Assembly (NCBI RefSeq): GCF_002197845.1
Contig: NZ_NIDE01000019.1
Coordinates: forward strand, 1 to 64,000
Source of the DNA: Fimbriiglobus ruber
Lineage (GTDB): Bacteria; Planctomycetota; Planctomycetia; Gemmatales; Gemmataceae
Reading direction: 5' to 3'
DNA length: 64,000 nt
The notes beneath the pieces were generated by a model. That model was not told where the DNA came from and searched no databases. It saw only the letters and a program-made list of their open reading frames with translations. Position 1 is the stretch's first letter, and each line of letters begins with the position of its first letter. The position numbers and the translations under genes were made by a program. Positions 1 through 64,000 of the stretch are shown piece after piece.

Positions 1-2460
1 GAGCCGTTCGTCCCTGTGCTGGACACGTACCCGGCGGGTGGGGTGATGCGGACCTCGTAGGACCCGGGGACGAGGTCGGTGAACAGGTACTGGCCGCTCG
101 CGTTCGTGGTCGTCGTGATCGGGCTGTTGTTCTGGTCGAGGATCGGGTTGCCGTTGCCGTCGAGGAGTGTGACGGTGACGCCCGGGAGCCCGGTCTCGCC
201 ATTGTCGAGTGTGCCGTCGTTGTTGGCGTCGACCCACACGGTGTCGCCGAGGGACAGGGGCTGGAAGACGCCGAAGTCGACGTTCAGGTTGGCGTCGCCT
301 GCGGTGTCCGGGTTGGTACCGGGCGCGGAGAGGGTGACGGAGCCGCTGGTGCTGGTGGTGGGGGTCGTCTGGGTGCCGTGGTCGGTGCTGTTGGTCGGGT
401 CGGTGAACCCGACCCCGGTGGCTGGCTCGTACGGCCCGGTCGGGGCCGTTGGTGCCGGTGCTGGACACGTACCCGGCAGGGCGGGGTGATCTGCACGGTG
501 TACGTACCCGGGATCAGATCGGTGAACAGGTAGTTGCCGTTACCGGCGGTGGTCGTGGTGGCGACCGGGGTGGCCCCGCTGAACAGGACGACGGTGACCC
601 CGTTGAGCCCGGTCTCGCCGTCGAGTGTGCCGTCGTTGTTGGCGTCGACCCACACGGTGTCGCCGAGGGACAGGGGTTGAAGACGCCGAAGTCCTGGTGG
701 TGTCGCTATCGGCGTCGGTGGCCGGGTTGGGGTTGCCGCCCGGGGTCGGGGCCTCGCGGTCGGCTCGGTCCCGAGGCGAGGGTGACGACCGGTCCGGTCA
801 CCGCCGCCCGGCTGGGTCGTCCCGTGGTCCTGGGTCCGACCGGACCCGAGCGGGCTGGGCTCGAACGGTCCGGTCGGGCTGCCGTTGTGCCGGTGCTCGA
901 TCTGTCCGGCGAGGCCGGGGGGCGATTGGCGGCCGGGATGGAGGTACTGCCGGGATGAGGTCGGTGAACAGTACCCGCCCTGGCGTTCGTGGTGGTCGTG
1001 GCGACCGGGGTGGCCGCTGTCGAGGACGACGGTGACCCGTTGAGTCCGTCCTCGCCGTTGTCGAGTGTGCCGTCGTTGTTGGCGTCGACCCACACGGTGT
1101 CGCCGAGGGACAGGGGGGAGACGCCGAAGTCGACGTTCAGGTTGGCCGTGTTGGCCCCGCCGGTGCCGGGGTCGGGGTTGCCGGCGGTGCCGGGGGCGGC
1201 CAGGGTGACGGCGGCCGAGGTGATGGTGGCCCCGGCGGTGGTCCCGTGGTCGGTGCTGTTGGTCGGGTCGGTGAACCCGACCCCGGTGGCTGGCTCGTAC
1301 GGCCCGGTCGGGGAGCCGTTGGTGCCGGTGCTGGACACGTACCCGGCAGGCGGGGTGATCTGCACGGTGTACGTACCCGGGATCAGATCGGTGAACAGGT
1401 AGTTGCCGTTACCGGCGGTGGTCGTGGTGGCGACCGGGGTGGCCCCGCTGAACAGGACGACGGTGACCCCGTTGAGCCCGGTCTCGCCGTTGTCGAGTGT
1501 GCCGTCGTTGTTGGCGTCGACCCACACGGTGTCGCCGAGGCTGAGGGGCTGGAAGACGCCGAAGTCGACGTTGAAGTTAGCGTTGCCGACTCCGGTGGGT
1601 CCGGTGTCCGGGTTGGAGCCTGGGGCGCTCAGGGTGACGGGCGCGCTGGTAATGGTCGTGGCAGACGTCTGGGTGCCGTGGTCGGTGTTGTTGGTGGCGT
1701 CGGTGAAGGTGGCTGACCCGGGTTCAAAGGGGCCGGCCGGGGAGCCGTTGGTACCGGTGCTGGAAATGTACCCGGCGGGCGGGGTGATCTGGACCTCGTA
1801 AGTGCCGGGCAGCAGGTTGTCGAATTCGTAGTGTCCGGCGGAGTCGGTGGTGGTGGTGACCGGGTTACCGGCGACCAGGATGGGATTGCCGTTGCCGTCG
1901 AGGAGTGCGACGGTGACGCCCGGGAGTCCGACCTCGCTAGCATCGAAGCTGCCGTCGTTGTTGGTGTCGTTCCACACGAAGTTGCCGAGCGACAGCAGCG
2001 GTTCAAAGCCGGCGTCGAGAGTGTGGTCGTCCTGACCGGCGGTGCCGAGGGTCACCGTGTTCGCGCTCGCGGTCGCTTCAATAAAGTCGGTGGTGCTGTT
2101 CAGCACGCCGTTCGAGTCGCGGGCGGCCCCGTTCGCGGTTGAGTCGTTAAACGGCGTGGTCGGAGTCAGTCCGGCCAGTGCCGTTTGCTGATTAGCCCCG
2201 GTGGCATTTTGGATCTGGATTTGGTACGTGCTGCCGGCCGTGAGCGGCAAGGCATAGATGGCGCTCGACGTGCTGGAGCGGGTGGTGTCATTGCTGAAGT
2301 AGTAGTCGCCGTTCGCGTCGGTGGTCGCGGTGGCGATCGGGTTCGTCCCGGCCGCGTTGTACAGTATCACCTTGACGCCGGCGATGCCCGGCTCGCCCGC
2401 GTCCTGGATGCCGTTTCCGTTGGTGTCTTTCCAGACCCGGTTGCCGATTTCGATCGGGGC
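1..2460 (-). repeat. Tandem SdrD B-type coding repeats
   Basis: At least six units of about 430-460 bases encode the same domain, each with a VW-DxNNDG loop at its start and a TPPAGY-SSTGTNGSP linker. The units near 1500, 1080, 640 and 220 are nearly identical at the DNA level, while those near 2450 and 1990 are more divergent. The left units contain base insertions and deletions relative to each other: an extra G near 480, missing bases near 672, and several between 900 and 1060. Recent duplication or collapse during assembly would both give this pattern. Confidence 0.85.
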
Positions 2461-4548
2461 GGGTGTGGTCAGGATCGTGAGCCCACCGATCCCGTTGGCC
2501 TTGCCGAAATTAGTATCATGATTGGTATTTTGGCCATACAGCTGATAGGCCTTGTCGATTTTTCCGGTCGAAAGGTTGTTAAATCTTATACCGCCCGTCT
2601 GGAATGTTCCCGTGTAGAACGGGTCGAAGTTGTTATCGACGACGTCCGGGAATCCGGGCATCTCGGCCACGGCACCACCGTCGACGTAGCCGTGGCCGCC
2701 GGTAGGGTCATAGTCTTGTTCAAAGAACTGGCCACCACCGGGACCGAACCCGGTTCCCGAACTGTAGCCGTTTTCTCCGGCAACGGGGCCCTTCCCGTTG
2801 TTTTCCAGTGTCCATCCGCTGGCAACATTACCAGGCGTATTAATAAACGCCTGCAAGGTTTCGCCGGCGGGGTATGTTTCGTAGGTCGTAGTTTGAGAAG
2901 CAACAGCAGGGTTGACCGGCGTGAAGTCGCCGCCTTGGTCACCCGACCGGTCCCGGAAGCCCAGGGTCATATTTCCGTTCGCGTCGAACGCGATGCCGGT
3001 TAACATTGGTTGGGGGTACGAGAAACCCGAAGTGGTGATGTCATTTTTGTAAGTCGGCGTCCAAGGATTCCAGTTAGCGGTACCGGCGTTCTCGAACCGG
3101 GCCGCCTCGTCCCGGTTGTAGTTCATGTTCGCGATGCTGAACACGGGGCTAGTACCGAACTGAAGTGTCGTCGGGTTCAACTGGTAGACGTAGGCGTGCA
3201 GTTTGGTCGGATCCCCCGCGACGGTCCCGCCGTTAGTCGTGCTTTCCGCGCTATTTATGATGCCGATGTAGACTTCGCCGTTGTAATAGGTAACTGCGAA
3301 GGGTTGAAGGTCGCCGTCCGGATTGTTGGCAGTTGCCCCCGTCGCATTATCATTCACCGACGTTCCCGCATTTACTTTCGCCACAGTCGGGATCGGTACG
3401 ATCTTGATATCGGCGGGGGTAACCGGCCGGCCGAGGTTCAGTGGGATGACGTAAAGCGAACGGTTAGCCAAGTTCATCGCGTACAGGGTGGATCCGTCGT
3501 CCGAAACGGCTACCCCGCCTAGCCCCGTCTTACCGACCGCGTCCCAGCTGGTGTAGTCATCTCCGGTGTAAGGATCGACGTAGGCACCCGCGGTGAAGAG
3601 ACTGTCGTCAAAGTACGGCGAACTGCCCGCCGGTGTGGTGGATGTGTCGTGCGTGTATGCGGCGCGGAAGTCGGCCCCGGTCGTATTTGCACCGAGTAGC
3701 TGGTTGAGGTTAACGAGCAGCGAAACCGAATTTGTCGCCGGGTTAATGGCGTAAATCGAGCCGCTTCCCGAGTACCCGTCAACAGTCGGGCCGTAGCCCG
3801 CGTGGAGTTTGGTGTAGGCGGCGGCGTACACGATGCCCGTCTGTCGACTCGAAGCCAACCCGAAGATCGACCCGACCTGGGACGCGGTGGCGAGCGTTGT
3901 GGGCGTCGGGTCGGCCGGGTTGGCCGGGTTAGTGCTGCTGTCGCCCGCGGCGTAGGGGAACGATTGAATGACCGCGCTGGATTGGTTCGGTCCGTTTACC
4001 TGGTCGCCGTATGTGAACTGGCTGCTGACGATGGTCGGGTTGTTGACGCTGTAGCTGTTTGGCTGGACGAGCCCGACGTCCACGCCCGTGGCCCCGCCGG
4101 CGACGAACTGGACGGTGGTTCCCGAGTTCGGTCCTTGCGGGCCGGCCTGGAATCCGGCCGGCAAGTTTGTGAATTCGACCCGGTAAATAGTACCGGAGAC
4201 GATCGAGCCCGAATTCAGGGTGTACGTCCCGTCGGACGCGGTGGTGGTATTCGCGACGGCGGTGTTTGCGGCGTTGTAAGCCGTGACCGTGAGCCCACTC
4301 ACGCCCACGTCCACGGCCGTTCCGATGGTCCCGGCGCCGCTGTTCGCGAGCGTAACGCCCGTGTCGAACGTGCCGTTGGCGTTGAAATCCTCGAACGCCA
4401 GGCCAGCGATTGTGGCCGGCACCAACCGATCCTCCAGGCACTTCAGGGTCAGCTCGTGCTGGCGGGTCCGCCGGCGGCGGATCGTCCGCTGGCGGCGGGG
4501 GGAGAACAGCGAACGGATCCAGTTGGGCCAGAATTTGGGCGATTTCAT
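1..4548 (-). CDS. Giant SdrD-type B-repeat surface protein, partial and frameshifted
   Basis: The gene starts at the ATG at 4548 and is open to 706; the same protein continues in other frames to the left edge, so both its 3' end and its true length are outside the window. The N-terminus has a basic stretch and then the motif CLEDRLVPA (about residues 37-45), shared with two other proteins here and typical of planctomycete exported giants. Residues 46-160 look like a degenerate B-type domain, and residues 190-690 form a large extracellular region with no recognised fold. From about residue 697 come SdrD B-like domains (motif LGDxVWxDxNNDGxxD, ending LPGTYxVQITPPAGY) starting near 2455, 1990, 1545, 1112, 680 and 260. 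The DxNNDGxxD loops are expected to bind calcium. Adhesin or S-layer-like function is inferred. Several single-base indels between about 480 and 1060 break the frame and are probably sequence errors in the repeats. Confidence 0.85.
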
Positions 4549-5762
4549 GGAAGTAATCTCTTTTTGTAAAATGGACTTTTGCTGTTAAAAACAAAAAATA
4601 ATTATTGATTCTTCCGGATAAAGCCTGAATGGCTGTTGAAGTACTTACAAATCAATGGATTTCGCCTTTCTCACGGAAAGGCGATTCTGAGACTGCTCTT
4701 CTTTAAGAGAACAGGAGGAGCAGCGCCGACCCGCCATGTCAGGTCAAGGATTACCATTTATGCTTATAAAACCCAATCGCTACATTACTCGGACACGTTC
4801 GACTGCTACTGGTTGTGCCATTTAACTGCTTCAATTTTGGTTTCTGTGTTGCGAAAAACGGATCCGTTGAAATCGGCTGTATCTTCAGCCGAAACGCGCA
4901 GAGTCATTCGCCCCGAATTGTTCAACCGGTATATTGCACGATGATGCGAGTTGAAACAGTGGGCGATTCACTCGGTAAATTCCGGTCAATACAATGGGAT
5001 TATTGTACAGGTTGAATTTCTTGCCAAGTTACTGTTTGCTGGCAATCGTGTCCCTCTTTATTGACCTGTTTTGCGAGTCACTTCAGGTCGTTCTCGATTC
5101 GGCTCTCGTAACGGTAGGACAGAAATGGCTATTGGCATCAGATTTTGTGGGAATTTATTGTGACGAACTGTTAACATTCCTGCATCGTATCGGCGGGCAG
5201 AGTTACTAAAAGCTTACAAACCGACGGAATTTCAGACACTTTGAATAAAGCACATCGGCATAAATACGCGCAGAAGTGCGCAGAAATTGACGCGGCTTTT
5301 AGGCCGGAAGAACAAATCGAGCAATCGAAGGGTGTCGGCATTGTTGACACTTTGGTATGCGATGGGTGATAAGTGGTCGCTCATCGCGGCAGTTTCTTTG
5401 TGGGTGTAATTTTTATATGTGACGAATAATTTCTCGATCTTCTATTAAATGCGCATCGAATTGATTACTGATCATCACACTGTTCGCATGGGTCAAGCTC
5501 GCTATATGTAGGAATTGTGTAATGAGCCAGAACCGAAAGAGAGAGACTGTTCACAGACAGGTAATTTAGTCCGTTTCGAACGAGTTGTTTGTCGGCGGTC
5601 GGTGCGGAAATATGGAATGTAGACTTCTAACGACGTCGAGTGCTGTCGGGTCGATCTTTGAGATGTGTTGATTCGCCCGGCGTCGGGGTGGACGTCGCCG
5701 AGCGAATCATAAATGCGGATAGGGTGATGTCGGTTACGATCGCCGGCAGGAATTTCGCGGTA
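4549..5762. other. AT-richer intergenic region, no gene recognised
   Basis: This 1.2-kb stretch is visibly richer in A and T than the coding DNA on both sides, with several A/T runs near 4560-4610. It lies upstream of the giant surface gene (minus strand) and downstream of the secreted protein gene that ends at 5763. Short open frames occur (for example 4636-4944), but they lack a ribosome-binding site, family resemblance and the local codon bias. It may carry the promoter of the surface gene or a small RNA; neither can be shown from sequence alone. Confidence 0.6.
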
Positions 5763-6653
5763 TTACTTCCCGGTCATGACCCATTTTTTCCAGCCGGCTT
5801 CCAGGTCGTCGGCTTTCCAGTCGGCGGCTGTGAAGGCGGTGTCGACGCCTGGGGTGGTGCCGTTTTCGTCGGGCTTGAATGCGCCGAGGAACAACGGGAA
5901 TTTGTCCGCGACGGGGCCGAACGCGAGGTATTCGGCGAAACTCGACGCGACGAGTTCCCGGTCCGGCGACGCACTGTCGCCCCACACCCAGGACGGCTTG
6001 AACGGCTCACCGCGCGTCTTGTTATAAAGCGCACGCACCTTCGATTTGAACGCGGCGAGTTTCGCGGCGTCCGACCGGGCCAGCGTGGCCCGACCGAATC
6101 CCGTTTGCAGCCATTCGGGCAGGTTCGTCGTCGCGGTCGTACCGGCTTTCTTGTTTAACAACGCGCCCGCCACCAGAACCGCTGCCTCGGTCGAAATGGC
6201 TACATCGCTCGGCTTGTCGCCCTGCACGATCCCGTCCAGGATGTAAGGCGCGTCCGCCCTGAGCCCGAAGCGATAGGTCTCTCTGCCCTGGGGCACCTGT
6301 CTAAGAGCATCGAGAAGAAACGTCTTGTATTTCTTCTGATCGGTAATCACGTAAATCGAGAGTTTCCCGCCCCAGACGTTCGACGGCGGGTCGAACGTGA
6401 GGGCTTTCGCACCGGTGTCGTGAACCTTTTGCAGCGCGGCCCCGAGGGACTTGGCTTTGTCCTCGGGTAACGAGGCGAAGACCAACAGGTCGGCCGTCTC
6501 CGCGCTAGCCATTTTGAGGTTCGCGGCTTTGAGGTTGTCGGCCGCGGTTTCTTTCTGCTTTTTCACCGCGTCGGCCCGGTCGTCCGCGAAGGCTCCGGCG
6601 GCCGAAAGCCCCGCAACGAGAACGAGGGCTGGGAAAAGGCGGGCGGCGGGCAT
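5763..6653 (-). CDS. Secreted protein of unknown function (peptidase MA/DUF1570-like architecture)
   Basis: I place the start at the ATG at 6653 because AGGAG lies 8 bases upstream and the protein then begins with a signal peptide (MPAARLFPALVLVAG, cleavage probably after AFA near residue 23). The mature part of about 270 residues starts with a charged helix, followed by a segment about a protein clearing its substrate surface in the style of planctomycete peptidase-MA relatives: YVITDQKKYKTFL, a middle stretch on alanine-rich helices, then LPEWLQTGFGRATLA. The position where a zinc peptidase would carry HExxH reads differently (ISTEAAVLVAGALL), so enzymatic activity is doubtful. The gene is divergent from the YyaL-type gene, with about 120 bases between the starts. 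Family assignment is tentative; secretion is well supported. Confidence 0.8.
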   Translation of the reverse strand: MPAARLFPALVLVAGLSAAGAFADDRADAVKKQKETAADNLKAANLKMASAETADLLVFASLPEDKAKSLGAALQKVHDTGAKALTFDPPSNVWGGKLSIYVITDQKKYKTFLLDALRQVPQGRETYRFGLRADAPYILDGIVQGDKPSDVAISTEAAVLVAGALLNKKAGTTATTNLPEWLQTGFGRATLARSDAAKLAAFKSKVRALYNKTRGEPFKPSWVWGDSASPDRELVASSFAEYLAFGPVADKFPLFLGAFKPDENGTTPGVDTAFTAADWKADDLEAGWKKWVMTGK

Positions 6654-6774
6654 GCGCGGGCTCCTGGTGAATTTGCGTAGAGTATAGAACGCTTTGCGTT
6701 GGCGAATTCGGGCCGACTCGGACATAGTAATTCAACGCCCGCCCGCCGTCACGCATCATCCGCCGAGGCTGCAG

Positions 6775-8718
6775 ATGTCACCCCGCTTGCCCCGTTTACT
6801 TCTCACGGCGGTCGCCCTTTCGGCACTGGCCGCAGCCGGCAGCCGGGCCGCCGAACCGACGCCCAAGGGTAAGCCGAACAAGCTGGCGCGGGAAGTCAGT
6901 CCGTACCTCCTGCAGCACGCCCACAACCCGGTCGACTGGCACCCGTGGGGGGCGGAAGCATTCGAGAAGGCGAAGAAAGAAGGGAAACTCGTGTTCCTTT
7001 CGATCGGCTACAGTTCGTGTCACTGGTGCCACGTCATGGAGAGGGAGTCGTTCTCCGTGCCGGCCGTTGCCGAAATTTTGAACGCGAATTTCGTCTGTAT
7101 CAAGGTCGACCGGGAGGAACGGCCGGACGTGGACGAGGTGTACATGACCGCGCTTCAGCAAACTGGCGTGGGCGGCGGGTGGCCGCTCTCGATGTTTCTG
7201 ACGCCGGAGGGCAAGCCGATCTTTGGCGGCACCTATTGGCCGCCCGAGGACCGCGTCATTGAGGGCCAAACCGTCCAGGGGTTCAAGTCGACGCTCAAGC
7301 GTGTCGTGGAACTGAACAAGGAGAAGCACAAGGAACTCTTCGCCCAGGCGGACTCGATCGCCGAAATGACGGTCAAAGCCCTCGACCGCAACACCACCGT
7401 GCTGCCCGTCAAACTCGACCGAGAACTTGTCGCCTCCGCGGTCAATTCGTTCGACATGGACCCCGTTCACGGCGGCTTCGGTCTGAAATATCGGGACTAC
7501 AAGGGGACCAAGTTCCCCCGCGTGCCGGCGCTGGGGTTGCTTCTTCGGGAGGGCCGGAAAGACGAGTTTTCCGCCGTCGGAAAGCTCGTCGCGCTGACAT
7601 TAGATCAGATGGCCGCGGGCGGGATTTACGACCACATCGGCGGGGGCTTCCACCGCTACAGCACCGAGCGGACCTGGACCGTGCCGCACTTCGAGAAGAT
7701 GCTGTACGACAACGCCCAACTCGTCGAACTCTATTCGGTGGCTTACAAGCTCACGCCCAAGCCGGCGCACAAGCGGGTCATCGAGGAGACGCTGGAGTTT
7801 GTCGAGCGGGAATTGACATCGCCGGAGGGCGCGTTTTATTCCGCGCTCGACGCGGACAGCAACGGCCACGAGGGCGAGTTTTACGTCTGGACCGCGAAGG
7901 AGATCGACGACGTCCTCGGGGCGGGCGACGACGCGACGCTATTTAAGCTCGTATACGGCGTAGAAAAGCCGAATTTCGAGGAGAAGTATTCGATTCTTCG
8001 TCTCTCCAAGCCGCTCGCCGAGTCCGCGAAGGAACGCAAAGTCACCGAAGACGAACTTCTTACGAAGCTGGCCCCGATGAAGGCCAAACTGCTGGCCGCG
8101 CGGGCCAAGCGCGTCCGCCCGTTCCGGGACACCAAGATCCTGACCGGGTGGAACGGCCAGATGATCGCCGGGTACGCCCGCGCGGGTGGATCGCTCGGCG
8201 AGACGAAGTATGTGCGGGCGGCCGAGAAAGCCGCGGACTTTCTGTTGAGCTACATGCGAACGAAGGACGGCCGATTGTTCCGCATCTACGCCGCCCAGCC
8301 GGGCGCGAAAGCCGAAGCCCGCCAACCCGCGTTTCTGGAAGATTACGCTTACCTGACGCACGGCCTGTTGACGCTCCATGAGGTGACGGGTGACGCCAGG
8401 TGGCTCACCGCTGCTCGGGAAGTGACCGATCAGATGTTAAAATGGCACGCCGACGAAGCCCGGGGCGGGTTTTACATCACCGCGAACGACGCCGAAAAAC
8501 TGTTCGCCCGCGGGAAAGATTCCTACGACGGGGCTCAACCCTCAGGGAACGGCACGGCGATTCGGAATTTGGTGCGATTAGCGGCACTCACAAAGGACGA
8601 AAAGTACAAGACGGCAGCCGAGAAAGCGTTGACCATCTTCGCGCCGGTATTGAAGGCCAACCCCCATTCCGCGCCGCTGACTGCCGAGGCGCTCTCGCTA
8701 TGGTTGGAAGGGAGATAA
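6775..8718 (+). CDS. YyaL/SSP411-type thioredoxin-domain protein (DUF255)
   Basis: The ATG at 6775 has GAGG six bases upstream and gives a signal peptide ([28 protein letters not shown]); an earlier in-frame start at 6694 would bury it. The mature protein begins with the family hallmark [17 protein letters not shown] and the thioredoxin-like active site SSCHWCHVM (CxxC), followed by [19 protein letters not shown]. The remainder, about 450 residues, is the alpha/alpha-toroid typical of the N-acylglucosamine epimerase-like half, with [27 protein letters not shown]. Length (647 aa) is normal for the family. The biochemical role of this family is unsettled; a redox or sugar-related role is only inferred. 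Export is unusual for the family and may reflect a periplasmic version in planctomycetes. Confidence 0.93.
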
Positions 8719-8872
8719 TCTGGGGCTTTTGGTGGGAGAGGATTCCCTTTCGCCGGTGCCGGGCTTGATCAACTTCGGCAAAGTTGCCATATCGGCCGGC
8801 ACCACAAACCCGCCCGGTCCCGATTCTTGCCGACCCGTACAATAGTCGAACATACCGCTCTGAGACACCCAC

Positions 8873-10072
8873 ATGGATTCGCTCGATACCCCGCCCGCTC
8901 CCGCCATCGATCCGGCGATTTACGACAGACTTCGGGCTTCGCTCGAAACGTCCGGTCCCCTCGTCGCGGTCGATCGACTTTGTGACGAACTCCGCAAGGC
9001 CGAAGATTTCCAAAATCTGTTCTACGCCCGACTGATGCGTAAACGGATCGAACTCGGCCTTTCGCCGTTTCCGACCGGACCGTCCACCGAACTGCCGCCG
9101 GAGACGCACGAGGCTTACGAGAACACGATCCGCGAGGCCGGTCGAGAGATCGGGCACATCTACCTGGAACGCCGGGACATCCCGAAAGCGTGGGTTTTCT
9201 TCCGAATGCTCGGCGAACCCGGGCCGGTGAAGGAGGCCCTGGCGAAATACCAACCCGGCCCGGACGACGACGCCTATCCGGTGGTCGAAGTCGCCTGGCA
9301 GCACGCGGTTTTGCCGGAGAAGGGCTTCGACATCATCCTCGACCGGCACGGCGTCTGCTCGGCCATCACCATGGTCCACTCGGCAGACCTCTCGCAGAAC
9401 CCGGCCGTTCGCGAATACTGCGTCAAGCGGCTCGTACGGGCACTACACGAACAGCTTTTGGAACGACTCCGCGGCGACTTGGAAGCGCGGGGGACGCCGG
9501 CGGCCACGGACGCGACGATCCCGCAAATACTCGCCGTCCACCCGGACATCTGCGCCGACGACGCCTACCACATTGACGTCTCGCACCTGTCCTCGGTCGT
9601 GCAACTGGCGATCCAGCTTTCCAGGTGCCCCGAACTGGAATTGGCCCGGGATTTGTGTGAATACGGCGTCAAGCTCTCGCCGGGGCTCCGCGGCAACAAC
9701 GACCCGCCGTTCGAGGACACCTACGTCGACTATCTCAAGTTCCTCGACGTGTTGACGGGTCGAGATGTTGAGGGCGGACTCGCGCATTTTCGCGACAAGT
9801 TGCCGAAAGCAGCTGAAGAAGGGTATCAGTTTCCGGCCGAGGTGATGGTGAACTTGCTGTTGAAGGCGGACCGACTCCGCGAGGCCCTTCAGGTGGCCCG
9901 GGAATATCTGCCCAACGCCGACGAGCGGCAAATGAGCTGCCCGGGTGTGACGGAACTCGCCCGCCGGGCTGGAGATTTTGACGCATTGGCTGACGCGGCC
10001 AGGACAAAAGCCGACCCGGTCAATTACCTGGCCGGCCTCATCGCCGCTCACGCCGTCCCTTATAAGCTTTAA
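8873..10072 (+). CDS. Conserved-looking cytoplasmic protein of unknown function
   Basis: This 399-residue protein starts at the ATG at 8873. There is no signal peptide or membrane segment. It is largely helical by appearance, with charged amphipathic stretches (ERLRGDLEARG, REALQVAREYLPNADER) resembling a solenoid of helical hairpins, and it has conserved-looking segments such as DRHGVCSAITMVHS and HPDICADDAYHIDVSHLSSVVQ. I do not recognise the family. It stands 154 bases after the YyaL-type gene in the same direction, so co-transcription is possible. Codon use matches its neighbours and the frame is uninterrupted, so it is very likely a real gene. Confidence 0.8.
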   Translation: MDSLDTPPAPAIDPAIYDRLRASLETSGPLVAVDRLCDELRKAEDFQNLFYARLMRKRIELGLSPFPTGPSTELPPETHEAYENTIREAGREIGHIYLERRDIPKAWVFFRMLGEPGPVKEALAKYQPGPDDDAYPVVEVAWQHAVLPEKGFDIILDRHGVCSAITMVHSADLSQNPAVREYCVKRLVRALHEQLLERLRGDLEARGTPAATDATIPQILAVHPDICADDAYHIDVSHLSSVVQLAIQLSRCPELELARDLCEYGVKLSPGLRGNNDPPFEDTYVDYLKFLDVLTGRDVEGGLAHFRDKLPKAAEEGYQFPAEVMVNLLLKADRLREALQVAREYLPNADERQMSCPGVTELARRAGDFDALADAARTKADPVNYLAGLIAAHAVPYKL

Positions 10073-10537
10073 CAAAATTTCAGGCTTTGTCTGTTATTTT
10101 CAAAGTGTGACTTCGCCCGACGGGGTCAAGACTGTGAGAAGGAATGGGCGTAAAAAATGAACTAACCGGAATTCTCGTGCCGACCGTATCAGTCGGCCGA
10201 AACATGATCTACCCTAGACTTCTACCCAGATTTCCTTCCGTCCTTCACCAAACCCGCGGGTATAATGTCTTTGTCGACAAGGAACACCGGCCGCGAACCC
10301 GTTCGGGGCGGGTGTTGTCAATGTTTTTCGTCTGTGGCCATTTAGTTTGCCACACGTAGAATTTTTCGCCTACCGATCATTTTGCGCCGGAACTGCGGTC
10401 GGTGGCCCCTGCGACATCCGATAACTACCGTTCGCCGGCCTTCTGTCTGCCGTGATACCGTGGCCGGAAAGCTGATGAGTTTTCAAGTGTTATGACCTAC
10501 GGCTGCCATCTGCGGCCGGGTTTAGGATTGTAAGCCG
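10073..10537. other. Intergenic region upstream of the sigma factor gene
   Basis: No gene is supported in these 465 bases. A small hairpin at 10179-10197 (GCCGAC, 7-base loop, GTCGGC) may end transcription of the preceding gene. The stretch 10230-10380 is AT-richer and may hold the sigma factor promoter, but I see no convincing -35/-10 pair. Confidence 0.5.
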
Positions 10538-12142
10538 ATGAGCCGGATGATTCACACGACTGCACACGATGCCCTCGGTGACGACGACCGCGTGTTGCCG
10601 GACGACGAGTCCGCCCGCACGTCTGCCGTCGCCGACGACGATTTTGATGCGGACGATGGCGACGACGATACAGCCGACGACCCGTTGGCCGCGGTCGAAG
10701 GCCCGTCCGCGGACGAATTGCCTCCCGACGAACCCGCCCAGGCCGACGACTACGCCGGCGGCCCGGACGACGCCCTCGGGTTGTACCTGCGTCAAATGGG
10801 GGCGATCCGCCTCCTGAACAAAGAGCAAGAACTCACGCTGGCGACCTCCCTGGAGCGGCACCGCAACCGCTTCCGGCGGGCAGCCCTGCTCTGTGCGCAC
10901 ATCGTCGCCCGGGCCGCCACGACCCTCGAACGGGTCCAGAACGGCCAGGCCGCGATCGACCCGCTGATCGACGTTTACTCGACCGAGGAACTCCGCCTCA
11001 GCCGCGCACAGATTATCTCCCGGATGCCGTTCAACCTGCCGCTCGTCCGCAAAATCCTTCGGGAAGAAGTCGACGGGTTCTCGGCAGGACTGGCGACGAC
11101 GGACCCGGCCGAGCGCCGGGCGTGGAAGGCCGGGCGGTTCCGCCGCCTTCGGAAACTGATGCGGTTGATGAACGAACTGTCGCCCCGCACCGAACTGATC
11201 GAGCGGTGGGTCGACGAGTTGACGGACATGGCCGACGAGATGAACCACCTCGTCCGCGCCACCGACTCCGCGGCGACCCCGGCCGAACAAGCCCGCCGCG
11301 ACCAGGAACTCCGCGAAGCGCAGGAGAAGGTCCACCTCACGCCGGAAGAACTGAACGCGCTCGTGCGAATCCTCCGTCGCCGCCGGCAGGGGTACCAGAA
11401 GGTTCGTCGCGAACTGGCCGAGGCGAACTTGCGGCTGGTCGTCAGCATCGCCAAGAACTACCGCAACCGCGGGCTGCCGTTCTCGGACCTGATTCAGGAA
11501 GGCAACCGCGGGCTCATGCGGGCCGTCGACAAGTATGAGTATCGCCGCGGGTTCAAGTTCGGGACTTACGCGACGTGGTGGATTCGCCAGGGCGTCCAGC
11601 GGGCCCTTGCTGACAACGCCCGCACCGTCCGCGTACCGTGCCACCAGATCGGCCTGATGGCCAAGATGGAGCGGAAGCGGACTGAAATGGCGATCATTAC
11701 CGGCCGCGAACCGACGCCGGAAGAACTCGCGACGGCTTTGGGTGTCAAAGCTGAAGAAACGAAGTCTCTCCGCATCGTTGGCCGGCAACCGGTTAGCCTG
11801 CACGAACCGATCGGCGGCGACGGCGAGCGGGCACTGGAAGACTTCCTGAGCGACACGGATACGCCGAACCCCGGCGAACACGTCGACGCCCGCCTGCTAC
11901 GCGAGCGGATCAACGAAGTCCTGCGGTCCCTGGCTCCCCGCGAGCGGGAAGTTATCGAACTCCGCTTCGGCCTCCGCGACGGCCAACCGCGGACGCTCGA
12001 TGAAGTTGCCAAGCAGTACGGGATCACGCGGGAACGGATTCGCCAGATCGAGGCCCGCGGGTTGCTAAAACTGCGTCAGCCGACTCGCAGCCAGCGACTC
12101 GAAGAGTTCGCGGATGTCGAGCAGCAACCGCAACAGACGTAA
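10538..12142 (+). CDS. RNA polymerase sigma-70 factor, RpoD/SigA-like
   Basis: The 534-residue protein has an acidic, Asp-rich N-terminal tail (residues 1-75) in place of a classical region 1.1. Region 1.2 follows ([23 protein letters not shown], from about residue 77), then a non-conserved helical insert. Region 2 starts near residue 298: [31 protein letters not shown] and the -10-recognition/melting helix [18 protein letters not shown]. Region 3 and region 4 follow, ending in the helix-turn-helix [28 protein letters not shown] that reads the -35 box. Region 2.4 reads [18 protein letters not shown] instead of the usual primary-sigma AITRAIADQARTIRIPVHM. It could therefore be a group 2 paralogue and not the housekeeping factor. 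The gene is monocistronic, closed by the strong hairpin at 12170-12213. Confidence 0.95.
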
Positions 12143-12169
12143 CGGGATTGGCTCGCGAGTTGTGAGCAA

Positions 12170-12213
12170 AACGAGCGTGGGCCGCGAACCGAAGTTCGCG
12201 GCCCACGCTCGTT
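12170..12213. terminator. 20-bp perfect hairpin downstream of the sigma factor gene
   Basis: Arms at 12170-12189 and 12194-12213 are exactly complementary over 20 bases around a four-base CGAA loop. It begins 28 bases after the stop codon. There is no long T-run, but T-rich bases (GTTTAT) follow. It most likely ends the sigma factor transcript and perhaps also transcription from the convergent esterase gene. Confidence 0.85.
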
Positions 12214-12223
12214 TATGGCTTAT

Positions 12224-12285
12224 TTCTTCAGCCGTCCCAGGGCGTTGCCCTGGGCTGAGAACCACCAGTCCTTTGGACTGAAGAA
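12224..12285. repeat. REP-like element: outer 8-bp stem enclosing two hairpins
   Basis: TTCTTCAG (12224-12231) pairs with CTGAAGAA (12278-12285). Inside lie two perfect hairpins: CCCAGGGC-gtt-GCCCTGGG (12236-12254) and AGTCC-ttt-GGACT (12267-12279). The three-stem cloverleaf-like plan resembles repetitive extragenic palindromes found dispersed in planctomycete genomes. Only one copy is in this window, so the repeat status is inferred. Confidence 0.5.
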
Positions 12286-12334
12286 CCGTACTAAGCTCGG
12301 TGGCAGGCACACACCTTTGTCTCGCCGATAATCC

Positions 12335-13234
12335 TCACTTCTTCAGGTGCTTGTCGAAGAACTCGATCATCGCTTTCTCGGCCGTTTCCACGTCCTTGCC
12401 TTTGAATCCGTGCCCCGCACCATTCAGGGTCAGCAAGTCCGCTTCGACACCCGCGGCTTTGAGCTTGTCGACGAGCCACACGGCCTGTTCGTGGGCGACA
12501 TACTTGTCGTCCGTGCCGTGGATGCACAGGGTCGGTGCGGCGTTTGGCGTCACCCAGTAGAGGGGACTGGCCCGCAGGTGTAAACGGCGGGCTGTCTCCA
12601 GGTTCCCGCCCAGGAACAACGGCAGCACCTCGGCCGCGTCCACACTCTTGCCGTAGGACTTGGTGAAATCGCTGGGGCCGTAGACGTTGACGACGCACGC
12701 GATCTTGCTCGACTGGTCGAGGTTCCCGCCAGTCCCATCGAACTCCTTGACGTCTCCCGTCACGGCCAAAAACTGGGCCAGGTGCCCGCCCGCCGACCCG
12801 CCGGTGACGCCGATCCTCTCGGGATCGACGTGGTACTTGGCCGCGTTCGCCCTCACCCAGCGGATGGCTTCCTTCGTGTCGTTAACCGCGGCCGGGAACT
12901 GGTACTTCGGAGCGAGGCGGTAGGAAACCGTCAGCGCGACGTACCCGTGCTGGGCGAGCCGGATGCACTGGGCGTCGTACCCGTCGCGCTTGCCCGCGCG
13001 GAAACCGCCGCCGTGAATGCAGACGATCGCCGGGAAAGGGCCGGCGCCACTTTTCGGGCGGGCAAGGTCGAGCTGAAGGTGCTGGCCGTCCGGGTTGGCG
13101 TACTCGATGCCGGTCTCGAAGATCACGTCATCGGGAACAGCCGGGCCTTTTTGGGCGCGGGCCGCGGGAAGGCACGCGGTCAAAACCGCAAGGACCGCGA
13201 GCCACCGCATCAAGCGGGCGTGTGAGGAGTGCAT
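12335..13234 (-). CDS. Secreted alpha/beta hydrolase, BD-FAE/acetylxylan-esterase type
   Basis: The ATG at 13234 has GGAG nine bases upstream; a TTG five codons earlier is less likely. A signal peptide (LMRWLAVLAVLTACLPAARAQ) leads into a typical alpha/beta-hydrolase fold. Visible elements are the oxyanion motif HGGGF, the nucleophile elbow GGSAGG (catalytic Ser), the acid in HGTDDKYV and the catalytic His in GAGHGF. The total length is 299 residues, as expected for the esterase/lipase family that removes acyl groups from polysaccharides or small esters. Substrate is not predictable. It is transcribed away from the SMP-30 gene, sharing a 220-base divergent promoter region. Confidence 0.92.
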   Translation of the reverse strand: MHSSHARLMRWLAVLAVLTACLPAARAQKGPAVPDDVIFETGIEYANPDGQHLQLDLARPKSGAGPFPAIVCIHGGGFRAGKRDGYDAQCIRLAQHGYVALTVSYRLAPKYQFPAAVNDTKEAIRWVRANAAKYHVDPERIGVTGGSAGGHLAQFLAVTGDVKEFDGTGGNLDQSSKIACVVNVYGPSDFTKSYGKSVDAAEVLPLFLGGNLETARRLHLRASPLYWVTPNAAPTLCIHGTDDKYVAHEQAVWLVDKLKAAGVEADLLTLNGAGHGFKGKDVETAEKAMIEFFDKHLKK

Positions 13235-13455
13235 TCGGAACGTCTCCAATGCCGAGTCGGACGGGGAAAGGGAAATCAGGCGTGTATCGGCAGTGTAGGA
13301 ATTTCGCCGCGGACTGCGACGGCTACGAAAATCGTTGAGTAGTGGATATTACCGTCCAAATCCCGGAAGATGCCGTTCGCAGACACACCCGTTGCAGCGG
13401 GTCCGCTGCTTCCGCATAAGAAAGCCCCCACCGTTTTTCCTTCAGGAGTGTCGAG

Positions 13456-14349
13456 ATGACGCGGTTCCTCTCTCTCATCGCGCTGGCACTGGCGGCCGGC
13501 ACCGCCCGCGCGGACGACGTCAGCATCCTCGCCCCCGGCGCGAAGGTCGAAAAGCTCGCGGGCGAGTTCGCGTTCACCGAAGGGCCGTCGGCGGACGCGG
13601 CCGGGAACGTCTACTTCACCGACCAGCCGAACGACCGCATTCTGATCTGGAGTACGGACGGCAAGCTCTCCACCTTCATGGAACCCTGCGGCCGCTCGAA
13701 CGGCCTCTGCTTCGACAAGGACGGCTACCTCTGGGCCTGCGCCGACGACAAGAACGAACTCTGGAAGATCGACGTCAAGACCAAGGAAAAGACCGTTATC
13801 GTCAAGGATTACCAGGGCAAACTGCTCAACGGCCCCAACGACATCTGGGTGCGGCCGGACGGCGGAGCCTACTTCACCGACCCGTTCTACAAGCGGCCGT
13901 ACTGGAAGCGGGGCGCCGAAGAGCAAGACAAGCGCGGCGTCTACTACGTGTCCCCGGAAGGCAAGCTCTCCCGCGTGGACGGCGACTACGGCATGCCCAA
14001 CGGCATCGTCGGTACCGCCGACGGCAAGACGCTCTACGTGGCCGACATCGGTCGCAACAAGACCTTCGCCTACGACATTCAACCCGACGGCACGCTCGCG
14101 AACCGTCGCCTCTTCTGCGAACTCGGCTCCGACGGCATGACGCTCGACACCGAGGGCAACGTTTACCTCACCGGCAAGGGCGTGATCGTGTTCGACAAGA
14201 CCGGCAAGAAGATCGAGCAGATCCCTGTTCCCGAAGGCTGGACCGCGAACGTCTGCTTCGGCGGCAAGGACATGCAAACGCTGTTCATCACCGCCGGCAA
14301 AGGTCTGTTCGCGGTCAAGACTCGCGTCAAAGGTGCGGCCCGGCAATAG
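13456..14349 (+). CDS. Secreted SMP-30/gluconolactonase-like beta-propeller protein
   Basis: AGGAG ends seven bases before the ATG at 13456. A signal peptide (MTRFLSLIALALAAGTARAD) precedes a six-bladed propeller characteristic of the SMP-30/Gluconolactonase/LRE family: FTEGPSADAAGNVYFTDQPNDRI, RSNGLCFDKDGYLWAC, LNGPNDIWVRPDGGAYFTDPFY, MPNGIVGTADGKTLYVADI and LGSDGMTLDTEGNVYLT. The conserved acidic and asparagine residues that bind the catalytic divalent metal (E in FTEGP, N in LNGPND, D in GSDGM) are present. Such enzymes hydrolyse sugar lactones. At 297 residues the length is normal, and the periplasmic location is set by the signal peptide. The precise substrate is unknown. Confidence 0.92.
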   Translation: MTRFLSLIALALAAGTARADDVSILAPGAKVEKLAGEFAFTEGPSADAAGNVYFTDQPNDRILIWSTDGKLSTFMEPCGRSNGLCFDKDGYLWACADDKNELWKIDVKTKEKTVIVKDYQGKLLNGPNDIWVRPDGGAYFTDPFYKRPYWKRGAEEQDKRGVYYVSPEGKLSRVDGDYGMPNGIVGTADGKTLYVADIGRNKTFAYDIQPDGTLANRRLFCELGSDGMTLDTEGNVYLTGKGVIVFDKTGKKIEQIPVPEGWTANVCFGGKDMQTLFITAGKGLFAVKTRVKGAARQ

Positions 14350-14360
14350 TACTCAGGTCG

Positions 14361-14735
14361 TCGGCAGTCGGGGTGCTGGGGATTCCAGGGAGGACGTCTT
14401 GGGGCTCGGCCCCAAACCCCGCTGGAGGGCCGTGAGCCGTCCAGACCTCCCTGCTTGCTCCCGATCAGGGGGTCGATCCCAAAGCGGATCGACCCCCTGA
14501 TCGCTCGCAGGGGCCTGGGTTGATTGCGGCGGGATGATATCGACTGTTCGCGAGCCAATACCGGCAGTCCCACGAGCAGTCAACGGCCGATAAACGGTCC
14601 CGCGAGCGATCAGTAGGTCGATCCGCTTTGGGATCGACCTACTGATCGGGAGCAAGTAGGGAGGTCCGGAGGGGTTCGACCCCTCCGGCGGGGTTTGGGG
14701 CCGAGCCCCAAGACTTCACCCCACAAAAACCGTCC
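14361..14735. repeat. Structured intergenic element, copy A
   Basis: The element is a large inverted repeat whose arms each hold smaller hairpins. From left to right: TTGGGGC/GCCCCAA near 14399, an imperfect hairpin near 14423, hairpin A1 (14463-14479 with 14486-14502, 17 bp, loop CAAAGC), a divergent centre, hairpin A2 (14608-14624 with 14631-14647, 17 bp, loop GCTTTG), a GGAGGGG/CCCCTCC hairpin near 14670, and GGGGC/GCCCC near 14697. A second copy lies at 34369-34755. No protein is encoded. It fills the whole gap between the SMP-30 gene and the broken oxidoreductase gene. Confidence 0.85.
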
Positions 14736-15422
14736 AAGTGACCAGGCACCGGCAACCGGCAGCCGCAAAAGGCTTGAAATCCCGGGGCAACGGGTGACAA
14801 TCATCACCGGCCGTCATTTCTTACACTCACCAGGAACCTCTCTCATGGACCGCCGTTCGTTTCTCCAGACGTCCGGGGCCGGGCTGGCCCTGTCGGCATT
14901 CCCCGTTTCGGCCCGCGGTGCGGAACCGGGAGCCAAGCCACTGCGGGTCGGGCTGATCGGGTGCGGCTGGTACGGCAAGTGCGACCTGTTCCGGCTTCTC
15001 CAGGTTGCACCAGTGGAAGTCGTCTCCCTGTGCGACGTGGACAAGAACATGCTCGCGGACGCGGCCGAACAGGTGTCCGGGAAGCAGGTGTCGAAGAAGA
15101 AACCGCGGATTTACGGCGACTACCGCGACATGCTCAAGGAAAAAGATTTGGACGTGGTCATGGTTGAAACACCCGACCACTGGCACGCGCTGCCGATGAT
15201 CGCGGCGTGCGAGGCCGGGGCGGACGTCTGGGTACAGAAGCCGATCAGCGTGGACGTGGTCGAAGGTCAGGCGATGGTCGTGGCCGCCCGCAAGCACAAT
15301 AAGGTCGTCCAGTCGTCACCCAGCGGCGGAGTACCCCGCACCTGGCCGAGGCCAAGCGGGAATTTCTCGACACGGGCAAACTCGGCAAGATCGGCCTGGT
15401 CGAGACCTACTGCTACTATACT

Positions 15423-15989
15423 TTACGCGTCCAGGAGTGACACATTGTCCCACGTCTGGAATTTGTGGGTCATCAGGGTCGCCAGTTTCTCTCGGTGTTT
15501 CGTCGGCAGATCCGCCAAGCAATGGTCGATGGCCTCCTGGAACTTCTTGAAGTCCTGATGGTGGCGGCTGTTCAACGCCTCCTTCTTCACGAACTTCCAG
15601 AGTCGCTCGATCAAGTTCAGGTTCGGCGAATACGACGGCAGGAACAACAACTCGATCCCGAGTGCCTTGGCCGTGTGCTCCACCAGCGCGCACCGCTGGT
15701 AGCGGGCGTTGTCGAGTACCAGCGTGATCGGCAATGACCCACCGAGGGCCGCGATCTTGCGGAGCAACGCACACACCGAGGTGGCCGTGATGTACGTCGT
15801 GTTGATTTCTGTCACCAGCTCGTGCGTGACCGCGTTCAGCGCACCCAGCACGTTGTACCTCTGCCGTCCCGACGCGGCCCGGACATGTAACCGGACGAAG
15901 CACCACACCCACCCCAGGAACGACGCCAAGACGAAGTGCGACGCGTCCACGAAGTACACCGTCCGCTTACCGTCGCGGGCTTCCGCCAA
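15423..15989 (-). CDS. IS630 transposase, catalytic DDE frame (OrfB)
   Basis: The frame carries the RNase H-fold DDE_3 domain: VYFVDASHF (first Asp), LVLDNARYQ (second Asp) and YSPNLNLIERLWKF (Glu), with the expected spacing between the second Asp and the Glu. The first possible start is a TTG at 15989, lacking a ribosome-binding site, and the family-like sequence KTELEPKLAEARD extends upstream of it to the slippery run near 16010. It is therefore most likely made only as a +1 frameshift or transcript-slippage fusion with OrfA. Confidence 0.88.
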   Translation of the reverse strand: MAEARDGKRTVYFVDASHFVLASFLGWVWCFVRLHVRAASGRQRYNVLGALNAVTHELVTEINTTYITATSVCALLRKIAALGGSLPITLVLDNARYQRCALVEHTAKALGIELLFLPSYSPNLNLIERLWKFVKKEALNSRHHQDFKKFQEAIDHCLADLPTKHREKLATLMTHKFQTWDNVSLLDA

Positions 15990-16491
15990 CTTCGGTTCCA
16001 GTTCCGTCTTTTAAAAAATCCGCCTGCGTGCGGGCGTGTTCGTCGACCGTTTTCTTGGGCGGCACCGGGATGGGTGCCACCTTCAGGCATTTCATCCCCA
16101 GATCCTCTTTCAAGAACTGGCGCACCCGCGACGCCTTGCGTCGGACGCCCGTCAGGTCCTCGATCCGCCGCGCCGCCTCGTGGGCCGTGTGCGGCGGGTG
16201 CCGGCGAAACGCGTCTTCGATCGTCCCGTGATGCGGTGTCAGCGCACTGGGTTGGCCCTTCCAGCCGAACGATCGGACCCCATCCAGACCCTTCGCCGCA
16301 TAGATCCGCAGGGTCCGCTGCACCGTGGAGCGCGACACGTTGGCCAACTCCGCGATCCGACTGTGCGTCACGTTCCGGGTCTTGAGCCAGAGAATCTCCA
16401 TCCGCTCTTGGACACGCGGGTCCGGGTGCCGATAGCGCGCGTCCGCGATCGCTTGGACCACGGGTTCGGGAAACGAATATTGGGGACGCAT
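15967..16491 (-). CDS. IS630 transposase, N-terminal DNA-binding frame (OrfA)
   Basis: This 174-residue frame begins at the ATG at 16491. It has the helix-turn-helix HSRIAELANVSRSTVQRTLR (about residues 42-61) and a second winged-helix segment (HTAHEAARRIEDLTGVRRKASRVRQFLKEDLGMK), the usual paired DNA-binding domains of IS630 transposases. It stops shortly after TQADFLK, where the catalytic part continues in a different frame. A slippery run, TTTTTTAAAAG on the minus strand (near 16004-16014), lies exactly at the junction; skipping one A would fuse DFLK to TELEPKLAEARDGK. The residues after DFLK in this frame do not resemble the family. Confidence 0.88.
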   Translation of the reverse strand: MRPQYSFPEPVVQAIADARYRHPDPRVQERMEILWLKTRNVTHSRIAELANVSRSTVQRTLRIYAAKGLDGVRSFGWKGQPSALTPHHGTIEDAFRRHPPHTAHEAARRIEDLTGVRRKASRVRQFLKEDLGMKCLKVAPIPVPPKKTVDEHARTQADFLKDGTGTEVGGSPRR

Positions 16492-17370
16492 CCTTGCCCT
16501 CCCGCAGACGGATCGGTGAAGGATCTATCCTCCGCTATCCAGGCCTGGTTGCTCAAGGCCGACTTGTGTCACTTCAGGCGAGTCCGAGAATATCACATGC
16601 GGGCCCGCGACAACCCGCCCGACACGAAACCGCCGGAGAACCTCGACTACGAAATGTGGACCGGCCCGGCCCCGATGCGGCCGTACAACAAACTGGTCCA
16701 CCCCCGCTCCTGGCGGGCGTTCATGGAATACGGCAACGGCATCATCGGCGACATGTGTGTTCATATGTTGGACATGGTCCGCTGGATGCTCGAACTGGGC
16801 TGGCCAAAGCGGGTCGCCTCGGCCGGCGGCATTTTCATCGACAAGAAGAGCAAGGCGAACATCACCGACACGCAATCGGCCACCTTCGAGTACCCCGATT
16901 TCGATGTCGTCTGGCAACACCGTTCCTACGGCTCTTCTCCCGATCCTCAGTACCCCTGGGGTGCCACCTTTTACGGCGAAAAGGGGACGCTCAAGGTCAG
17001 CGTCATGGGCTACGACTTCATCCCGATGGGCGGGAAGCCGGTCCACAAGGACGTGACTTACGAGTTGGAAAAATACCCGGAGGACAAGACGGAGAAAGAT
17101 CTCGAAAGGCACGTCGCCCCCGCCATCCGGGCGCACTGGCTCGACTTCCTGAAGGCGCGGGAGGCACGGAGCAAGCCGGTTTCGGACATCGAACAGGGGC
17201 ACATCTCGTCGGCGAGCTGTATCCTGGCGAATATCAGCCAGCAGATCGGCCGGTCGTTAACGTGGGACGCCGACAAGCATTTGGTCGCTGGCGACGACGA
17301 GGCGAACAAGCTGCTCCGCCGGCCGTACCGCGCCCCGTGGGTTCATCCGGAGCCGGCCGCGCAAGGATAA

Positions 17371-17757
17371 TTGGACGTGTGCGCCGAATCCCGGCACGCG
17401 GCCACGAGCCGGGATTCGCTCTCGTTAAAGCATGACATCTCCGCCTCGAAAACTCTCCCCGACCGGGCGGCGAATCACACCTCTCTTCATGCTGGCTTTA
17501 GCTGGATTTGCTAACAAGATCACACATTCCCGTTGGGGCACTCGGCGACGATCACGCCTCTGGTCGCCGAGTGGTCGATTCGCCGGCCGGGAATGATGTT
17601 CGCGATCCCCGCGGCGGCCGTGACTCGCCGGCCGACCGCGGGACACGAATACGATCCGCCTGAAAAACGCAGAAATGATTTCGAGTTGCCGATGGCGGTC
17701 GGCTTTGGCAGAACTTCCTCCCCGCGCGTTTTCCCTGTCTGAAAGAAGACTCGCACT
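17371..17757. other. Intergenic region with two hairpins
   Basis: No gene is supported here. An 11-bp hairpin at 17385-17418 (CGAATCCCGGC, 12-base loop, GCCGGGATTCG) starts 14 bases after the oxidoreductase stop and probably is its terminator. A second 11-bp inverted repeat at 17539-17573 (CACTCGGCGAC, 13-base loop, GTCGCCGAGTG) lies further down and might end a small transcript or act in the 5' leader of the YHYH gene. Confidence 0.6.
17385..17418 (+). terminator. Hairpin after the oxidoreductase pseudogene
   Basis: The arms CGAATCCCGGC (17385-17395) and GCCGGGATTCG (17408-17418) are perfectly complementary. The hairpin is 14 bases past the stop codon and is followed by a short T-containing stretch. 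Confidence 0.7.
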
Positions 17758-19656
17758 ATGAAAGCAACGACAATCACGGCGGCACTAGTGTTTGTGGCCG
17801 TGGCAGCGGGTGTGTCGATCTCCCAACCGCCGCCCGGCGGACCGAGGGGACCGATGGGCAAGGAAAAGGGGCCGCCGCGGTTTGAACTCGGTCGCGTCTT
17901 CCCGCCGCCGCTGCGCGAGGAACTGGAACTGACGCCGGAGCAGGAAAAAGAACTGGAGGCGATCGAGAAAGATGTCAAAGCACGCTTGAACAAACTCCTC
18001 ACGCCGGCCCAGAAGAAGACGGCCGAGAGCTTCCGCCCACGCGGTCCGGGTGGCCCGGGCGGTGGTCCAGGTGGCCCCGGTGGCCCCGGCGGTCCGGGTG
18101 GACCGAGCGGACCCGAGCGGCCGCCTATTGAGTCTGCTCCCGAACCCGCGTCGGACGGGAAGGGGACGGCTCGCTTGATCACCAGAGGCTCACTCAAGCC
18201 GGTAGGCGACGCCGGCTCACCATTCGTTTTGAACGGGGATGCGATCGCCGGCCGGCTCGGGAATCCGCGCCAGGAGTATTCGGGGTCCGGCGTCCGGCTC
18301 CTATCAGGTGAGGATATCAACAAAGACGGCACCAAAGCCGGCAACCTTGACTGCACGCTGAAGGGCGTGAGCGCCAATCAGGGCCGATGGTATCGCGTCT
18401 GCGTCCGCGGACTCGCCCAGGACGGCTTTGCCGTCGATCAAGATGACCTGTACGTGGATGTCGAGTTCTTCAAGGATGGCGGCAAGAACACGCTCGACCA
18501 CATCAAGAAGTCGATTTACACCCAGGTCGAACGTGCCCGCAAAGACTTGGCCGACGCCGGCACGAACCGCAGCCTGGGGCTGGCTACCTGGCGCGACTAC
18601 ACGCTCGACGTCCGCACGCCGTTCCCCGAGGTCGACACGCTTCGCGTCAGCGTGGGCTTTGGCCACGGGAACGGGAAAGCGCAAAACTCCGAATTCTGGG
18701 TCAGTGAAGTCGAGGTTTCTCCGATCCCCGATCCCGCGGACTACGCGCCGCCGACCAAGCCGGGGGCCGGGAAGAGTCCGGCCGCTCTGAAGACGCTGAC
18801 CAAACTCGGCGGCAGGTGGTACTACGACCCGCGCGGCGGCGACCGCGAACCGCCGAAACAATTCGACCACACCAACGTCGACCGGCTCTACTATCTCTCC
18901 GACCGGCTGGAAACGCCGTTTGTCGGTAACACATCCGCGTGGCTGCGGCGGGGCTTTTACGACGTTAACGGCCGTCTCGTCGAGAAGGACCAGTTCGTCC
19001 CGGATTCGGTGACGATCTCGTTCACCGATAAGCACCTCGTCATGAAGTCGAAGAACCTGCCGAACCACCCGACGGCCGTCTTCCCGGACCGGACCCGGTT
19101 CATCGACGGCAACCCGAACTCCATTCGCGAACAACGAAACACCTGGTACATCCCGCTGGAACCGAAGGAGAACCCCCGGCACGTCGCGATGACGATGGAA
19201 AACAAGGGCGGGCTGCCGATGGGTCCGATCGGCGTCGCGACGAACGGCGTCGTCTTCTTCAACCCGTTCGACCACATTGCGGAAGCGGACGCGGTCTGGC
19301 GGCTCGACCGCTGCTGCGGCCACCCGAGCCCGTTCCAGGACTACCACTATCACAAGTACCCGGTGTGCGTGAACACGCCCTGGGCAGACGACGGTACCGC
19401 CCACTCGCCGCTGATCGGCTTCGCGTTCGACGGCTTCCCCGTCTACGGTCCTTACGAGTCCGCGGGCGTGCTGGCCAAGGACGCGACGGGAAACCCACTC
19501 AACGAGTTTAACCTGCATCAGGACGAGGCCCGCGGCCCGCACTACCACGTCACACCCGGAAAGTTCCCGCACATCCTGGGTGGCTATTGGGGCAGTGTCG
19601 AAACCAAAAATCGACAGGGCAAGAAAGGGCCACACCGTCCCCCTGGGGCGGAGTAA
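17758..19656 (+). CDS. Secreted YHYH-domain protein with collagen-like Gly-Pro segment
   Basis: The ATG at 17758 starts a signal peptide (MKATTITAALVFVAVAAGVSIS). A helical segment follows (REELELTPEQEKELEAIEKDVKARLNKLLTPAQKKTAE), similar to the Spy/LTXXQ-like helices seen in planctomycete proteins, and then a collagen-like run of GPGG repeats at about residues 95-120. Residues 140-335 look like a beta-sandwich carbohydrate-binding-type domain. From about residue 350 the YHYH domain begins, with LPNHPTAVFPD, and the hallmark CCGHPSPFQDYHYHKYPVC, plus GFAFDGFPVYGPY and GPHYHVT. The histidine and cysteine clusters suggest metal binding; function of the family is not established. The protein (632 aa) is probably exported. 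Its stop codon lies inside the left arm of the palindromic repeat at 19653-19769. Confidence 0.92.
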   Translation: MKATTITAALVFVAVAAGVSISQPPPGGPRGPMGKEKGPPRFELGRVFPPPLREELELTPEQEKELEAIEKDVKARLNKLLTPAQKKTAESFRPRGPGGPGGGPGGPGGPGGPGGPSGPERPPIESAPEPASDGKGTARLITRGSLKPVGDAGSPFVLNGDAIAGRLGNPRQEYSGSGVRLLSGEDINKDGTKAGNLDCTLKGVSANQGRWYRVCVRGLAQDGFAVDQDDLYVDVEFFKDGGKNTLDHIKKSIYTQVERARKDLADAGTNRSLGLATWRDYTLDVRTPFPEVDTLRVSVGFGHGNGKAQNSEFWVSEVEVSPIPDPADYAPPTKPGAGKSPAALKTLTKLGGRWYYDPRGGDREPPKQFDHTNVDRLYYLSDRLETPFVGNTSAWLRRGFYDVNGRLVEKDQFVPDSVTISFTDKHLVMKSKNLPNHPTAVFPDRTRFIDGNPNSIREQRNTWYIPLEPKENPRHVAMTMENKGGLPMGPIGVATNGVVFFNPFDHIAEADAVWRLDRCCGHPSPFQDYHYHKYPVCVNTPWADDGTAHSPLIGFAFDGFPVYGPYESAGVLAKDATGNPLNEFNLHQDEARGPHYHVTPGKFPHILGGYWGSVETKNRQGKKGPHRPPGAE

Positions 19657-19769
19657 GATTTTTCGCCGCAGATGAACGCAGATGAACACGGATCAGACGA
19701 CCAGAAAAGACAAATCCGTCGATTTCTGTTTTGATCTGATCCGTGTTCATCTGCGGCGAAAAATCTTAC
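19653..19769. repeat. Palindromic intergenic element (family copy 1) between convergent genes
   Basis: The sequence GTAAGATTTTTCGCCGCAG at 19653 is exactly mirrored at 19751-19769, and GATGAACACGGATCAGA pairs with TCTGATCCGTGTTCATC on the right. The left arm carries an extra ten bases, a tandem repeat of GATGAACGCA. The stop codons of both neighbouring genes (TAA at 19654-19656 and, on the minus strand, at 19766-19768) lie in the arm tips. The same core, GCCGCAGAT..ACGCAGATGAAC.CGGATCAGA, occurs in the element at 37420-37532. It may double as a bidirectional terminator. Confidence 0.85.
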
Positions 19770-21586
19770 TTCCACGAACTCGCTGCTTCCCCTTCGCGAA
19801 TACGCCAGTAACGATCGGCCACGAGCCCGTCGAATAGTTGTTCCGCGCCGCCCGGCCAGCGGATTGTCAGACGCCCCGGCTTCTCGACCGTGCCGAGGCC
19901 GAAAGTGATCCGCGGATCGTTCGTAGAGAGATAGCTTCCGCCGCCTTTGACGAACTGCGTGAGGCGGCGGCCGTTGGCTTCCAGCGTGAGAATCGTGCCC
20001 GTCAAATCCCGTCCCGACTTGCCGGCGATCGTAAGGCCGAGCCAGTGATTCCCAGCCCCGGCCGACGTCCCGGCCACGTTACGGAGTACGACCACCGGCT
20101 CGTTCTGGCGGCTGACGACGACGTCGGGCCAGCCGTCGTCATCCAGGTCGCCGACGGCGATCCCGCGGCCCACATGCTTCCCCTGGAAATACGAACCCGC
20201 ACTCGGGCCGACCTCACGGAATTGCCGCCGGCCTTCGCGTTCCTCGTTTCGCAACAGGACAGGTCGCTGCTTCATCGTCGTGCCGATCGGGTAACGGACA
20301 ACGTGCCCGTTGGAGATGATCAAGTCTTCCCAGCCGTCGCGATCGTAGTCGAAGAAGACAGTACCGAACCCGACGAATTGCTGGCCGAGCCGCCCGATGC
20401 CGGCCGCTTGCGTCGAGTACCTAAACTTGCCGCCGCCGAGGTTGCGGTAGAGGGCGTGCGACTCGTTCTGGAAGTTAGCCACGAACAGACTCGGTAAGCC
20501 AGTCCCGTCATAATCGGCGATGTCCGTTCCCATGCTGCCGTTGTACATCCCGTGATCGTCGACCGCGACGCCCGCAGTCAGGCCGATTTCGTCGAACGTC
20601 ATCCCGCCCTTGTTGCGGTAGAGAAATTTGTCGCCCGCGTCGTTCGCCACGAAAATGTCCGGCTTGCCATCGCCGTCCATGTCGGCGATGACGACGCCGA
20701 GTCCCTTGCCGTCGGATCGCAGGGGGGCCGTCGCGCTGATGTCTCGGAATGTGCCGTCGCCGTTGTTCTTGTACAGTCGATGGGGCAGGGGCGCGAACCG
20801 CTGGGGCGGACAGACGTCTCGCGGAACGGTCCGCGCGGCACCCGGGCAGACCGGGTCGTTCGCGAACGACCAGTCGACGTAGTAGCAGATGTAAAGATCA
20901 GGAAACCCGTCGCCGTCCAGGTCGCCCCAGGCGGCACTGCTGCTCCATCGCGTGTCGGTGAGCCCGGCCTTACTACTCACTTCCACGAAGCGCCGGCCGC
21001 CGTTCCCGTCCGTTTCGTTGTGGTAGAGGGCGACCCGCCCCCATCCGGTCACCAGCAGGTCCGGGAAGCCGTCCCGGTCGTAATCCGCGACGGCCGCGCC
21101 GTGGGTGTAGAAAAGCGGCCCGTCCAGACCGACGCGGGCGGTCACATCTTCAAACTTCATGCCCCCGAGGTTGCGGTAGAGCCGGCTGGGGGCTCCCCGA
21201 ATCTGGGGTGGTGAGTCGGCCGAGAAGCTGCCGCCGCCGGTCAGGAAGATGTCGAGTCGGCCGTCGCCGTCGTAGTCCAACAATGCGACGCCACCGCCCA
21301 ACGATTCCAGAATCGTGTACCGATCGGCTTCCTCACCGTTCCGGTAAGTGAAAGCAATTCCGGAGGGTCTGGTCACGTCCTCGAACACGGGCGGACCTGT
21401 CACTTCCTCGGGCTCTGGTGAAACAGTCGCGGGATCGGGAACGGTGACATCCGGCGTCGGTTGCGGGCGCTTCCAGAAAGAGTACGCGATGACGGCCGCG
21501 GAAATGGCGAGTAGCAGCAGGCCGAGCGCGACGACCGCGTAGCGGATGTGTCCCGCCGAGGTGCGGATCGGAGGCGGTGTTGTCAC
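19766..21586 (-). CDS. Membrane-anchored FG-GAP/VCBS protein with ASPIC/UnbV C-terminus
   Basis: I place the start at the GTG at 21586, which overlaps the TGA of the upstream TPR gene as GTGA; the open frame extends 36 codons further but only inside the TPR gene. One transmembrane helix lies near residues 15-37 (YAVVALGLLLLAISAAVIAYSF). A proline-rich linker leads to seven or more FG-GAP/VCBS repeats of the type LDYDGDGRLDIFLTGG, DYDRDGFPDLLVTGWG and VIADMDGDGKPDIFVAND, whose DxDxDG loops bind calcium in integrin-type propellers. The C-terminus (FVKGGGSYLSTNDPRITFGLG, LTIRWPGG) is the ASPIC/UnbV domain, as in CRTAC1-like proteins. The large extracytoplasmic propeller is anchored in the membrane. 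Ligand unknown. Confidence 0.93.
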   Translation of the reverse strand: MTTPPPIRTSAGHIRYAVVALGLLLLAISAAVIAYSFWKRPQPTPDVTVPDPATVSPEPEEVTGPPVFEDVTRPSGIAFTYRNGEEADRYTILESLGGGVALLDYDGDGRLDIFLTGGGSFSADSPPQIRGAPSRLYRNLGGMKFEDVTARVGLDGPLFYTHGAAVADYDRDGFPDLLVTGWGRVALYHNETDGNGGRRFVEVSSKAGLTDTRWSSSAAWGDLDGDGFPDLYICYYVDWSFANDPVCPGAARTVPRDVCPPQRFAPLPHRLYKNNGDGTFRDISATAPLRSDGKGLGVVIADMDGDGKPDIFVANDAGDKFLYRNKGGMTFDEIGLTAGVAVDDHGMYNGSMGTDIADYDGTGLPSLFVANFQNESHALYRNLGGGKFRYSTQAAGIGRLGQQFVGFGTVFFDYDRDGWEDLIISNGHVVRYPIGTTMKQRPVLLRNEEREGRRQFREVGPSAGSYFQGKHVGRGIAVGDLDDDGWPDVVVSRQNEPVVVLRNVAGTSAGAGNHWLGLTIAGKSGRDLTGTILTLEANGRRLTQFVKGGGSYLSTNDPRITFGLGTVEKPGRLTIRWPGGAEQLFDGLVADRYWRIREGEAASSWK

Positions 21587-22686
21587 GGTTTCTTCCCGAC
21601 GGGTTGAAGTCGGCTGAGCAACTCGTCTTCGATCCGTTTCACCTTGGCGAACTGGTCCCGGGCTTCGCCGTCGCGGCCGAGTTCGGACAGGCACCGGGCG
21701 AGGTGGACGTTCGCGTCCCGGGTGTTCGGGTTGATCGAGAGGGCTTGCCTGAGTCGCGTCTCAGCCTGAGCAAGCCGGCCGCGGTCCAGGTCCAGGGCTC
21801 CGGCTTCGGTCAGGACGGCCAGGTCTCGCGGGTTTTCGGTCGCCAACTGATCCAGGATCGCGCCGGCCTTGTCAATCTCCCCGAGTTGACGGCGGCAGCG
21901 GGCCATCCCTAACCGCACTTCGAGCGATTTCTGTCCGTCCCGTTCCAGTCTCTCGAACAGAGTCAGGGCTTCGCGAGGCTCTTCCCGCGTCAGGAATTGG
22001 GCCAACCGCAAGCGGGCGTCGTCGCGGGTCGGCATTTGCTCCAAAACCCGCCGGTAGTCCTCGGCAGCTTCGGGCATGCGACCGAGCCCTTCCAGACCTC
22101 TGCCGCGCAGGAACAGCGCCTCGGCTCGGTCTTCCGGCGACAGGGTGCCTTTCATCCAGAGGTCTGTGCAGGTGACGGCTTCGTTCGGGCGGTTGGCCGC
22201 CAGGCAGCCGACGGCGGCCGATTCGAGCATGAGCGGCGCGGTCGGGTGGTCGGGATGCGCCTGGCAAAATCGCAATACGCCGGCGTACGCACTCAAGTCG
22301 CCGGTTTGGGTCCGCCACATGTCACGTTCGAGTTCGGCCGGCACGCGACCACCGCCCGCGGTGGCGTAACGCTGGAGGTAGCGCTCGAAGGCGGTGCCGT
22401 CGCCCGCCCGGCGAGCCGTTTGCGCGGCCAGTAGCAACGCCTCGGCGTCGTCCGGATGGCCGGCGGAGTAGGCTTCGAGAGATCGGAGCGCCCCGGAGAA
22501 ATCGCGGGCGGTGATGGCTTCGCGAGCCCGTAACAACTGGGCCGTGCCCGATGACTCGACGTGTAAGTAATACGAGCCGATGCCGACGACGATCGCGCCG
22601 GCCGAGAGCAAGGCGAGGATTTTGGGGGAAGGTAAGCGCAAGAGATCGGGACCGGTGGATTCGTCGGGGCTTAACGGTATGAGCAT
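21583..22686 (-). CDS. Membrane-anchored TPR protein
   Basis: The likely start is the ATG at 22686 (MLIPLSPDESTGPDLL); a start ten codons earlier is possible, and neither has a clear ribosome-binding site. A single membrane segment (ILALLSAGAIVVGIGSYYL, about residues 23-41) is followed by a chain of tetratricopeptide-like helical pairs: AREAITARDFSGALRSLEAY, AEALFLRGRGLEGLGRMPEAAEDYRRVLEQMP and AETRLRQALSINPNTRDANVHLARCLSELG. It is translationally coupled through GTGA to the UnbV/FG-GAP gene. In planctomycetes these two families often sit together; a shared envelope complex is an inference. Confidence 0.9.
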   Translation of the reverse strand: MLIPLSPDESTGPDLLRLPSPKILALLSAGAIVVGIGSYYLHVESSGTAQLLRAREAITARDFSGALRSLEAYSAGHPDDAEALLLAAQTARRAGDGTAFERYLQRYATAGGGRVPAELERDMWRTQTGDLSAYAGVLRFCQAHPDHPTAPLMLESAAVGCLAANRPNEAVTCTDLWMKGTLSPEDRAEALFLRGRGLEGLGRMPEAAEDYRRVLEQMPTRDDARLRLAQFLTREEPREALTLFERLERDGQKSLEVRLGMARCRRQLGEIDKAGAILDQLATENPRDLAVLTEAGALDLDRGRLAQAETRLRQALSINPNTRDANVHLARCLSELGRDGEARDQFAKVKRIEDELLSRLQPVGKKP

Positions 22687-22734
22687 TATTACACCGCTCT
22701 GCCGTCCGCCCGTCAACCGGATCGAGGTGTCCCG

Positions 22735-23166
22735 CTAATCCGCGAGTGGAATGTCAAATTGCTGGGTTCCGTCTCGAACTTCAAAACTCAGCCCGGAGGA
22801 TTGTGGTTTCGCGAATTTGACCGGGATGTAAACGGGGATCGGGCGGTTCGGCGGCGGCGTCCTTGGAGTTTGGCCGGGTAACGGTTTGGCCGGTGCGACG
22901 ACGGAAACCGTGTATTTTCCCAGCAGGATTTCCGTCATGCGGTACGTTCCGTCCCGGCCGATCAGAGCGAGGCATGGCTGCTCCGTCGGGGCACTTTCCG
23001 GGTAAAACGCGACCTCGCCCGTGGTCAACGTCTTGCCCTGGTAAGAGACGGTGCCGGTCACGAACGCCCGCGGCGGGCCGGATTTTTGGCACCCGGTTGC
23101 GGCAACCGCGAGACCGACCAGAACGGCACCGCCGACTGCTTGGCGAAACATGCTGAAGAGATTCAT
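22735..23166 (-). CDS. Small lipoprotein with transthyretin/carboxypeptidase-regulatory-like domain
   Basis: The start is set at the ATG at 23166 because it gives a lipoprotein leader, MNLFSMFRQAVGGAVLVGLAVAATGC, with lipid attachment at Cys26; the frame is open further upstream without plausible starts. The mature part of about 118 residues has the pattern VTGTVSYQGKTLTTGEVAFYPE ... GRDGTYRMTEILLGKYTVSV, a beta-sandwich common in planctomycete lipoproteins. No enzyme motif is present. It follows a DUF1559 gene after a 12-bp hairpin, the same arrangement as the DUF1559/lipoprotein pair at 63197-64000. Confidence 0.88.
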   Translation of the reverse strand: MNLFSMFRQAVGGAVLVGLAVAATGCQKSGPPRAFVTGTVSYQGKTLTTGEVAFYPESAPTEQPCLALIGRDGTYRMTEILLGKYTVSVVAPAKPLPGQTPRTPPPNRPIPVYIPVKFAKPQSSGLSFEVRDGTQQFDIPLAD

Positions 23167-23203
23167 GGGCTCGACGGGCGTATGGTGTGGGGTTCGTGAA
23201 AAC

Positions 23204-23230
23204 GCCGCCGCGTGATGTTCACGCGGCGGC
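23204..23230 (-). terminator. 12-bp hairpin between DUF1559 and lipoprotein genes
   Basis: The arms GCCGCCGCGTGA (23204-23215) and TCACGCGGCGGC (23219-23230) pair perfectly around a three-base loop. It lies 23 bases after the DUF1559 stop codon. It could attenuate read-through into the lipoprotein gene and so set the ratio of the two products. Confidence 0.7.
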
Positions 23231-23252
23231 ATCATTCGATCGTGAGTGGACA

Positions 23253-24230
23253 TCAATACAAGTCGGACGGGAGAACCTGACCGTCCGCGGGGTTGCAGAG
23301 CAGCGTCCACGACGCATCAGTGACGCTACTGTTCAGAGCCCGAATACTGCCGTCGGCCATACCGATCTGGACCACGCCGCCGGAGACGCTGTGCATCTTC
23401 GTCGACGTGCAGTTGGTGGGGTTCGTGGTGAATTCCGGCCGCCCGTAACGACTGAACAAGAACGGCATCAGGCCGGCGCCGAAGAAGTAGTTGTTGCCCA
23501 TCCAGAGGTTGTTCGCTACGGTCGAACCCCAGATGGTGTCCGGGCAGAGGCCGAACCGCTCGGAAAACATGAGCGTGTTGGAGGTGCCGTCAGTGATCGT
23601 GATAAGCTTGCAAGATTGATACCAGTTGTAATCGACGACGTTGTACATCGTGGCCGTGCTGGGGTTGTACGTCTCGTCTTGTCGGCCGAAGACTTCAAAG
23701 TTGGCGGCGTAGCTGGCCAGCGCGTAGTTCAGGGTCGTGGGAACGCCGTACCAGCCGCTCATAATCGGGTTGGTGGCCTGCATCCCGCTCGGATCGGCCG
23801 GGGCGTAATACGTTTTGACGACTTGCTCGACCGGCACGCCGCCGTTCACGATGTTTCCGAACATCGTGTCGCCCGTATTGGTGTACAGGATATTGTAAAG
23901 GTTCGCCTGTTCGATGTACGGCAGGATCAGTTTGAAAAGAGTCGAGTCGCCGCTGACCGGCAGCGGTTGCGTGCATTTGGGATAGCCCGCGGACGTGTTC
24001 ACCCAGTTCGGCGCGTACGCCGCGGGTAGCACCTGATAGGTGTCGTGGTAGTTGTGCGTGGCCAGCGCCATTTGCTTCAAGTTGTTGGCGCTTTGACTCC
24101 GGGCGGCGGCGGCCCGAACTTTCTGAACGGCGGGCAGGAGCAGGCCGATCAGAATCGCGATAATCGCAATCACGACCAACAGTTCGATCAGCGTGAACGC
24201 GCGGCGCGCGGTGACTCGATAGGTATTCAC
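23253..24230 (-). CDS. DUF1559 prepilin-like protein
   Basis: The start is placed at the GTG at 24230 ([10 protein letters not shown]), five bases after a GGGA. The N-terminus has the type IV prepilin processing and hydrophobic motif [20 protein letters not shown], followed by [31 protein letters not shown], the DUF1559 signature. The globular region contains [11 protein letters not shown] and the family C-terminus with [28 protein letters not shown]. Length (325 aa) is typical. Planctomycete genomes carry many DUF1559 copies; the proteins are thought to be exported pseudopilin-like subunits, role unknown. Confidence 0.95.
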
Positions 24231-24409
24231 TTCATTCCCTTTAGACAATACTGTTGCCGGCTCGCGCGTGAAGTGGAGAGGGCACGCGGGTGGTAGGCTC
24301 AAAAGCAGTATGCGCCCACCGGCCCGAAACGGACGCGCGAGGGGAAATTATTTTTGACCGGGTGAAGGGGTCACAGCTTTCAAATCGAGCTGACGACTCC
24401 AATGAAAAA

Positions 24410-24432
24410 ATCCCAGGACAGCGTCCTGGGAT
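24410..24432 (-). terminator. Classical rho-independent terminator after the nucleotidyltransferase gene
   Basis: On the minus strand ATCCCAGGAC (24432-24423) pairs with GTCCTGGGAT (24419-24410) around a three-base loop, and is followed by a run of T (TTTTTTCATT, 24410-24401). It lies about 40 bases after the stop codon of the rmlA-like gene and is the clearest intrinsic terminator in the window. Confidence 0.88.
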
Positions 24433-24470
24433 TAAGGCAGCGTGGGAAGTCATTTTGCAGATGTCAGATA

Positions 24471-25199
24471 TTAAAACCGCGGCGGGTCTTTCCGCACCAA
24501 TTCGTTGGCCACGTCGAGCGAGTCGAGCGTCCCCGCGTCCGTCCAGTACCCGTCGAGGACGCTGTAGCCCATCCGGCCTTGCTTGAGGTAGTAGTTATTG
24601 ACGTCGGTGATTTCGAGTTCGCCGCGGCCCGACGGCTTCAGGGTTTTGATGATGTTGAAGACGTCCGGCGGGTAAATGTAGATGCCGACGACGGCGAAGT
24701 TGCTCTTCGGGTCTTTCGGCTTCTCCTCGATGCTGACGACCTGATCGCCCTTCAGTTCCGCTACACCGTACCGTCCCGGGTCGGGAACTTCTTTGAGCCC
24801 GATCCACGCCCAGTCGGACCGGCTGTTCGCCTTTTCCAAGAAGGGAACGAGCGGGGCGCGGAAGATGTTATCCCCGAGTAGAACGCAGGCCCGACTACCC
24901 GTGCAGAAATGTTCCGCGAGCCCGAGCGCCTGGGCGATCCCGCCGGCCTCGTCCTGCACCCGGTAGGTCAGGCGACAGCCGTGAGACGTTCCGGAGCCGA
25001 GCAATTCGACGAAATCGCCCATGTGCTCGGTGCCCGAGACGAGCAGGATTTCACTCATCCCCGCACCGATCAGCTTTTTGAGCGGGTGGTAGACCATCGG
25101 GTACGGGCCGACCGGGAGCAGGTGCTTGTTGGTCACCTTGGTCAATTCCCCGAGCCGGGTTCCCTTCCCGCCGGCCAGGATCACTCCGCGGATGCTCAT
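24471..25199 (-). CDS. rmlA: Glucose-1-phosphate thymidylyltransferase-like nucleotidyltransferase, short RmlA form
   Basis: The ATG at 25199 has GGAGAG five bases upstream. The protein opens with the nucleotide-binding signature GVILAGGKGTRLGELTKVTNKHLLPV, followed by YPMVYHPL, VQDEAGGIAQALGLAE and LLGDNIF, which match the RmlA/RfbA sugar-nucleotide pyrophosphorylase family. The conserved Lys in EEKPKDPKSNFAVVGIYIYP and the WTDAGTLDSL ending are present. At 242 residues it matches the shorter form of the family. The reaction is expected to be dTTP + glucose-1-phosphate to dTDP-glucose, feeding the neighbouring RmlB; other sugar specificities cannot be excluded. It is probably co-transcribed with rmlB, whose stop is 137 bases upstream. 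Confidence 0.9.
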   Translation of the reverse strand: MSIRGVILAGGKGTRLGELTKVTNKHLLPVGPYPMVYHPLKKLIGAGMSEILLVSGTEHMGDFVELLGSGTSHGCRLTYRVQDEAGGIAQALGLAEHFCTGSRACVLLGDNIFRAPLVPFLEKANSRSDWAWIGLKEVPDPGRYGVAELKGDQVVSIEEKPKDPKSNFAVVGIYIYPPDVFNIIKTLKPSGRGELEITDVNNYYLKQGRMGYSVLDGYWTDAGTLDSLDVANELVRKDPPRF

Positions 25200-25335
25200 C
25201 GACTCTCTCCGAAAGGCGGGCAATGCGATTGCCGCAACGGCTTGACGGGGAATGCGTTAATACGGCCGACGCCGCTCGACCACTTTTACGCTCTTGCGGC
25301 ACCGGGCGCACACGTCGGAGTCGCTATACCGCACC

Positions 25336-26349
25336 TTACTTGATTTGCCCATACTGCTTTTCGTAGTACTTGAGATATTCTTTATTCCGAATGTTCGCCA
25401 CCCATTCGGCGTTCGCCTTGTACCAGTCGATTGTCTCCTTCAGACCTTGCTCGAACGTGACGCGGCGGGTCCACCCGAGTTCCTGCTCGGCCTTCGTGCA
25501 ATCGATCGCGTATCGCCGGTCGTGCCCGGGCCGGTCCTGCACATAGCGGATCAGTGTTCGGGGCTTGCCGAGCAGGTCGATGAGCAGGTGCGTCAGTTCC
25601 AGGTTCGGCTTCTCGCAGCGGCCGCCGAAGTTGTAGACCTCGCCGGCCCGCCCCTTGCGCCACGCGGCTTCGACGCCGGTGCAGTGGTCCAGAACGTGAA
25701 TCCAGTCGCGGATTTGCATGCCGTCGCCGTAGACCGGGACCGGGATGTCTTGCATCAAGTTCGTTACGAACAGCGGGATGAGCTTTTCGGGGAACTGGTA
25801 CGGGCCGTAGTTGTTCGAGCAGCGGGTGATGACCGCCGGCATGCCGAAGGTGTGGTGGTACGCTTTGACGAGTAGGTCCGCACCCGTTTTGCTGGCCGAA
25901 TAGGGGCTGCTCGGGTCGAGCGGCGTTTGCTCGGTGAAGGCTCCAGTTGGGCCGAGGCTACCGTAGACCTCGTCTGTCGACACCTGCACGTACTTCGTGA
26001 CTTTAAACTCGCGGGCGGCGTCCAGCAGGATTTGCGTGCCGATGATGTTCGTATGGACGAACGGGCCGGAATCGAGAATGCTCCGGTCGACGTGGCTTTC
26101 CGCGGCGAAGTTGATGACATCCGTGACGCCCGCCCCGATGGCCGCGCGGACGGCGTCGCGGTCGGTGATGTCGCCCTTGATGAACTTGTACCGCGGGTGG
26201 CCGGTCGTGTCCGCGAGGTTGGCAAGGTTGCCGGCGTAGGTCAGGCAGTCGAAGTTCACGACGTGGACGCCCGGGTCGGACTGCAACAGGTGGCGAATGA
26301 AATTCGAGCCGATGAACCCACACCCGCCGGTCACCAGAACAGTCGTCAT
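25336..26349 (-). CDS. rmlB: dTDP-glucose 4,6-dehydratase
   Basis: The ATG at 26349 (MTTVLVTGG) is preferred to an earlier frame start. The Rossmann glycine motif TGGCGFIGSNFIRHLL, NFDCLTYAGNLANL, the catalytic STDEVYGSLG and YSASK (Tyr and Lys of the SDR triad), and NNYGPYQFPEKLIPLF are all diagnostic of RmlB. The C-terminal half has QIRDWIHVLDHC and GHDRRYAIDCTKAEQELGW. The enzyme converts dTDP-glucose to dTDP-4-keto-6-deoxyglucose with bound NAD in the cytoplasm. Only the first two steps of dTDP-deoxysugar synthesis are encoded here; no rmlC or rmlD is seen, although a DegT aminotransferase at 45921 could use a keto sugar product. Confidence 0.95.
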   Translation of the reverse strand: MTTVLVTGGCGFIGSNFIRHLLQSDPGVHVVNFDCLTYAGNLANLADTTGHPRYKFIKGDITDRDAVRAAIGAGVTDVINFAAESHVDRSILDSGPFVHTNIIGTQILLDAAREFKVTKYVQVSTDEVYGSLGPTGAFTEQTPLDPSSPYSASKTGADLLVKAYHHTFGMPAVITRCSNNYGPYQFPEKLIPLFVTNLMQDIPVPVYGDGMQIRDWIHVLDHCTGVEAAWRKGRAGEVYNFGGRCEKPNLELTHLLIDLLGKPRTLIRYVQDRPGHDRRYAIDCTKAEQELGWTRRVTFEQGLKETIDWYKANAEWVANIRNKEYLKYYEKQYGQIK

Positions 26350-26549
26350 GATAGCCCTCGCCTCCTGCTCGAACCGCGTGGTCCGCACCTTATAAGGGTT
26401 TACGCCCCGAAACCAGTATCGTCAAACCGACGCGGGAGTCATGACCCGGGCTCGCCGACGGCGTCGGTCGGCAATTTCCGGGCATGGACCTCGGGCGTGC
26501 CGGAAACTAGAAATGAACGTGTGGCCCGACCGTTCGCCGAGAGTGATTT

Positions 26550-26978
26550 GTGATCAAGACCTTTACACGATCCGGGGTCCGGTTTCAGTACCCCACCAAC
26601 TGGACGATGGACCTGGATGAAGCCGACGGCGCGTGGACGGCCACGTTCCAGAGCCCGGAGACCGCGTTCCTATTAGTCAGCCTGCGCCCGGACGCCGAAA
26701 CGACGGTCCAGGTCGCGGAAGAGGCACTGGCCGCCTTGAAGGTGGAATACGCGGAACTCGAAGCCGAGACGGCCATCGACAATCTGGCTGGTCAACCCGC
26801 CGTCGGGCACGACATCGATTTTTTCACGCTCGACACGGCCGTCGTTTGCTGGACACGGTGCATCGACACTCTTGGCGGACCGCTACTTGTGATGTGTCAA
26901 GTGAGTGAGTTCGACCGCGCTCGCCAGGAACCAGTCCTACGAGCCGTTTGCGCGTCGCTCAAGATAGATGAGGATTAA
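26550..26978 (+). CDS. Small cytoplasmic protein, DcrB/PsbP-like fold suspected
   Basis: The frame starts at a GTG (26550) and gives 142 residues with no signal peptide. It reads KTFTRSGVRFQYPTNWTMDLDEADGAWTATFQSPETAF, a pattern (short beta hairpin, FxYPxxW, acidic turn) seen in DcrB/PsbP-like proteins, and later ends with EPVLRAVCASLKID, the usual terminal helix of that fold. I cannot assign a function. It is divergent from rmlB with 200 bases between the starts and closes at the perfect palindrome that follows. The family link is an inference. Confidence 0.72.
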   Translation: MIKTFTRSGVRFQYPTNWTMDLDEADGAWTATFQSPETAFLLVSLRPDAETTVQVAEEALAALKVEYAELEAETAIDNLAGQPAVGHDIDFFTLDTAVVCWTRCIDTLGGPLLVMCQVSEFDRARQEPVLRAVCASLKIDED

Positions 26979-26985
26979 CAGTAAC

Positions 26986-27023
26986 GGCACGTGAGCGGCG
27001 GGGTACCCCGCCGCTCACGTGCC
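26986..27023. terminator. 38-bp perfect palindrome between convergent genes
   Basis: The arms GGCACGTGAGCGGCGGGG and TACCCCGCC... mirror exactly around GGTACC with no unpaired centre. It lies between the small gene ending at 26978 and the cytochrome biogenesis gene ending at 27076, and probably terminates both. Confidence 0.8.
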
Positions 27024-27075
27024 GATTGGACCTTTCTCCGAGCGGACAATCCTCCCGCCCGCGTTAGCGATCACC

Positions 27076-30000
27076 TCAGACGGTTTCCCGGACTTTCGCA
27101 ACTGGAATCGACTGCCCCCAGATCCACTTCCAAGGCATCAGGCCGAGCGGGATGAACAGGAACAGGTGAAGCGCCCAGGTGATCGTACAACCGAGGGCGA
27201 GCTTGTTGCTAAAGCCGTAGGCATGGAGCCCGACGCCGAGTTGGTTGGTACCGAACCAACTCCAGGTCGTGATCATGTTCCCGACGAGTGCCAACACGGC
27301 GACGCCACGATCCTTGACGAGCCCGCACCAGCGGGCGTGAAGAATCAGTGCGTTCCAGATGACGATCAGAACCGCCCCGTTCTCCTTCGGGTCCCACCCC
27401 CAGAAGCGGCCCCACGACTGGTCGGCCCAGATCCCGCCGAGGACGGTGCCGATGAAGCTCAGCATCGTGGCCAGGCAGATGACGCCGTAGAGAATCTGTC
27501 CGATGACGCGCCCGACGGTCATTGACGGAGCGTAGGAACGGCCTTGGGTGGTTCCCGCCAAGTGGGTCGATAACACGTTGTTGGGGAAAGCCGCAAGGAT
27601 GACGTAGACCAGCCCGATCATTCCCGCAAAGTAAGTTGCAGAATAGCCGAACGTCACGGTCGTGACGTGGGTGGCGAGCCAGAAGTTCGTGTCGAGAACG
27701 GCCTGCATCATTTCGAGTGTGTCCCCACTCTCCGCGAGGTTGTGGGCGATGATGCTGGTGGCCATGCCGATCACTGCGGCCACGTAGCAGCCGACACTGA
27801 TCGGAACGAGGACTTCGACAATCAACCCGACCGCGACGGCCGCGCAGCCGATAAAGACGGCCGACGAATACAGGTTGGTCACGAACACGAGCGGCCTGTC
27901 CATCAAGTACATGCGTGAGAAAAGGGTGAACGCGTGCACCAACAGTGTAAAGAGCAAGACCAGGAAGGCCGACCGACGGAAGCCGTTGGCGAGCGAAATG
28001 TTAAATGCCAGGGTGACCCACGAGGCTAGACAGAGAATGATCGCGAGAATGTAGAGTGCGGTGCAGTGGTAGAACAACCCGGTCTCGTTTAGAAACACCT
28101 CGAACCGGGCGCGGGCGCGATCGACATCCGAAATACCACTCCGCGTTTCGGCCTTGAATTCGGCAAGGGCTGCGTCGAACTTACTTTGATCTCCCGTCCG
28201 GTAGGCGCCGAGTACGCGCTGCCACGCGGCCGCGGCCGGGTCTGCCTTGGCGACGGCTGCCTTTGCCTCTTCGAGCGCCTCGGCCAACACCCGCTTCTGA
28301 TCTTCGGTCCACTCGTCGGGGTTCTGCGGGACGTTCAGGTCTCGCATCTTGGCCCGAAGTTCGGCGAACACGCGCTCGCCTTCCGTCTCGCGGACCGCCG
28401 CCGCCGTCCGCCATTCGCGGCCGTCTTGTGGCGGCAGGACCATCGGTTCGTAACCTTGCCAAATCTTGAGATACGTTTCGATGTGGCGGCGCAATTCGAG
28501 AACCTTAGTTTCGAACAGATCCCGGTCCTTGTCCGGACGAGCGGCGGCTTTCGTCGCCGCATTTTGCAGGTCTTCGGACCGGTCTTTTATTTGGCTCATC
28601 GAATACCGAAGGCCTTCACGTGGCGTCAGCTTCAACAGGTCGAGTACCTGATCATTTTCGATCCGGAAGATCTCGTATTTGGCGGCAACGCCCGGGTCGC
28701 GGGGCGTTCCCGATGCGGAGTCGAAGAACCACTTGATCGCCGGCCGGGTCTTGCCGTAGGTGTCGACGAACTCTTCCCGGCTACTGATGATGCGCATGTC
28801 CACCCGCGCGACGGTGTCGAGCGGTTTCACCCGGCCGCCGTCAACGACCGGAAGACGTGCCGCTTCACCGAGGTTGATCGCGCCGGTCGGCGTGGTCTGA
28901 GCCGCGCTACCGACGAGATACAGAACGGCCATTCCGAGGGAGACCCACGGGAGGGCTTTGATGACGACACTCGTCTGAATGATCGGCCGGAATACTTCCC
29001 CGGCTGTTTCGGAGACCCGTGCGACACCGCCCTTGATCGATCGGAAAGTTTGAAGAACAAACCGGATCAAACCGAGCCCGAAATGGATGATCATCCCGGC
29101 GGCGATCATGGCGCAGGAGATGTACGGGATCCGCCAACCGGGGTTGCGGACGACCTGCAGGATGGTCGTCTTTTCGTCGGGCGTGAAGGACGACTGGAAG
29201 AAGGTTTCCCCGCGGTATCGCAGGGGGCTGTTCATCGAAATCGTGACTTCCCGGTCCTGCCCGCGTTCCGGGTCGATCAGGCGGAGTTCGCTCGAATAGT
29301 TCTTCGCCGTACTCGTGCCGATGTAGCGGTCGAAGCGGAACTTGATGAGGTGAAGGCTGAACGGCTTGTAATGGCGCGTAAACCGAAGTTGGACGCCAAC
29401 GGCCGTGTTCGCGTCGGTCGCGAGCTTTTGGGTCTTCAAGAAATGGGCCGAGAGCAGATACGTCCCGATTTGCTGATCCGTGCCCTTTTTGTAGAAGCGC
29501 ACGTACGCGGACGGAATGTCCATCTTGTTCGAGGTGTCGACGCCCGTGACTTCTTTCTCTTCGACCGCCACGCTCGTCAAGCCGATGCCGGCGGTGGCGG
29601 GATTCGGGCCGGCTTGTTGCGCCCGTTTGTCCGTCGACTCGACCACCTCCGAATTGACCAGATAGCTAACCACTTCCAGGTCGAACGGCAGGTCGTTGTG
29701 CGTAACGTGAGTCTTGCGGGCGAACGCTTGACGGAGCAGGGACGCCGGGACGACTGTCACGTGCTCGGTTTCTGCCTCACCTGGGGTGACGACCGCGAGT
29801 TCAAAGTTCCGCGTATCGAAGGCGTAGTTCATCGACGCGCCTTCGGTCACGTGCATCTGCTGTTCGACCTGGAATTCGCGGGTGATATATTCGCCGACGA
29901 ACAGCAAGAGGAAGCCCGCGTGCAGGATGAAGATCCCGGCCCGCTTCCACGTCAACTTGAAGCGGACGGTGTGGGCGGCGAGCAGGTTGATGAACATCAA

Positions 30001-30339
30001 GCCGCCGAGTAACTTGCCGCCGGGGAGCGGAATCTGAACCCAGTCGGCGACCTTCGCGTCCGCCGGGAATTCAAAGAAGATCTTGCCGAACTCGATCATG
30101 GGTTGAACATCAACCATCACGATCCACGACCAGGACCGGTCGACCACGGTCCAAATCCCGAGCGTTTTCTGCGACAGGGTGCCGAAGAAAACGAGTAACA
30201 TCGCCAGCGCGAACAGCACCACCGTGAGTTGGAGCGAGGCGATCGGCTTCAGGATCACGAACAGGGGGTTCTGTCCCGATCGGGCGGGCCGCGGGCGGGG
30301 GGCGCCGGTGTCCGTCGGGTGGTCGGCTGTCGTACTCAT
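27076..30339 (-). CDS. ccsBA: Fused ResB-CcsA cytochrome c maturation protein
   Basis: The ATG at 30339 has GGAG nine bases upstream. The protein of about 1087 residues joins an N-terminal ResB/CcsB half (membrane helices LQLTVVLFALAMLLVFFGTL and VRFKLTWKRAGIFILHAGFLLLFVGEYI, then a large extracytoplasmic domain) to a C-terminal CcsA half with many helices. The CcsA half carries the haem-handling WWD-type motif WGRFWGWDPKENGA and the following IVIWNALILHARWCG. Between the halves, about residues 500-730, sits an extra soluble domain with helices that lacks clear family resemblance. System II fusions (CcsBA) transport haem and attach it to CxxCH apocytochromes outside the membrane. The likely clients include c-type-like proteins such as the DUF1549 protein at 34932. 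Confidence 0.93.
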   Translation of the reverse strand: MSTTADHPTDTGAPRPRPARSGQNPLFVILKPIASLQLTVVLFALAMLLVFFGTLSQKTLGIWTVVDRSWSWIVMVDVQPMIEFGKIFFEFPADAKVADWVQIPLPGGKLLGGLMFINLLAAHTVRFKLTWKRAGIFILHAGFLLLFVGEYITREFQVEQQMHVTEGASMNYAFDTRNFELAVVTPGEAETEHVTVVPASLLRQAFARKTHVTHNDLPFDLEVVSYLVNSEVVESTDKRAQQAGPNPATAGIGLTSVAVEEKEVTGVDTSNKMDIPSAYVRFYKKGTDQQIGTYLLSAHFLKTQKLATDANTAVGVQLRFTRHYKPFSLHLIKFRFDRYIGTSTAKNYSSELRLIDPERGQDREVTISMNSPLRYRGETFFQSSFTPDEKTTILQVVRNPGWRIPYISCAMIAAGMIIHFGLGLIRFVLQTFRSIKGGVARVSETAGEVFRPIIQTSVVIKALPWVSLGMAVLYLVGSAAQTTPTGAINLGEAARLPVVDGGRVKPLDTVARVDMRIISSREEFVDTYGKTRPAIKWFFDSASGTPRDPGVAAKYEIFRIENDQVLDLLKLTPREGLRYSMSQIKDRSEDLQNAATKAAARPDKDRDLFETKVLELRRHIETYLKIWQGYEPMVLPPQDGREWRTAAAVRETEGERVFAELRAKMRDLNVPQNPDEWTEDQKRVLAEALEEAKAAVAKADPAAAAWQRVLGAYRTGDQSKFDAALAEFKAETRSGISDVDRARARFEVFLNETGLFYHCTALYILAIILCLASWVTLAFNISLANGFRRSAFLVLLFTLLVHAFTLFSRMYLMDRPLVFVTNLYSSAVFIGCAAVAVGLIVEVLVPISVGCYVAAVIGMATSIIAHNLAESGDTLEMMQAVLDTNFWLATHVTTVTFGYSATYFAGMIGLVYVILAAFPNNVLSTHLAGTTQGRSYAPSMTVGRVIGQILYGVICLATMLSFIGTVLGGIWADQSWGRFWGWDPKENGAVLIVIWNALILHARWCGLVKDRGVAVLALVGNMITTWSWFGTNQLGVGLHAYGFSNKLALGCTITWALHLFLFIPLGLMPWKWIWGQSIPVAKVRETV

Positions 30340-30415
30340 ATCCGTCAACTCCGCGCCCGCTGGGGGCGAACTCGAGCGATTGAATCGGTGTGGTGCGGTG
30401 GAAGCGGGTGGGACG

Positions 30416-31027
30416 TTAGCGACCGCCGCCCATCATGGGGCCGCGCATCATCGGGCCGCCGGACGGGCTTTTCGGGCCGGTGAGGCTCACGCGAAGGCCC
30501 TTGACGCCGGCCGTCGTCGTGATCTCGCGCGTCGACTTCGCCGCGTCGGCGGTCGCCCCGACTTGCCCGGCCCAGCGGTTCACGTTCGCGGTGACCCCAC
30601 CGCTGGCCTGAATTAACGTCATCTCCAGCGGCTTGTCGGCCGGGCCGAACTGAACGGTGTCCAGCCGGATCGAGTCCGCCTTGCCCGTCGACTTCCACCC
30701 GGCGGGAAGGTCGTAGACCGGTGGCTTGTCGGGGCCGTTCGGGAAGCGGACCGTGGCCAGGAACTGGTCGAAGGCCGCCTGATATTCGGACAGAACCTCG
30801 GTTTTGCCGGTGGCTTTGAAAAACCAGACGGGTTCCGCCGCTGGGAACATGGCGCCGAGAATCTGGTATTCCCCGCCGGTCGGCGTTTCAACCGAGGGCT
30901 CGGGCAGTTTCTTGACTTCGTACGTCCGGATTTCTTCCTGGGGGCGGCAAGCCGGCGTCAGGAACGCGACCGCCACGACGAGCCAACACGCGGGGCGAAC
31001 GCGCGACCGGGGAGAGCAAACGGTCAT
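30416..31027 (-). CDS. Lipoprotein of unknown function, Met/Gly-rich tail
   Basis: The ATG at 31027 gives MTVCSPRSRVRPACWLVVAVAFLTPAC, a lipoprotein leader with the lipobox LTPAC; 15 upstream codons are unlikely. The mature part (about 175 residues) has a domain with the pattern ILGAMFPAAEPVWFFKATGKTEVL and YDLPAGWKSTG, and LDTVQFGPADKPLEMTLIQASGGVTANVNRWAGQVG, that recalls DcrB-like proteins. The last 15 residues are rich in Gly, Met and Pro (GGPMMRGPMMGGGR). It starts 77 bases upstream of ccsBA on the same strand, so the two are probably one operon; a role in cytochrome assembly is possible but unproven. Confidence 0.82.
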   Translation of the reverse strand: MTVCSPRSRVRPACWLVVAVAFLTPACRPQEEIRTYEVKKLPEPSVETPTGGEYQILGAMFPAAEPVWFFKATGKTEVLSEYQAAFDQFLATVRFPNGPDKPPVYDLPAGWKSTGKADSIRLDTVQFGPADKPLEMTLIQASGGVTANVNRWAGQVGATADAAKSTREITTTAGVKGLRVSLTGPKSPSGGPMMRGPMMGGGR

Positions 31028-31619
31028 GTCAACGGTACTCTGGTCGAAACGAAATTCGTGACCGGCTTTCACAGGCGGGTATTACGTTCATTCTTGGGGC
31101 CGAGTCGGTATGCGTCAAGCGGCGTGCGTTGCCCATCTTCCAGAGTTAACGAAATGGGTCACGCAATCGACGAAGAGATCTTTCGGAGGATGAGGGTTGC
31201 GGGCGAGTGTTGCGAGAAGGGATTCTTTCAGTGCGGACCGTGAACACATGGATGAATTTGCTCGCGGTGTCAACCTTCCCATCGGATCGATCGGTCGCCG
31301 ACACCGATGTCACCCGCGATGTACCGGAAGGGGTGTGAGCTTTGGGCAAGATCCGTAAGCTCGCCCTTCGCTCCGGATTCGCCGTCTTGAGATTTATTCA
31401 GGTTTCGTTCATGTCGTGAGCCGCGAAGTGCCGACGAAAACTCGATTTAGAGAGTGAGTCTGGAATTGACTCATTTTTAGACGATGTGTATCGAGTCGCT
31501 GGTCCGTGTGACTTGCAAGGGCTGTGCCAACCGCCGCACTGCCCTGGTTCAATACGCTCGTCTGAAAGCGCGTCGTGTGGTGATTAGCCGAACCCTCTTT
31601 TTTCGACCCGGGGGCGCTC
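31028..31619. other. Intergenic region, no gene recognised
   Basis: About 590 bases lie between the divergent lipoprotein gene and the proline-rich protein gene. The sequence is less GC-rich than the genes and holds no convincing open frame or hairpin. It probably contains promoters for both flanking genes. Confidence 0.6.
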
Positions 31620-32669
31620 GTGCCAGAATCGTCGTTTCGCCCGACTCTGACCGCGTTAGAAGATCGTAACGTCCCGGCGTCCTTTTGGGCGACCCACTCG
31701 TGGCTCCAATACGGCGGGGTCATTCCTTCTGACCCTTCGGCTCCTCCTCCGCCGCCTCCGCCCCCTCCGCCGCCAGCGTATTGGGCGACACATTCCTGGA
31801 CGCTCGCCCAAGAGCAACTTGCGCAGACAAATTCTGCGACCATTGCAACGCCTTCGAGCCCGCCTGCCACGGCGGTGGTATCGCCGCCCGTCGTTGTCGC
31901 CCCCCCGGTCGTACCGCCCCCGGCGGCAGTTCCGCCCGCGCCGCCTGTCGTTGCCGTTCCGCCCGTTGTTGCGGCCCCCGTTTCGCCGCCCGTCGCGGTT
32001 ACGCCCCCGGTCGTTCCACCTCCGCCGGTTGTCACGCCGCCCGTCGTGCCGCCTCCGCCCGCGGTCGTGGTTCCTCCCCCGGCTCCGGTTTCGCCTCCGG
32101 TCGCCGTGGTGCCGCCGGTTACACCTCCGGCTCCTGTCGTCCCGCCGGTCGTTCCCCCGTCGCCGCCGGTCGCTCCTGCCGCCACGCAAGCGGCTTTGCC
32201 CGCCACCAACGCGCAGGTGCTGGCGTTCGCACAGAGCCACATCGGCCAGATCGCGACGGACCCGGACGGCACCCAGTGCTACGCGCTGGCGGAAGCCGCT
32301 TTGCGGGCGTCCGGGGCCGTACTTCAGACGTCGCTGGGCACGAATGGACCGATTTCCGACCACTACGCATGGGGCCAGCTCGTTTACCAGAAGGATCTGA
32401 CCGGGGGCTACGCAAACGTCGGAACGCTCGCCAGCATCGAACCGGGCGACATCATCCAGTTCGATCAATACAGCGAATCGAGCCCGGACGGCTCGTGGGC
32501 CGTCGCGGCGCACCACACGGCGATCGTCGAATCGGTCAACGCGGCGACCGGCCAGATCACCGTTCTGCAGCAGAACTGGAACAACAACCAGACCACCCAA
32601 GAAGGCGTCTTCAACTTGCAGTCGATGACGGGTGGCGTGGTGTCCGTCTATCAGCCCATCACGGGCTAA
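31620..32669 (+). CDS. Proline-rich exported protein with C-terminal papain-fold (CHAP/NlpC-like) domain
   Basis: The frame starts at a GTG (31620) preceded by GGGGG. The N-terminus has LTALEDRNVPAS (residues 10-21), the LEDR motif shared with the two giant surface proteins here. Two short repeats FWATHSW/YWATHSW flank a run of eleven prolines, and residues 80-190 are a Pro/Val-rich spacer. The C-terminal 155 residues form a compact domain with DGTQCYALAEAAL (Cys), PGDIIQF and AAHHTAIVESVN (His), then QQNWNNN. The Cys-then-His order with GDIIxF is that of CHAP/NlpC-P60-type papain folds, which cut peptidoglycan peptides or amides. Activity is inferred. Anchoring by the LEDR motif suggests a cell-surface location. 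Confidence 0.85.
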   Translation: MPESSFRPTLTALEDRNVPASFWATHSWLQYGGVIPSDPSAPPPPPPPPPPPAYWATHSWTLAQEQLAQTNSATIATPSSPPATAVVSPPVVVAPPVVPPPAAVPPAPPVVAVPPVVAAPVSPPVAVTPPVVPPPPVVTPPVVPPPPAVVVPPPAPVSPPVAVVPPVTPPAPVVPPVVPPSPPVAPAATQAALPATNAQVLAFAQSHIGQIATDPDGTQCYALAEAALRASGAVLQTSLGTNGPISDHYAWGQLVYQKDLTGGYANVGTLASIEPGDIIQFDQYSESSPDGSWAVAAHHTAIVESVNAATGQITVLQQNWNNNQTTQEGVFNLQSMTGGVVSVYQPITG

Positions 32670-32687
32670 ACCCTATTCGCTATGGGC

Positions 32688-32715
32688 GCGGGCTGTGGGC
32701 GACAACCACAGCCGC
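32688..32715 (+). terminator. Hairpin after the proline-rich protein gene
   Basis: GCGGGCTGTGG (32688-32698) pairs with CCACAGCCGC (32706-32715) with one bulged G. It lies 18 bases after the stop codon. Confidence 0.6.
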
Positions 32716-32967
32716 AGTTCGCGTCAGGGGAAATTTCGTCAGAGTGAATATGTTGGAACGTCGCGAAGACAATTCGCGACGAGGACGACCAATCTAAATA
32801 CGCCCGCCAACAAAGCCGGAATCTGCTTGACTCGCGGTCCGGGTCGGACCAGACTCTTATCAGCCCGCCTCGATCCGACAGCCGGGTGACGGTGCCTCGA
32901 ACCTGCCGGCCGCCCCCCACGCCTCGTGCCCTTTTCGGATTACCCTCTCACTTTTCAGGAGTCCGCC

Positions 32968-34260
32968 ATGCTCCAGATCCTCGGCTCCGCCCATCGGTTC
33001 TGCGACGGTTTGTCCCGCCGGAACTTCCTGCAAATCGGCGCGTTCGGCACCGGGTTGACGTTGACCGGCGCGCTGCGGGCCGACGCCGCGGCCAAGAAGG
33101 CGGACGAGTCGGCTCGCCCGTCCCGGCAGTTCAAGTCCGCGATCTTTGTCTACCTGCCCGGCGGCCCGTCGCACATGGATATGTACGACCTCAAGCCGGA
33201 CGCGCCGGCCGAGTTCCGCGGAGAGTTCAAGCCGATCGCGACCAACGTGCCCGGTGTCCAGATTTGCGAACACATGCCGCTCCAGGCCAAGATGTTCGAC
33301 AAGCTCGCTGTGGTCCGGTCGCTGGTTTCGGCCGACGAACACAGCGATTCGCTCGTCATGACCGGGTATCCCGAGCGGGTGAACCGGACGGCCGAACACC
33401 CGTCGTTCGGGGCGGTGGTGTCCAAGATGCGGGGTGACACGGCCGGTGCGATCCCGCCGTACGTCAGCTTGCGAGGCATGTCCCGCGGCACCGAGCCGGG
33501 TTTCCTCGGCGTCGCCCACCGGCCGTTTACCCCGAGCGGCCCCGGCAACGCAAACCTCAAGCTGGCCAACGGCGTGACCGCCGACCGCCTGAGCGACCGA
33601 CGGACCCTCCTCGAATCGTTCGACGACGCCCGCCGCGACGTGGACGCGACCGGGACGATGGCCGGCCTCGACGCCTACACCGACCGGGCTCTCGAAATGG
33701 TGACGAGCGGCGCGGTGCGGACCGCCCTGAATATCGAAAAGGAAGACAAGAACGTCCGCGATAAGTATAAGAGTGTCGAGAATTTCTTGACCGCCCGGCG
33801 GCTGATCGAAGCCGGGGTCGGGTTCGTCACCCTGAGCTATGGCGGGTGGGACACGCACGGCCAGAACTTCACCAGCCTCAAGAAACAGCTCCCGAATCTC
33901 GACCGCGGCATCGCCAACCTCGTCTCGGATCTGCACGAGCGGGGAATGCAAGACGATGTCGTTCTGGTCGTGTGGGGCGAGTTCGGCCGGACGCCGAAGA
34001 TCAATAGCGGCGCGGGCCGCGACCACTGGTCGCCGGCGATGAGCGCGCTGGTCGCGGGCGGCGGGCTCAAGATGGGCCAAGCCGTGGGAGCCACGACTGC
34101 GAAGGGTGAACGCCCGAAGGACCAGGCTTACACCGTTCCCCAACTGATGAGTACGCTCTACCGGGCCATCGGCATCGACCCGAGCATCACCTTCCCGAAT
34201 GGCGCCGGCCGCCCGATGTACGTCCTCGACGACCGCGAGCCGGTTAAGGAATTGGTCTAA
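32968..34260 (+). CDS. DUF1501 protein, Tat-exported
   Basis: The ATG at 32968 has GGAG six bases upstream; an in-frame start 14 codons earlier is less likely. A twin-arginine leader (LSRRNFLQIGAFGTGL) precedes the DUF1501 domain with IFVYLPGGPSHMDMYDLKPDAP, HSDSLVMTGY and the metal-site region GGWDTHGQNF, then VVWGEFGRTPKIN and GRDHW. The order of His and Asp residues is that of an alkaline-phosphatase-type fold, so a hydrolase or sulfatase-like activity is plausible but undemonstrated. It pairs with the DUF1549/DUF1553 gene downstream, a very common planctomycete pairing; here a 375-390-bp structured element lies between them. Length is 430 residues. Confidence 0.94.
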   Translation: MLQILGSAHRFCDGLSRRNFLQIGAFGTGLTLTGALRADAAAKKADESARPSRQFKSAIFVYLPGGPSHMDMYDLKPDAPAEFRGEFKPIATNVPGVQICEHMPLQAKMFDKLAVVRSLVSADEHSDSLVMTGYPERVNRTAEHPSFGAVVSKMRGDTAGAIPPYVSLRGMSRGTEPGFLGVAHRPFTPSGPGNANLKLANGVTADRLSDRRTLLESFDDARRDVDATGTMAGLDAYTDRALEMVTSGAVRTALNIEKEDKNVRDKYKSVENFLTARRLIEAGVGFVTLSYGGWDTHGQNFTSLKKQLPNLDRGIANLVSDLHERGMQDDVVLVVWGEFGRTPKINSGAGRDHWSPAMSALVAGGGLKMGQAVGATTAKGERPKDQAYTVPQLMSTLYRAIGIDPSITFPNGAGRPMYVLDDREPVKELV

Positions 34261-34261
34261 T

Positions 34262-34293
34262 TTGACGTGCGGCGGTCCAGCGCCGCACGCCAA
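34262..34293 (+). terminator. Hairpin directly after the DUF1501 gene
   Basis: TTGACGTGCGGCG (34262-34274) pairs with CGCCGCACGCCAA (34281-34293) with one mismatch and a six-base loop, followed by ATTTTGT. It begins one base after the stop codon and would separate the DUF1501 transcript from the DUF1549 gene. Confidence 0.75.
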
Positions 34294-34368
34294 ATTTTGT
34301 TCCCGCAATGCACTTGCTTCTTTGGTTGCCGGAGGAGCTTGCCCTCTGTCCAGCAATCGAAGGGGTCG

Positions 34369-34755
34369 TCAACAGTCGGGTGTCTGGGGATTTTAGGGAG
34401 GGCGTCTTGGGCTCGGCCCCAAACCCCCGCCGGAGGGGTAGGACCCCTCCGGACCTCCCCACTTGCTCCCGACCCGCGGACTCATCCCAGAGCGGATGAG
34501 TCCGCGGGTCGCTCGCAGGGATCTGGGTTGACTGCGGCGGGAAGAAATCGACTCCTCGCGGGCTAGGAAGACATCGAATCGACTGTTCGCTCGATTCGAG
34601 TTTGAGCAACAAACGGCCCCTGCGAGCGATCAGTGGTCGATCCGCTTTGGGATCGACCACTGATCGGGAGCATGTGGGGAGGTCCGGAGGGGTCCTACCC
34701 CTCCGGCGGGGGTTTGGGGCCGAGCCCCAAGACCTCATCCCACAAAAACCGTCCC
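34369..34755. repeat. Structured intergenic element, copy B
   Basis: This is the second copy of the element at 14361-14735. It has the same order of parts: TTGGG/CCCCAA near 34408, CCGGAGGGG/CCCCTCCGG near 34430, hairpin B1 (34471-34487 with 34494-34510, 17 bp, loop CAGAGC), a divergent centre, hairpin B2 (34628-34643 with 34650-34665, 16 bp, loop GCTTTG), a CCGGAGGGG/CCCCTCCGG hairpin near 34688 and GGGGC/GCCCC near 34717, and it ends in CCCACAAAAACCGTCC like copy A. The B1 stem differs from A1 at many positions, always with matching changes on the other side. It fills the gap between the DUF1501 and DUF1549 genes. Confidence 0.88.
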
Positions 34756-34931
34756 GAGGACCAAGGACTAGGCGCCGGCAGCCGACACCGACAACACGAT
34801 TTTGGTTGCCGTCGGTCTGGATGTCGTTTCTGCAGTAGCGTGTTATAATGTGTTACGTGCCTTCCCGAAGATAGATTTCCTACTCGCGATGCCCGTGCAT
34901 CCCGCCTTCCCCTTTCTCGTCTGGGGAGTTA

Positions 34932-37409
34932 ATGCCTATGCGACCGCTCGCCGTCCTGTCGTGTGTTGCGCTTTTTGCGACTGCCGCACCCGCAGCCGAC
35001 CAGCCTGTTAAGGCTCTCAACGCGTACCCGCCGTCCCTCAAAATCCGCGGGGCCGACGACGCGCCGCAACTCGTCGTCACCGGCGTCCTGGCCAGTGGCC
35101 GACAGTCCGACTTGACCTCGGCCTCCGCGTACACGGTTTCGAACCCCTCGGTCGTGCGTGTGGATAAGGACGGGCGAGTTTACCCGCTCGCGAACGGCTC
35201 GGCCGTCATCGCGGCGAAGGCGGCCGGGCAAAGCGTGGACGTTCCGGTCACGGTCGAAGGAACGGAAGCGTATCGGCCGATCAATTTCACCAACCAGATC
35301 GAGCCGGTGCTGACCAAATTGAGCTGCAACAGCGGCGGGTGTCACGGGAAGATCGCGGGTCAAAACGGCTTCCGCTTGTCGCTTCTCGGCTTCGATCCCG
35401 AACTGGACTACATGACGCTGGTGAAAGAAGCACGGGGCCGCCGGCTCTTCCCGGCCGCACCGGACCAGTCGCTGTTCCTGGTGAAAGCGGCCGGTGTGGT
35501 TCCACACGGCGGCGGCAAGAAGATGGAAGTCGGCTCCGAGGAATACAAGCTCCTCCGCCGGTGGATCGCGTCCGGCTTGCCTTACGGCACCGTGGAAGAC
35601 CCCGTCGTGACCAAAGTGACGGTGTTCCCGGAGACCCAAATTCTGGAGCGCCAGAGCCGGCAGCAACTTGTCGTGCGTGCCCACTACTCGGACGGGTCGA
35701 TCGAAGACGTGACTCGCCGGGCACAGTACGAGAGCAACGAGACCGAAGTGGCCACCGTCTCCGAGTTCGGCCTCGTGCAAAGCCAGTCGATGACGGGTCA
35801 ATCTGGCGTGATGGTTCGCTTCTCGGGCGTCGTCACCGTCTTCCGCGCCGTCGTCCCGCGGCCGGGACCGGTTACGGAATTCGCCTTCGCCTCGAAAGGC
35901 CCGATCGACCCGCACACGGCGAAGAAGTGGAAGGAACTCGGCATCACGCCGTCGGATTTGTGTACAGACGAGCAGTTCGTCCGTCGGGCGTACCTGGATA
36001 TCACGGGAACGCTGCCGACCGCCGAGGTCGTGCGGCAGTTCGTGACCGCCAACGACTCCGCCAAGCGTGACAAGCTTATCGACCGACTCGTGGAAACGCC
36101 CGAATACGCCTACCTGTTCGCCAACAAGTGGGCGGACGTTCTCCGGGTCAAGCGGCGGAACCAGACGGAACGCGCCCCGGGCACGTTCGCGTTCCACTCG
36201 TGGATTCGTGATGCCGTCGCCGCGGACAAGCCTTACGACGAGTTCGTCCGCGACATCGTGTGCGCGATCGGGGACGAAACCAAGTCCCCGCCGACGGTCT
36301 GGTACAAGGAAGTCGCGACACCCGAACAGTTCGTGGACGACGTGAGCCAGGTCTTCCTCGGACAGCGACTGGCCTGTGCGAACTGCCACCACCACCCATA
36401 CGAAAAGTGGACGCAAGACGATTACTGGGGGATCGCGGCGTTCTTCGCCCGGGTCGGCAAGAAGCAAGTGCCGACGCCAGGGCGGGTCGTTCAGAACCAA
36501 CAGAACCAGCCCCAATTCGTTTACACGAAGGCCACCGGGTCGGTGACGAACAAGCGGACCAACAAGATCGCCCCGATGAAGCCACTTGACGGCGAAGCGA
36601 TCACCGTGAGTACTGAAGAAGACCCGCGCGTTCGGTTCGCCGACTGGCTGACCGACCCGAAGAACCCGTTCTTCGCGAAGGCGGTGGCGAATCGTTATTG
36701 GGCGCACTTCTTCGGCCGCGGCATCGTCGACCCACTCGACGACATGCGGGTGACGAACCCGCCCAGCAACCCGGAACTGCTCGACGCTCTGGCGCAAACT
36801 CTCGTCGACAACAAGTTCAGCCTCAAGGCGCTGGTCAAGGTGATTTGCAAGAGCCGGACTTACCAACTCAGTTCGACGCCGAACGAGTTCAACAAGTCGG
36901 ACAAGCAGTCTTACGCCCGGTACTACCCGAAGCGTCTGCCGGCCGAGGTGGTGTTCGACGCCGTCTGTTCCGTGACCCAGAGCCCGTCCGACTTCCCGGG
37001 CTTGCCGAAAGACCGGAACGCCCCGGCCCGCGCGCTGATGCTGCCGGACGAGGCGTTCGGCTCGTACTTCCTTGACGTCCTCGGCCGCCCGCAGCGGATC
37101 AGTGCCTGCGAATGCGAGCGGGTCAACGAGGCGAGCCTGGCGATGACACTGCACATGTTGAACAGCCAGGAAGTGCAGGACAAACTCGCGCGGGCGAACG
37201 GCCGGACGGACAAACTGCTTAAAGACCCGCGGCCGGACGCCCAGAAGGTCGAAGACCTGTTCCTCTTGACCGTCGGCCACAAGCCGACCGCCGAGCAAAC
37301 GGCCCTGGCGATGGATCACCTCGCCAAGAACGAGAAAAACAAAAAGCAGGCCTACGAGAACATCTTGTGGGCGCTGATTAACAGCAAGGCATTCCTCTTC
37401 AACCAATGA
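34932..37409 (+). CDS. DUF1549/DUF1553 protein with Big2-like domain and CxxxCH/CxxCH sites
   Basis: The ATG at 34932 has GGGAG upstream; a second ATG two codons on is equally possible. The signal peptide (LAVLSCVALFATAAPAADQ) precedes a bacterial Ig-like domain (about residues 27-108: SVDVPVTVEG). The planctomycete cytochrome-like region follows with SCNSGGCHGK (C132, C137, H138; three residues between the Cys). DUF1549 comes next with the strict haem-like motif ACANCHHHPYEKWTQ and DITGTLPTAEV. The C-terminal DUF1553 region includes DPKNPFFAKAVANRYWAHFFGRGIVDPLDDMRVTNPPSNPELL and RTYQLSS. Such proteins are exported, pair with DUF1501 proteins and may be haem proteins or redox enzymes acting on polysaccharides; activity is not known. 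The 825-residue length is typical. Confidence 0.94.
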   Translation: MPMRPLAVLSCVALFATAAPAADQPVKALNAYPPSLKIRGADDAPQLVVTGVLASGRQSDLTSASAYTVSNPSVVRVDKDGRVYPLANGSAVIAAKAAGQSVDVPVTVEGTEAYRPINFTNQIEPVLTKLSCNSGGCHGKIAGQNGFRLSLLGFDPELDYMTLVKEARGRRLFPAAPDQSLFLVKAAGVVPHGGGKKMEVGSEEYKLLRRWIASGLPYGTVEDPVVTKVTVFPETQILERQSRQQLVVRAHYSDGSIEDVTRRAQYESNETEVATVSEFGLVQSQSMTGQSGVMVRFSGVVTVFRAVVPRPGPVTEFAFASKGPIDPHTAKKWKELGITPSDLCTDEQFVRRAYLDITGTLPTAEVVRQFVTANDSAKRDKLIDRLVETPEYAYLFANKWADVLRVKRRNQTERAPGTFAFHSWIRDAVAADKPYDEFVRDIVCAIGDETKSPPTVWYKEVATPEQFVDDVSQVFLGQRLACANCHHHPYEKWTQDDYWGIAAFFARVGKKQVPTPGRVVQNQQNQPQFVYTKATGSVTNKRTNKIAPMKPLDGEAITVSTEEDPRVRFADWLTDPKNPFFAKAVANRYWAHFFGRGIVDPLDDMRVTNPPSNPELLDALAQTLVDNKFSLKALVKVICKSRTYQLSSTPNEFNKSDKQSYARYYPKRLPAEVVFDAVCSVTQSPSDFPGLPKDRNAPARALMLPDEAFGSYFLDVLGRPQRISACECERVNEASLAMTLHMLNSQEVQDKLARANGRTDKLLKDPRPDAQKVEDLFLLTVGHKPTAEQTALAMDHLAKNEKNKKQAYENILWALINSKAFLFNQ

Positions 37410-37419
37410 TGAAAAGCAT

Positions 37420-37532
37420 TTTTGCCGCAGATTTACGCAGATGAACGCGGATCAGAAAAGAGATCAAGAAACCGAATTCTTGTTTCGATCTCTTTTCTGA
37501 TCCGCGTTCATCTGCGTAAATCTGCGGCAAAA
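37420..37532. repeat. Palindromic intergenic element (family copy 2), 46-bp perfect arms
   Basis: The bases 37420-37465 and 37487-37532 are perfect reverse complements over 46 bases, with a 21-base loop. The sequence of the arm tip, TTTTGCCGCAGAT, and the following ACGCAGATGAACGCGGATCAGA correspond to the element at 19653-19769. It begins ten bases after the stop codon of the DUF1549 gene. It can form a very stable RNA hairpin and so could end transcription. Confidence 0.92.
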
Positions 37533-37582
37533 GTGTCTTGCACATCCCGACTCGGCTCGCTATCACCCCCGCGGGGTGACTT

Positions 37583-37858
37583 ATGCGCCGGCTCGCCTTT
37601 ATCGGCTTTCTTTTTCTTGCTGGCTGTAGCACCGCGCCGGTGGCGGGCTTGCTCGATTGCGTGGCCCCCAGCCGTTACGGGGCCGATTGCACTCCCCCCG
37701 CGATCGCGGCGGACGTGACGGCGACGCCCCGGATGTCTTGCCGCGTGACGGACCGCCCCGTGGTCCAACCGGCGGCGGCACACTTCCGCCACCCACCGGA
37801 ATCGGCGATCCGTTGCCGCCCTTGCCGGATGGCTCCCGCGGTCGCTGATCGCCGATAG
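37583..37858 (+). CDS. Possible small lipoprotein antisense to the CHAD gene tail
   Basis: The ATG at 37583 has GGGGTGA five bases upstream and gives MRRLAFIGFLFLAGCSTAPVAG, a good lipoprotein leader with lipobox LAGC. The remaining 76 residues are Cys/Arg/Ala-rich with no known pattern, and in the +1 frame a Pro/Gly tail (GPTGGGTLPPP) looks more protein-like, so one frameshift may be present. The whole frame is antisense to the low-complexity tail (residues 312-398) of the CHAD reading frame, so one of the two is probably spurious. I consider the lipoprotein leader the stronger signal, which would leave the CHAD stop undefined. Confidence 0.4.
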   Translation: MRRLAFIGFLFLAGCSTAPVAGLLDCVAPSRYGADCTPPAIAADVTATPRMSCRVTDRPVVQPAAAHFRHPPESAIRCRPCRMAPAVADRR

Positions 37859-38795
37859 CTTCTCCCTTTGCGAGCGCCACGAACGTCGGGGCGGCGACGA
37901 TTGCCGCCCACTCCTCCCGCCACCTGCGGTACTCCCGCTCGCTGGTTTTGGCGTGGGTGCGGAGTTCGCGGGCGAAGGCCGTGAACCCGGGCCGGACTCG
38001 TTTCGCCGTCTCCGGGCGGACGTGCTTGAGCCGCTCCAAAATCTGATTGAGACGGGCGGCCGCGACGTACCCGTCGTGGACCCCGCCCAACACTTCTTGC
38101 GCTTTTTCCACGGTCGGGTAAAGCACCTCCTTCAGCCACGGCGACAGGCCGCCCGCGAAGAATTCGACCGCGTACCGGACGCGCTTCGCGCTGATCCGTA
38201 ACTGGTGCAGTTCGCCCGGCATGGACGGGTCGGCGGCCACAGCCGCGGCGAACCCGGTCAGCAACTCGCCAAGGGCTGCTTCCCCAAGAGCAGCGAACGT
38301 CTCCGGGGCCGCGTCGTCCGGCCGGGTCTCGCCCGGGAGATTGTCCCGGAGGTCGTGGAGTGGTTGCTCCCAATCGACACTCGCCGCGACGAGGTGAGCC
38401 TGGGCCGCTTCCCGCTCGCCGGAGGCATACCCGGTCAGAAAGTCGTCGGCCGGACGGGCTCCGTCACCATTGAGAGTGGCGGACCCGGCGAGCGTTTCCA
38501 CGAACACGTCCCAATCGCGCGCGCCGCCGGCAGCCCGGCGGACGGCCCGGAGGACTTCCTTGGCTCGTCGGGTCTGCTTCTTCGGCAGTAACTCGCGGAA
38601 GATTCGCAGCGCGGCACCGGCCCGCCGGGTCGCGACGCGGAGTTGATGGACGTGTTCGGGCGTCTCGCGGGCGCGTTCGACGGCCAGCGGGAGGTGCCGC
38701 GCGACGGCGGCTAAACGGGCGGTGAGGACGCTCCGGGCGATCTCGTGTGCGGGGGCGGTCGCGTCGAACGTCGGCCCCCATTTGTCGTCGGCCAT
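37599..38795 (-). CDS. CHAD-domain protein
   Basis: The frame begins at the ATG at 38795, 19 bases after the end of the GTPase gene. Two CHAD halves are visible, each with the conserved histidine helix: HVHQLRVATRRAGAALRIF (H50) and ELHQLRISAKRVRYAVEFF (about residue 200), plus GARDWDVF and LGGVHDGYVAAARLNQIL. CHAD is a helical bundle with basic patches; family members bind polyphosphate granules. The last 87 residues (from about 312) are Pro/Gly/Arg-rich low complexity and lie antisense to the possible lipoprotein at 37583, so the real protein may be shorter, or the tail is disordered. It is the last gene of a three-gene operon with two dynamin-like GTPases. Confidence 0.88.
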   Translation of the reverse strand: MADDKWGPTFDATAPAHEIARSVLTARLAAVARHLPLAVERARETPEHVHQLRVATRRAGAALRIFRELLPKKQTRRAKEVLRAVRRAAGGARDWDVFVETLAGSATLNGDGARPADDFLTGYASGEREAAQAHLVAASVDWEQPLHDLRDNLPGETRPDDAAPETFAALGEAALGELLTGFAAAVAADPSMPGELHQLRISAKRVRYAVEFFAGGLSPWLKEVLYPTVEKAQEVLGGVHDGYVAAARLNQILERLKHVRPETAKRVRPGFTAFARELRTHAKTSEREYRRWREEWAAIVAAPTFVALAKGEAIGDQRPREPSGKGGNGSPIPVGGGSVPPPVGPRGGPSRGKTSGASPSRPPRSRGECNRPRNGWGPRNRASPPPARCYSQQEKESR

Positions 38796-38814
38796 GTTGC
38801 AAAAATCCGTTCTG

Positions 38815-40665
38815 TCAGCGACCGTACAGGTCGCCGATCTGGGCGGCTTCCTCGCGGTCCCGCAGCCAGTCGGCGACTTGTTTGGTCTCGGTCACCAGGT
38901 ACTCGACTTCCTTCTTTTCGCCGGCCACCGCCGCGGCCACGTCGGCCGGGAGCGGTAAAAACGCGCGGCGCAACTCCTCGCTCAGCTTGCTCCCCATCCG
39001 GGAGCGAAAATCCCCCCGGATGACGGCCCACCGGACCGGCAGCACGAGCAGGATGACCACGTGCATGACGACCAGGACGCCGAGGGTGACATAGATAGGC
39101 AGAAGGACGTGGAAAAACTCGGGTAAAAGGTTTTCCACGAAGAACCGCCAGAGCAGCACGATGATCGTGCCGATCAGGACCGCTTCCGGGAGGAAGTTGC
39201 CCAGGAGCGCGACCGCCCCGCGGACGTACTTCCGCCACCCGGTCGGCTTGGTCACTTCCCGCTCGACTTCCGTGAGCGCGTCGACCAACCCGCGGGTGAC
39301 GCGGTCTTCCCAGTTCAGCTTTGCCGTCTCCGCGGTCTGCTCGTTGAGCAATTGAATCGGGAAGCCCTTCTGATCCGCGTCCACCAACAAGCGGTTCACG
39401 AGGGCGGTCATCCGCTGCCCGAGAACCCGCTCCCCGGCCGCCCGCGAGCAGGACTGTACGAATGCCGCGAGGTTCCAGTCGGTCGGGGCATCCACCTTGC
39501 TTCCGCCGACTCGCGGGGTGAACGGCATGTGGTCGCGTAGGCTGGTTCCGACGTATTTCAGCTTGGTGGTCAAACGCAGATAGCCCGCCATCAGCCCGCG
39601 GAACCGCTGCTGCCCTTGAACGCTGAAGTGGTGTTCGACCTCGTTCTGGTACGGTTCGAGTGTGCTGAGGAGGACGTCCGCCTGGTCCTCGGCTTCCTGG
39701 TCGAGAATCTGCTCCCAGCCGGTCCGGACCTTGTCGGCCGGGGTGGCCAAGTCGGGCGGTCGAACCGCGGCGACCGCGGCTTCCGTATGAGTCAGGAGTT
39801 GGCCGACGCCGCGGGCCTTCACCGCCTCGATTTCCAGTCTGGTTAACCCGTTCTCCAGCCAGTCGCAGAGTTCGGCGAACTGCTCGCCCGCGGGTAGGTC
39901 CGCCGGCCGCGCACCCGGACCGATCGACTTGGTCGCGTCGACCCAGAGTTGGGCGGTGGTGCGGAAGAGTCGGGGGTTCTCGAAGCCTTCCGCTTTCAGG
40001 TCGCGAAGCAGATCTTCGTCCGGCCGGAGGCCGACGGTGCCGGGGTCGAGCTGGCAGCGGTCCCACTTGTTCAGGACGAATGCGAACGCCCGGCGGCGGC
40101 GGTGTTCCTTGAACAACTCCCAGCCGAGGTGGTCGTGGTACTTCTCCTGCGACCCGACGTACAGCACCACGTCGGCGACCGGCAGAAGGTGCTTCAATTT
40201 GTCCCGGTTCGCCACGTCGTTACTGTCGAGGTCCGGCGTGTCGACGACGACCTTTTGGAGCAACGCTTCCCGGTCGTGCTGGGCGAGGCGGCAGAGCCGC
40301 AGGGCGGGGTCGAGCTTGTCCGGGTTGATCGAGTGGTGGAAATAGACCACCGGGTCGCGGGTGGTCGGCCGAGTGAACGAGGACTGCGCGACGGATGCTC
40401 CGGCGAAGGCATTCATGAGTGTCGATTTGCCGACGCCGGTGCCGCCCATCAGCATGATGACGAGCAGCGGGCGCTCGACATCGAGGGCGTCGGCTTTGCG
40501 CTTGAGATCCTCGGTCAGTCCCTCGATTTCCGCGCGGGCGACGAGCGGAACCTGGAACTTCCGCCGGGCGTCCAGCCAGCCGCGGAGGTGCCGCTCCAGT
40601 CCGCGGAGCAGGGGCGCCAGGGTACGAAGGAACGGTTGCGCGGCGGCGGACGGGTCAGCACTCAT
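38815..40665 (-). CDS. Membrane-anchored dynamin-like GTPase (second of a pair)
   Basis: The ATG at 40665 overlaps the TGA of the upstream GTPase gene (ATGA); a longer frame exists upstream only inside that gene. The 616-residue protein starts with a helical region (residues 1-65), then the P-loop GGTGVGKST (74-82), DTPD (142-145, G3) and NKWD (199-202, G4). A long helical stalk follows (residues 250-480), with a potential hairpin membrane anchor near residues 500-560 (VLIGTIIVLLWRFF ... LPIYVTLGVLVVMHVVILLVL) and a charged C-terminal helix. This architecture (GTPase, stalk, membrane segment) is dynamin-like. Tandem coupled pairs of such GTPases act in membrane shaping or stress repair in other bacteria; the role here is inferred. 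Confidence 0.88.
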   Translation of the reverse strand: MSADPSAAAQPFLRTLAPLLRGLERHLRGWLDARRKFQVPLVARAEIEGLTEDLKRKADALDVERPLLVIMLMGGTGVGKSTLMNAFAGASVAQSSFTRPTTRDPVVYFHHSINPDKLDPALRLCRLAQHDREALLQKVVVDTPDLDSNDVANRDKLKHLLPVADVVLYVGSQEKYHDHLGWELFKEHRRRRAFAFVLNKWDRCQLDPGTVGLRPDEDLLRDLKAEGFENPRLFRTTAQLWVDATKSIGPGARPADLPAGEQFAELCDWLENGLTRLEIEAVKARGVGQLLTHTEAAVAAVRPPDLATPADKVRTGWEQILDQEAEDQADVLLSTLEPYQNEVEHHFSVQGQQRFRGLMAGYLRLTTKLKYVGTSLRDHMPFTPRVGGSKVDAPTDWNLAAFVQSCSRAAGERVLGQRMTALVNRLLVDADQKGFPIQLLNEQTAETAKLNWEDRVTRGLVDALTEVEREVTKPTGWRKYVRGAVALLGNFLPEAVLIGTIIVLLWRFFVENLLPEFFHVLLPIYVTLGVLVVMHVVILLVLPVRWAVIRGDFRSRMGSKLSEELRRAFLPLPADVAAAVAGEKKEVEYLVTETKQVADWLRDREEAAQIGDLYGR

Positions 40666-42533
40666 GACGCGGCGACTTCGGGAACAGGGGTCTGTGGACT
40701 GGGTGAAAGACTGCTCGGCGTCGTCGGTGCGGGCGCCTGCTGGGCGGCCATCGTGGCGAGGTCGCGAATGGTCGCAGGTATCCGCGTGAGCACGAGCTGC
40801 AAGCGCTCGACCGACGACCCGCCGGACGTCGGCCAGTCGTTCAACCACGCCGCGAGCGGCCCCGCGAGGTGTTCGGCAAGAAGCGCCTCGCGGTGGTCCC
40901 GGAGCCGGTTCCGGCCCGCGTCCACGACTTGCCAGACGCCGAGTTCGACACACTGCCGGGTAAGCGAGACGGCGAGCGGGACGAGTAGCAAGAGATACCA
41001 GTTCGGCGGCCACGTCGCCCAGACGACCGCGCCGGCGGCCGTCAGATCCAGCGCGACCACGCCGAGCCGGATGACGGCGAGCAGGACGGGGCTTTTCGCG
41101 AGGAGTTCGGGGACGGCCCGGGCCGCCCGGTCGAGTTCGTCCGATTCCTTCAACTCGAACGATCGGAAGATTTGCAGGAAGCGATCCTGAACTTCGGTTT
41201 TCAGCCCGCCATCGAACCCGCGGGTGATCTGCTTCCAGACGGGGTGGGAGGACGACCGCCGGAGCGCTTCCGCCTGGAGTCCGTCGAGCCACGCGGCCAG
41301 GGCTGCGGCGCAGACGACTTGCTCCGGCTGGCTCGGCATCGCCGGCCGGACCACCAGCTTGGCGAAGAAGTCGCGGGCGTAGCGGTACGGCACCCGGAGC
41401 AGAGAAAGACCCGCGCTCAGGTATTTCCCGGGGCCGGTCAGTTCGAGCATTTCGAGGACTTGTTCCCGCGTCCGGTCGAACCGGCGGAACGACTCGCCGG
41501 CCAGAAATTCGGTGCGGTAGCGCGTTTCAAATTCGGTTAGCCCGGCCGCCACCGCGCCACGCCAGGCGTCGACTTCGGCCAGATCCTTTCGGGCCACTTC
41601 GAGCAAGCCGGCCCCGGCGGACTCCAGGTATTTGATCGCGTTCCGCACCGTCCGCGCGCGAGTCGACGCCGCGTCTGGGCAGAGGACGAGGATCTGGTTG
41701 AGTAACTGAATGCGGTACGGAGCCGCTTTGCCGGCCGGGTCGGCTCGCACGTCGGCGGGGAGCTGCGGGATCGTGACGCAAGGGATCTTCTGCGGTCCGC
41801 CCCCCGGCACCGGCGGGAGTCGGCCGAGGACTTCCGTCCGGAAGTGTTCGGTCAGTGCGGCGGCGTCGGCCTCGCGCACTTTGGTCAAGCAGACGACGAC
41901 GGCCTTGCCCGCGCGGATGACGTGGTGCAGGAACTGCGTCGGCACCTCGTCGTTGTACCGCTCGTCGGACGCCACGTAGACCACGACGTCCGCCAGCCCG
42001 ACCACTTCCATCAGTCGGGAGACGTAGCCGGTCGAGGCCCACGTCGTCATGTCCGGGCAGTCCCAGATCACGAAATCGGACAGCGGGTCGGCCGCACCGT
42101 TGTCTGGGGCGGGCACCCGCTTGACCTGATAAACGTCTTCGTCGAGGTTCGCGGGCTGGGTTTGCGATAGGCGGGTCAACGGCCCGAGGAAGCCGAGGTA
42201 CGAGGGCCACTGGACGCCCAGCGCGGCAGGGAGGTACGCGGTCGGGTGCCGCGTGTAGCCGGCCTGCGGGTTGGCGTCCGCGACGACCGAACCGGCGAGC
42301 AGGTTGCTCACTGTGCTTTTCCCGGCCCCGGCCCCGCCGACGACCGCGATGAACAGCGGCCGGGGCGGTTGCCCATCGATCGCTGGACCCACGACGTTCC
42401 GCGTCAGGGCCGCGGCCATCCGCAGGTGGGCGGCATGGGCGGCCAGGTCCGACTGTCGTCGACAGTGGTCTTCGAGCCAGCCCAAATCGTCCGCGAGTTG
42501 GCGGACGGCGGCGCGATGGTCGTGTGCGTCCAT
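40662..42533 (-). CDS. Membrane-anchored dynamin-like GTPase (first of a pair)
   Basis: This 623-residue protein starts at the ATG at 42533. It has a helical head (residues 1-58), the P-loop GGAGAGKST (66-74), a switch-like segment DFVIWDCPDMTTW (G3), and CLTKVREADA (G4, TKxR). The helical region to about 480 is followed by hydrophobic stretches (VLLAVIRLGVVALDLTAAGAVVW, NWYLLLLVPLAVSL; about residues 490-535) and a C-terminal Pro/Ala-rich tail. It differs from the downstream GTPase in sequence but has the same plan, suggesting an old duplication and possible hetero-oligomer. The overlap ATGA implies equal expression of the two. Function is not assigned. Confidence 0.88.
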   Translation of the reverse strand: MDAHDHRAAVRQLADDLGWLEDHCRRQSDLAAHAAHLRMAAALTRNVVGPAIDGQPPRPLFIAVVGGAGAGKSTVSNLLAGSVVADANPQAGYTRHPTAYLPAALGVQWPSYLGFLGPLTRLSQTQPANLDEDVYQVKRVPAPDNGAADPLSDFVIWDCPDMTTWASTGYVSRLMEVVGLADVVVYVASDERYNDEVPTQFLHHVIRAGKAVVVCLTKVREADAAALTEHFRTEVLGRLPPVPGGGPQKIPCVTIPQLPADVRADPAGKAAPYRIQLLNQILVLCPDAASTRARTVRNAIKYLESAGAGLLEVARKDLAEVDAWRGAVAAGLTEFETRYRTEFLAGESFRRFDRTREQVLEMLELTGPGKYLSAGLSLLRVPYRYARDFFAKLVVRPAMPSQPEQVVCAAALAAWLDGLQAEALRRSSSHPVWKQITRGFDGGLKTEVQDRFLQIFRSFELKESDELDRAARAVPELLAKSPVLLAVIRLGVVALDLTAAGAVVWATWPPNWYLLLLVPLAVSLTRQCVELGVWQVVDAGRNRLRDHREALLAEHLAGPLAAWLNDWPTSGGSSVERLQLVLTRIPATIRDLATMAAQQAPAPTTPSSLSPSPQTPVPEVAAS

Positions 42534-42639
42534 GAGGGCATTATCGCCAAAAGCGTGGTAAGGCGACAGCCTGTTTCACGAACGACAGTCGGCCCGGGAT
42601 CACTGGACCGACCACACAGCCGGAACTGAAAGCCTAATA

Positions 42640-45600
42640 TTATTTTGCGGCCGCAAATCGCAGAAGGCCCATTGAGGTGGGGCGGGGCGCCGCGCCGGAC
42701 GGTCCGCCCCACGAATCGACGCCTACGCTGGGGACGACGCGGACCACGTTCATCGCCCAAACGTGCCCGGCGGGCGCCCCGTCGCCGGTCAATTCGGCGA
42801 GCGGGATCGCCAGCTCGGCCGTCCAGCCAGTCTTCGTCGAATCCACGGCGACGAACCACTTGGGGTTCCACGCGATGTCGCCCCAGCAATCCTCGGCCAC
42901 ACAGCCGCGATGGTCGACGCGGAGGCGGTAATACGTCTGGTAATCCCGGTCCAGGTCGAGCAGGAGTTCGACCCGATCGTGCCCGACAAGGTCGGCATCG
43001 CGGGCGCGCTGTTCGGCTTTCGGAACCTGTTTCCCTTCCGGGTGCCCGCATTCAACGGCGACGTACAAGAACTGGTCGTCGCGGACGAACCGGGTGGTCG
43101 TTGTATAGCCCTTGGCTGCCGCGCTGTGGTCTGCAGATTTCACCGTCAGTGGCGTGGCCGTTTTCCAGCACTCGTCATCCAGCTTGCCATCCAGGAACGG
43201 CTTCTTTGGCGTGGAGCTGCAATCCACGAGCGGCGTGGTCTGGGGCAGGTGCCCGGTGTCTAGCCGCAGTTCGTCCGCAAGCCGGGCCGGCCACCCGCCC
43301 GCGAGGTCGCCCGTGGGGATGATGCCGCCGAGTTGCCGCGTGATGTGGCCGGTGAGGCCGAGGTGTCGGCGGGCCGCGACCAGGCAGAGGTTGTTCGCCG
43401 GATCGAGAGCGTACCCGGCCCCGAACGCTGCGAGCTTGGGTTCGAGATCGACGCAGGCTTGATTCCACTGGCGGAATGCGTCGGCGCTACTAAACCGATA
43501 GGCCGGCGGCGCGGCGAGCGGTTCGATGTACGCCGCGGTTTGAATTCCGTTTTGCGGGGTGGTCGGGCCACCCGCTGCCGGGACCACAGCCGGCGCGAAC
43601 GCGGCTTGTTGGAAGATCGGCTGCTGCCCGAGTTCGATCCGCCGGCGGACCTCGCCGCTGGCGTGGTAGCGGAGGAGCCACCGGACCGCCTCGATCGAAG
43701 CCGGTTCCGCCGGATACCGCTCGGCCACGAGCGCGAACAGCTCCCTCGCACTGGTCCATTGGCCGTCCCGGACGAGACGGAACCCGAGAGCGACACCAGT
43801 CCGCGCCGCCACGGCGTCGGGCATGGCGACGATCGCTCCGGCAATTTGGGCCAGGGCCTTGTCGCGCCCGCCCACGGCTTCGGTGTTTGCGAGCATGGCT
43901 TCCAGTTGCCGCCGCAGGGCCGCGTTCTTCGCAAGATCCGCGGTGCTGATGGCGTCTGTTTCCGGTCGGATCGTCTTCTTCCTTCGGGCGGTTCCGCCCG
44001 GAGCGAGTTCGATCCCCTGCATGAGCGTGGTGTGCTTTTCCGCCCCCGGCAGGCGGTGGGCGATGAGCTGGAACCGCTCGCGGTCGGGTATGTTCGCCCC
44101 GGTGCCGAGGGCGCCAGCCACGGATTCGAGGGAATCCTTCACCGCTTCACCCAGGGCGGGCTGAAATCCCGTCAAATCGAGAGTGACGCTGGTTTTTTCC
44201 CCGGGCGGCGCGATCGCGTAGAGCTTCTTGGCGGCGTGGATCGCGAGTCCGAGTTTTTCGATTTGCTCCGGGAACGCCTTCGGGTCCGCGGCGAGGACGA
44301 ACGCTTCCTTGGTGTGCAGCAACATCACCTGATCGCACAACGGTGCGTCGGTCGCGAGCCGGTCGGTCACAATGATTTCCGGCCGCCAGGTGCGGATCGC
44401 GAGGACGAGCCGGCCGAGGAGCGCCTGGTCGCGGGGCAAGGTCAATAACTCCGGCCCACCGTTCGTCGGCCGTTCGGCCATGTAGTCCGGCCACGCCTCG
44501 ATCCCGCCCGTTTCACCCGCAGCGCCGCCGATCGATCGCATGACAGCCGACAGTCGGGAAGAAATTCCCGGCGCGACGACGGTAGCCAGGTAACCGTCTT
44601 CGCCGCCCAGAAGTGCGGTCGCCCCGAGCGGAACCGCTTCCGAGCGAGCATGAGTGAATAACACCGCGGCTCTTTGACCGCCGGTCTTCAACGTGGTCCA
44701 GGTTTTCCCGCCATCCGTGGTGCCGATGATGGTCCCCAGCTCGCCGACCGCCCACCCGATCTTGTCGTCGAGCATGTGCAAGGCGTGGAAGGGGAGGAAA
44801 GAGTCGGTTTTTTGGGCTTCCCATGTCTTCCCGGAGTCCAGGCTGTGCCAGATGAGCGTTCCGGGGCGGCCGACGGTCCAAACGTGTTCGCCGACAAAAT
44901 TGACCGAGGAGATGGAAGCCGCTTGCGTCCGGGCGGCCGACTGGTCGGGAGTCTTGGCGTTACCCGCCGGATTTCGCTGCAACTGGAGGTCAATAAGTTC
45001 CGGGCCGCCGGCGCCGCAGCCGATCGCGATCGCGCGATCGCCGATCCGGGCCGCGACCCGACAATCGGGGGGTAACGTCGGCAAGCCGGCTGGTTCGACG
45101 ATCGAGCCGTTCCACAGAACGACCACGCGGTCCTGGCCGTAAATCAAACCAGAGTCGAATGAGGTACAGTCCAACCCTAGCCACGTCAACGCGCGAGGGC
45201 CCTTCAACGGAACCCACGATTTCCCGCCGTCGTCAGTGCGAAACGCCCCGGACGGGAACACGTCGCTGCCGTCGCCGACCACGATGCCGCGGTTCTCGTC
45301 GAAGAATTGAACGGCGTTCAGTCCCGGCATGAGTGAGGTACTGAGTTCCCGCCAGGTGCCGCCGCCGTCGACGGTGGCCAGGACCACGCCGGCCGAACCC
45401 GCCCCGTTCGGCAGTTCCACCCGACCGGCCGCGAACCCCGTGTACGGAGTCAGAAATTGGACGGCCCGGAGGGAAGCCCGGCTCCCGGTCGGCTGGCGTT
45501 CCCAGGTTTTTCCGGAGTCGATCGTGTGCCAGATCGCACCCTGATCGCCGACGGCCCAGCCCTCGTTTTTGTCCACGAACTTCACCGCGCGGAGGGCCGC

Positions 45601-45684
45601 GTCGTCGAAGTTTATGGGCGGCCCGGCGTGTGCAGTGGTCGCCGACCCGATGAGTATCGCCGCGATGAGGAGAGCCGGTCGCAT
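42640..45684 (-). CDS. Exported YCF48/HCF136-like beta-propeller protein with CBM9-like C-terminus
   Basis: The ATG at 45684 has GGAGGA seven bases upstream; the frame is open 75 codons further but without a good start. A signal peptide (LLIAAILIGSATTAHAG) leads to a seven-bladed propeller with the YCF48/BNR pattern GWAVGDQGAIWHT, SGKTWE and DGGKSWVPL repeated to about residue 370. Residues 370-800 form a region with AARKHGxx-like helices that I cannot assign. The last 180 residues match CBM9/DOMON-like sugar-binding modules: LDGKLDDECWKTATPL, RFVRDDQFLYVAVEC and FVAVDSTKTGWTAELAIPLAEL. HCF136/YCF48 proteins help assemble membrane complexes. The fusion with a carbohydrate-binding-type domain suggests an envelope or polysaccharide role. 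Total length is 1014 residues. Confidence 0.88.
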   Translation of the reverse strand: MRPALLIAAILIGSATTAHAGPPINFDDAALRAVKFVDKNEGWAVGDQGAIWHTIDSGKTWERQPTGSRASLRAVQFLTPYTGFAAGRVELPNGAGSAGVVLATVDGGGTWRELSTSLMPGLNAVQFFDENRGIVVGDGSDVFPSGAFRTDDGGKSWVPLKGPRALTWLGLDCTSFDSGLIYGQDRVVVLWNGSIVEPAGLPTLPPDCRVAARIGDRAIAIGCGAGGPELIDLQLQRNPAGNAKTPDQSAARTQAASISSVNFVGEHVWTVGRPGTLIWHSLDSGKTWEAQKTDSFLPFHALHMLDDKIGWAVGELGTIIGTTDGGKTWTTLKTGGQRAAVLFTHARSEAVPLGATALLGGEDGYLATVVAPGISSRLSAVMRSIGGAAGETGGIEAWPDYMAERPTNGGPELLTLPRDQALLGRLVLAIRTWRPEIIVTDRLATDAPLCDQVMLLHTKEAFVLAADPKAFPEQIEKLGLAIHAAKKLYAIAPPGEKTSVTLDLTGFQPALGEAVKDSLESVAGALGTGANIPDRERFQLIAHRLPGAEKHTTLMQGIELAPGGTARRKKTIRPETDAISTADLAKNAALRRQLEAMLANTEAVGGRDKALAQIAGAIVAMPDAVAARTGVALGFRLVRDGQWTSARELFALVAERYPAEPASIEAVRWLLRYHASGEVRRRIELGQQPIFQQAAFAPAVVPAAGGPTTPQNGIQTAAYIEPLAAPPAYRFSSADAFRQWNQACVDLEPKLAAFGAGYALDPANNLCLVAARRHLGLTGHITRQLGGIIPTGDLAGGWPARLADELRLDTGHLPQTTPLVDCSSTPKKPFLDGKLDDECWKTATPLTVKSADHSAAAKGYTTTTRFVRDDQFLYVAVECGHPEGKQVPKAEQRARDADLVGHDRVELLLDLDRDYQTYYRLRVDHRGCVAEDCWGDIAWNPKWFVAVDSTKTGWTAELAIPLAELTGDGAPAGHVWAMNVVRVVPSVGVDSWGGPSGAAPRPTSMGLLRFAAAK

Positions 45685-45920
45685 GAGTGGTTCCTCCGTG
45701 AACCTGGGTGGACTGGGCAATTTGGCAGCCGAATCCAGGTAACCTTCATAAGGTAAGCGGCGGGGTAACGCTAGCCGAACTGGACGCGGGTGGGGGGCCG
45801 CGACGACCCGTCTTGACAGGACCGCGCGATTTTCCGTAATTGTTGCGAATTCTTGAACCCGCACTTCCTGTCCTGGGATGGACCCCGGGGGGACTGTGGT
45901 AGGGATCAAAGGAGAGCCGA

Positions 45921-47081
45921 ATGACGGCAGACCGCACCGCCCCGGTGCCCCTCTGTGACATCCAAGCGCAGTACCGCGGGTTGCAAGACGCGATCGACGC
46001 CGCGGTCCTCCGGGTGGTCCGGTCCGGGCAGGCGATTCTCGGCCCCGAAGTGTCGTCTTTTGAGCAAGAGGCGGCCGCCTACTGCCAGGCGGCCCACGCC
46101 ATCGGGTGTGCGTCCGGGACGGACGCCCTGTTGTTGGCCTTGCACGCCCTCGACATCGGCCCGGGCGACGAAGTCATCATCCCGCCGTTCACGTTCTTCG
46201 CCACCGCCGGGACGGTGGTCCGGGCCGGGGCGACCCCGGTCTTCGTCGACGTCGACCCGCATACGTTCAACATCGACCCCGAACAGATCGAAGCCAAGGT
46301 GACGGCCCGGACGCGGGCGATCATGCCGGTCCACCTCTTCGGCCAGTGCGCGGACATGGACCCGATTTGGGACGTGGCTGACAAGCACGGGCTCTACGTC
46401 ATTGAAGACGCCGCCCAGTCGTTCGGCTCCGAGTACAACGGCAAGCGGTGTGGGACGCTCGGCGTCATCAGCTGCTTCAGCTTTTACCCGAGCAAGAACC
46501 TCGGCACGCTCGGCGACGCCGGCATGGTGACGACGAACAACGCGGCGATCGCCCGCAAACTCGCCGCCCTGCGAGTCCACGGCTCCGAGACGAAGTATTA
46601 CCACAAGTACCTCGGCTGGAACGCTCGACTTGACGCGGTCCAGGCCGCGATCCTGCGGGTCAAGCTGCCGCACGTCGAGAAGTGGATCGAGGGCCGGCAG
46701 GCCGCGGCCGCCCGGTACGACGCCCTGATCGAATCGTCGAAGTTGAGCAAACTCTTGCACCGCCCGACTGCCCGCGACTACGCCCGGCACACGTACAACC
46801 AGTACGTCGTCCGCGTCTCCGGCGGCCAGCGCGACGGGTTGATGAAACACCTGAAGAACGAAAACATCGGGTGCGACATCTACTACCCGTTGTGCCTGCA
46901 CCAACAAGAGTGCCTGAGCAACCTCGGCCACCGGACGGGGGATTTCCCGGTCAGTGAAGACGCGGCCCGGGCGGTCCTGGCGCTGCCCATGTTCCCGGAA
47001 ATCACCGAGGCACAACAGAAGCGAGTGATCGACGCGTGCGCGGCCTTCGCTCGCAGCCAGCAGCGACTTGCCGCGGCGTAA
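45921..47081 (+). CDS. DegT/DnrJ/EryC1/StrS-family aminotransferase
   Basis: The ATG at 45921 has GGAG seven bases upstream. The 386-residue PLP enzyme shows GCASGTDALLLAL, PPFTFFATAGTVVRAGA, PVHLFGQCADMDPI and IEDAAQSFGSEYNG, then the lysine loop CFSFYPSKNLGTLGDAG (Lys forms the aldimine) and the C-terminal RYDALIE / YNQYVVRV segments. Family members transaminate keto-sugar nucleotides, so a 3- or 4-amino sugar for surface polysaccharide is likely; the exact donor is unknown. It lies divergent from the propeller protein gene and is followed by a long perfect terminator. A link to rmlA/rmlB earlier in the window is only functional, not positional. Confidence 0.94.
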   Translation: MTADRTAPVPLCDIQAQYRGLQDAIDAAVLRVVRSGQAILGPEVSSFEQEAAAYCQAAHAIGCASGTDALLLALHALDIGPGDEVIIPPFTFFATAGTVVRAGATPVFVDVDPHTFNIDPEQIEAKVTARTRAIMPVHLFGQCADMDPIWDVADKHGLYVIEDAAQSFGSEYNGKRCGTLGVISCFSFYPSKNLGTLGDAGMVTTNNAAIARKLAALRVHGSETKYYHKYLGWNARLDAVQAAILRVKLPHVEKWIEGRQAAAARYDALIESSKLSKLLHRPTARDYARHTYNQYVVRVSGGQRDGLMKHLKNENIGCDIYYPLCLHQQECLSNLGHRTGDFPVSEDAARAVLALPMFPEITEAQQKRVIDACAAFARSQQRLAAA

Positions 47082-47102
47082 GGAATCCGACAGTCATGAC
47101 GC

Positions 47103-47154
47103 CACAAACGGCGAGGGCCGCGGGGAAACGTCCCCGCGGCCCTCGCCGTTTGTG
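47103..47154. terminator. 24-bp perfect bidirectional terminator
   Basis: Arms at 47103-47126 and 47131-47154 pair perfectly over 24 bases around an AACG loop. It separates the convergent aminotransferase and giant-protein genes (stops at 47079-47081 and 47202-47204) and so can serve both. On the minus strand the arm is followed by GGCTG, with no T-run. Confidence 0.85.
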
Positions 47155-47201
47155 CTACTCGACGCCCTCCCGATGGGCCGCGGCGAGTAATCGGTTTGGC
47201 G

Positions 47202-50200
47202 TTACCCGACGTACACGCCGAGCGGGTCGTCGACCGGTCCGTACTGCTTGAACACGGGCGGGGTCGTGCCCGGGGTCATGTCTTTGCCCAGGTAGGAGAA
47301 CACTTCCGCCGTCCCGTTGGTTTGAGGAACAGCGACAACTAGGTCTTCTTTGTTGTCCCCGTCCAGGTCTTTGGCAGTGACGACGGCACCCGCTCTGAGT
47401 GTCGAATCACCGGCGAAGAAGTCGGCCAGTGGCGTCAACGTTTGGCCCTGGCTGGACAGTAAGACGCTGCCGTCCACGATCAACACCCGCGGCCCGCCGG
47501 TCGGCCCGCCGCCGAAGATCAGATCGGCTTTCCCGTCTCCGTTAACGTCTCCCGCCGAGACGTACGCCCCGTCCCGGAGGGTAGGTTCGAAGGCGAAGAA
47601 GTCGCTGACCAGTCGGGTCGGGGTCTGGCCCGGTTCCAGAGTCTTGCCGTCGAAGATCGCGATCCGCGGCCCGCCACCGGTTCCGGCCGACACAATCAAG
47701 TCGGGCGTACCGTCGCCATTCACGTCGCCGAACGCGACCCGAGCCCCGCCCCGGAACCCCGGATCAGCAATTCCGAGGAAATCGGCCAGCAACTTCCCGG
47801 TCTTTCCGTCGTACACCTGAACGCGGGCTCCGCCGGTGACATCGGCCGACACCGCGATGTCCGCGACACCGTCCCCGTTCACGTCCGCGGCCGCCACGAA
47901 CACGCCGCCGGTGAAACTGTCCTCGAACGGATGGATGGTCATCACTGTGGCGCCGGTCGTCCCGTTGACCACGACCACGGTCGCCCGGATGCCCGGGCCG
48001 GACCCGATCACCTGGTCGGGCGTGCCGTCCCCGGTCACGTCGGCAACTGCGGTCCGGGTCCCGGTCGCCCAGAACGGGCTGGCGGGAGTTCCGGCCGAAG
48101 AGCCGTCGGCGTTAAGCGGCGTCGAGGTGGTCGAACCGGAGATCGCGAACACGCTGACAGCGTTCTGATTCAATTGGGACGGGCTGATGGTAAACGTAAA
48201 CGGTTGATCGGCCGTCCCGGCCGAATTGGTGGCGGCGAATGTGCCCGTGAACGTTCCGGCCGTGGTCGGCGTTCCGGTGATCGCTCCTGTGTTCGGGTTG
48301 AGGGTCAACCCGGTGGGCAGTTGGCCCGAAGCCACGGAGAAGGTCGGGGCCGGGAATCCGCTCGCGCTGAGTGTGGCAGAACTCGCGGTACCAATCCGGT
48401 TGGTGGTCGTGATGGCCGTCGACGTGAACACCGGCGTGGCGTCGACGGTGAGTGTGAAGGTCTGGGTGGCATCTGGGGTGACGCCGTTGACCGCGGTGAC
48501 GGTCAGAGTGTACGTGCCCTCGGTTCCTGCGGTCGGTGTGCCGGCGAGAGCGGCGGTGCCGTCGCCGATGTCAACGAACGTGACCCCGGATGGCAAGGTG
48601 CCCGATTCCGAAAGGGTTGCGGCCGGGAAGTCGTGCCCTGTGGTGACGGTGAACGTTCCGGCAGTACTCGTTGTGAAAGTAGTCGTGGCCGCGCTGGTGA
48701 TGGTCGGCGGTTCGTCGGCGGTGAGTGTGAAGGTTTGTGTGGCGTCGGGGGTGACGCCATTGGCCGCAGTGATGGTCAGAGTGTAAGTGCCTCCGGCCCC
48801 AGTGGCCGGTGTTCCGGCGAGAGTGGCAGTCCCGTCACCGTTGTCGTGGAAGGTGACCCCGGCCGGGAGAGCGCCGGTTTCGGTGAGGGTGGTGGCGGCC
48901 GGGAAATCGTGGGCAATGGTGACTGTGAACGTTCCGGCGGCTCCCGTGGTGAAGGTGGTTGTGGCCGCGCTGGTGATAGTCGGCGCTTCGTCGATGGTGA
49001 GTGTGAAGGTCTGTGTGGCGTCGGGGGTGACGCCGTTGGCCGCGGTGACAGTCAGGGCGAACGTGCCTCCGGTCCCTGCGGCCGGTGTCCCGGCGAGAGT
49101 GGCGGTGCCGTCACCGTTGTCATGGAAGGTGACCCCGGAGGGTAGGGCACCGGTCTCAGTGAGTGTGGTGGCGGCCGGGAAGTCGTGGGCAGTGGTGACA
49201 GTGAACGTCCCGGCCGTGCCGACGGTGAGCGCGGTCGTATCCGCGCTGGTGATGGTCGGGGGTTCGTTGACGGTGAGCGTGAAGGTCTGGGTGGCGTCGG
49301 GGGCAACGCCGTTGGTCGCCGTGATTGTGAAGTGGTAAGTCCCGCCGGTTCCGACGGCTGGTGTTCCGGCGAGTGTCGCGACTTCATCGCCGTCGTCGAC
49401 GAACGTGATTCCGGCAGGCAGGGCACCCGTTTCCGTTATCGCCGTATTTGGGAACCCGACGGTTGCAACAAGAAATGTGCCGGCGGTCCCAACCGTGAGC
49501 GTGTCGGTTGCCGCACTCGTGATCGTGGGGGCCTCGTCGACATCAAGGGTGAACGTCTGGGTCACAGTGCCGAGCCCGTTATCGGCAGTCACGTCGACGG
49601 TGAATGGTCCTCCCGAGTCATCGGGCGTCGTTCCGGCAAGCGTAGCAGTGCCGTCGCCGTTGTCGCGGAACGTGACCCCGGTTGGTAGTGCTCCCGATTC
49701 CGTTAAAGTCGCCGTCGGGAAACCGGTTGAAGTGACAGTGAACGTGCCGGCAATGCCGACCGAGAACGTCGTGGTGTTCGCGCTGGTGATGGTCGGGGGT
49801 TCGTCGACGGTAAGGGTGAAGGTCTGGGTGGCGTCGGGTGTGACCCCGTCGGCTGCGGTGACGGTCAGGGTGTACGTGCCCCCGGTCCCTGTGGCCGGGA
49901 CACCAGCGAGTGTGGCAGTGCCGTCGCCGTTGTCGTGGAAGGTGACCCCGGTGGGCAGAGCCCCAGTCTCGGTGAGGGTGGTGGCGGCCGGAAAGCCGTG
50001 CTCGGTGGTGACAGTGAACGTCCCGGCCGTATCGACGGTGAGGGTGGTGGTGGCGGCGCTAGTAATGGTCGGGGGTTCGCCGACGGTGAGGGTGAAGGCC
50101 TGGGTGGCATCGGGGGACACACCATTCGATGCGGCGATCGTCACGGCGTATGTCCCGTCGGCACCGGTTGTGGGTGTCCCGGCGAGAGAGGCGGTGCCGT

Positions 50201-52721
50201 CTCCGTTGTCGTGAAAGATGACCCCGGTAGGCAGGGCGCCAGTCTCGGTGAGGGTGGTGGCGGCCGGGAAGTCGTGCCCGGTCGTGACAGTGAACGTCCC
50301 GGCCGTACCGGCCTTGAAACTGGTGGCGGCAGCGCTAGTAATGGCCGGCGATTCATCAACGGTGAGTGTGAAGGTCTGGGTGGCGTCGGGGGTGACGCCG
50401 TTGGCCGCGGTGACGGTCAGGGCGAACGTGCCTCCGGTCCCGGCGGCCGGTGTCCCGGCGAGAGTGGCGGTGCATCGCCGTTGTCATGGAAGGTGACCCC
50501 GGTAGGCAGGGCGCCAGTCTCGTGAGGGTGGTGGCGCCGGGAAGTCGTGGGCGGTGGCGACGGTAAACGTCCCGGCCGTACCGACGGCGAGCGTGGTCGC
50601 ATCCGCGCTCGTGATGGTCGGGGGCTCGTCGACGGTGACTGTGTGGGTGACACCGTTGGCCGCGGTGACAGTCAGGGCGAACGTGCCTCCGGTCCCGGCG
50701 GCCGGTGTGCCGGCGAGGGTGGCGGTACCGTCGCCGTTATCGACGAACGTGACATTGGAAGGCAGAGCCCCGGTCTCGGTGAGGGTGGTGGCGGTCGGGA
50801 AGTCGTGCCCGGTGGTGATGCTGAACGTCCCGTTTGTGCCGGTGGTAAATGTGGTGGCCGCCGCGCTGGTGATGGTCGGGGGTTCGCCGACGGTGAGTGT
50901 GAAGGGCTGGGTGGCATCGGGTCTGTTGCCGTTGGCCGCAGTGATTGTGAAGTCATACGTCCCGCCGGTGCCGGCGATGGGAGTACCGGCGAGTGTGGCG
51001 GTGCCGTTGCCGTTGTCGACGAACGTGACCCCGCTCGGGAGGGCACCCGTTTCCGTCAGCGCCGAAATCGGGAATCCGGTGGTCGTTACACTAAATGTGC
51101 CAGCGGTGCCAACCGTTAGCGTGTCGGTTGCCGCACTCGTGATCGCGGGGTTCTGGTCGACATTGAGGGTAAACGTCTGGGTCGCTGGGGTGCCGAATCC
51201 GTTGTCGGCAGTCAGGGTGAATGTGTATGGTCCTTCCGTGCCAACTGCCGTTCCGGCGAGTGTGGCGGTGCCGTCCCCGTTATCGGCGAAGGTGACCCCA
51301 GATGGTAATGCCCCAGTTTCCATTAAGGATGCCGTCGGGACGCCGGTTGTGGTCACCGTGAACGTGCCGGCGGTTCCGGCCGAGAACGTCGTGGTGTCCG
51401 CGCTCGTGATGGCAGGGGCCTGTTTGATGTCGACGTTGAAGGTTCCAATACTCCCGGCAGCGGCATAATTGTTATTGTTGTCGGCGACCTGATTGGCTTG
51501 CAGGGTGAGAGTGTAGTTACCGTTATCGGTCGGATCCCACCCGTTCCCGCCGGGCAACTGGGCGGCCGCCAGTTCATAAGTCGCGGTACGCGGGGTGCCG
51601 TTCCCGGGGGTATCGACGCTCACGAAGGAGGCTAACTGGCTATACCCGTTCGGGCCGGTCACGAGGACATCGTTACCGTCCAGGGTCGAGGTGTCGATGG
51701 CCGTATTGTCGGAGTAAGTGACCGTGAAATCAAACGCCGACGGGTTCGATGCGTTCGTGACAGCGGGAGCGCTAACCGACTGGACGGTGGGCGGCGAGAA
51801 GTCCCAGTTGACGACTTCGGACAATTGTTGAGAAGACAGGCCGGCGAGGAGCCCATTCGACTGGACGGTCGCGTTGCTGTCAAAGACCTGCTGACCGAAA
51901 CCGGCCGCCAGAGGGAGTGACCCGGTCAGGGTGTCAAACTCCATGATGGCTTTCGTTTCGCCCGGATTCACAGTAACGGTGTAAAGCCAGTTAGTACGGT
52001 CGTTGCCATTTCCCGTCCACGTCGTACTGGCGGACGAGGCAACGGAACCTGGTCCCTGCATGACTTCCAAATCGCGCACGTCGGTACTGGTAGTTCCGGA
52101 GTAGTTCTGGAAGGTGACCACCCACCGGTCGGTAGCGGCGTCGAATGTCGTGTCGCCGCTGCTGGTCGTGTAGATCGTGGTGTTGGCATCCGACCCGAGA
52201 TTGTTGAAGTCGCCGAGTTCCTGGGTGATGGGGGCGTTGGTCGGGTTGGTGATGAACAAGGTCGAACGGATAACCGGCACCGTCGGGGTCAGAGCAAAGA
52301 CGGCGTTCTGTTGGGCCAATTCGAGGCCGTTAAAAGACTTACCATCGGTCCCGATCGCATTCGGGTCGCCCGTGAGAATGTTGCCCGTAATGTCAACTAT
52401 CCCATCCGCGTCGTGGTAAGTTGTTTCGCTGGGGTTGCCACCTGGAGCCAGGCCGAACGAAAGAGCCCCGTCGAAAGCGTCATTGAGCTTTGAAGCGACC
52501 AAACCGCCATTTTTCGTCGTCACTTGCTGGGCGGCCGTCATACTTGCGCTGCTGAATCCGAACGCTGATGAGGTCGTGGAGAAGTTGGCGTTGTTCTGGT
52601 GAAACTGATACCCAGCAACGTCGAATGTGTACACGCCGGTGCCGAAGCCGATATTAACAGGGGCCGGATTTGTTCGATCTTCGAGGGTTTCGATGCGGAG
52701 TTTCAAGCGTGACGGTTTCAT
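47202..52721 (-). CDS. Giant LEDR-motif surface protein: Ig-like repeats and FG-GAP C-terminus, locally frameshifted
   Basis: The gene reads from the ATG at 52721 in one frame to about 50540, and again in the same frame from about 50470 to the stop at 47202. Between these points three single bases are missing relative to sister repeats (near 50471, 50522 and 50535), giving net loss of one codon and a local stop; without them the product would be about 1840 residues. The N-terminus has LRIETLEDRTNPAPV (the LEDR motif). Residues to about 430 are a beta-rich region. Then follow eleven Ig-like domains (PTITSA...GTAGTFTVTT, TLTETGALPSGVTF, DNGDGTATLAGTP) and one He_PIG-type domain. The last 300 residues contain FG-GAP repeats such as AADVNGDGVADIAVSA and FGDVNGDGTPDLIVSAG. 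Adhesion at the cell surface is inferred. Confidence 0.88.
48180..51420 (-). repeat. Tandem Ig-like coding repeats
   Basis: Eleven units of about 260-300 bases, each encoding roughly 90 residues, start with PAITSA or PTITSA and carry LTETGALPSGVTF and DNGDGTATLAGTP. Units near 48700, 49000, 50000 and 50300 are close to identical at the DNA level. The stretch 50470-50540 carries the three base deletions described for the protein. A twelfth, divergent unit is a He_PIG-type domain near 48270-48390. Confidence 0.9.
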
Positions 52722-52894
52722 CGATTACCCGGCTTTTGTAGTCAAAGATCAATTTGAAATCGTAGCACCGCGGAAGTCTACCTTATGTTTAAGTTGCGGG
52801 AAATCATCAGCTTCACGAATTTACCCAATTTCAGCAAGTTGCCATGCTTGTACTAAAGAACCACTGCAGTTTCACTTTCGAGGCGGTGTTTTAT
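52722..52894. promoter_or_regulatory. AT-rich upstream region of the giant surface gene
   Basis: These 173 bases separate the sulfotransferase gene from the giant gene on the same strand and are distinctly AT-rich (for example 52737-52790). They most likely hold the promoter of the giant gene. No clear -35/-10 pair is visible. Confidence 0.45.
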
Positions 52895-55129
52895 TCATCC
52901 ATCAATGCCGTTACTAGACTGGGAGCGCAGACGATTTAGGAACGGTTCGAGCATGGCTTCGTATCGCTTCCACCGGTCCACTGATCGGCGGTAAATTGGT
53001 TGACGAACTTGAGATACGCTCGCGGTTCGCACCAGACGCTCGGTTTTGTGGAATTGAAGACAAGCCGGATCCCAATCCAACCCGACGAAGTCTAACAACC
53101 GACGGGTGGTCACCTCCTGGTCGCCGACCATTTGCTCGTAATCCAGCTCAAAGACTGTGATTGGTAGGACGCGATGGTAATGCTCAGCTAGACGCAAATA
53201 GTCGTTGACCCGGTCCGCCAGGTCGATGAGATCGCTAGCCCATCGGATGCGGCTGAAGTGAGTGAGCCAGCAGGAGAGGGCCACGTCTCGAACATCGCGC
53301 CGGCAATGAATAATCTTCGCCCGCGGGAACAGCGTCACGATCCAACCGAGGAGTTGGTAGTTGTCCGGCATCTTGTCGACCACGAATCGCGCCCGCCCGC
53401 CGTCGAGTTCGCGGAGTTTATCCAGGTGCCAGTCGGCGATGCGCTCGATGGCCGCCCGCGTGACGTAGGTCAGGCAGTCGGCGGGCGGTCCCTGGGTTTG
53501 GAGCGCTTGGGGTAGAATCGAAAACCCGAGGTCGACGAACGGCCGCTCGCCCGCGCCGAAAACAGCTGGGTGCGAGGACAGGATCTGCTCCGTTAAAGTC
53601 GTGCCGGACCGGGGCATGCCGACGACGAAGACCGGCCGGTCCGTGTCGCGGCCCCACCCGCGAACTTGCTCGAAGTATTCGGGGGTAAAGGCCGCAATCA
53701 ACCTGTCGACGTTCCGACTATGGGCGCCTGCTGAGTACCCCTTGTCGCGCTCCTCGCGGTGCTTTTTCTGAAGGGCATTGGCGGCGACCATGTGTTCGGC
53801 GGCGCGGGCGTAGTCGCCGCGGCCGTCGTACGCCTGGGCGAGCCCGAACCGGAGCGAGGCCCGGCGGCCGTCGGTCATCCAGGGGGCTGCCAGCAAGGCT
53901 TCCGACCGGTTGATGTCGTCGTCGAGCGCGTCTCCCCGGAGGGTGGTGTTGAGCCCGGACAGGGCCGGGATGGAGTTCGGGTTGTACTCGATTGCCGTGC
54001 GAAAGCAGGCGACGGCTCCGAGGATGTCGCCCGCGGTCGAGAGGGTGTTCCCGAGGGCGGCGTGGAGGCCGGCGGCCATAGGCCGTAGTCGGATCGCTTC
54101 CCGGTGGGCCGCGACTGCCCCGTCGACATCCCCCTGGTCCAGTCGGACCCGCGCGAGGCCCGCGTGTGCATCGACCGATTCCGGCTTGTCCGCCAGGATT
54201 TGTCGGTACACCTCCGCACCCGCTTCCGGGTTGCCGGCCTCCACCATGATGGCCGCCAGGTGGCAGCGGGCGTCGGTCCGAGATGGGTCCAACGTGACGG
54301 CCCGTTCAAACCACGAACCGGCCTGCCGGTAGTCCCCGAGTTCGAACCACGCTTGACCGATGCTGACGCAAAGGGGGACCGAATTCTTGTCGCGGTTCAG
54401 GGCTTCCGCCAATTCATCCAGGGCTTCGTCGATGCGGCCGTATTCCAGCAGCACGTGACCGAGGTTGTGGCGGGCAATTACCGAATCGGCTTTCAGTTCG
54501 ACGGCCTGCCGACAGTGCCAGAGCCCCCGGTCGAACTCGCCACAGTTAACGAGTAAAAGGCCGAGATTGGCGTGGGCCTCCATCCGGTCGGGCGCGATCT
54601 CCAGTGCGCGTTGGTAATTGTTCAAGGCGTCGCTGATCCGGCCCTGTTCTCGCAATGTGTCGGCCAGGGCAGCAAGCGAGGGTACGAAATCCGGCCGCGA
54701 TTGTAGGGCCGCCCGCAAGTTCGTTTCCGCGTCCGACCATCTCCGTTGGCGGAAGAGGATGACACCCAGGTTATGGCTAGCTTCGGGATAAACCGGCTGA
54801 AGATTCAGTGCGGTACGACAACTGGCTTCCGCTTCGGCCAACCGGCCGAGACCGCGGAGCGCCTCACCCAGATTGCAATGGTATGCGGCCACGCTGGGGC
54901 GCTGACTCAGAGCCTTTCCGATCAAATTAACGGCGGCGGTGTGATCGCCCTGCTGGTGCGAGACGACGCCGAGTAAATGGAGGGCGTCCGGTTGATTGGG
55001 CTCGCGGGCCAAGACCAATTGATAAATGGCAGCGGCTTCCTGCAACTGACCGGCGCGATGGCGGGCAATTCCCGCCTCGACTTGACCCGCGGTATCTTTC
55101 ACGCTCGCCTCTAGCTGAAGCGGTTCCAA
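52895..55129 (-). CDS. TPR-sulfotransferase fusion protein
   Basis: The ATG at 55129 gives a 744-residue cytoplasmic protein. Residues 10-480 are about thirteen tetratricopeptide repeats (for example AIYQLVLAREPNQPDALHLLGVVSHQ, NYQRALEIAPDRMEAHANLGLLL). The C-terminal part from about residue 495 is a sulfotransferase: the PAPS 5'-phosphosulfate loop VGMPRSGTTLTEQIL (about 505), LDKLRELDGGRARFVVDKMPDNY and the 3'-phosphate site RRDVRDVALSCWLTHF. The enzyme would transfer sulfate from PAPS to a carbohydrate or protein acceptor recruited by the TPR array. Such fusions occur in planctomycetes. It is likely transcribed separately from the giant gene downstream. Confidence 0.93.
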   Translation of the reverse strand: MEPLQLEASVKDTAGQVEAGIARHRAGQLQEAAAIYQLVLAREPNQPDALHLLGVVSHQQGDHTAAVNLIGKALSQRPSVAAYHCNLGEALRGLGRLAEAEASCRTALNLQPVYPEASHNLGVILFRQRRWSDAETNLRAALQSRPDFVPSLAALADTLREQGRISDALNNYQRALEIAPDRMEAHANLGLLLVNCGEFDRGLWHCRQAVELKADSVIARHNLGHVLLEYGRIDEALDELAEALNRDKNSVPLCVSIGQAWFELGDYRQAGSWFERAVTLDPSRTDARCHLAAIMVEAGNPEAGAEVYRQILADKPESVDAHAGLARVRLDQGDVDGAVAAHREAIRLRPMAAGLHAALGNTLSTAGDILGAVACFRTAIEYNPNSIPALSGLNTTLRGDALDDDINRSEALLAAPWMTDGRRASLRFGLAQAYDGRGDYARAAEHMVAANALQKKHREERDKGYSAGAHSRNVDRLIAAFTPEYFEQVRGWGRDTDRPVFVVGMPRSGTTLTEQILSSHPAVFGAGERPFVDLGFSILPQALQTQGPPADCLTYVTRAAIERIADWHLDKLRELDGGRARFVVDKMPDNYQLLGWIVTLFPRAKIIHCRRDVRDVALSCWLTHFSRIRWASDLIDLADRVNDYLRLAEHYHRVLPITVFELDYEQMVGDQEVTTRRLLDFVGLDWDPACLQFHKTERLVRTASVSQVRQPIYRRSVDRWKRYEAMLEPFLNRLRSQSSNGIDG

Positions 55130-55242
55130 AGGAGTGGCGAAACGACCTTACGGCCGACCGCCTGGGCGGATTATAGCCGGCGGTATGAGATGGATTCGGT
55201 TCTGGCGAGATGTGGTGTTGTTATGGTCAAGGCACAAACGCC

Positions 55243-55281
55243 GTCGGGCCGCGTGTAGTTTACTGCTGCACGCGGCCCGAC
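55243..55281 (-). terminator. 13-bp hairpin after the TPR-like gene
   Basis: Arms GTCGGGCCGCGTG (55243-55255) and CACGCGGCCCGAC (55269-55281) pair perfectly around a 13-base loop. It lies 31 bases after the stop of the upstream gene (minus strand, ending at 55313) and before the sulfotransferase gene start at 55129. Confidence 0.75.
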
Positions 55282-55312
55282 ACTGTTTTCACTGTTACGA
55301 TCCAGCCGGCGA

Positions 55313-56113
55313 TTACCCGCGGGCGTGGGCCAGCGACTGATAGAGTTTCGCCAGGTGGCACCAACCGGACGAGTCCGGGAGATCGGCGGTGGCGGTCTGG
55401 AATTGATCGGCCGCGCCGGTCGTTTGAGCCGAGAAGAGGGCCGTGAGGCCGCGGTTGAACGCGGTCGCCGAGGGTGAATCGTGTTCGGCCCATACGCGGC
55501 CCGCTTCCTCGCTTCGCCCACGGAGCCACAATAGCGCGGCCCGTTGATTTTCCCACACGCCTCGCCACGCGCCGGTACAAAGCGGCTCCGCGGCGGTCAG
55601 GGCGGCTTCGGCGTCCGTCCAGTCGCCGAGCGCGGCCGCGATGCCGGACGCGACGATCAGCCCCGTGGCCGACCGCCCGCGGAGAGTTTTCCGCACCCAA
55701 CCCCGCAAGCTCGAAAAGCCCGAGACTTGTTCGGCTCCCGCGGAGGGGCGAAAACTGGTCAAGTCGGCTGCCCCGATGAGAGCGGGGACGTGCCGCAACC
55801 GCTGGGGGAAGACACCGGCCGCGAACGGGACGGCCACCGCCGCCGTTTCCATCGCGACGAACGACGACCATTCCGGCGGGGCCGCCAGTTTTTCGGGCTC
55901 GACGCCGAAGACCTTAAAAACGGCCGTCGCTTCGTCCCAGGTCGTCTTGGCCGACGCGCGGAAGCCGCCGGCCACTTCGTGCGGCTCGACTTCCGTACCG
56001 TCCGAACTCAGGTCCATCCCGGACGTTGCGGATTTGTTGGCCAAATACCGGTTCATCAAGTCGTTCAGCGACGGTTGAGCGGAGGGCGAGATAAAGTTTT
56101 GTGGCGTGGTCAT
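55313..56113 (-). CDS. Helical TPR-like protein of unknown function
   Basis: The ATG at 56113 has GGAGG seven bases upstream. The 266-residue protein starts with a polar region (SPSAQPSLNDLMNRYLANKSATSGMDL), then helices with alanine-rich faces. The C-terminal half has repeat-like pairs: GDWTDAEAALTAAEPL, RSEEAGRVWAEHDSPSATAFNRGLTALFS and FQTATADLPDSSGWCHLAKLYQSLAHARG. I do not recognise the family; the helical pairs suggest protein-protein interaction. No signal peptide or membrane helix is visible. It lies upstream of the TPR-sulfotransferase gene on the same strand, with a hairpin between them. Confidence 0.75.
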   Translation of the reverse strand: MTTPQNFISPSAQPSLNDLMNRYLANKSATSGMDLSSDGTEVEPHEVAGGFRASAKTTWDEATAVFKVFGVEPEKLAAPPEWSSFVAMETAAVAVPFAAGVFPQRLRHVPALIGAADLTSFRPSAGAEQVSGFSSLRGWVRKTLRGRSATGLIVASGIAAALGDWTDAEAALTAAEPLCTGAWRGVWENQRAALLWLRGRSEEAGRVWAEHDSPSATAFNRGLTALFSAQTTGAADQFQTATADLPDSSGWCHLAKLYQSLAHARG

Positions 56114-56866
56114 GGCTTGGCCTCCGCGGGCAAAACGACGAATCCTGGTTACCGGCAACGCGATCGGTCTTCAGAATGATCTGAGCAGCTTGATCGGCCG
56201 CATCAGGTCAGCTTCCCCATACCTTGCCGCGTCACACTCCTTACTACGATACCGAACGATTTGAGTCTGGGTACTTGCGCGAGATTCATCGCTAATGAAC
56301 AAGTCGCCTGAGGTTGGGCTATCTGCTGATCTGAGACGGGTCACACACGACTGAAAAGAGCCTTCATCGCCGTTTGTAACAGTTTCATCGCCACAACTCA
56401 TGTAACAAATAGTGGTTACTCTATTTTCTAATAAAATACTATTTTGATAATTTTTGTGCTGTTTCTCAGAGTCGGGCAAAACGGTGATGCCCAGCTACTC
56501 CTGCCTCAACCGAGCATCAAGGATCGCATCGGCCAGAACCCGAGAGTTGAGGCCTTGGCTCCCTCGCGAAAGGGTCGGGCAGTTGTGAAGGTTAATAACA
56601 ATATTAAATCCAGCCTGGATAACGGCTTGTGCCGTCTTTCGGCCCGGCCAATGCATTGTTGAGTCGCTGGCTTTACGTTTGTGAGTCTTCAAAACCGGTA
56701 AGTTAGCTAACGGGAGAAAGATGGGAGTTTCGGCAGCCGGCGGTTTGTCGATGATCTTTTATTAAGTGATCATTGTTTGTTCGTGGTTGAACGATTGGGT
56801 CGGAAAATCGGTATCGCTGTGGCCGCGGGGTTTACGGTATATAGGCCGCGTTCGGAAACCGCGGTG
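56114..56866. other. Long AT-richer intergenic region, no gene recognised
   Basis: About 750 bases separate the divergent TPR-like and glycosyltransferase genes. The stretch 56395-56460 is strongly AT-rich. A minus-strand open frame (56495-56692) gives a short basic peptide with no clear start or family. This gap is the longest AT-rich one after 4549-5762 and may hold remnants of a mobile element or a small RNA. Confidence 0.5.
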
Positions 56867-58411
56867 ATGCTTTTGCGGAGAGAGCCGGTGGTCGATCGGG
56901 GATACCTTCTCGGATTCGCTGGCTTAGCAGTTTTTTACTGCCTCATCGCCGGATGGATGGCCCCAGCCGATGACGAACTTTACTACTGGTGCTGGGCCGA
57001 ACACCTCCAGCTGAGCTATTACGACCACCCGCCCATGACGGCCTATTTGATTCGTGCTTCCACCGAGGTGTTCGGGGATACGTTGTTCGCGGTGCGCTTT
57101 CCGGCCCTCGTGGCGAGCCTTTTTGTTCTCGCGGTGATCGGCTGGTTGAGTCGGCCGCGGCACCTGCTCGCCTGGGTCGTTTTCACTCCGCTTTACACGT
57201 TCGGCGGGGTTATCAACACCCCGGACACGCCGTTGCTACTCTTTTGGGCCGCGTACCTCGCCTGGCTGGTCGTCGCGCACCAGCGTCTTTCCGGTCCTCC
57301 CTCGGAAACGACCGGGACTGTGAACGCGGACGATGAGACCGCCCCGAAAACACGGGCGGGTTCGATTCCTTTTTGGTTATGGACGATCGGCGGCGTCATC
57401 CTCGGCTGCGGGATGTTGAGTAAGTACACGACCGGGTTACTGGTGCCGGCTGGGTTTCTGACTTTCTTGTTGTCGGGCAAATCGTGGCGAACGTGGGTGC
57501 CGGGGTACATCTACCACGGCGTCGTCTCGTCCGTCGTCTTCACGCCGGTCATCTTGTTTAACTGGAAATACGACTTTGCCCCGATTCGGTATCAGTGGGG
57601 CCACGCGATGGCGACGGACGACTCCGGGTTCCAGCCGTTCGGGGAGTTCGTGGGCGTTCAACTCCTGCTGTTCGGGACGTTGCCGTTCATCCTCTTCCCG
57701 TGGGTGCTGTGGAACTTCCGCCGGCTCGCGGCCGACCCGCGGTTGCGGGTGTGCGCGTGCTTGTACGCCGCCCCGTTCGGATTTTTTCTCTACAAGGCGC
57801 TGCGCGGGCCCCTCGAAGGGAACTGGGCGCTCGCGTGCTACATCGCGTTCTGGCCGCTGGCCGCCCACTGGTACGAAGGCGTTCGCGGCTCGATTCGCTG
57901 GCGGGTTTTCTCGTACGCGACGTTCATGATTCCCGCAACGTGTGTCGTCCTGGTGATCGTCCACCTCATTCACCCGGTCGGCTTGCTCCCGTCGGCGAAC
58001 GACCGGATCACGCGGCAGTTCGTGATCAACGACGTCATGCGGGAAGCGGCCGAAGCCGTCAAGGCTCGGGGCGACGGTCTTCCCGTGTACACGGTGTCGT
58101 ACCAGACGACGTCGTTCTTGCGGTTTTACGGCGCCGACGCCCGACAGATCGAAGGGGTGACGCGACCGAGTCATTTCACGATGACGCCCGAACACCTGAC
58201 CGACGTCGATCGCGCTTACGTGTTTTTCGAGGGCCCGCTTCCGGAGGAATTTGCCTCCGGCTTCGATCCGCCCCAGATCATCAAGAATTTCCCGATCGTG
58301 GTGCGAGGCGATCTCTATTCCTATTACCAACTGTTGCTTTACACCCGCCACAAGCCGCAGGTGGCGAAGCCCGAGACGACCGGTTGCGCGGTGGTTGCCG
58401 ACCGCCCGTAA
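56867..58411 (+). CDS. GT39/ArnT-type membrane glycosyltransferase
   Basis: I place the start at the ATG at 56867 (MLLRREPVV), although the frame is open 30 codons upstream; the exact start is unsure. The first membrane helix (YLLGFAGLAVFYCLIAG) is followed by the family acidic motif DDELYYW, then YYDHPPMTAYLIR, typical of GT39/dolichyl-phosphate-mannose transferases and ArnT. Several further membrane helices follow (FPALVASLFVLAVIGWL, HLLAWVVFTPLYTF, and IGGVILGCGML). The catalytic Asp pair acts on a polyprenyl-phosphate sugar donor at the outer face. Its acceptor (lipid or protein) is not predictable. Length is 514 residues, with a periplasmic C-terminus. Confidence 0.9.
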   Translation: MLLRREPVVDRGYLLGFAGLAVFYCLIAGWMAPADDELYYWCWAEHLQLSYYDHPPMTAYLIRASTEVFGDTLFAVRFPALVASLFVLAVIGWLSRPRHLLAWVVFTPLYTFGGVINTPDTPLLLFWAAYLAWLVVAHQRLSGPPSETTGTVNADDETAPKTRAGSIPFWLWTIGGVILGCGMLSKYTTGLLVPAGFLTFLLSGKSWRTWVPGYIYHGVVSSVVFTPVILFNWKYDFAPIRYQWGHAMATDDSGFQPFGEFVGVQLLLFGTLPFILFPWVLWNFRRLAADPRLRVCACLYAAPFGFFLYKALRGPLEGNWALACYIAFWPLAAHWYEGVRGSIRWRVFSYATFMIPATCVVLVIVHLIHPVGLLPSANDRITRQFVINDVMREAAEAVKARGDGLPVYTVSYQTTSFLRFYGADARQIEGVTRPSHFTMTPEHLTDVDRAYVFFEGPLPEEFASGFDPPQIIKNFPIVVRGDLYSYYQLLLYTRHKPQVAKPETTGCAVVADRP

Positions 58412-58730
58412 CGAAGGGCGCGGCCGCACCGTCCACAAGTCCATATCATAGCTTCGACTTAACGACTCCCTTCTGCGCGAACGATCCGAACGCCCGCCGG
58501 TGCGAACCGGCAGGCCGTTCACTCGTTTAAGTCAGTTGTGTCGCGACCGGTCGTCGGTGAACCGTTATTCGGGCCGGGTACTCGCACCCGACCCGCGGCG
58601 CCCGTTCGACCCTCGGACCGGACACCCGGCAGTCGGGGTCGAAACCGTAACGGGACCGATCGCGCGAGTTCGCGCGTCGCGTTCCGAGTGATCCTCCCCT
58701 CGAATCCGCCCGTTCGGGAACCGGCGCATT
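58412..58730. other. Intergenic region upstream of RNase D
   Basis: No gene is supported in these 319 bases between the glycosyltransferase and RNase D genes. The sequence is GC-rich with no clear hairpin terminator. Confidence 0.5.
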
Positions 58731-59999
58731 ATGGCCCGCCGTCGCGCATTGCCGACTAACTTGCCCGAGTCCGTGGTCGCCAACCCGGACGAACTCGCCG
58801 AGTGCGTCGAACACGTCCGCGCGGCTTCGTGTCTGGCTCTGGACACCGAATTCGTCGGCGAGGACAGTTACCGCCCGGACCTCTGTCTCATCCAGGTGGC
58901 CACCCAGGACCGCCTGATCGTGATCGACCCGTTCGGGACCGGGCCGCTCGACGCGTTCTGGGAACTCCTGCTCGACCCGGCGCGGGTCGTGGTCGTCCAC
59001 GCCGGCCGCGAAGAAGTCCGCATGTGCCGGTTCGCCATCGGCCGCCCGCCCGCGAACGTGTTCGACGCCCAGATCGCCGCCGGGTTGGTCGGGTTCACGT
59101 ACCCGATCGGGTACGCGGGGCTCGTGCAAGAAGTTCTCGGCGCGCGGGCCCACAAAGGGGAGACGCTGACCGACTGGCGCCGCCGGCCGCTGACCCCGGC
59201 CCAGATCAAATACGCCTATGACGACGTCCGGTATCTGCTGCCGATCTGGGCGTGGCTGACCGACCGACTTAAGCGGAACGACCGCCTCGGGTGGGCCGCG
59301 GAAGAGTTTGCGGCGTTCGTCCGGCGGGCCGTAAACGACGACCCGGCCGTCGAGAAGTGGCGGAAACTCAAGGGGATGGGCGGGCTGAACGCGCGGGAAC
59401 TCGCCGTGGCCCGCGAGGTGTTCGAGTGGCGGGAAGCATTCGCCGCGCGGCTGAACCGGCCGCCACGGGTACTCTTGCGGGACGATTTGATCGTCGAAAT
59501 CGCCCGCCGCAGCCCGGCGCGTGCGGAAGATTTGCACACGCTCCGCGGGCTGCCCCGTGGGGAGGCCGACGCGATCCTGGCTGCGGTTCGGCGGGCTCAC
59601 GCGCTGGCCCCGGCCGACTGCCCGGAAGTGACCGAACGGGACAACGATCTCCCGCACGTCTCGACTCTGGCCAGCTTGCTCGGGGTCGTCCTGGCGGAAT
59701 ACTGCGCGCGGATCAAGATCGCCCCGAACCTGGTCGCCACCACACAAGACTTGAAAGCCCTGGTCCGCGCCCGGCAGCCGGGCGGGCGGCGCCCGCCCGA
59801 ATCCGCCCTGGCCGCCGGCTGGCGGGCCGCGTTCATCCGCCCGCACCTCGAAGCCATTCTCGACGGGAGGGAAGTGATTCGGGTGTCCGACCCGGCGTCG
59901 CCGACGCCCATTTCCGTCCACCCGTTTCCGGCCCCTGACGACTCCGCCCCGGCCGCGGCGTCGCGAGAATCCGCCGCGGAACCGGACGACCGGATATAA
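58731..59999 (+). CDS. rnd: Ribonuclease D
   Basis: The ATG at 58731 gives a 422-residue protein. The DEDDy exonuclease motifs are present: LALDTEFVGE (D-x-E), the ExoII aspartate in NVFDAQIAAGLVGF, and KYAYDDVRYLLPIW with the Tyr and Asp of ExoIII. The HRDC-type helical domain follows at about residues 215-290 (WRKLKGMGGLNARELAVAREVFEWRE, GLPRGEADAILAAVRRAHAL). A second HRDC-like region runs to about 385. RNase D trims 3' ends of stable RNAs such as tRNA precursors. Length is a little above the usual 370. The C-terminal 40 residues are Pro/Ala-rich and of unknown use. Confidence 0.94.
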   Translation: MARRRALPTNLPESVVANPDELAECVEHVRAASCLALDTEFVGEDSYRPDLCLIQVATQDRLIVIDPFGTGPLDAFWELLLDPARVVVVHAGREEVRMCRFAIGRPPANVFDAQIAAGLVGFTYPIGYAGLVQEVLGARAHKGETLTDWRRRPLTPAQIKYAYDDVRYLLPIWAWLTDRLKRNDRLGWAAEEFAAFVRRAVNDDPAVEKWRKLKGMGGLNARELAVAREVFEWREAFAARLNRPPRVLLRDDLIVEIARRSPARAEDLHTLRGLPRGEADAILAAVRRAHALAPADCPEVTERDNDLPHVSTLASLLGVVLAEYCARIKIAPNLVATTQDLKALVRARQPGGRRPPESALAAGWRAAFIRPHLEAILDGREVIRVSDPASPTPISVHPFPAPDDSAPAAASRESAAEPDDRI

Positions 60000-60050
60000 T
60001 TCGCGAGGTCGAACCGAATTTCGTGCCCCACTCCCAGCGGGTCCGCCGAC

Positions 60051-61595
60051 ATGGCCGCGTTGAAGTGCCCCAATCCGACTTGTACGTTCCTGTTCGATCC
60101 GACTCAGGTGCCGCCCGGCGCGGTTTTGGCGTGCCCGCATTGCGGCATGCGGTTCACTCTCGGTGCGTCGCCGGCTCAACAAGCTCCGCCCCAATCCCCG
60201 CCCGCCCCGTACCCGTCGGGCTACCCCCAACAGGGCGGCGTTCCGCCCGGCTACGGCGCGCCCCCGGCAGGCTACGGCCAAACCCCGGGGTACGGGGCAC
60301 CGGCGACCCAGACCGCGGCCCCTCTGTATCCCGGATATGAGCAAGCCGACCAGCAACCGGTTTTTGATGAGCCGCCCGAGCCCGAAGAGCCTTCCAGGCG
60401 GGCGTCCGGCGGGAGATCGCCGCGCGACACCTCGTCATCCGCCCCGCGCCGTAAAAGCGGCTTCGGTCCGATTCTCTTGACGATCGTCGGCGTCACCGCG
60501 GTCATCGTGGTGATTTTTACAGTGATACTCGTGTCATTATTGTCGCGGTCTCGCGTCACGGAATCGAGGACCACGGTCGCGACGTCGGACGAACTCCGCG
60601 TCGCGGACAAAAACTTCGCTTACAAGATGCCCCCCGCCCCGTGGGCCAAGGACCAGGGGACGCAGAACGACCTCAGCGTGACCGCGTTCGCCTTGCACCG
60701 AGCGGACCCGGATGCCTGGGTCGCCCTCTCGGTCAGCGATTTCAAGGACCGCATGCCGCTCCAGAACGAACTGCGCGACAAAGTCCGCGACCACCTGAAC
60801 CGCGTGTTCGCGAATCTGCCGCCGGACCTGGCATTTGAACCGGTCAAATGGGCCGGCCACGAAGCCTCGAAGTGCCAGTTCCGCGGCGAGCACAAGACGT
60901 CCGGGACGGTCTGCGTCGGGGAAGCGTACGTGATGGCTTACAAGGGCGTCGGGTACTGGTTTTACGGGTGGGCCGGCGAGCGGGACGTGGGCGCGGTCGC
61001 CGACCAACTCGACGAACTCCGCGAGCGGTTCCGGACGCTCGACCTGCGGGAGAAGTGGACCGACCGCGTGGGCAACGAAATCGTCCACCGCAGCAAGGAC
61101 GGCAAGTACAAGCTGAGCAACTATGAAGCGATCTGGAAAGTTCCGCCGGGGTCGGACCCGACGACCGACGGCGACAAGAAGGCCGACCTGTTGCTCCAGG
61201 GCCAGATCAAACAGGCCCGCCGCGACTTCCCGCCCAAAGCCACGTTGGTGGTCGCCATCCTCGAAGGGTCCGGTGACGCCGCGGACGTTGCGACCGCACA
61301 CGTTCGGAAGCGGTTCACCCCGGACCCCGAGGTGTTCGGCCCGACCGAGATCACCGAAATCACCAGCGACCCCGCGGGCGACCCGCCGGTCGGCCCCGAA
61401 ACGGCCGGCGTACCGACGTACCGCCTGAAGGCGTCCCCCGGGAAAGAGGCGTCCCGCGCGGCGGAAAAATTGATCGTCTATTCGGCGATCAACGTCGGGA
61501 ACGAGATCGTCGTAGCTTATGCGTACTGCTCGTGGACCGAGCGCGAAATCTGGGAGCGGCGGCTCGTGCAATTCGTCGGGTCGCTACGGCCGTAA
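60051..61595 (+). CDS. Single-pass membrane protein with N-terminal zinc ribbon
   Basis: The ATG at 60051 gives a 514-residue protein. Cys6, Cys11, Cys28 and Cys31 (CPNPTC ... CPHC) form a zinc ribbon of the planctomycete-type signature often seen at protein starts. A Pro/Gly/Tyr-rich low-complexity linker follows, then a membrane helix at about 139-164 (ILLTIVGVTAVIVVIFTVILV). The extracytoplasmic part has two similar halves: LRVADKNFAYKMPPAPWA and later KYKLSNYEAIWKVPPGSDP, each followed by a beta-rich and helical region, resembling DcrB-like folds. I do not know the function. It starts 51 bases after the RNase D stop, so co-transcription is possible. Confidence 0.82.
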   Translation: MAALKCPNPTCTFLFDPTQVPPGAVLACPHCGMRFTLGASPAQQAPPQSPPAPYPSGYPQQGGVPPGYGAPPAGYGQTPGYGAPATQTAAPLYPGYEQADQQPVFDEPPEPEEPSRRASGGRSPRDTSSSAPRRKSGFGPILLTIVGVTAVIVVIFTVILVSLLSRSRVTESRTTVATSDELRVADKNFAYKMPPAPWAKDQGTQNDLSVTAFALHRADPDAWVALSVSDFKDRMPLQNELRDKVRDHLNRVFANLPPDLAFEPVKWAGHEASKCQFRGEHKTSGTVCVGEAYVMAYKGVGYWFYGWAGERDVGAVADQLDELRERFRTLDLREKWTDRVGNEIVHRSKDGKYKLSNYEAIWKVPPGSDPTTDGDKKADLLLQGQIKQARRDFPPKATLVVAILEGSGDAADVATAHVRKRFTPDPEVFGPTEITEITSDPAGDPPVGPETAGVPTYRLKASPGKEASRAAEKLIVYSAINVGNEIVVAYAYCSWTEREIWERRLVQFVGSLRP

Positions 61596-61603
61596 TGGCT
61601 TTT

Positions 61604-61640
61604 GCCCGGGTACCGCGACCTCGCGGCGCGACACCCGGGC
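61604..61640 (+). terminator. Hairpin after the zinc-ribbon membrane protein gene
   Basis: GCCCGGGT (61604-61611) pairs with ACCCGGGC (61633-61640), with an inner hairpin CCGCGA-cc-TCGCGG (61613-61626). The pair lies eight bases after the stop codon. Confidence 0.6.
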
Positions 61641-61697
61641 TCAACGATCTGTAAGCGGACGGACCTGACACATTTCCGTTGAACGGGTGGTGTCCTC

Positions 61698-63128
61698 GTG
61701 ACCGATCCTCTCGTTCCCCAACCCCGGCGAGTCTCTGGCCGTCGGCGGTTATTGTTCATTTTTGGACTCTTTGTTCTCACCGCGATCGTCGTCGGCGCCG
61801 GGTGGTATTTCTCGCGCCCGGCTCTCCGTCCTCCCGCGGTTCCTCCCGACGCGACTGGCGCGGACCTGGAGCCGGGGGTGGTCGCGGCCGTCCGCACGGT
61901 GCGCGACCGCGTTCTGGAACAGCCGCGGTCGGGCGAGGCGTGGGGGAGTTTGGCCGAGGTGTTTCTCGCCAACGATCTGGATGAGGAAGGGCGAATTTGC
62001 AGCGCGGAGGCCGAACACCTTCAACCGGACGACCCGCGGTGGCCGTATTTTCAGGGCATCGTCCTTGCGAACCGTGGCGAGCGAGAAGCCGCGATACCGC
62101 ACCTTGTTCGCGCCGGTGAAAAGTCCGAGAAGGTCAGTAAAGGCCGATCCGTTCCGCACCTCGCGCTGGCCGAGACGCTACTCGCGATAGGGCGGACGGA
62201 CGAGGCCGAGGAATCCCTCCGCCGCGCGGCGAGTGTGGGACCGGACGACCCGCGGGTCCAGTTCGATTCGGGCTTGCTCGCGGTCGCCCGGGATGGTTGG
62301 GCCGTCGCCCGGGATCGTTTCGTTGCGTGTCTCGGAAGCCCGTTCGCCCGCCGCAAGGCGCGGATCCAACTGGCGGCCGTTTACCGCCGCCTGGGCGAAA
62401 CGGCGAAAGCGGAAGAAGCCCGGTCCGAAGCCGGGCGGATGCCGCCGGACGCTGACTGGCCCGACCCGTTCGTCACGGAATACCTGCGGCGAGCCGTTCG
62501 GAAAATGAGCCGGTACAAGTCCGCGGAGAGTCTGGAAGCACAGGGCCGGTTGGCCGAGGCAATTCGCGTCGCCGAACCGATGACGGCGGAATTTCCGGAC
62601 GACGATTTGCCGCAGCTCATGCTCGGCCGGTTTCTCGCCCAGACGGGAGATTTCGACCGCGCGGAACGGGCTCTGAGGCGGGCTCTGCGTCTAGCCCCGG
62701 ACAAAATCCAGACGCATTACCTGCTCGGCCTTCTGCTTCAACAGCGTGGGGAACGGTCGGCGGCGGCGGGCGACAGTGCCCGGGCGGCCGAGGCGTTCCA
62801 GGAAGGAATCGCCCTGTCCCGCCGGGCTCTCGTCCTTAAACCCGATTACGGCTTCGCACACATGGCTCTCGGGCTGTTACTGAAGCAGTCGGGGGATAAG
62901 GCGGAAGCTCTGTCCGAGCTTCGCGAGGCCGTTCGGTGTAACCCGGAATACGCGGAAATTCACCTTCAACTTGCGGAACTTCTGGTCGACCTCGGGCACC
63001 GGGATGAGGCCGTTCCGCGGTACGAGCGAGCGCTCCTGCTCGCCCCGCCCGGTTCGCCCTGGATTCCGACCGCCGCCGCGAAGGTTAAAGAATTGAAAAA
63101 TGCTCTGGATCAGCCGGGTAAACAATGA
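61698..63128 (+). CDS. Membrane-anchored TPR protein
   Basis: The frame starts at a GTG (61698). A single membrane helix lies at about residues 18-37 (LLFIFGLFVLTAIVVGAGWYF). The rest (about 440 residues) is a chain of tetratricopeptide repeats: GEAWGSLAEVFLANDLDEEGR, ALAETLLAIGRTDEAEESLRRAA, LMLGRFLAQTGDFDRAERALRRALRLAPDK, HMALGLLLKQSGDKAEALSELREAVRCNPEYAEIHLQLAELLVDLG. TPR arrays of this type scaffold protein complexes; no catalytic domain is visible. It resembles the TPR gene at 21583-22686 in plan. The partner here is unknown, as no UnbV gene follows. Confidence 0.88.
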   Translation: MTDPLVPQPRRVSGRRRLLFIFGLFVLTAIVVGAGWYFSRPALRPPAVPPDATGADLEPGVVAAVRTVRDRVLEQPRSGEAWGSLAEVFLANDLDEEGRICSAEAEHLQPDDPRWPYFQGIVLANRGEREAAIPHLVRAGEKSEKVSKGRSVPHLALAETLLAIGRTDEAEESLRRAASVGPDDPRVQFDSGLLAVARDGWAVARDRFVACLGSPFARRKARIQLAAVYRRLGETAKAEEARSEAGRMPPDADWPDPFVTEYLRRAVRKMSRYKSAESLEAQGRLAEAIRVAEPMTAEFPDDDLPQLMLGRFLAQTGDFDRAERALRRALRLAPDKIQTHYLLGLLLQQRGERSAAAGDSARAAEAFQEGIALSRRALVLKPDYGFAHMALGLLLKQSGDKAEALSELREAVRCNPEYAEIHLQLAELLVDLGHRDEAVPRYERALLLAPPGSPWIPTAAAKVKELKNALDQPGKQ

Positions 63129-63196
63129 GTGACCCGGCTTCGAAGCACGTCGCCTTCATGCTGCGCGGGCGGGCGAAACTCGGGAAAGAATAGCAA

Positions 63197-63625
63197 TCAC
63201 TTCGTGAGTTTGAGGTCATACGCGTTCGGCGGCGGGGTCGCCGTGACGTCGACCGTGAGCGTCGTTTTGGACGGCTCACTGAATTTCGAGTTGAAGTTTG
63301 TTTTCGGCATCTTGCCGTCCGCCGAGGGCATCATCACGGGCGTGACGGTGACCTTGTACTTCCCGACGGGGGCGCCGGCTTTGCCACCGGTGTAGATCAT
63401 GTACTCACCGTCTTTGATCGCTCCCCCCGAGGGTACTCCCACCCCTTCGCCGACAAAGGTGTAAGTCACCTGCCCGGCCGGGAGCGGGGTGCCGTCGACG
63501 GTAATTTTCCCGCTTACGGGGACTGTCGTGAAATTCGGACCCTGATTGCACCCCGGCCCGCAACAGATGACGACTACTGGCACGGCGAACGCCGTGATTC
63601 GCACGAGGAAAGGCGGCAAGTTCAT
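63197..63625 (-). CDS. Small lipoprotein with beta-sandwich domain
   Basis: The ATG at 63625 has GGAG five bases upstream and gives a lipoprotein leader (MNLPPFLVRITAFAVPVVVICCGPGC, lipobox region CGPGC). The mature part of about 115 residues has VSGKITVDGTPLPAGQVTYTFVGEG and GEYMIYTGGKAGAPVGKYKVTVTPV, the same Ig/transthyretin-like pattern as the lipoprotein at 22735-23166. No enzyme motif is visible. It follows a DUF1559 gene (minus strand, partly in the window) after a hairpin. Confidence 0.88.
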   Translation of the reverse strand: MNLPPFLVRITAFAVPVVVICCGPGCNQGPNFTTVPVSGKITVDGTPLPAGQVTYTFVGEGVGVPSGGAIKDGEYMIYTGGKAGAPVGKYKVTVTPVMMPSADGKMPKTNFNSKFSEPSKTTLTVDVTATPPPNAYDLKLTK

Positions 63626-63773
63626 TGAAACTCCGTTTACGTTCGCTCGGAATGGAGAAGCTGCGAGACCGAATATCAATCAATGCCAATGGTCGTCGGT
63701 TTCGACTTCATGATTTGGCGGACGAGTCATTCAGCCTACTTAAGGTTCTCAAAAATTCTGGTCTTTTCTGGCA

Positions 63774-63807
63774 GCCAATAGCCCGGACCAACGTTCGGGC
63801 TATTGGC
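63774..63807 (-). terminator. 12-bp hairpin between DUF1559 and lipoprotein genes
   Basis: The arms GCCAATAGCCCG (63774-63785) and CGGGCTATTGGC (63796-63807) pair perfectly around a ten-base loop. It lies between the stop of the DUF1559 gene (63848-63850) and the lipoprotein start at 63625, as does the hairpin at 23204-23230 in the first such pair. Confidence 0.75.
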
Positions 63808-63847
63808 GATGGATTGACACAATCCGGGACACTCGCGGGGCGGCGGG

Positions 63848-64000
63848 TTACCAGTCACTCCCGAGCGTGTTACCGTCGTTCGGCGTGCATGCGTTCATCC
63901 AGGTTTGGGCAGACATACTGCCGGAGACCGTCCGGACGCTGCCGTCGCCCATTCCGACGATCATACTTCCCGTGTGCCCGCCCTGGGTGACGTACCAGTT
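63848..64000 (-). CDS. DUF1559 protein, C-terminal fragment (5' end outside the window)
   Basis: The minus-strand frame ending at the stop TAA (63848-63850) reads NWYVTQGGHTGSMIVGMGDGSVRTVSGSMSAQTWMNACTPNDG, then NTLGSDW. The GMGDGSVRxVSxxxSxxTW...PNDG pattern is the conserved C-terminus of DUF1559 proteins, as seen in the first copy at 23253-24230. About 50 residues are in the window and the prepilin-type start must lie beyond 64000. It probably forms an operon with the lipoprotein at 63197-63625. Confidence 0.9.
   Translation of the reverse strand, partial: NWYVTQGGHTGSMIVGMGDGSVRTVSGSMSAQTWMNACTPNDGNTLGSDW

What the first reader, a model, noticed from the sequence alone, without database searches (positions are those of the whole stretch)
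14361..14735. Dispersed element whose hairpins co-vary perfectly (copy A, with copy B at 34369-34755)
Seen in sequence: the two copies share the same plan and ends but their inner hairpins differ. A1 is GATCAGGGGGTCGATCC, A2 is GATCAGTAGGTCGATCC, B1 is GACCCGCGGACTCATCC and B2 is GATCAGTGGTCGATCC. Every stem is perfectly self-complementary, so almost every difference is matched by a compensating change on the other side. The loops (CAAAGC, CAGAGC, GCTTTG) are conserved in an inverted sense: the left and right halves of each element are also inverted copies of each other. Inference: structure, not sequence, is being maintained, either by selection on a folded RNA or single-stranded DNA, or by hairpin-templated correction during replication. 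It could be a non-autonomous mobile element, a recombination site or a structured RNA. I know of no named family with this plan.
Basis: partly seen in the sequence, partly recalled or inferred. Interest (0 to 1): 0.78.

Follow-up and report, generated by a model that had tools for sequence, protein, structure and literature searches.

The report
Mobile nested-hairpin DNA repeat family
The two repeats belong to a family of about 34 small mobile DNA pieces scattered through this planctomycete genome, built of hairpins inside a larger inverted repeat, whose hairpins stay perfectly matched while their sequence changes, most likely because one side of a hairpin is copied from the other during DNA replication.

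Summary
Copies A and B are two of 34 two-armed elements, plus three single arms, in this 12.4-Mb Gemmataceae genome. A covariance model and a core pattern find none in 94 other Gemmataceae. Each arm holds three hairpins: HP1 (nearly invariant), HP2 and HP3 (18 bp, loop CARAGC). HP3 stems co-vary at 12 of 18 pairs, with up to four Watson-Crick types per pair, and 98.7% of its cells pair.

The elements are mobile. Complete copies end at a fixed Y end and are flanked by 8-12 bp direct repeats (permutation p<5e-5); copy B has a perfect 11-bp one. They lie between genes, and 16 of 17 placed co-directionally have the same orientation.

Pairing is probably kept by copying within the DNA hairpin rather than by selection on an RNA. 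Flanks are copied across to lengthen stems, one loop is inverted, arms match within elements but differ between them, cores have flipped, and mismatches show no G-U bias. This step is inferred.

No transposase with these ends was found. HP1 with a variable HP2 also occurs in scattered genomes of many phyla, so this looks like one branch of a wide family of palindromic repeats. New variant of a known kind; mover and function open.

The parts
14356..14396 (-). Copy A: outer Y end, truncated (41 of 73 nt)
   Evidence: search with the Y-end consensus; flanks
14395..14508 (+). Copy A: left arm (HP1, HP2, HP3)
   Evidence: covariance model R1, E 1.5e-20
14399..14415 (+). Copy A: HP1, TTGGGGC-TCG-GCCCCAA
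14422..14444 (+). Copy A: HP2 (CTGGAGGG type)
14462..14503 (+). Copy A: HP3, 18-bp perfect stem of alpha class, loop CAAAGC
14512..14598 (.). Copy A: variable centre with the AATCAACCCAGGCCCCTGCGAGC motif (here reversed)
14602..14715 (-). Copy A: right arm, inverted
   Evidence: covariance model R1, E 4.9e-23
14607..14648 (-). Copy A: HP3 of the right arm, 18-bp perfect stem of alpha class, loop GCTTTG on the + strand
14712..14758 (-). Copy A: outer X end
   Evidence: search with the X-end consensus
34321..34331 (+). Copy B: target-site duplication TTTGGTTGCCG, left
34332..34404 (-). Copy B: outer Y end, complete
34403..34516 (+). Copy B: left arm
   Evidence: covariance model R1, E 7.7e-19
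34407..34422 (+). Copy B: HP1, one G lost
34430..34452 (+). Copy B: HP2, identical to HP2 of the right arm read inverted
34470..34511 (+). Copy B: HP3 of beta class, loop CAGAGC
34512..34626 (.). Copy B: variable centre
34622..34734 (-). Copy B: right arm, inverted
   Evidence: covariance model R1, E 1.7e-19
34627..34666 (-). Copy B: HP3 of alpha class, 17-bp stem, loop GCTTTG on the + strand
34731..34800 (-). Copy B: outer X end
34801..34811 (+). Copy B: target-site duplication TTTGGTTGCCG, right

Best explanation
The element is a non-autonomous mobile DNA element of about 470 bp with one fixed end (Y), a less fixed end (X) and two inverted arms of three hairpins each. It spread to 34 places in this genome by a DNA insertion that duplicated about 10-11 bp of target; this is shown by the duplications. 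The enzyme acted in trans and is unknown. The hairpins stay perfectly paired while their sequence drifts because, when a hairpin or cruciform forms during replication, the polymerase copies one arm from the other, or the arms recombine; this fixes both sides in one event and now and then lengthens the stem, inverts the loop or flips the core. This last step is inferred from its traces. Selection by the mobilising enzyme for a foldable end may add to it.
For: Mobility: dispersed copies. Direct repeats start at the Y terminus (CGGCAACCAAA, CCAGAGGCGA, CCCCGCCCGC, CAACAGGTCGGG, CGGGGAGACCG, ACTGTTCC); summed match 113 against a permutation mean of 73.1, maximum 99 in 20,000. Absent from 94 other Gemmataceae. 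Templated pairing: 12 of 18 HP3 pairs have changes on both sides, several with all four Watson-Crick types. In L006L, L007R, L031L and L034L the 3' flank GCTCGC has become GGGAGC, the complement of the 5' flank, with no partly changed form among 64 hairpins; L031L also has its loop inverted. L035L shows the same lengthening with a shortened hairpin. The HP1 loop base is the same in both arms in 29 of 29 elements (48% between elements), and whole HP2 hairpins in 19 of 27 (6%). Both outer ends are alike in L003 and L011. The alpha arm lies next to X in 12 elements and next to Y in 9, so cores have flipped. HP3 half-stems differ by 0.13-0.15 per site between copies, against 0.01-0.02 for the adjacent unpaired linker. 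Mismatches: 0 G-U, 7 A-C of 13. The same type of event is described for RNA genes (PMC8794818).
Against: No transposase gene lies between such ends, and the X and Y ends occur nowhere else in the genome. X and Y are not inverted repeats of each other and X starts at several points, which is unusual for a DNA transposon. No empty site was found. No event was seen directly, only paralogues were compared, and exchange of whole hairpins between copies could mimic part of the pattern. Conserved loop and HP1 show that some sequence selection acts.
Confidence: 0.62

Rival explanations
1. The element encodes a structured RNA or a regulatory leader; selection on the RNA keeps the stems paired.
For: Strong covariation. 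X faces the start of the downstream gene in 16 of 17 co-directional sites, p = 2.7e-4. Almost no copy lies between convergent genes.
Against: No Rfam match. No wobble pairs among the mismatches. Nine copies lie between divergent genes. The centre ranges from about 110 to 750 bp and is unrelated between some copies. Loop bases match between arms, which local stems do not require.
Confidence: 0.17
2. The element is a REPIN-like or TIRYT-like element mobilised by a Y1 (HUH) transposase that recognises folded single-stranded ends.
For: Inverted pairs of hairpins as in REPINs (PMC3116915). The genome has three Y1 transposase genes, all near long nested palindromes.
Against: None of the three lies beside these arms or ends. 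The palindromes there have other sequences. As general knowledge, Y1 transposition of the IS200/IS605 type makes no target-site duplication, but these elements have one. There is no GTAG tag and HP1 lacks the AT start of CGTC repeats (PMC3733652).
Confidence: 0.12
3. The element is a classical MITE of a DDE insertion sequence, and the hairpins are a passive by-product.
For: Duplications of about 10-11 bp and non-coding interior.
Against: The ends are not inverted repeats of each other, no parent was found, and it does not by itself explain the paired changes.
Confidence: 0.3
4. The covariation is chance or an artefact of aligning related palindromes.
For: Perfect hairpins co-vary trivially once they exist.
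Against: All four pair types recur at several columns, and shuffled and slid controls fall far below.
Confidence: 0.02

Closest known systems
REPINs / REP sequences with RAYT transposases
   Same: Small non-coding intergenic elements of two inverted hairpins, many copies per genome, patchy between species (PMC3116915, PMC3733652).
   Different: 470 bp instead of about 100; three hairpins per arm with 17-18 bp perfect HP3 stems; target duplications present; no GTAG tag; no linked RAYT; stems drift by paired changes.
CGTC-tagged REPs
   Same: HP1 is a short palindrome that in many copies follows CGTC; CGTC repeats also lack a known transposase (PMC3733652).
   Different: HP1 has a 7-bp stem starting TT, not AT, and a 3-nt loop; the tag varies (AGTC, TGTC, AGCC).
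Prokaryotic MITEs
   Same: Non-autonomous, non-coding, target-site duplications, intergenic.
   Different: No terminal inverted repeat at the very ends, no parent insertion sequence, nested hairpins.
GC clusters / double-hairpin elements of fungal mitochondria
   Same: Mobile GC-rich palindromes with putative target duplications, merger and shuffling and no known enzyme (PMC4478555, abstract and introduction read); paired stem changes in double-hairpin elements are recalled from memory.
   Different: Those are tens of bp and in mitochondria; no sequence relation was tested.
Template-switch maintained hairpins (PMC8794818)
   Same: Paired changes, loop inversion and simultaneous repair of several mismatches as traces of one event.
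   Different: Described for RNA genes; here in a mobile DNA repeat with stems extended into the flanks.

Membership tests
Prokaryotic MITE / non-autonomous transposon | Target-site duplication at the element's ends | tested here: met
   Direct repeats of 8-12 bp at the Y terminus, p<5e-5 by permutation
Prokaryotic MITE / non-autonomous transposon | Terminal inverted repeats shared with a parent insertion sequence | tested here: not met
   X and Y ends differ and neither occurs elsewhere in the genome; the genome is a draft
Prokaryotic MITE / non-autonomous transposon | No transposase of its own, many dispersed copies | tested here: met
   34 pairs; interior ORFs of two long copies match no Pfam, NCBIfam or PHROGs family
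REPIN (RAYT-mobilised REP pair) | GTAG-tagged short REP hairpins in inverted pairs | tested here: not met
   Inverted hairpin pairs are present but no GTAG tag at HP1
REPIN (RAYT-mobilised REP pair) | Linked Y1 transposase flanked by the same hairpins | tested here: not met
   Three Y1 genes in the genome, none beside these arms or ends
REPIN (RAYT-mobilised REP pair) | Hairpin bound and cut as single strand by the transposase | not testable with these tools
   Needs purified protein
CGTC REP superfamily | CGTC tag, 8-9 bp stem starting AT, 4-5 nt loop | tested here: not met
   HP1 stem 7 bp starting TT, loop 3 nt
Structured non-coding RNA | Match to a described RNA family | tested here: not met
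   Rfam 15, no match in the window
Structured non-coding RNA | Expressed as RNA | not testable with these tools
   No RNA data

The most novel reading that the evidence does not exclude
HP1 followed by HP2 is the signature of an undescribed, horizontally moving superfamily of modular palindromic elements across bacterial phyla, whose secondary structure is inherited by DNA copying within the hairpin rather than by sequence conservation, and which is moved by a system not yet known that makes 10-11 bp target duplications from ends that are not inverted repeats.
Probability: 0.3. Interest if true: 0.82.

Novelty: new variant of a known kind. Interest (0 to 1): 0.6.

Why it matters
Covariation is usually taken as proof of a functional RNA. 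Here is a natural set of about 66 hairpins where the covariation comes with traces of DNA-level copying (flanks copied across, an inverted loop, symmetrised arms, flipped cores), so it is a test bed for how far templated mutation can mimic selection. It also adds a multi-hairpin element with target duplications and no known mover, and a shared HP1-HP2 module that turns up patchily in distant phyla.

Tried and rejected
Rfam scan: no match. Search for an autonomous parent through the X and Y ends: only element copies. Wider contexts of single arms: no distant second arm within about 17 kb. Cargo idea: ORFs in the long copies L035 and L036 match nothing. L034 looks like a deletion derivative of an L036-like copy, from a shared stretch read by eye. 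Plasmid and phage collections: no match. Empty-site search with the gene left of copy A: relatives share the gene but not its neighbour. TPRT-like (retroposition) reading, suggested by the ragged X end and fixed Y end: not pursued, since the X variation falls into a few subfamily starts and no reverse transcriptase was linked. Transcription-terminator reading: dropped because nine copies lie between divergent genes and only one between convergent ones.

Full report
What is there. Copy A (about 14356-14758) and copy B (34332-34800) are two members of one repeat family. Each has an outer Y end, an arm, a variable centre, an inverted arm and an outer X end. An arm runs HP1 (TTGGGGC-TCK-GCCCCAA), ACCCCGC, HP2 (CYGGAGGG...CCCTCCRG), a linker ACCTCC..TGCTCCC, HP3 (18-bp stem, loop CARAGC), GCTCGC. 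All four HP3 stems in the window are perfect, and the single strands fold 18-25 standard deviations better than shuffles.

The family. BLAST with copy A finds 94 matches in the genome. A core pattern finds 63 sites against 1 for the reversed control. A covariance model of the arm finds 71 strong arms: 34 facing pairs and 3 singles. One pair of loci is a 99.97% duplication, so about 33 are independent. None is found in 94 other Gemmataceae by pattern or model. HP1 itself occurs in this genome almost only in these elements and exactly in only one other of 391 further planctomycete genomes.

Covariation. On 38 distinct arms 98.4% of cells pair (shuffled 86.8%; slid 33-56%); the covariation score is 0.323 (shuffled 0.104; slid at most 0.078); HP3 has 12 pairs changed on both sides, several with all four Watson-Crick types. 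Only 13 true mismatches occur in 64 hairpins (after setting aside 17-bp stems and one insertion).

Mobility. Fifteen copies have a Y end that could be placed. The stretch after the Y terminus recurs before the X end in perfect repeats of 8-12 bp in six copies, and with one or two differences in some others; the summed match exceeds all 20,000 permutations. Copy B has TTTGGTTGCCG on both sides. The Y terminus is fixed (..GCCCCTC), while X begins at a few different points. Neither end occurs elsewhere.

Setting. A rough codon-based gene call puts the elements between genes: 21 co-directional, 9 divergent, 1 convergent (the call for the right side of copy A is wrong there, because an insertion sequence breaks that gene, and was corrected to co-directional by hand). 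In 16 of 17 co-directional sites with clear polarity the X end faces the start of the downstream gene. This may mean an insertion preference or a tolerated or useful orientation; the gene calls are approximate.

Why templating rather than RNA selection. (1) In four hairpins the 3' flank GCTCGC reads GGGAGC, the exact complement of the 5' flank, and no partly changed form is seen; one of these also has an inverted loop; a fifth, L035L, has a lengthened stem with a shortened hairpin. (2) Loop bases of HP1 and HP2 agree between arms of one element but not between elements. (3) L003 and L011 have symmetrical outer ends. (4) Cores are flipped relative to the outer ends in about 40% of cases. (5) HP3 half-stems differ by 0.13-0.15 per site between copies while the linker beside them differs by 0.01-0.02; the outer ends differ by about 0.23-0.26 in an alignment that includes some unrelated flank, so the rate is not above that of the ends. 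(6) No wobble mismatch is seen. Points 1-4 fit the events described in PMC8794818 and recombination between arms. Exchange of whole hairpins between copies may contribute. None of this is a direct observation of an event.

The wider family. The 25-nt HP1 string occurs at 117 or more places in the genome collection (the scan hit its limit), in Clostridiales, Synergistaceae, Acetobacteraceae, Streptomyces, Chloroflexi, Lentisphaerae, Desulfovibrio, Sedimentisphaerales and others (several are MAGs whose names may be wrong). At 71 of 119 sites a perfect stem of 6 bp or more starts within 6 nt of it, against 18 of 595 random places, with 36 different stems. At 22 of 94 sites a facing partner lies within 700 nt, giving two-armed elements of a similar plan. 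Common descent is likely for the module but not tested with a tree.

Known kinds. It works like a MITE or REPIN, and like the GC clusters of yeast mitochondria (PMC4478555). It fails defining features of REPINs and CGTC REPs. The genome does hold three Y1 transposase genes near long nested palindromes of other sequence, which is suggestive, but from general knowledge Y1 transposition leaves no target duplication. The papers searched did not describe HP1, but the library misses many subscription journals.

Noticed in passing
15423-16491: A transposase gene of apparent IS630 type, in two overlapping frames on the minus strand, interrupts the Gfo/Idh-type gene that starts at 14845, just downstream of copy A.
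   Followed up: no
L099 and L100 (about 12 similar places in the genome): An integrase-type (ISNCY or IS481-like) transposase gene carries an HP1-like hairpin CTTGGGGGCTCTGCCCCCAAACCCCC near the end of its reading frame.
   Followed up: partly
L222, L224, L226, L228, L230, L232: In another planctomycete genome (G417) the exact HP1 string lies at the 3' end of an IS110-type transposase gene in at least six near-identical copies.
   Followed up: partly
L246, L247, L248: All three Y1 transposase genes of this genome lie next to long palindromes: a 31-bp perfect stem, self-complementary stretches up to 217 nt, and a 402-nt inverted repeat at 91%.
   Followed up: partly
L035 1870-2322 (-) and L036 1815-2303 (+): Two long copies carry unrelated ORFs of 150 and 162 aa between their arms, with no family match; they may be captured genes.
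   Followed up: partly
L002 about 1389-1541 and L015 896-1550: Tandem duplications of the X end: four 45-nt units at L002, one copy of about 330 bp at L015.
   Followed up: no
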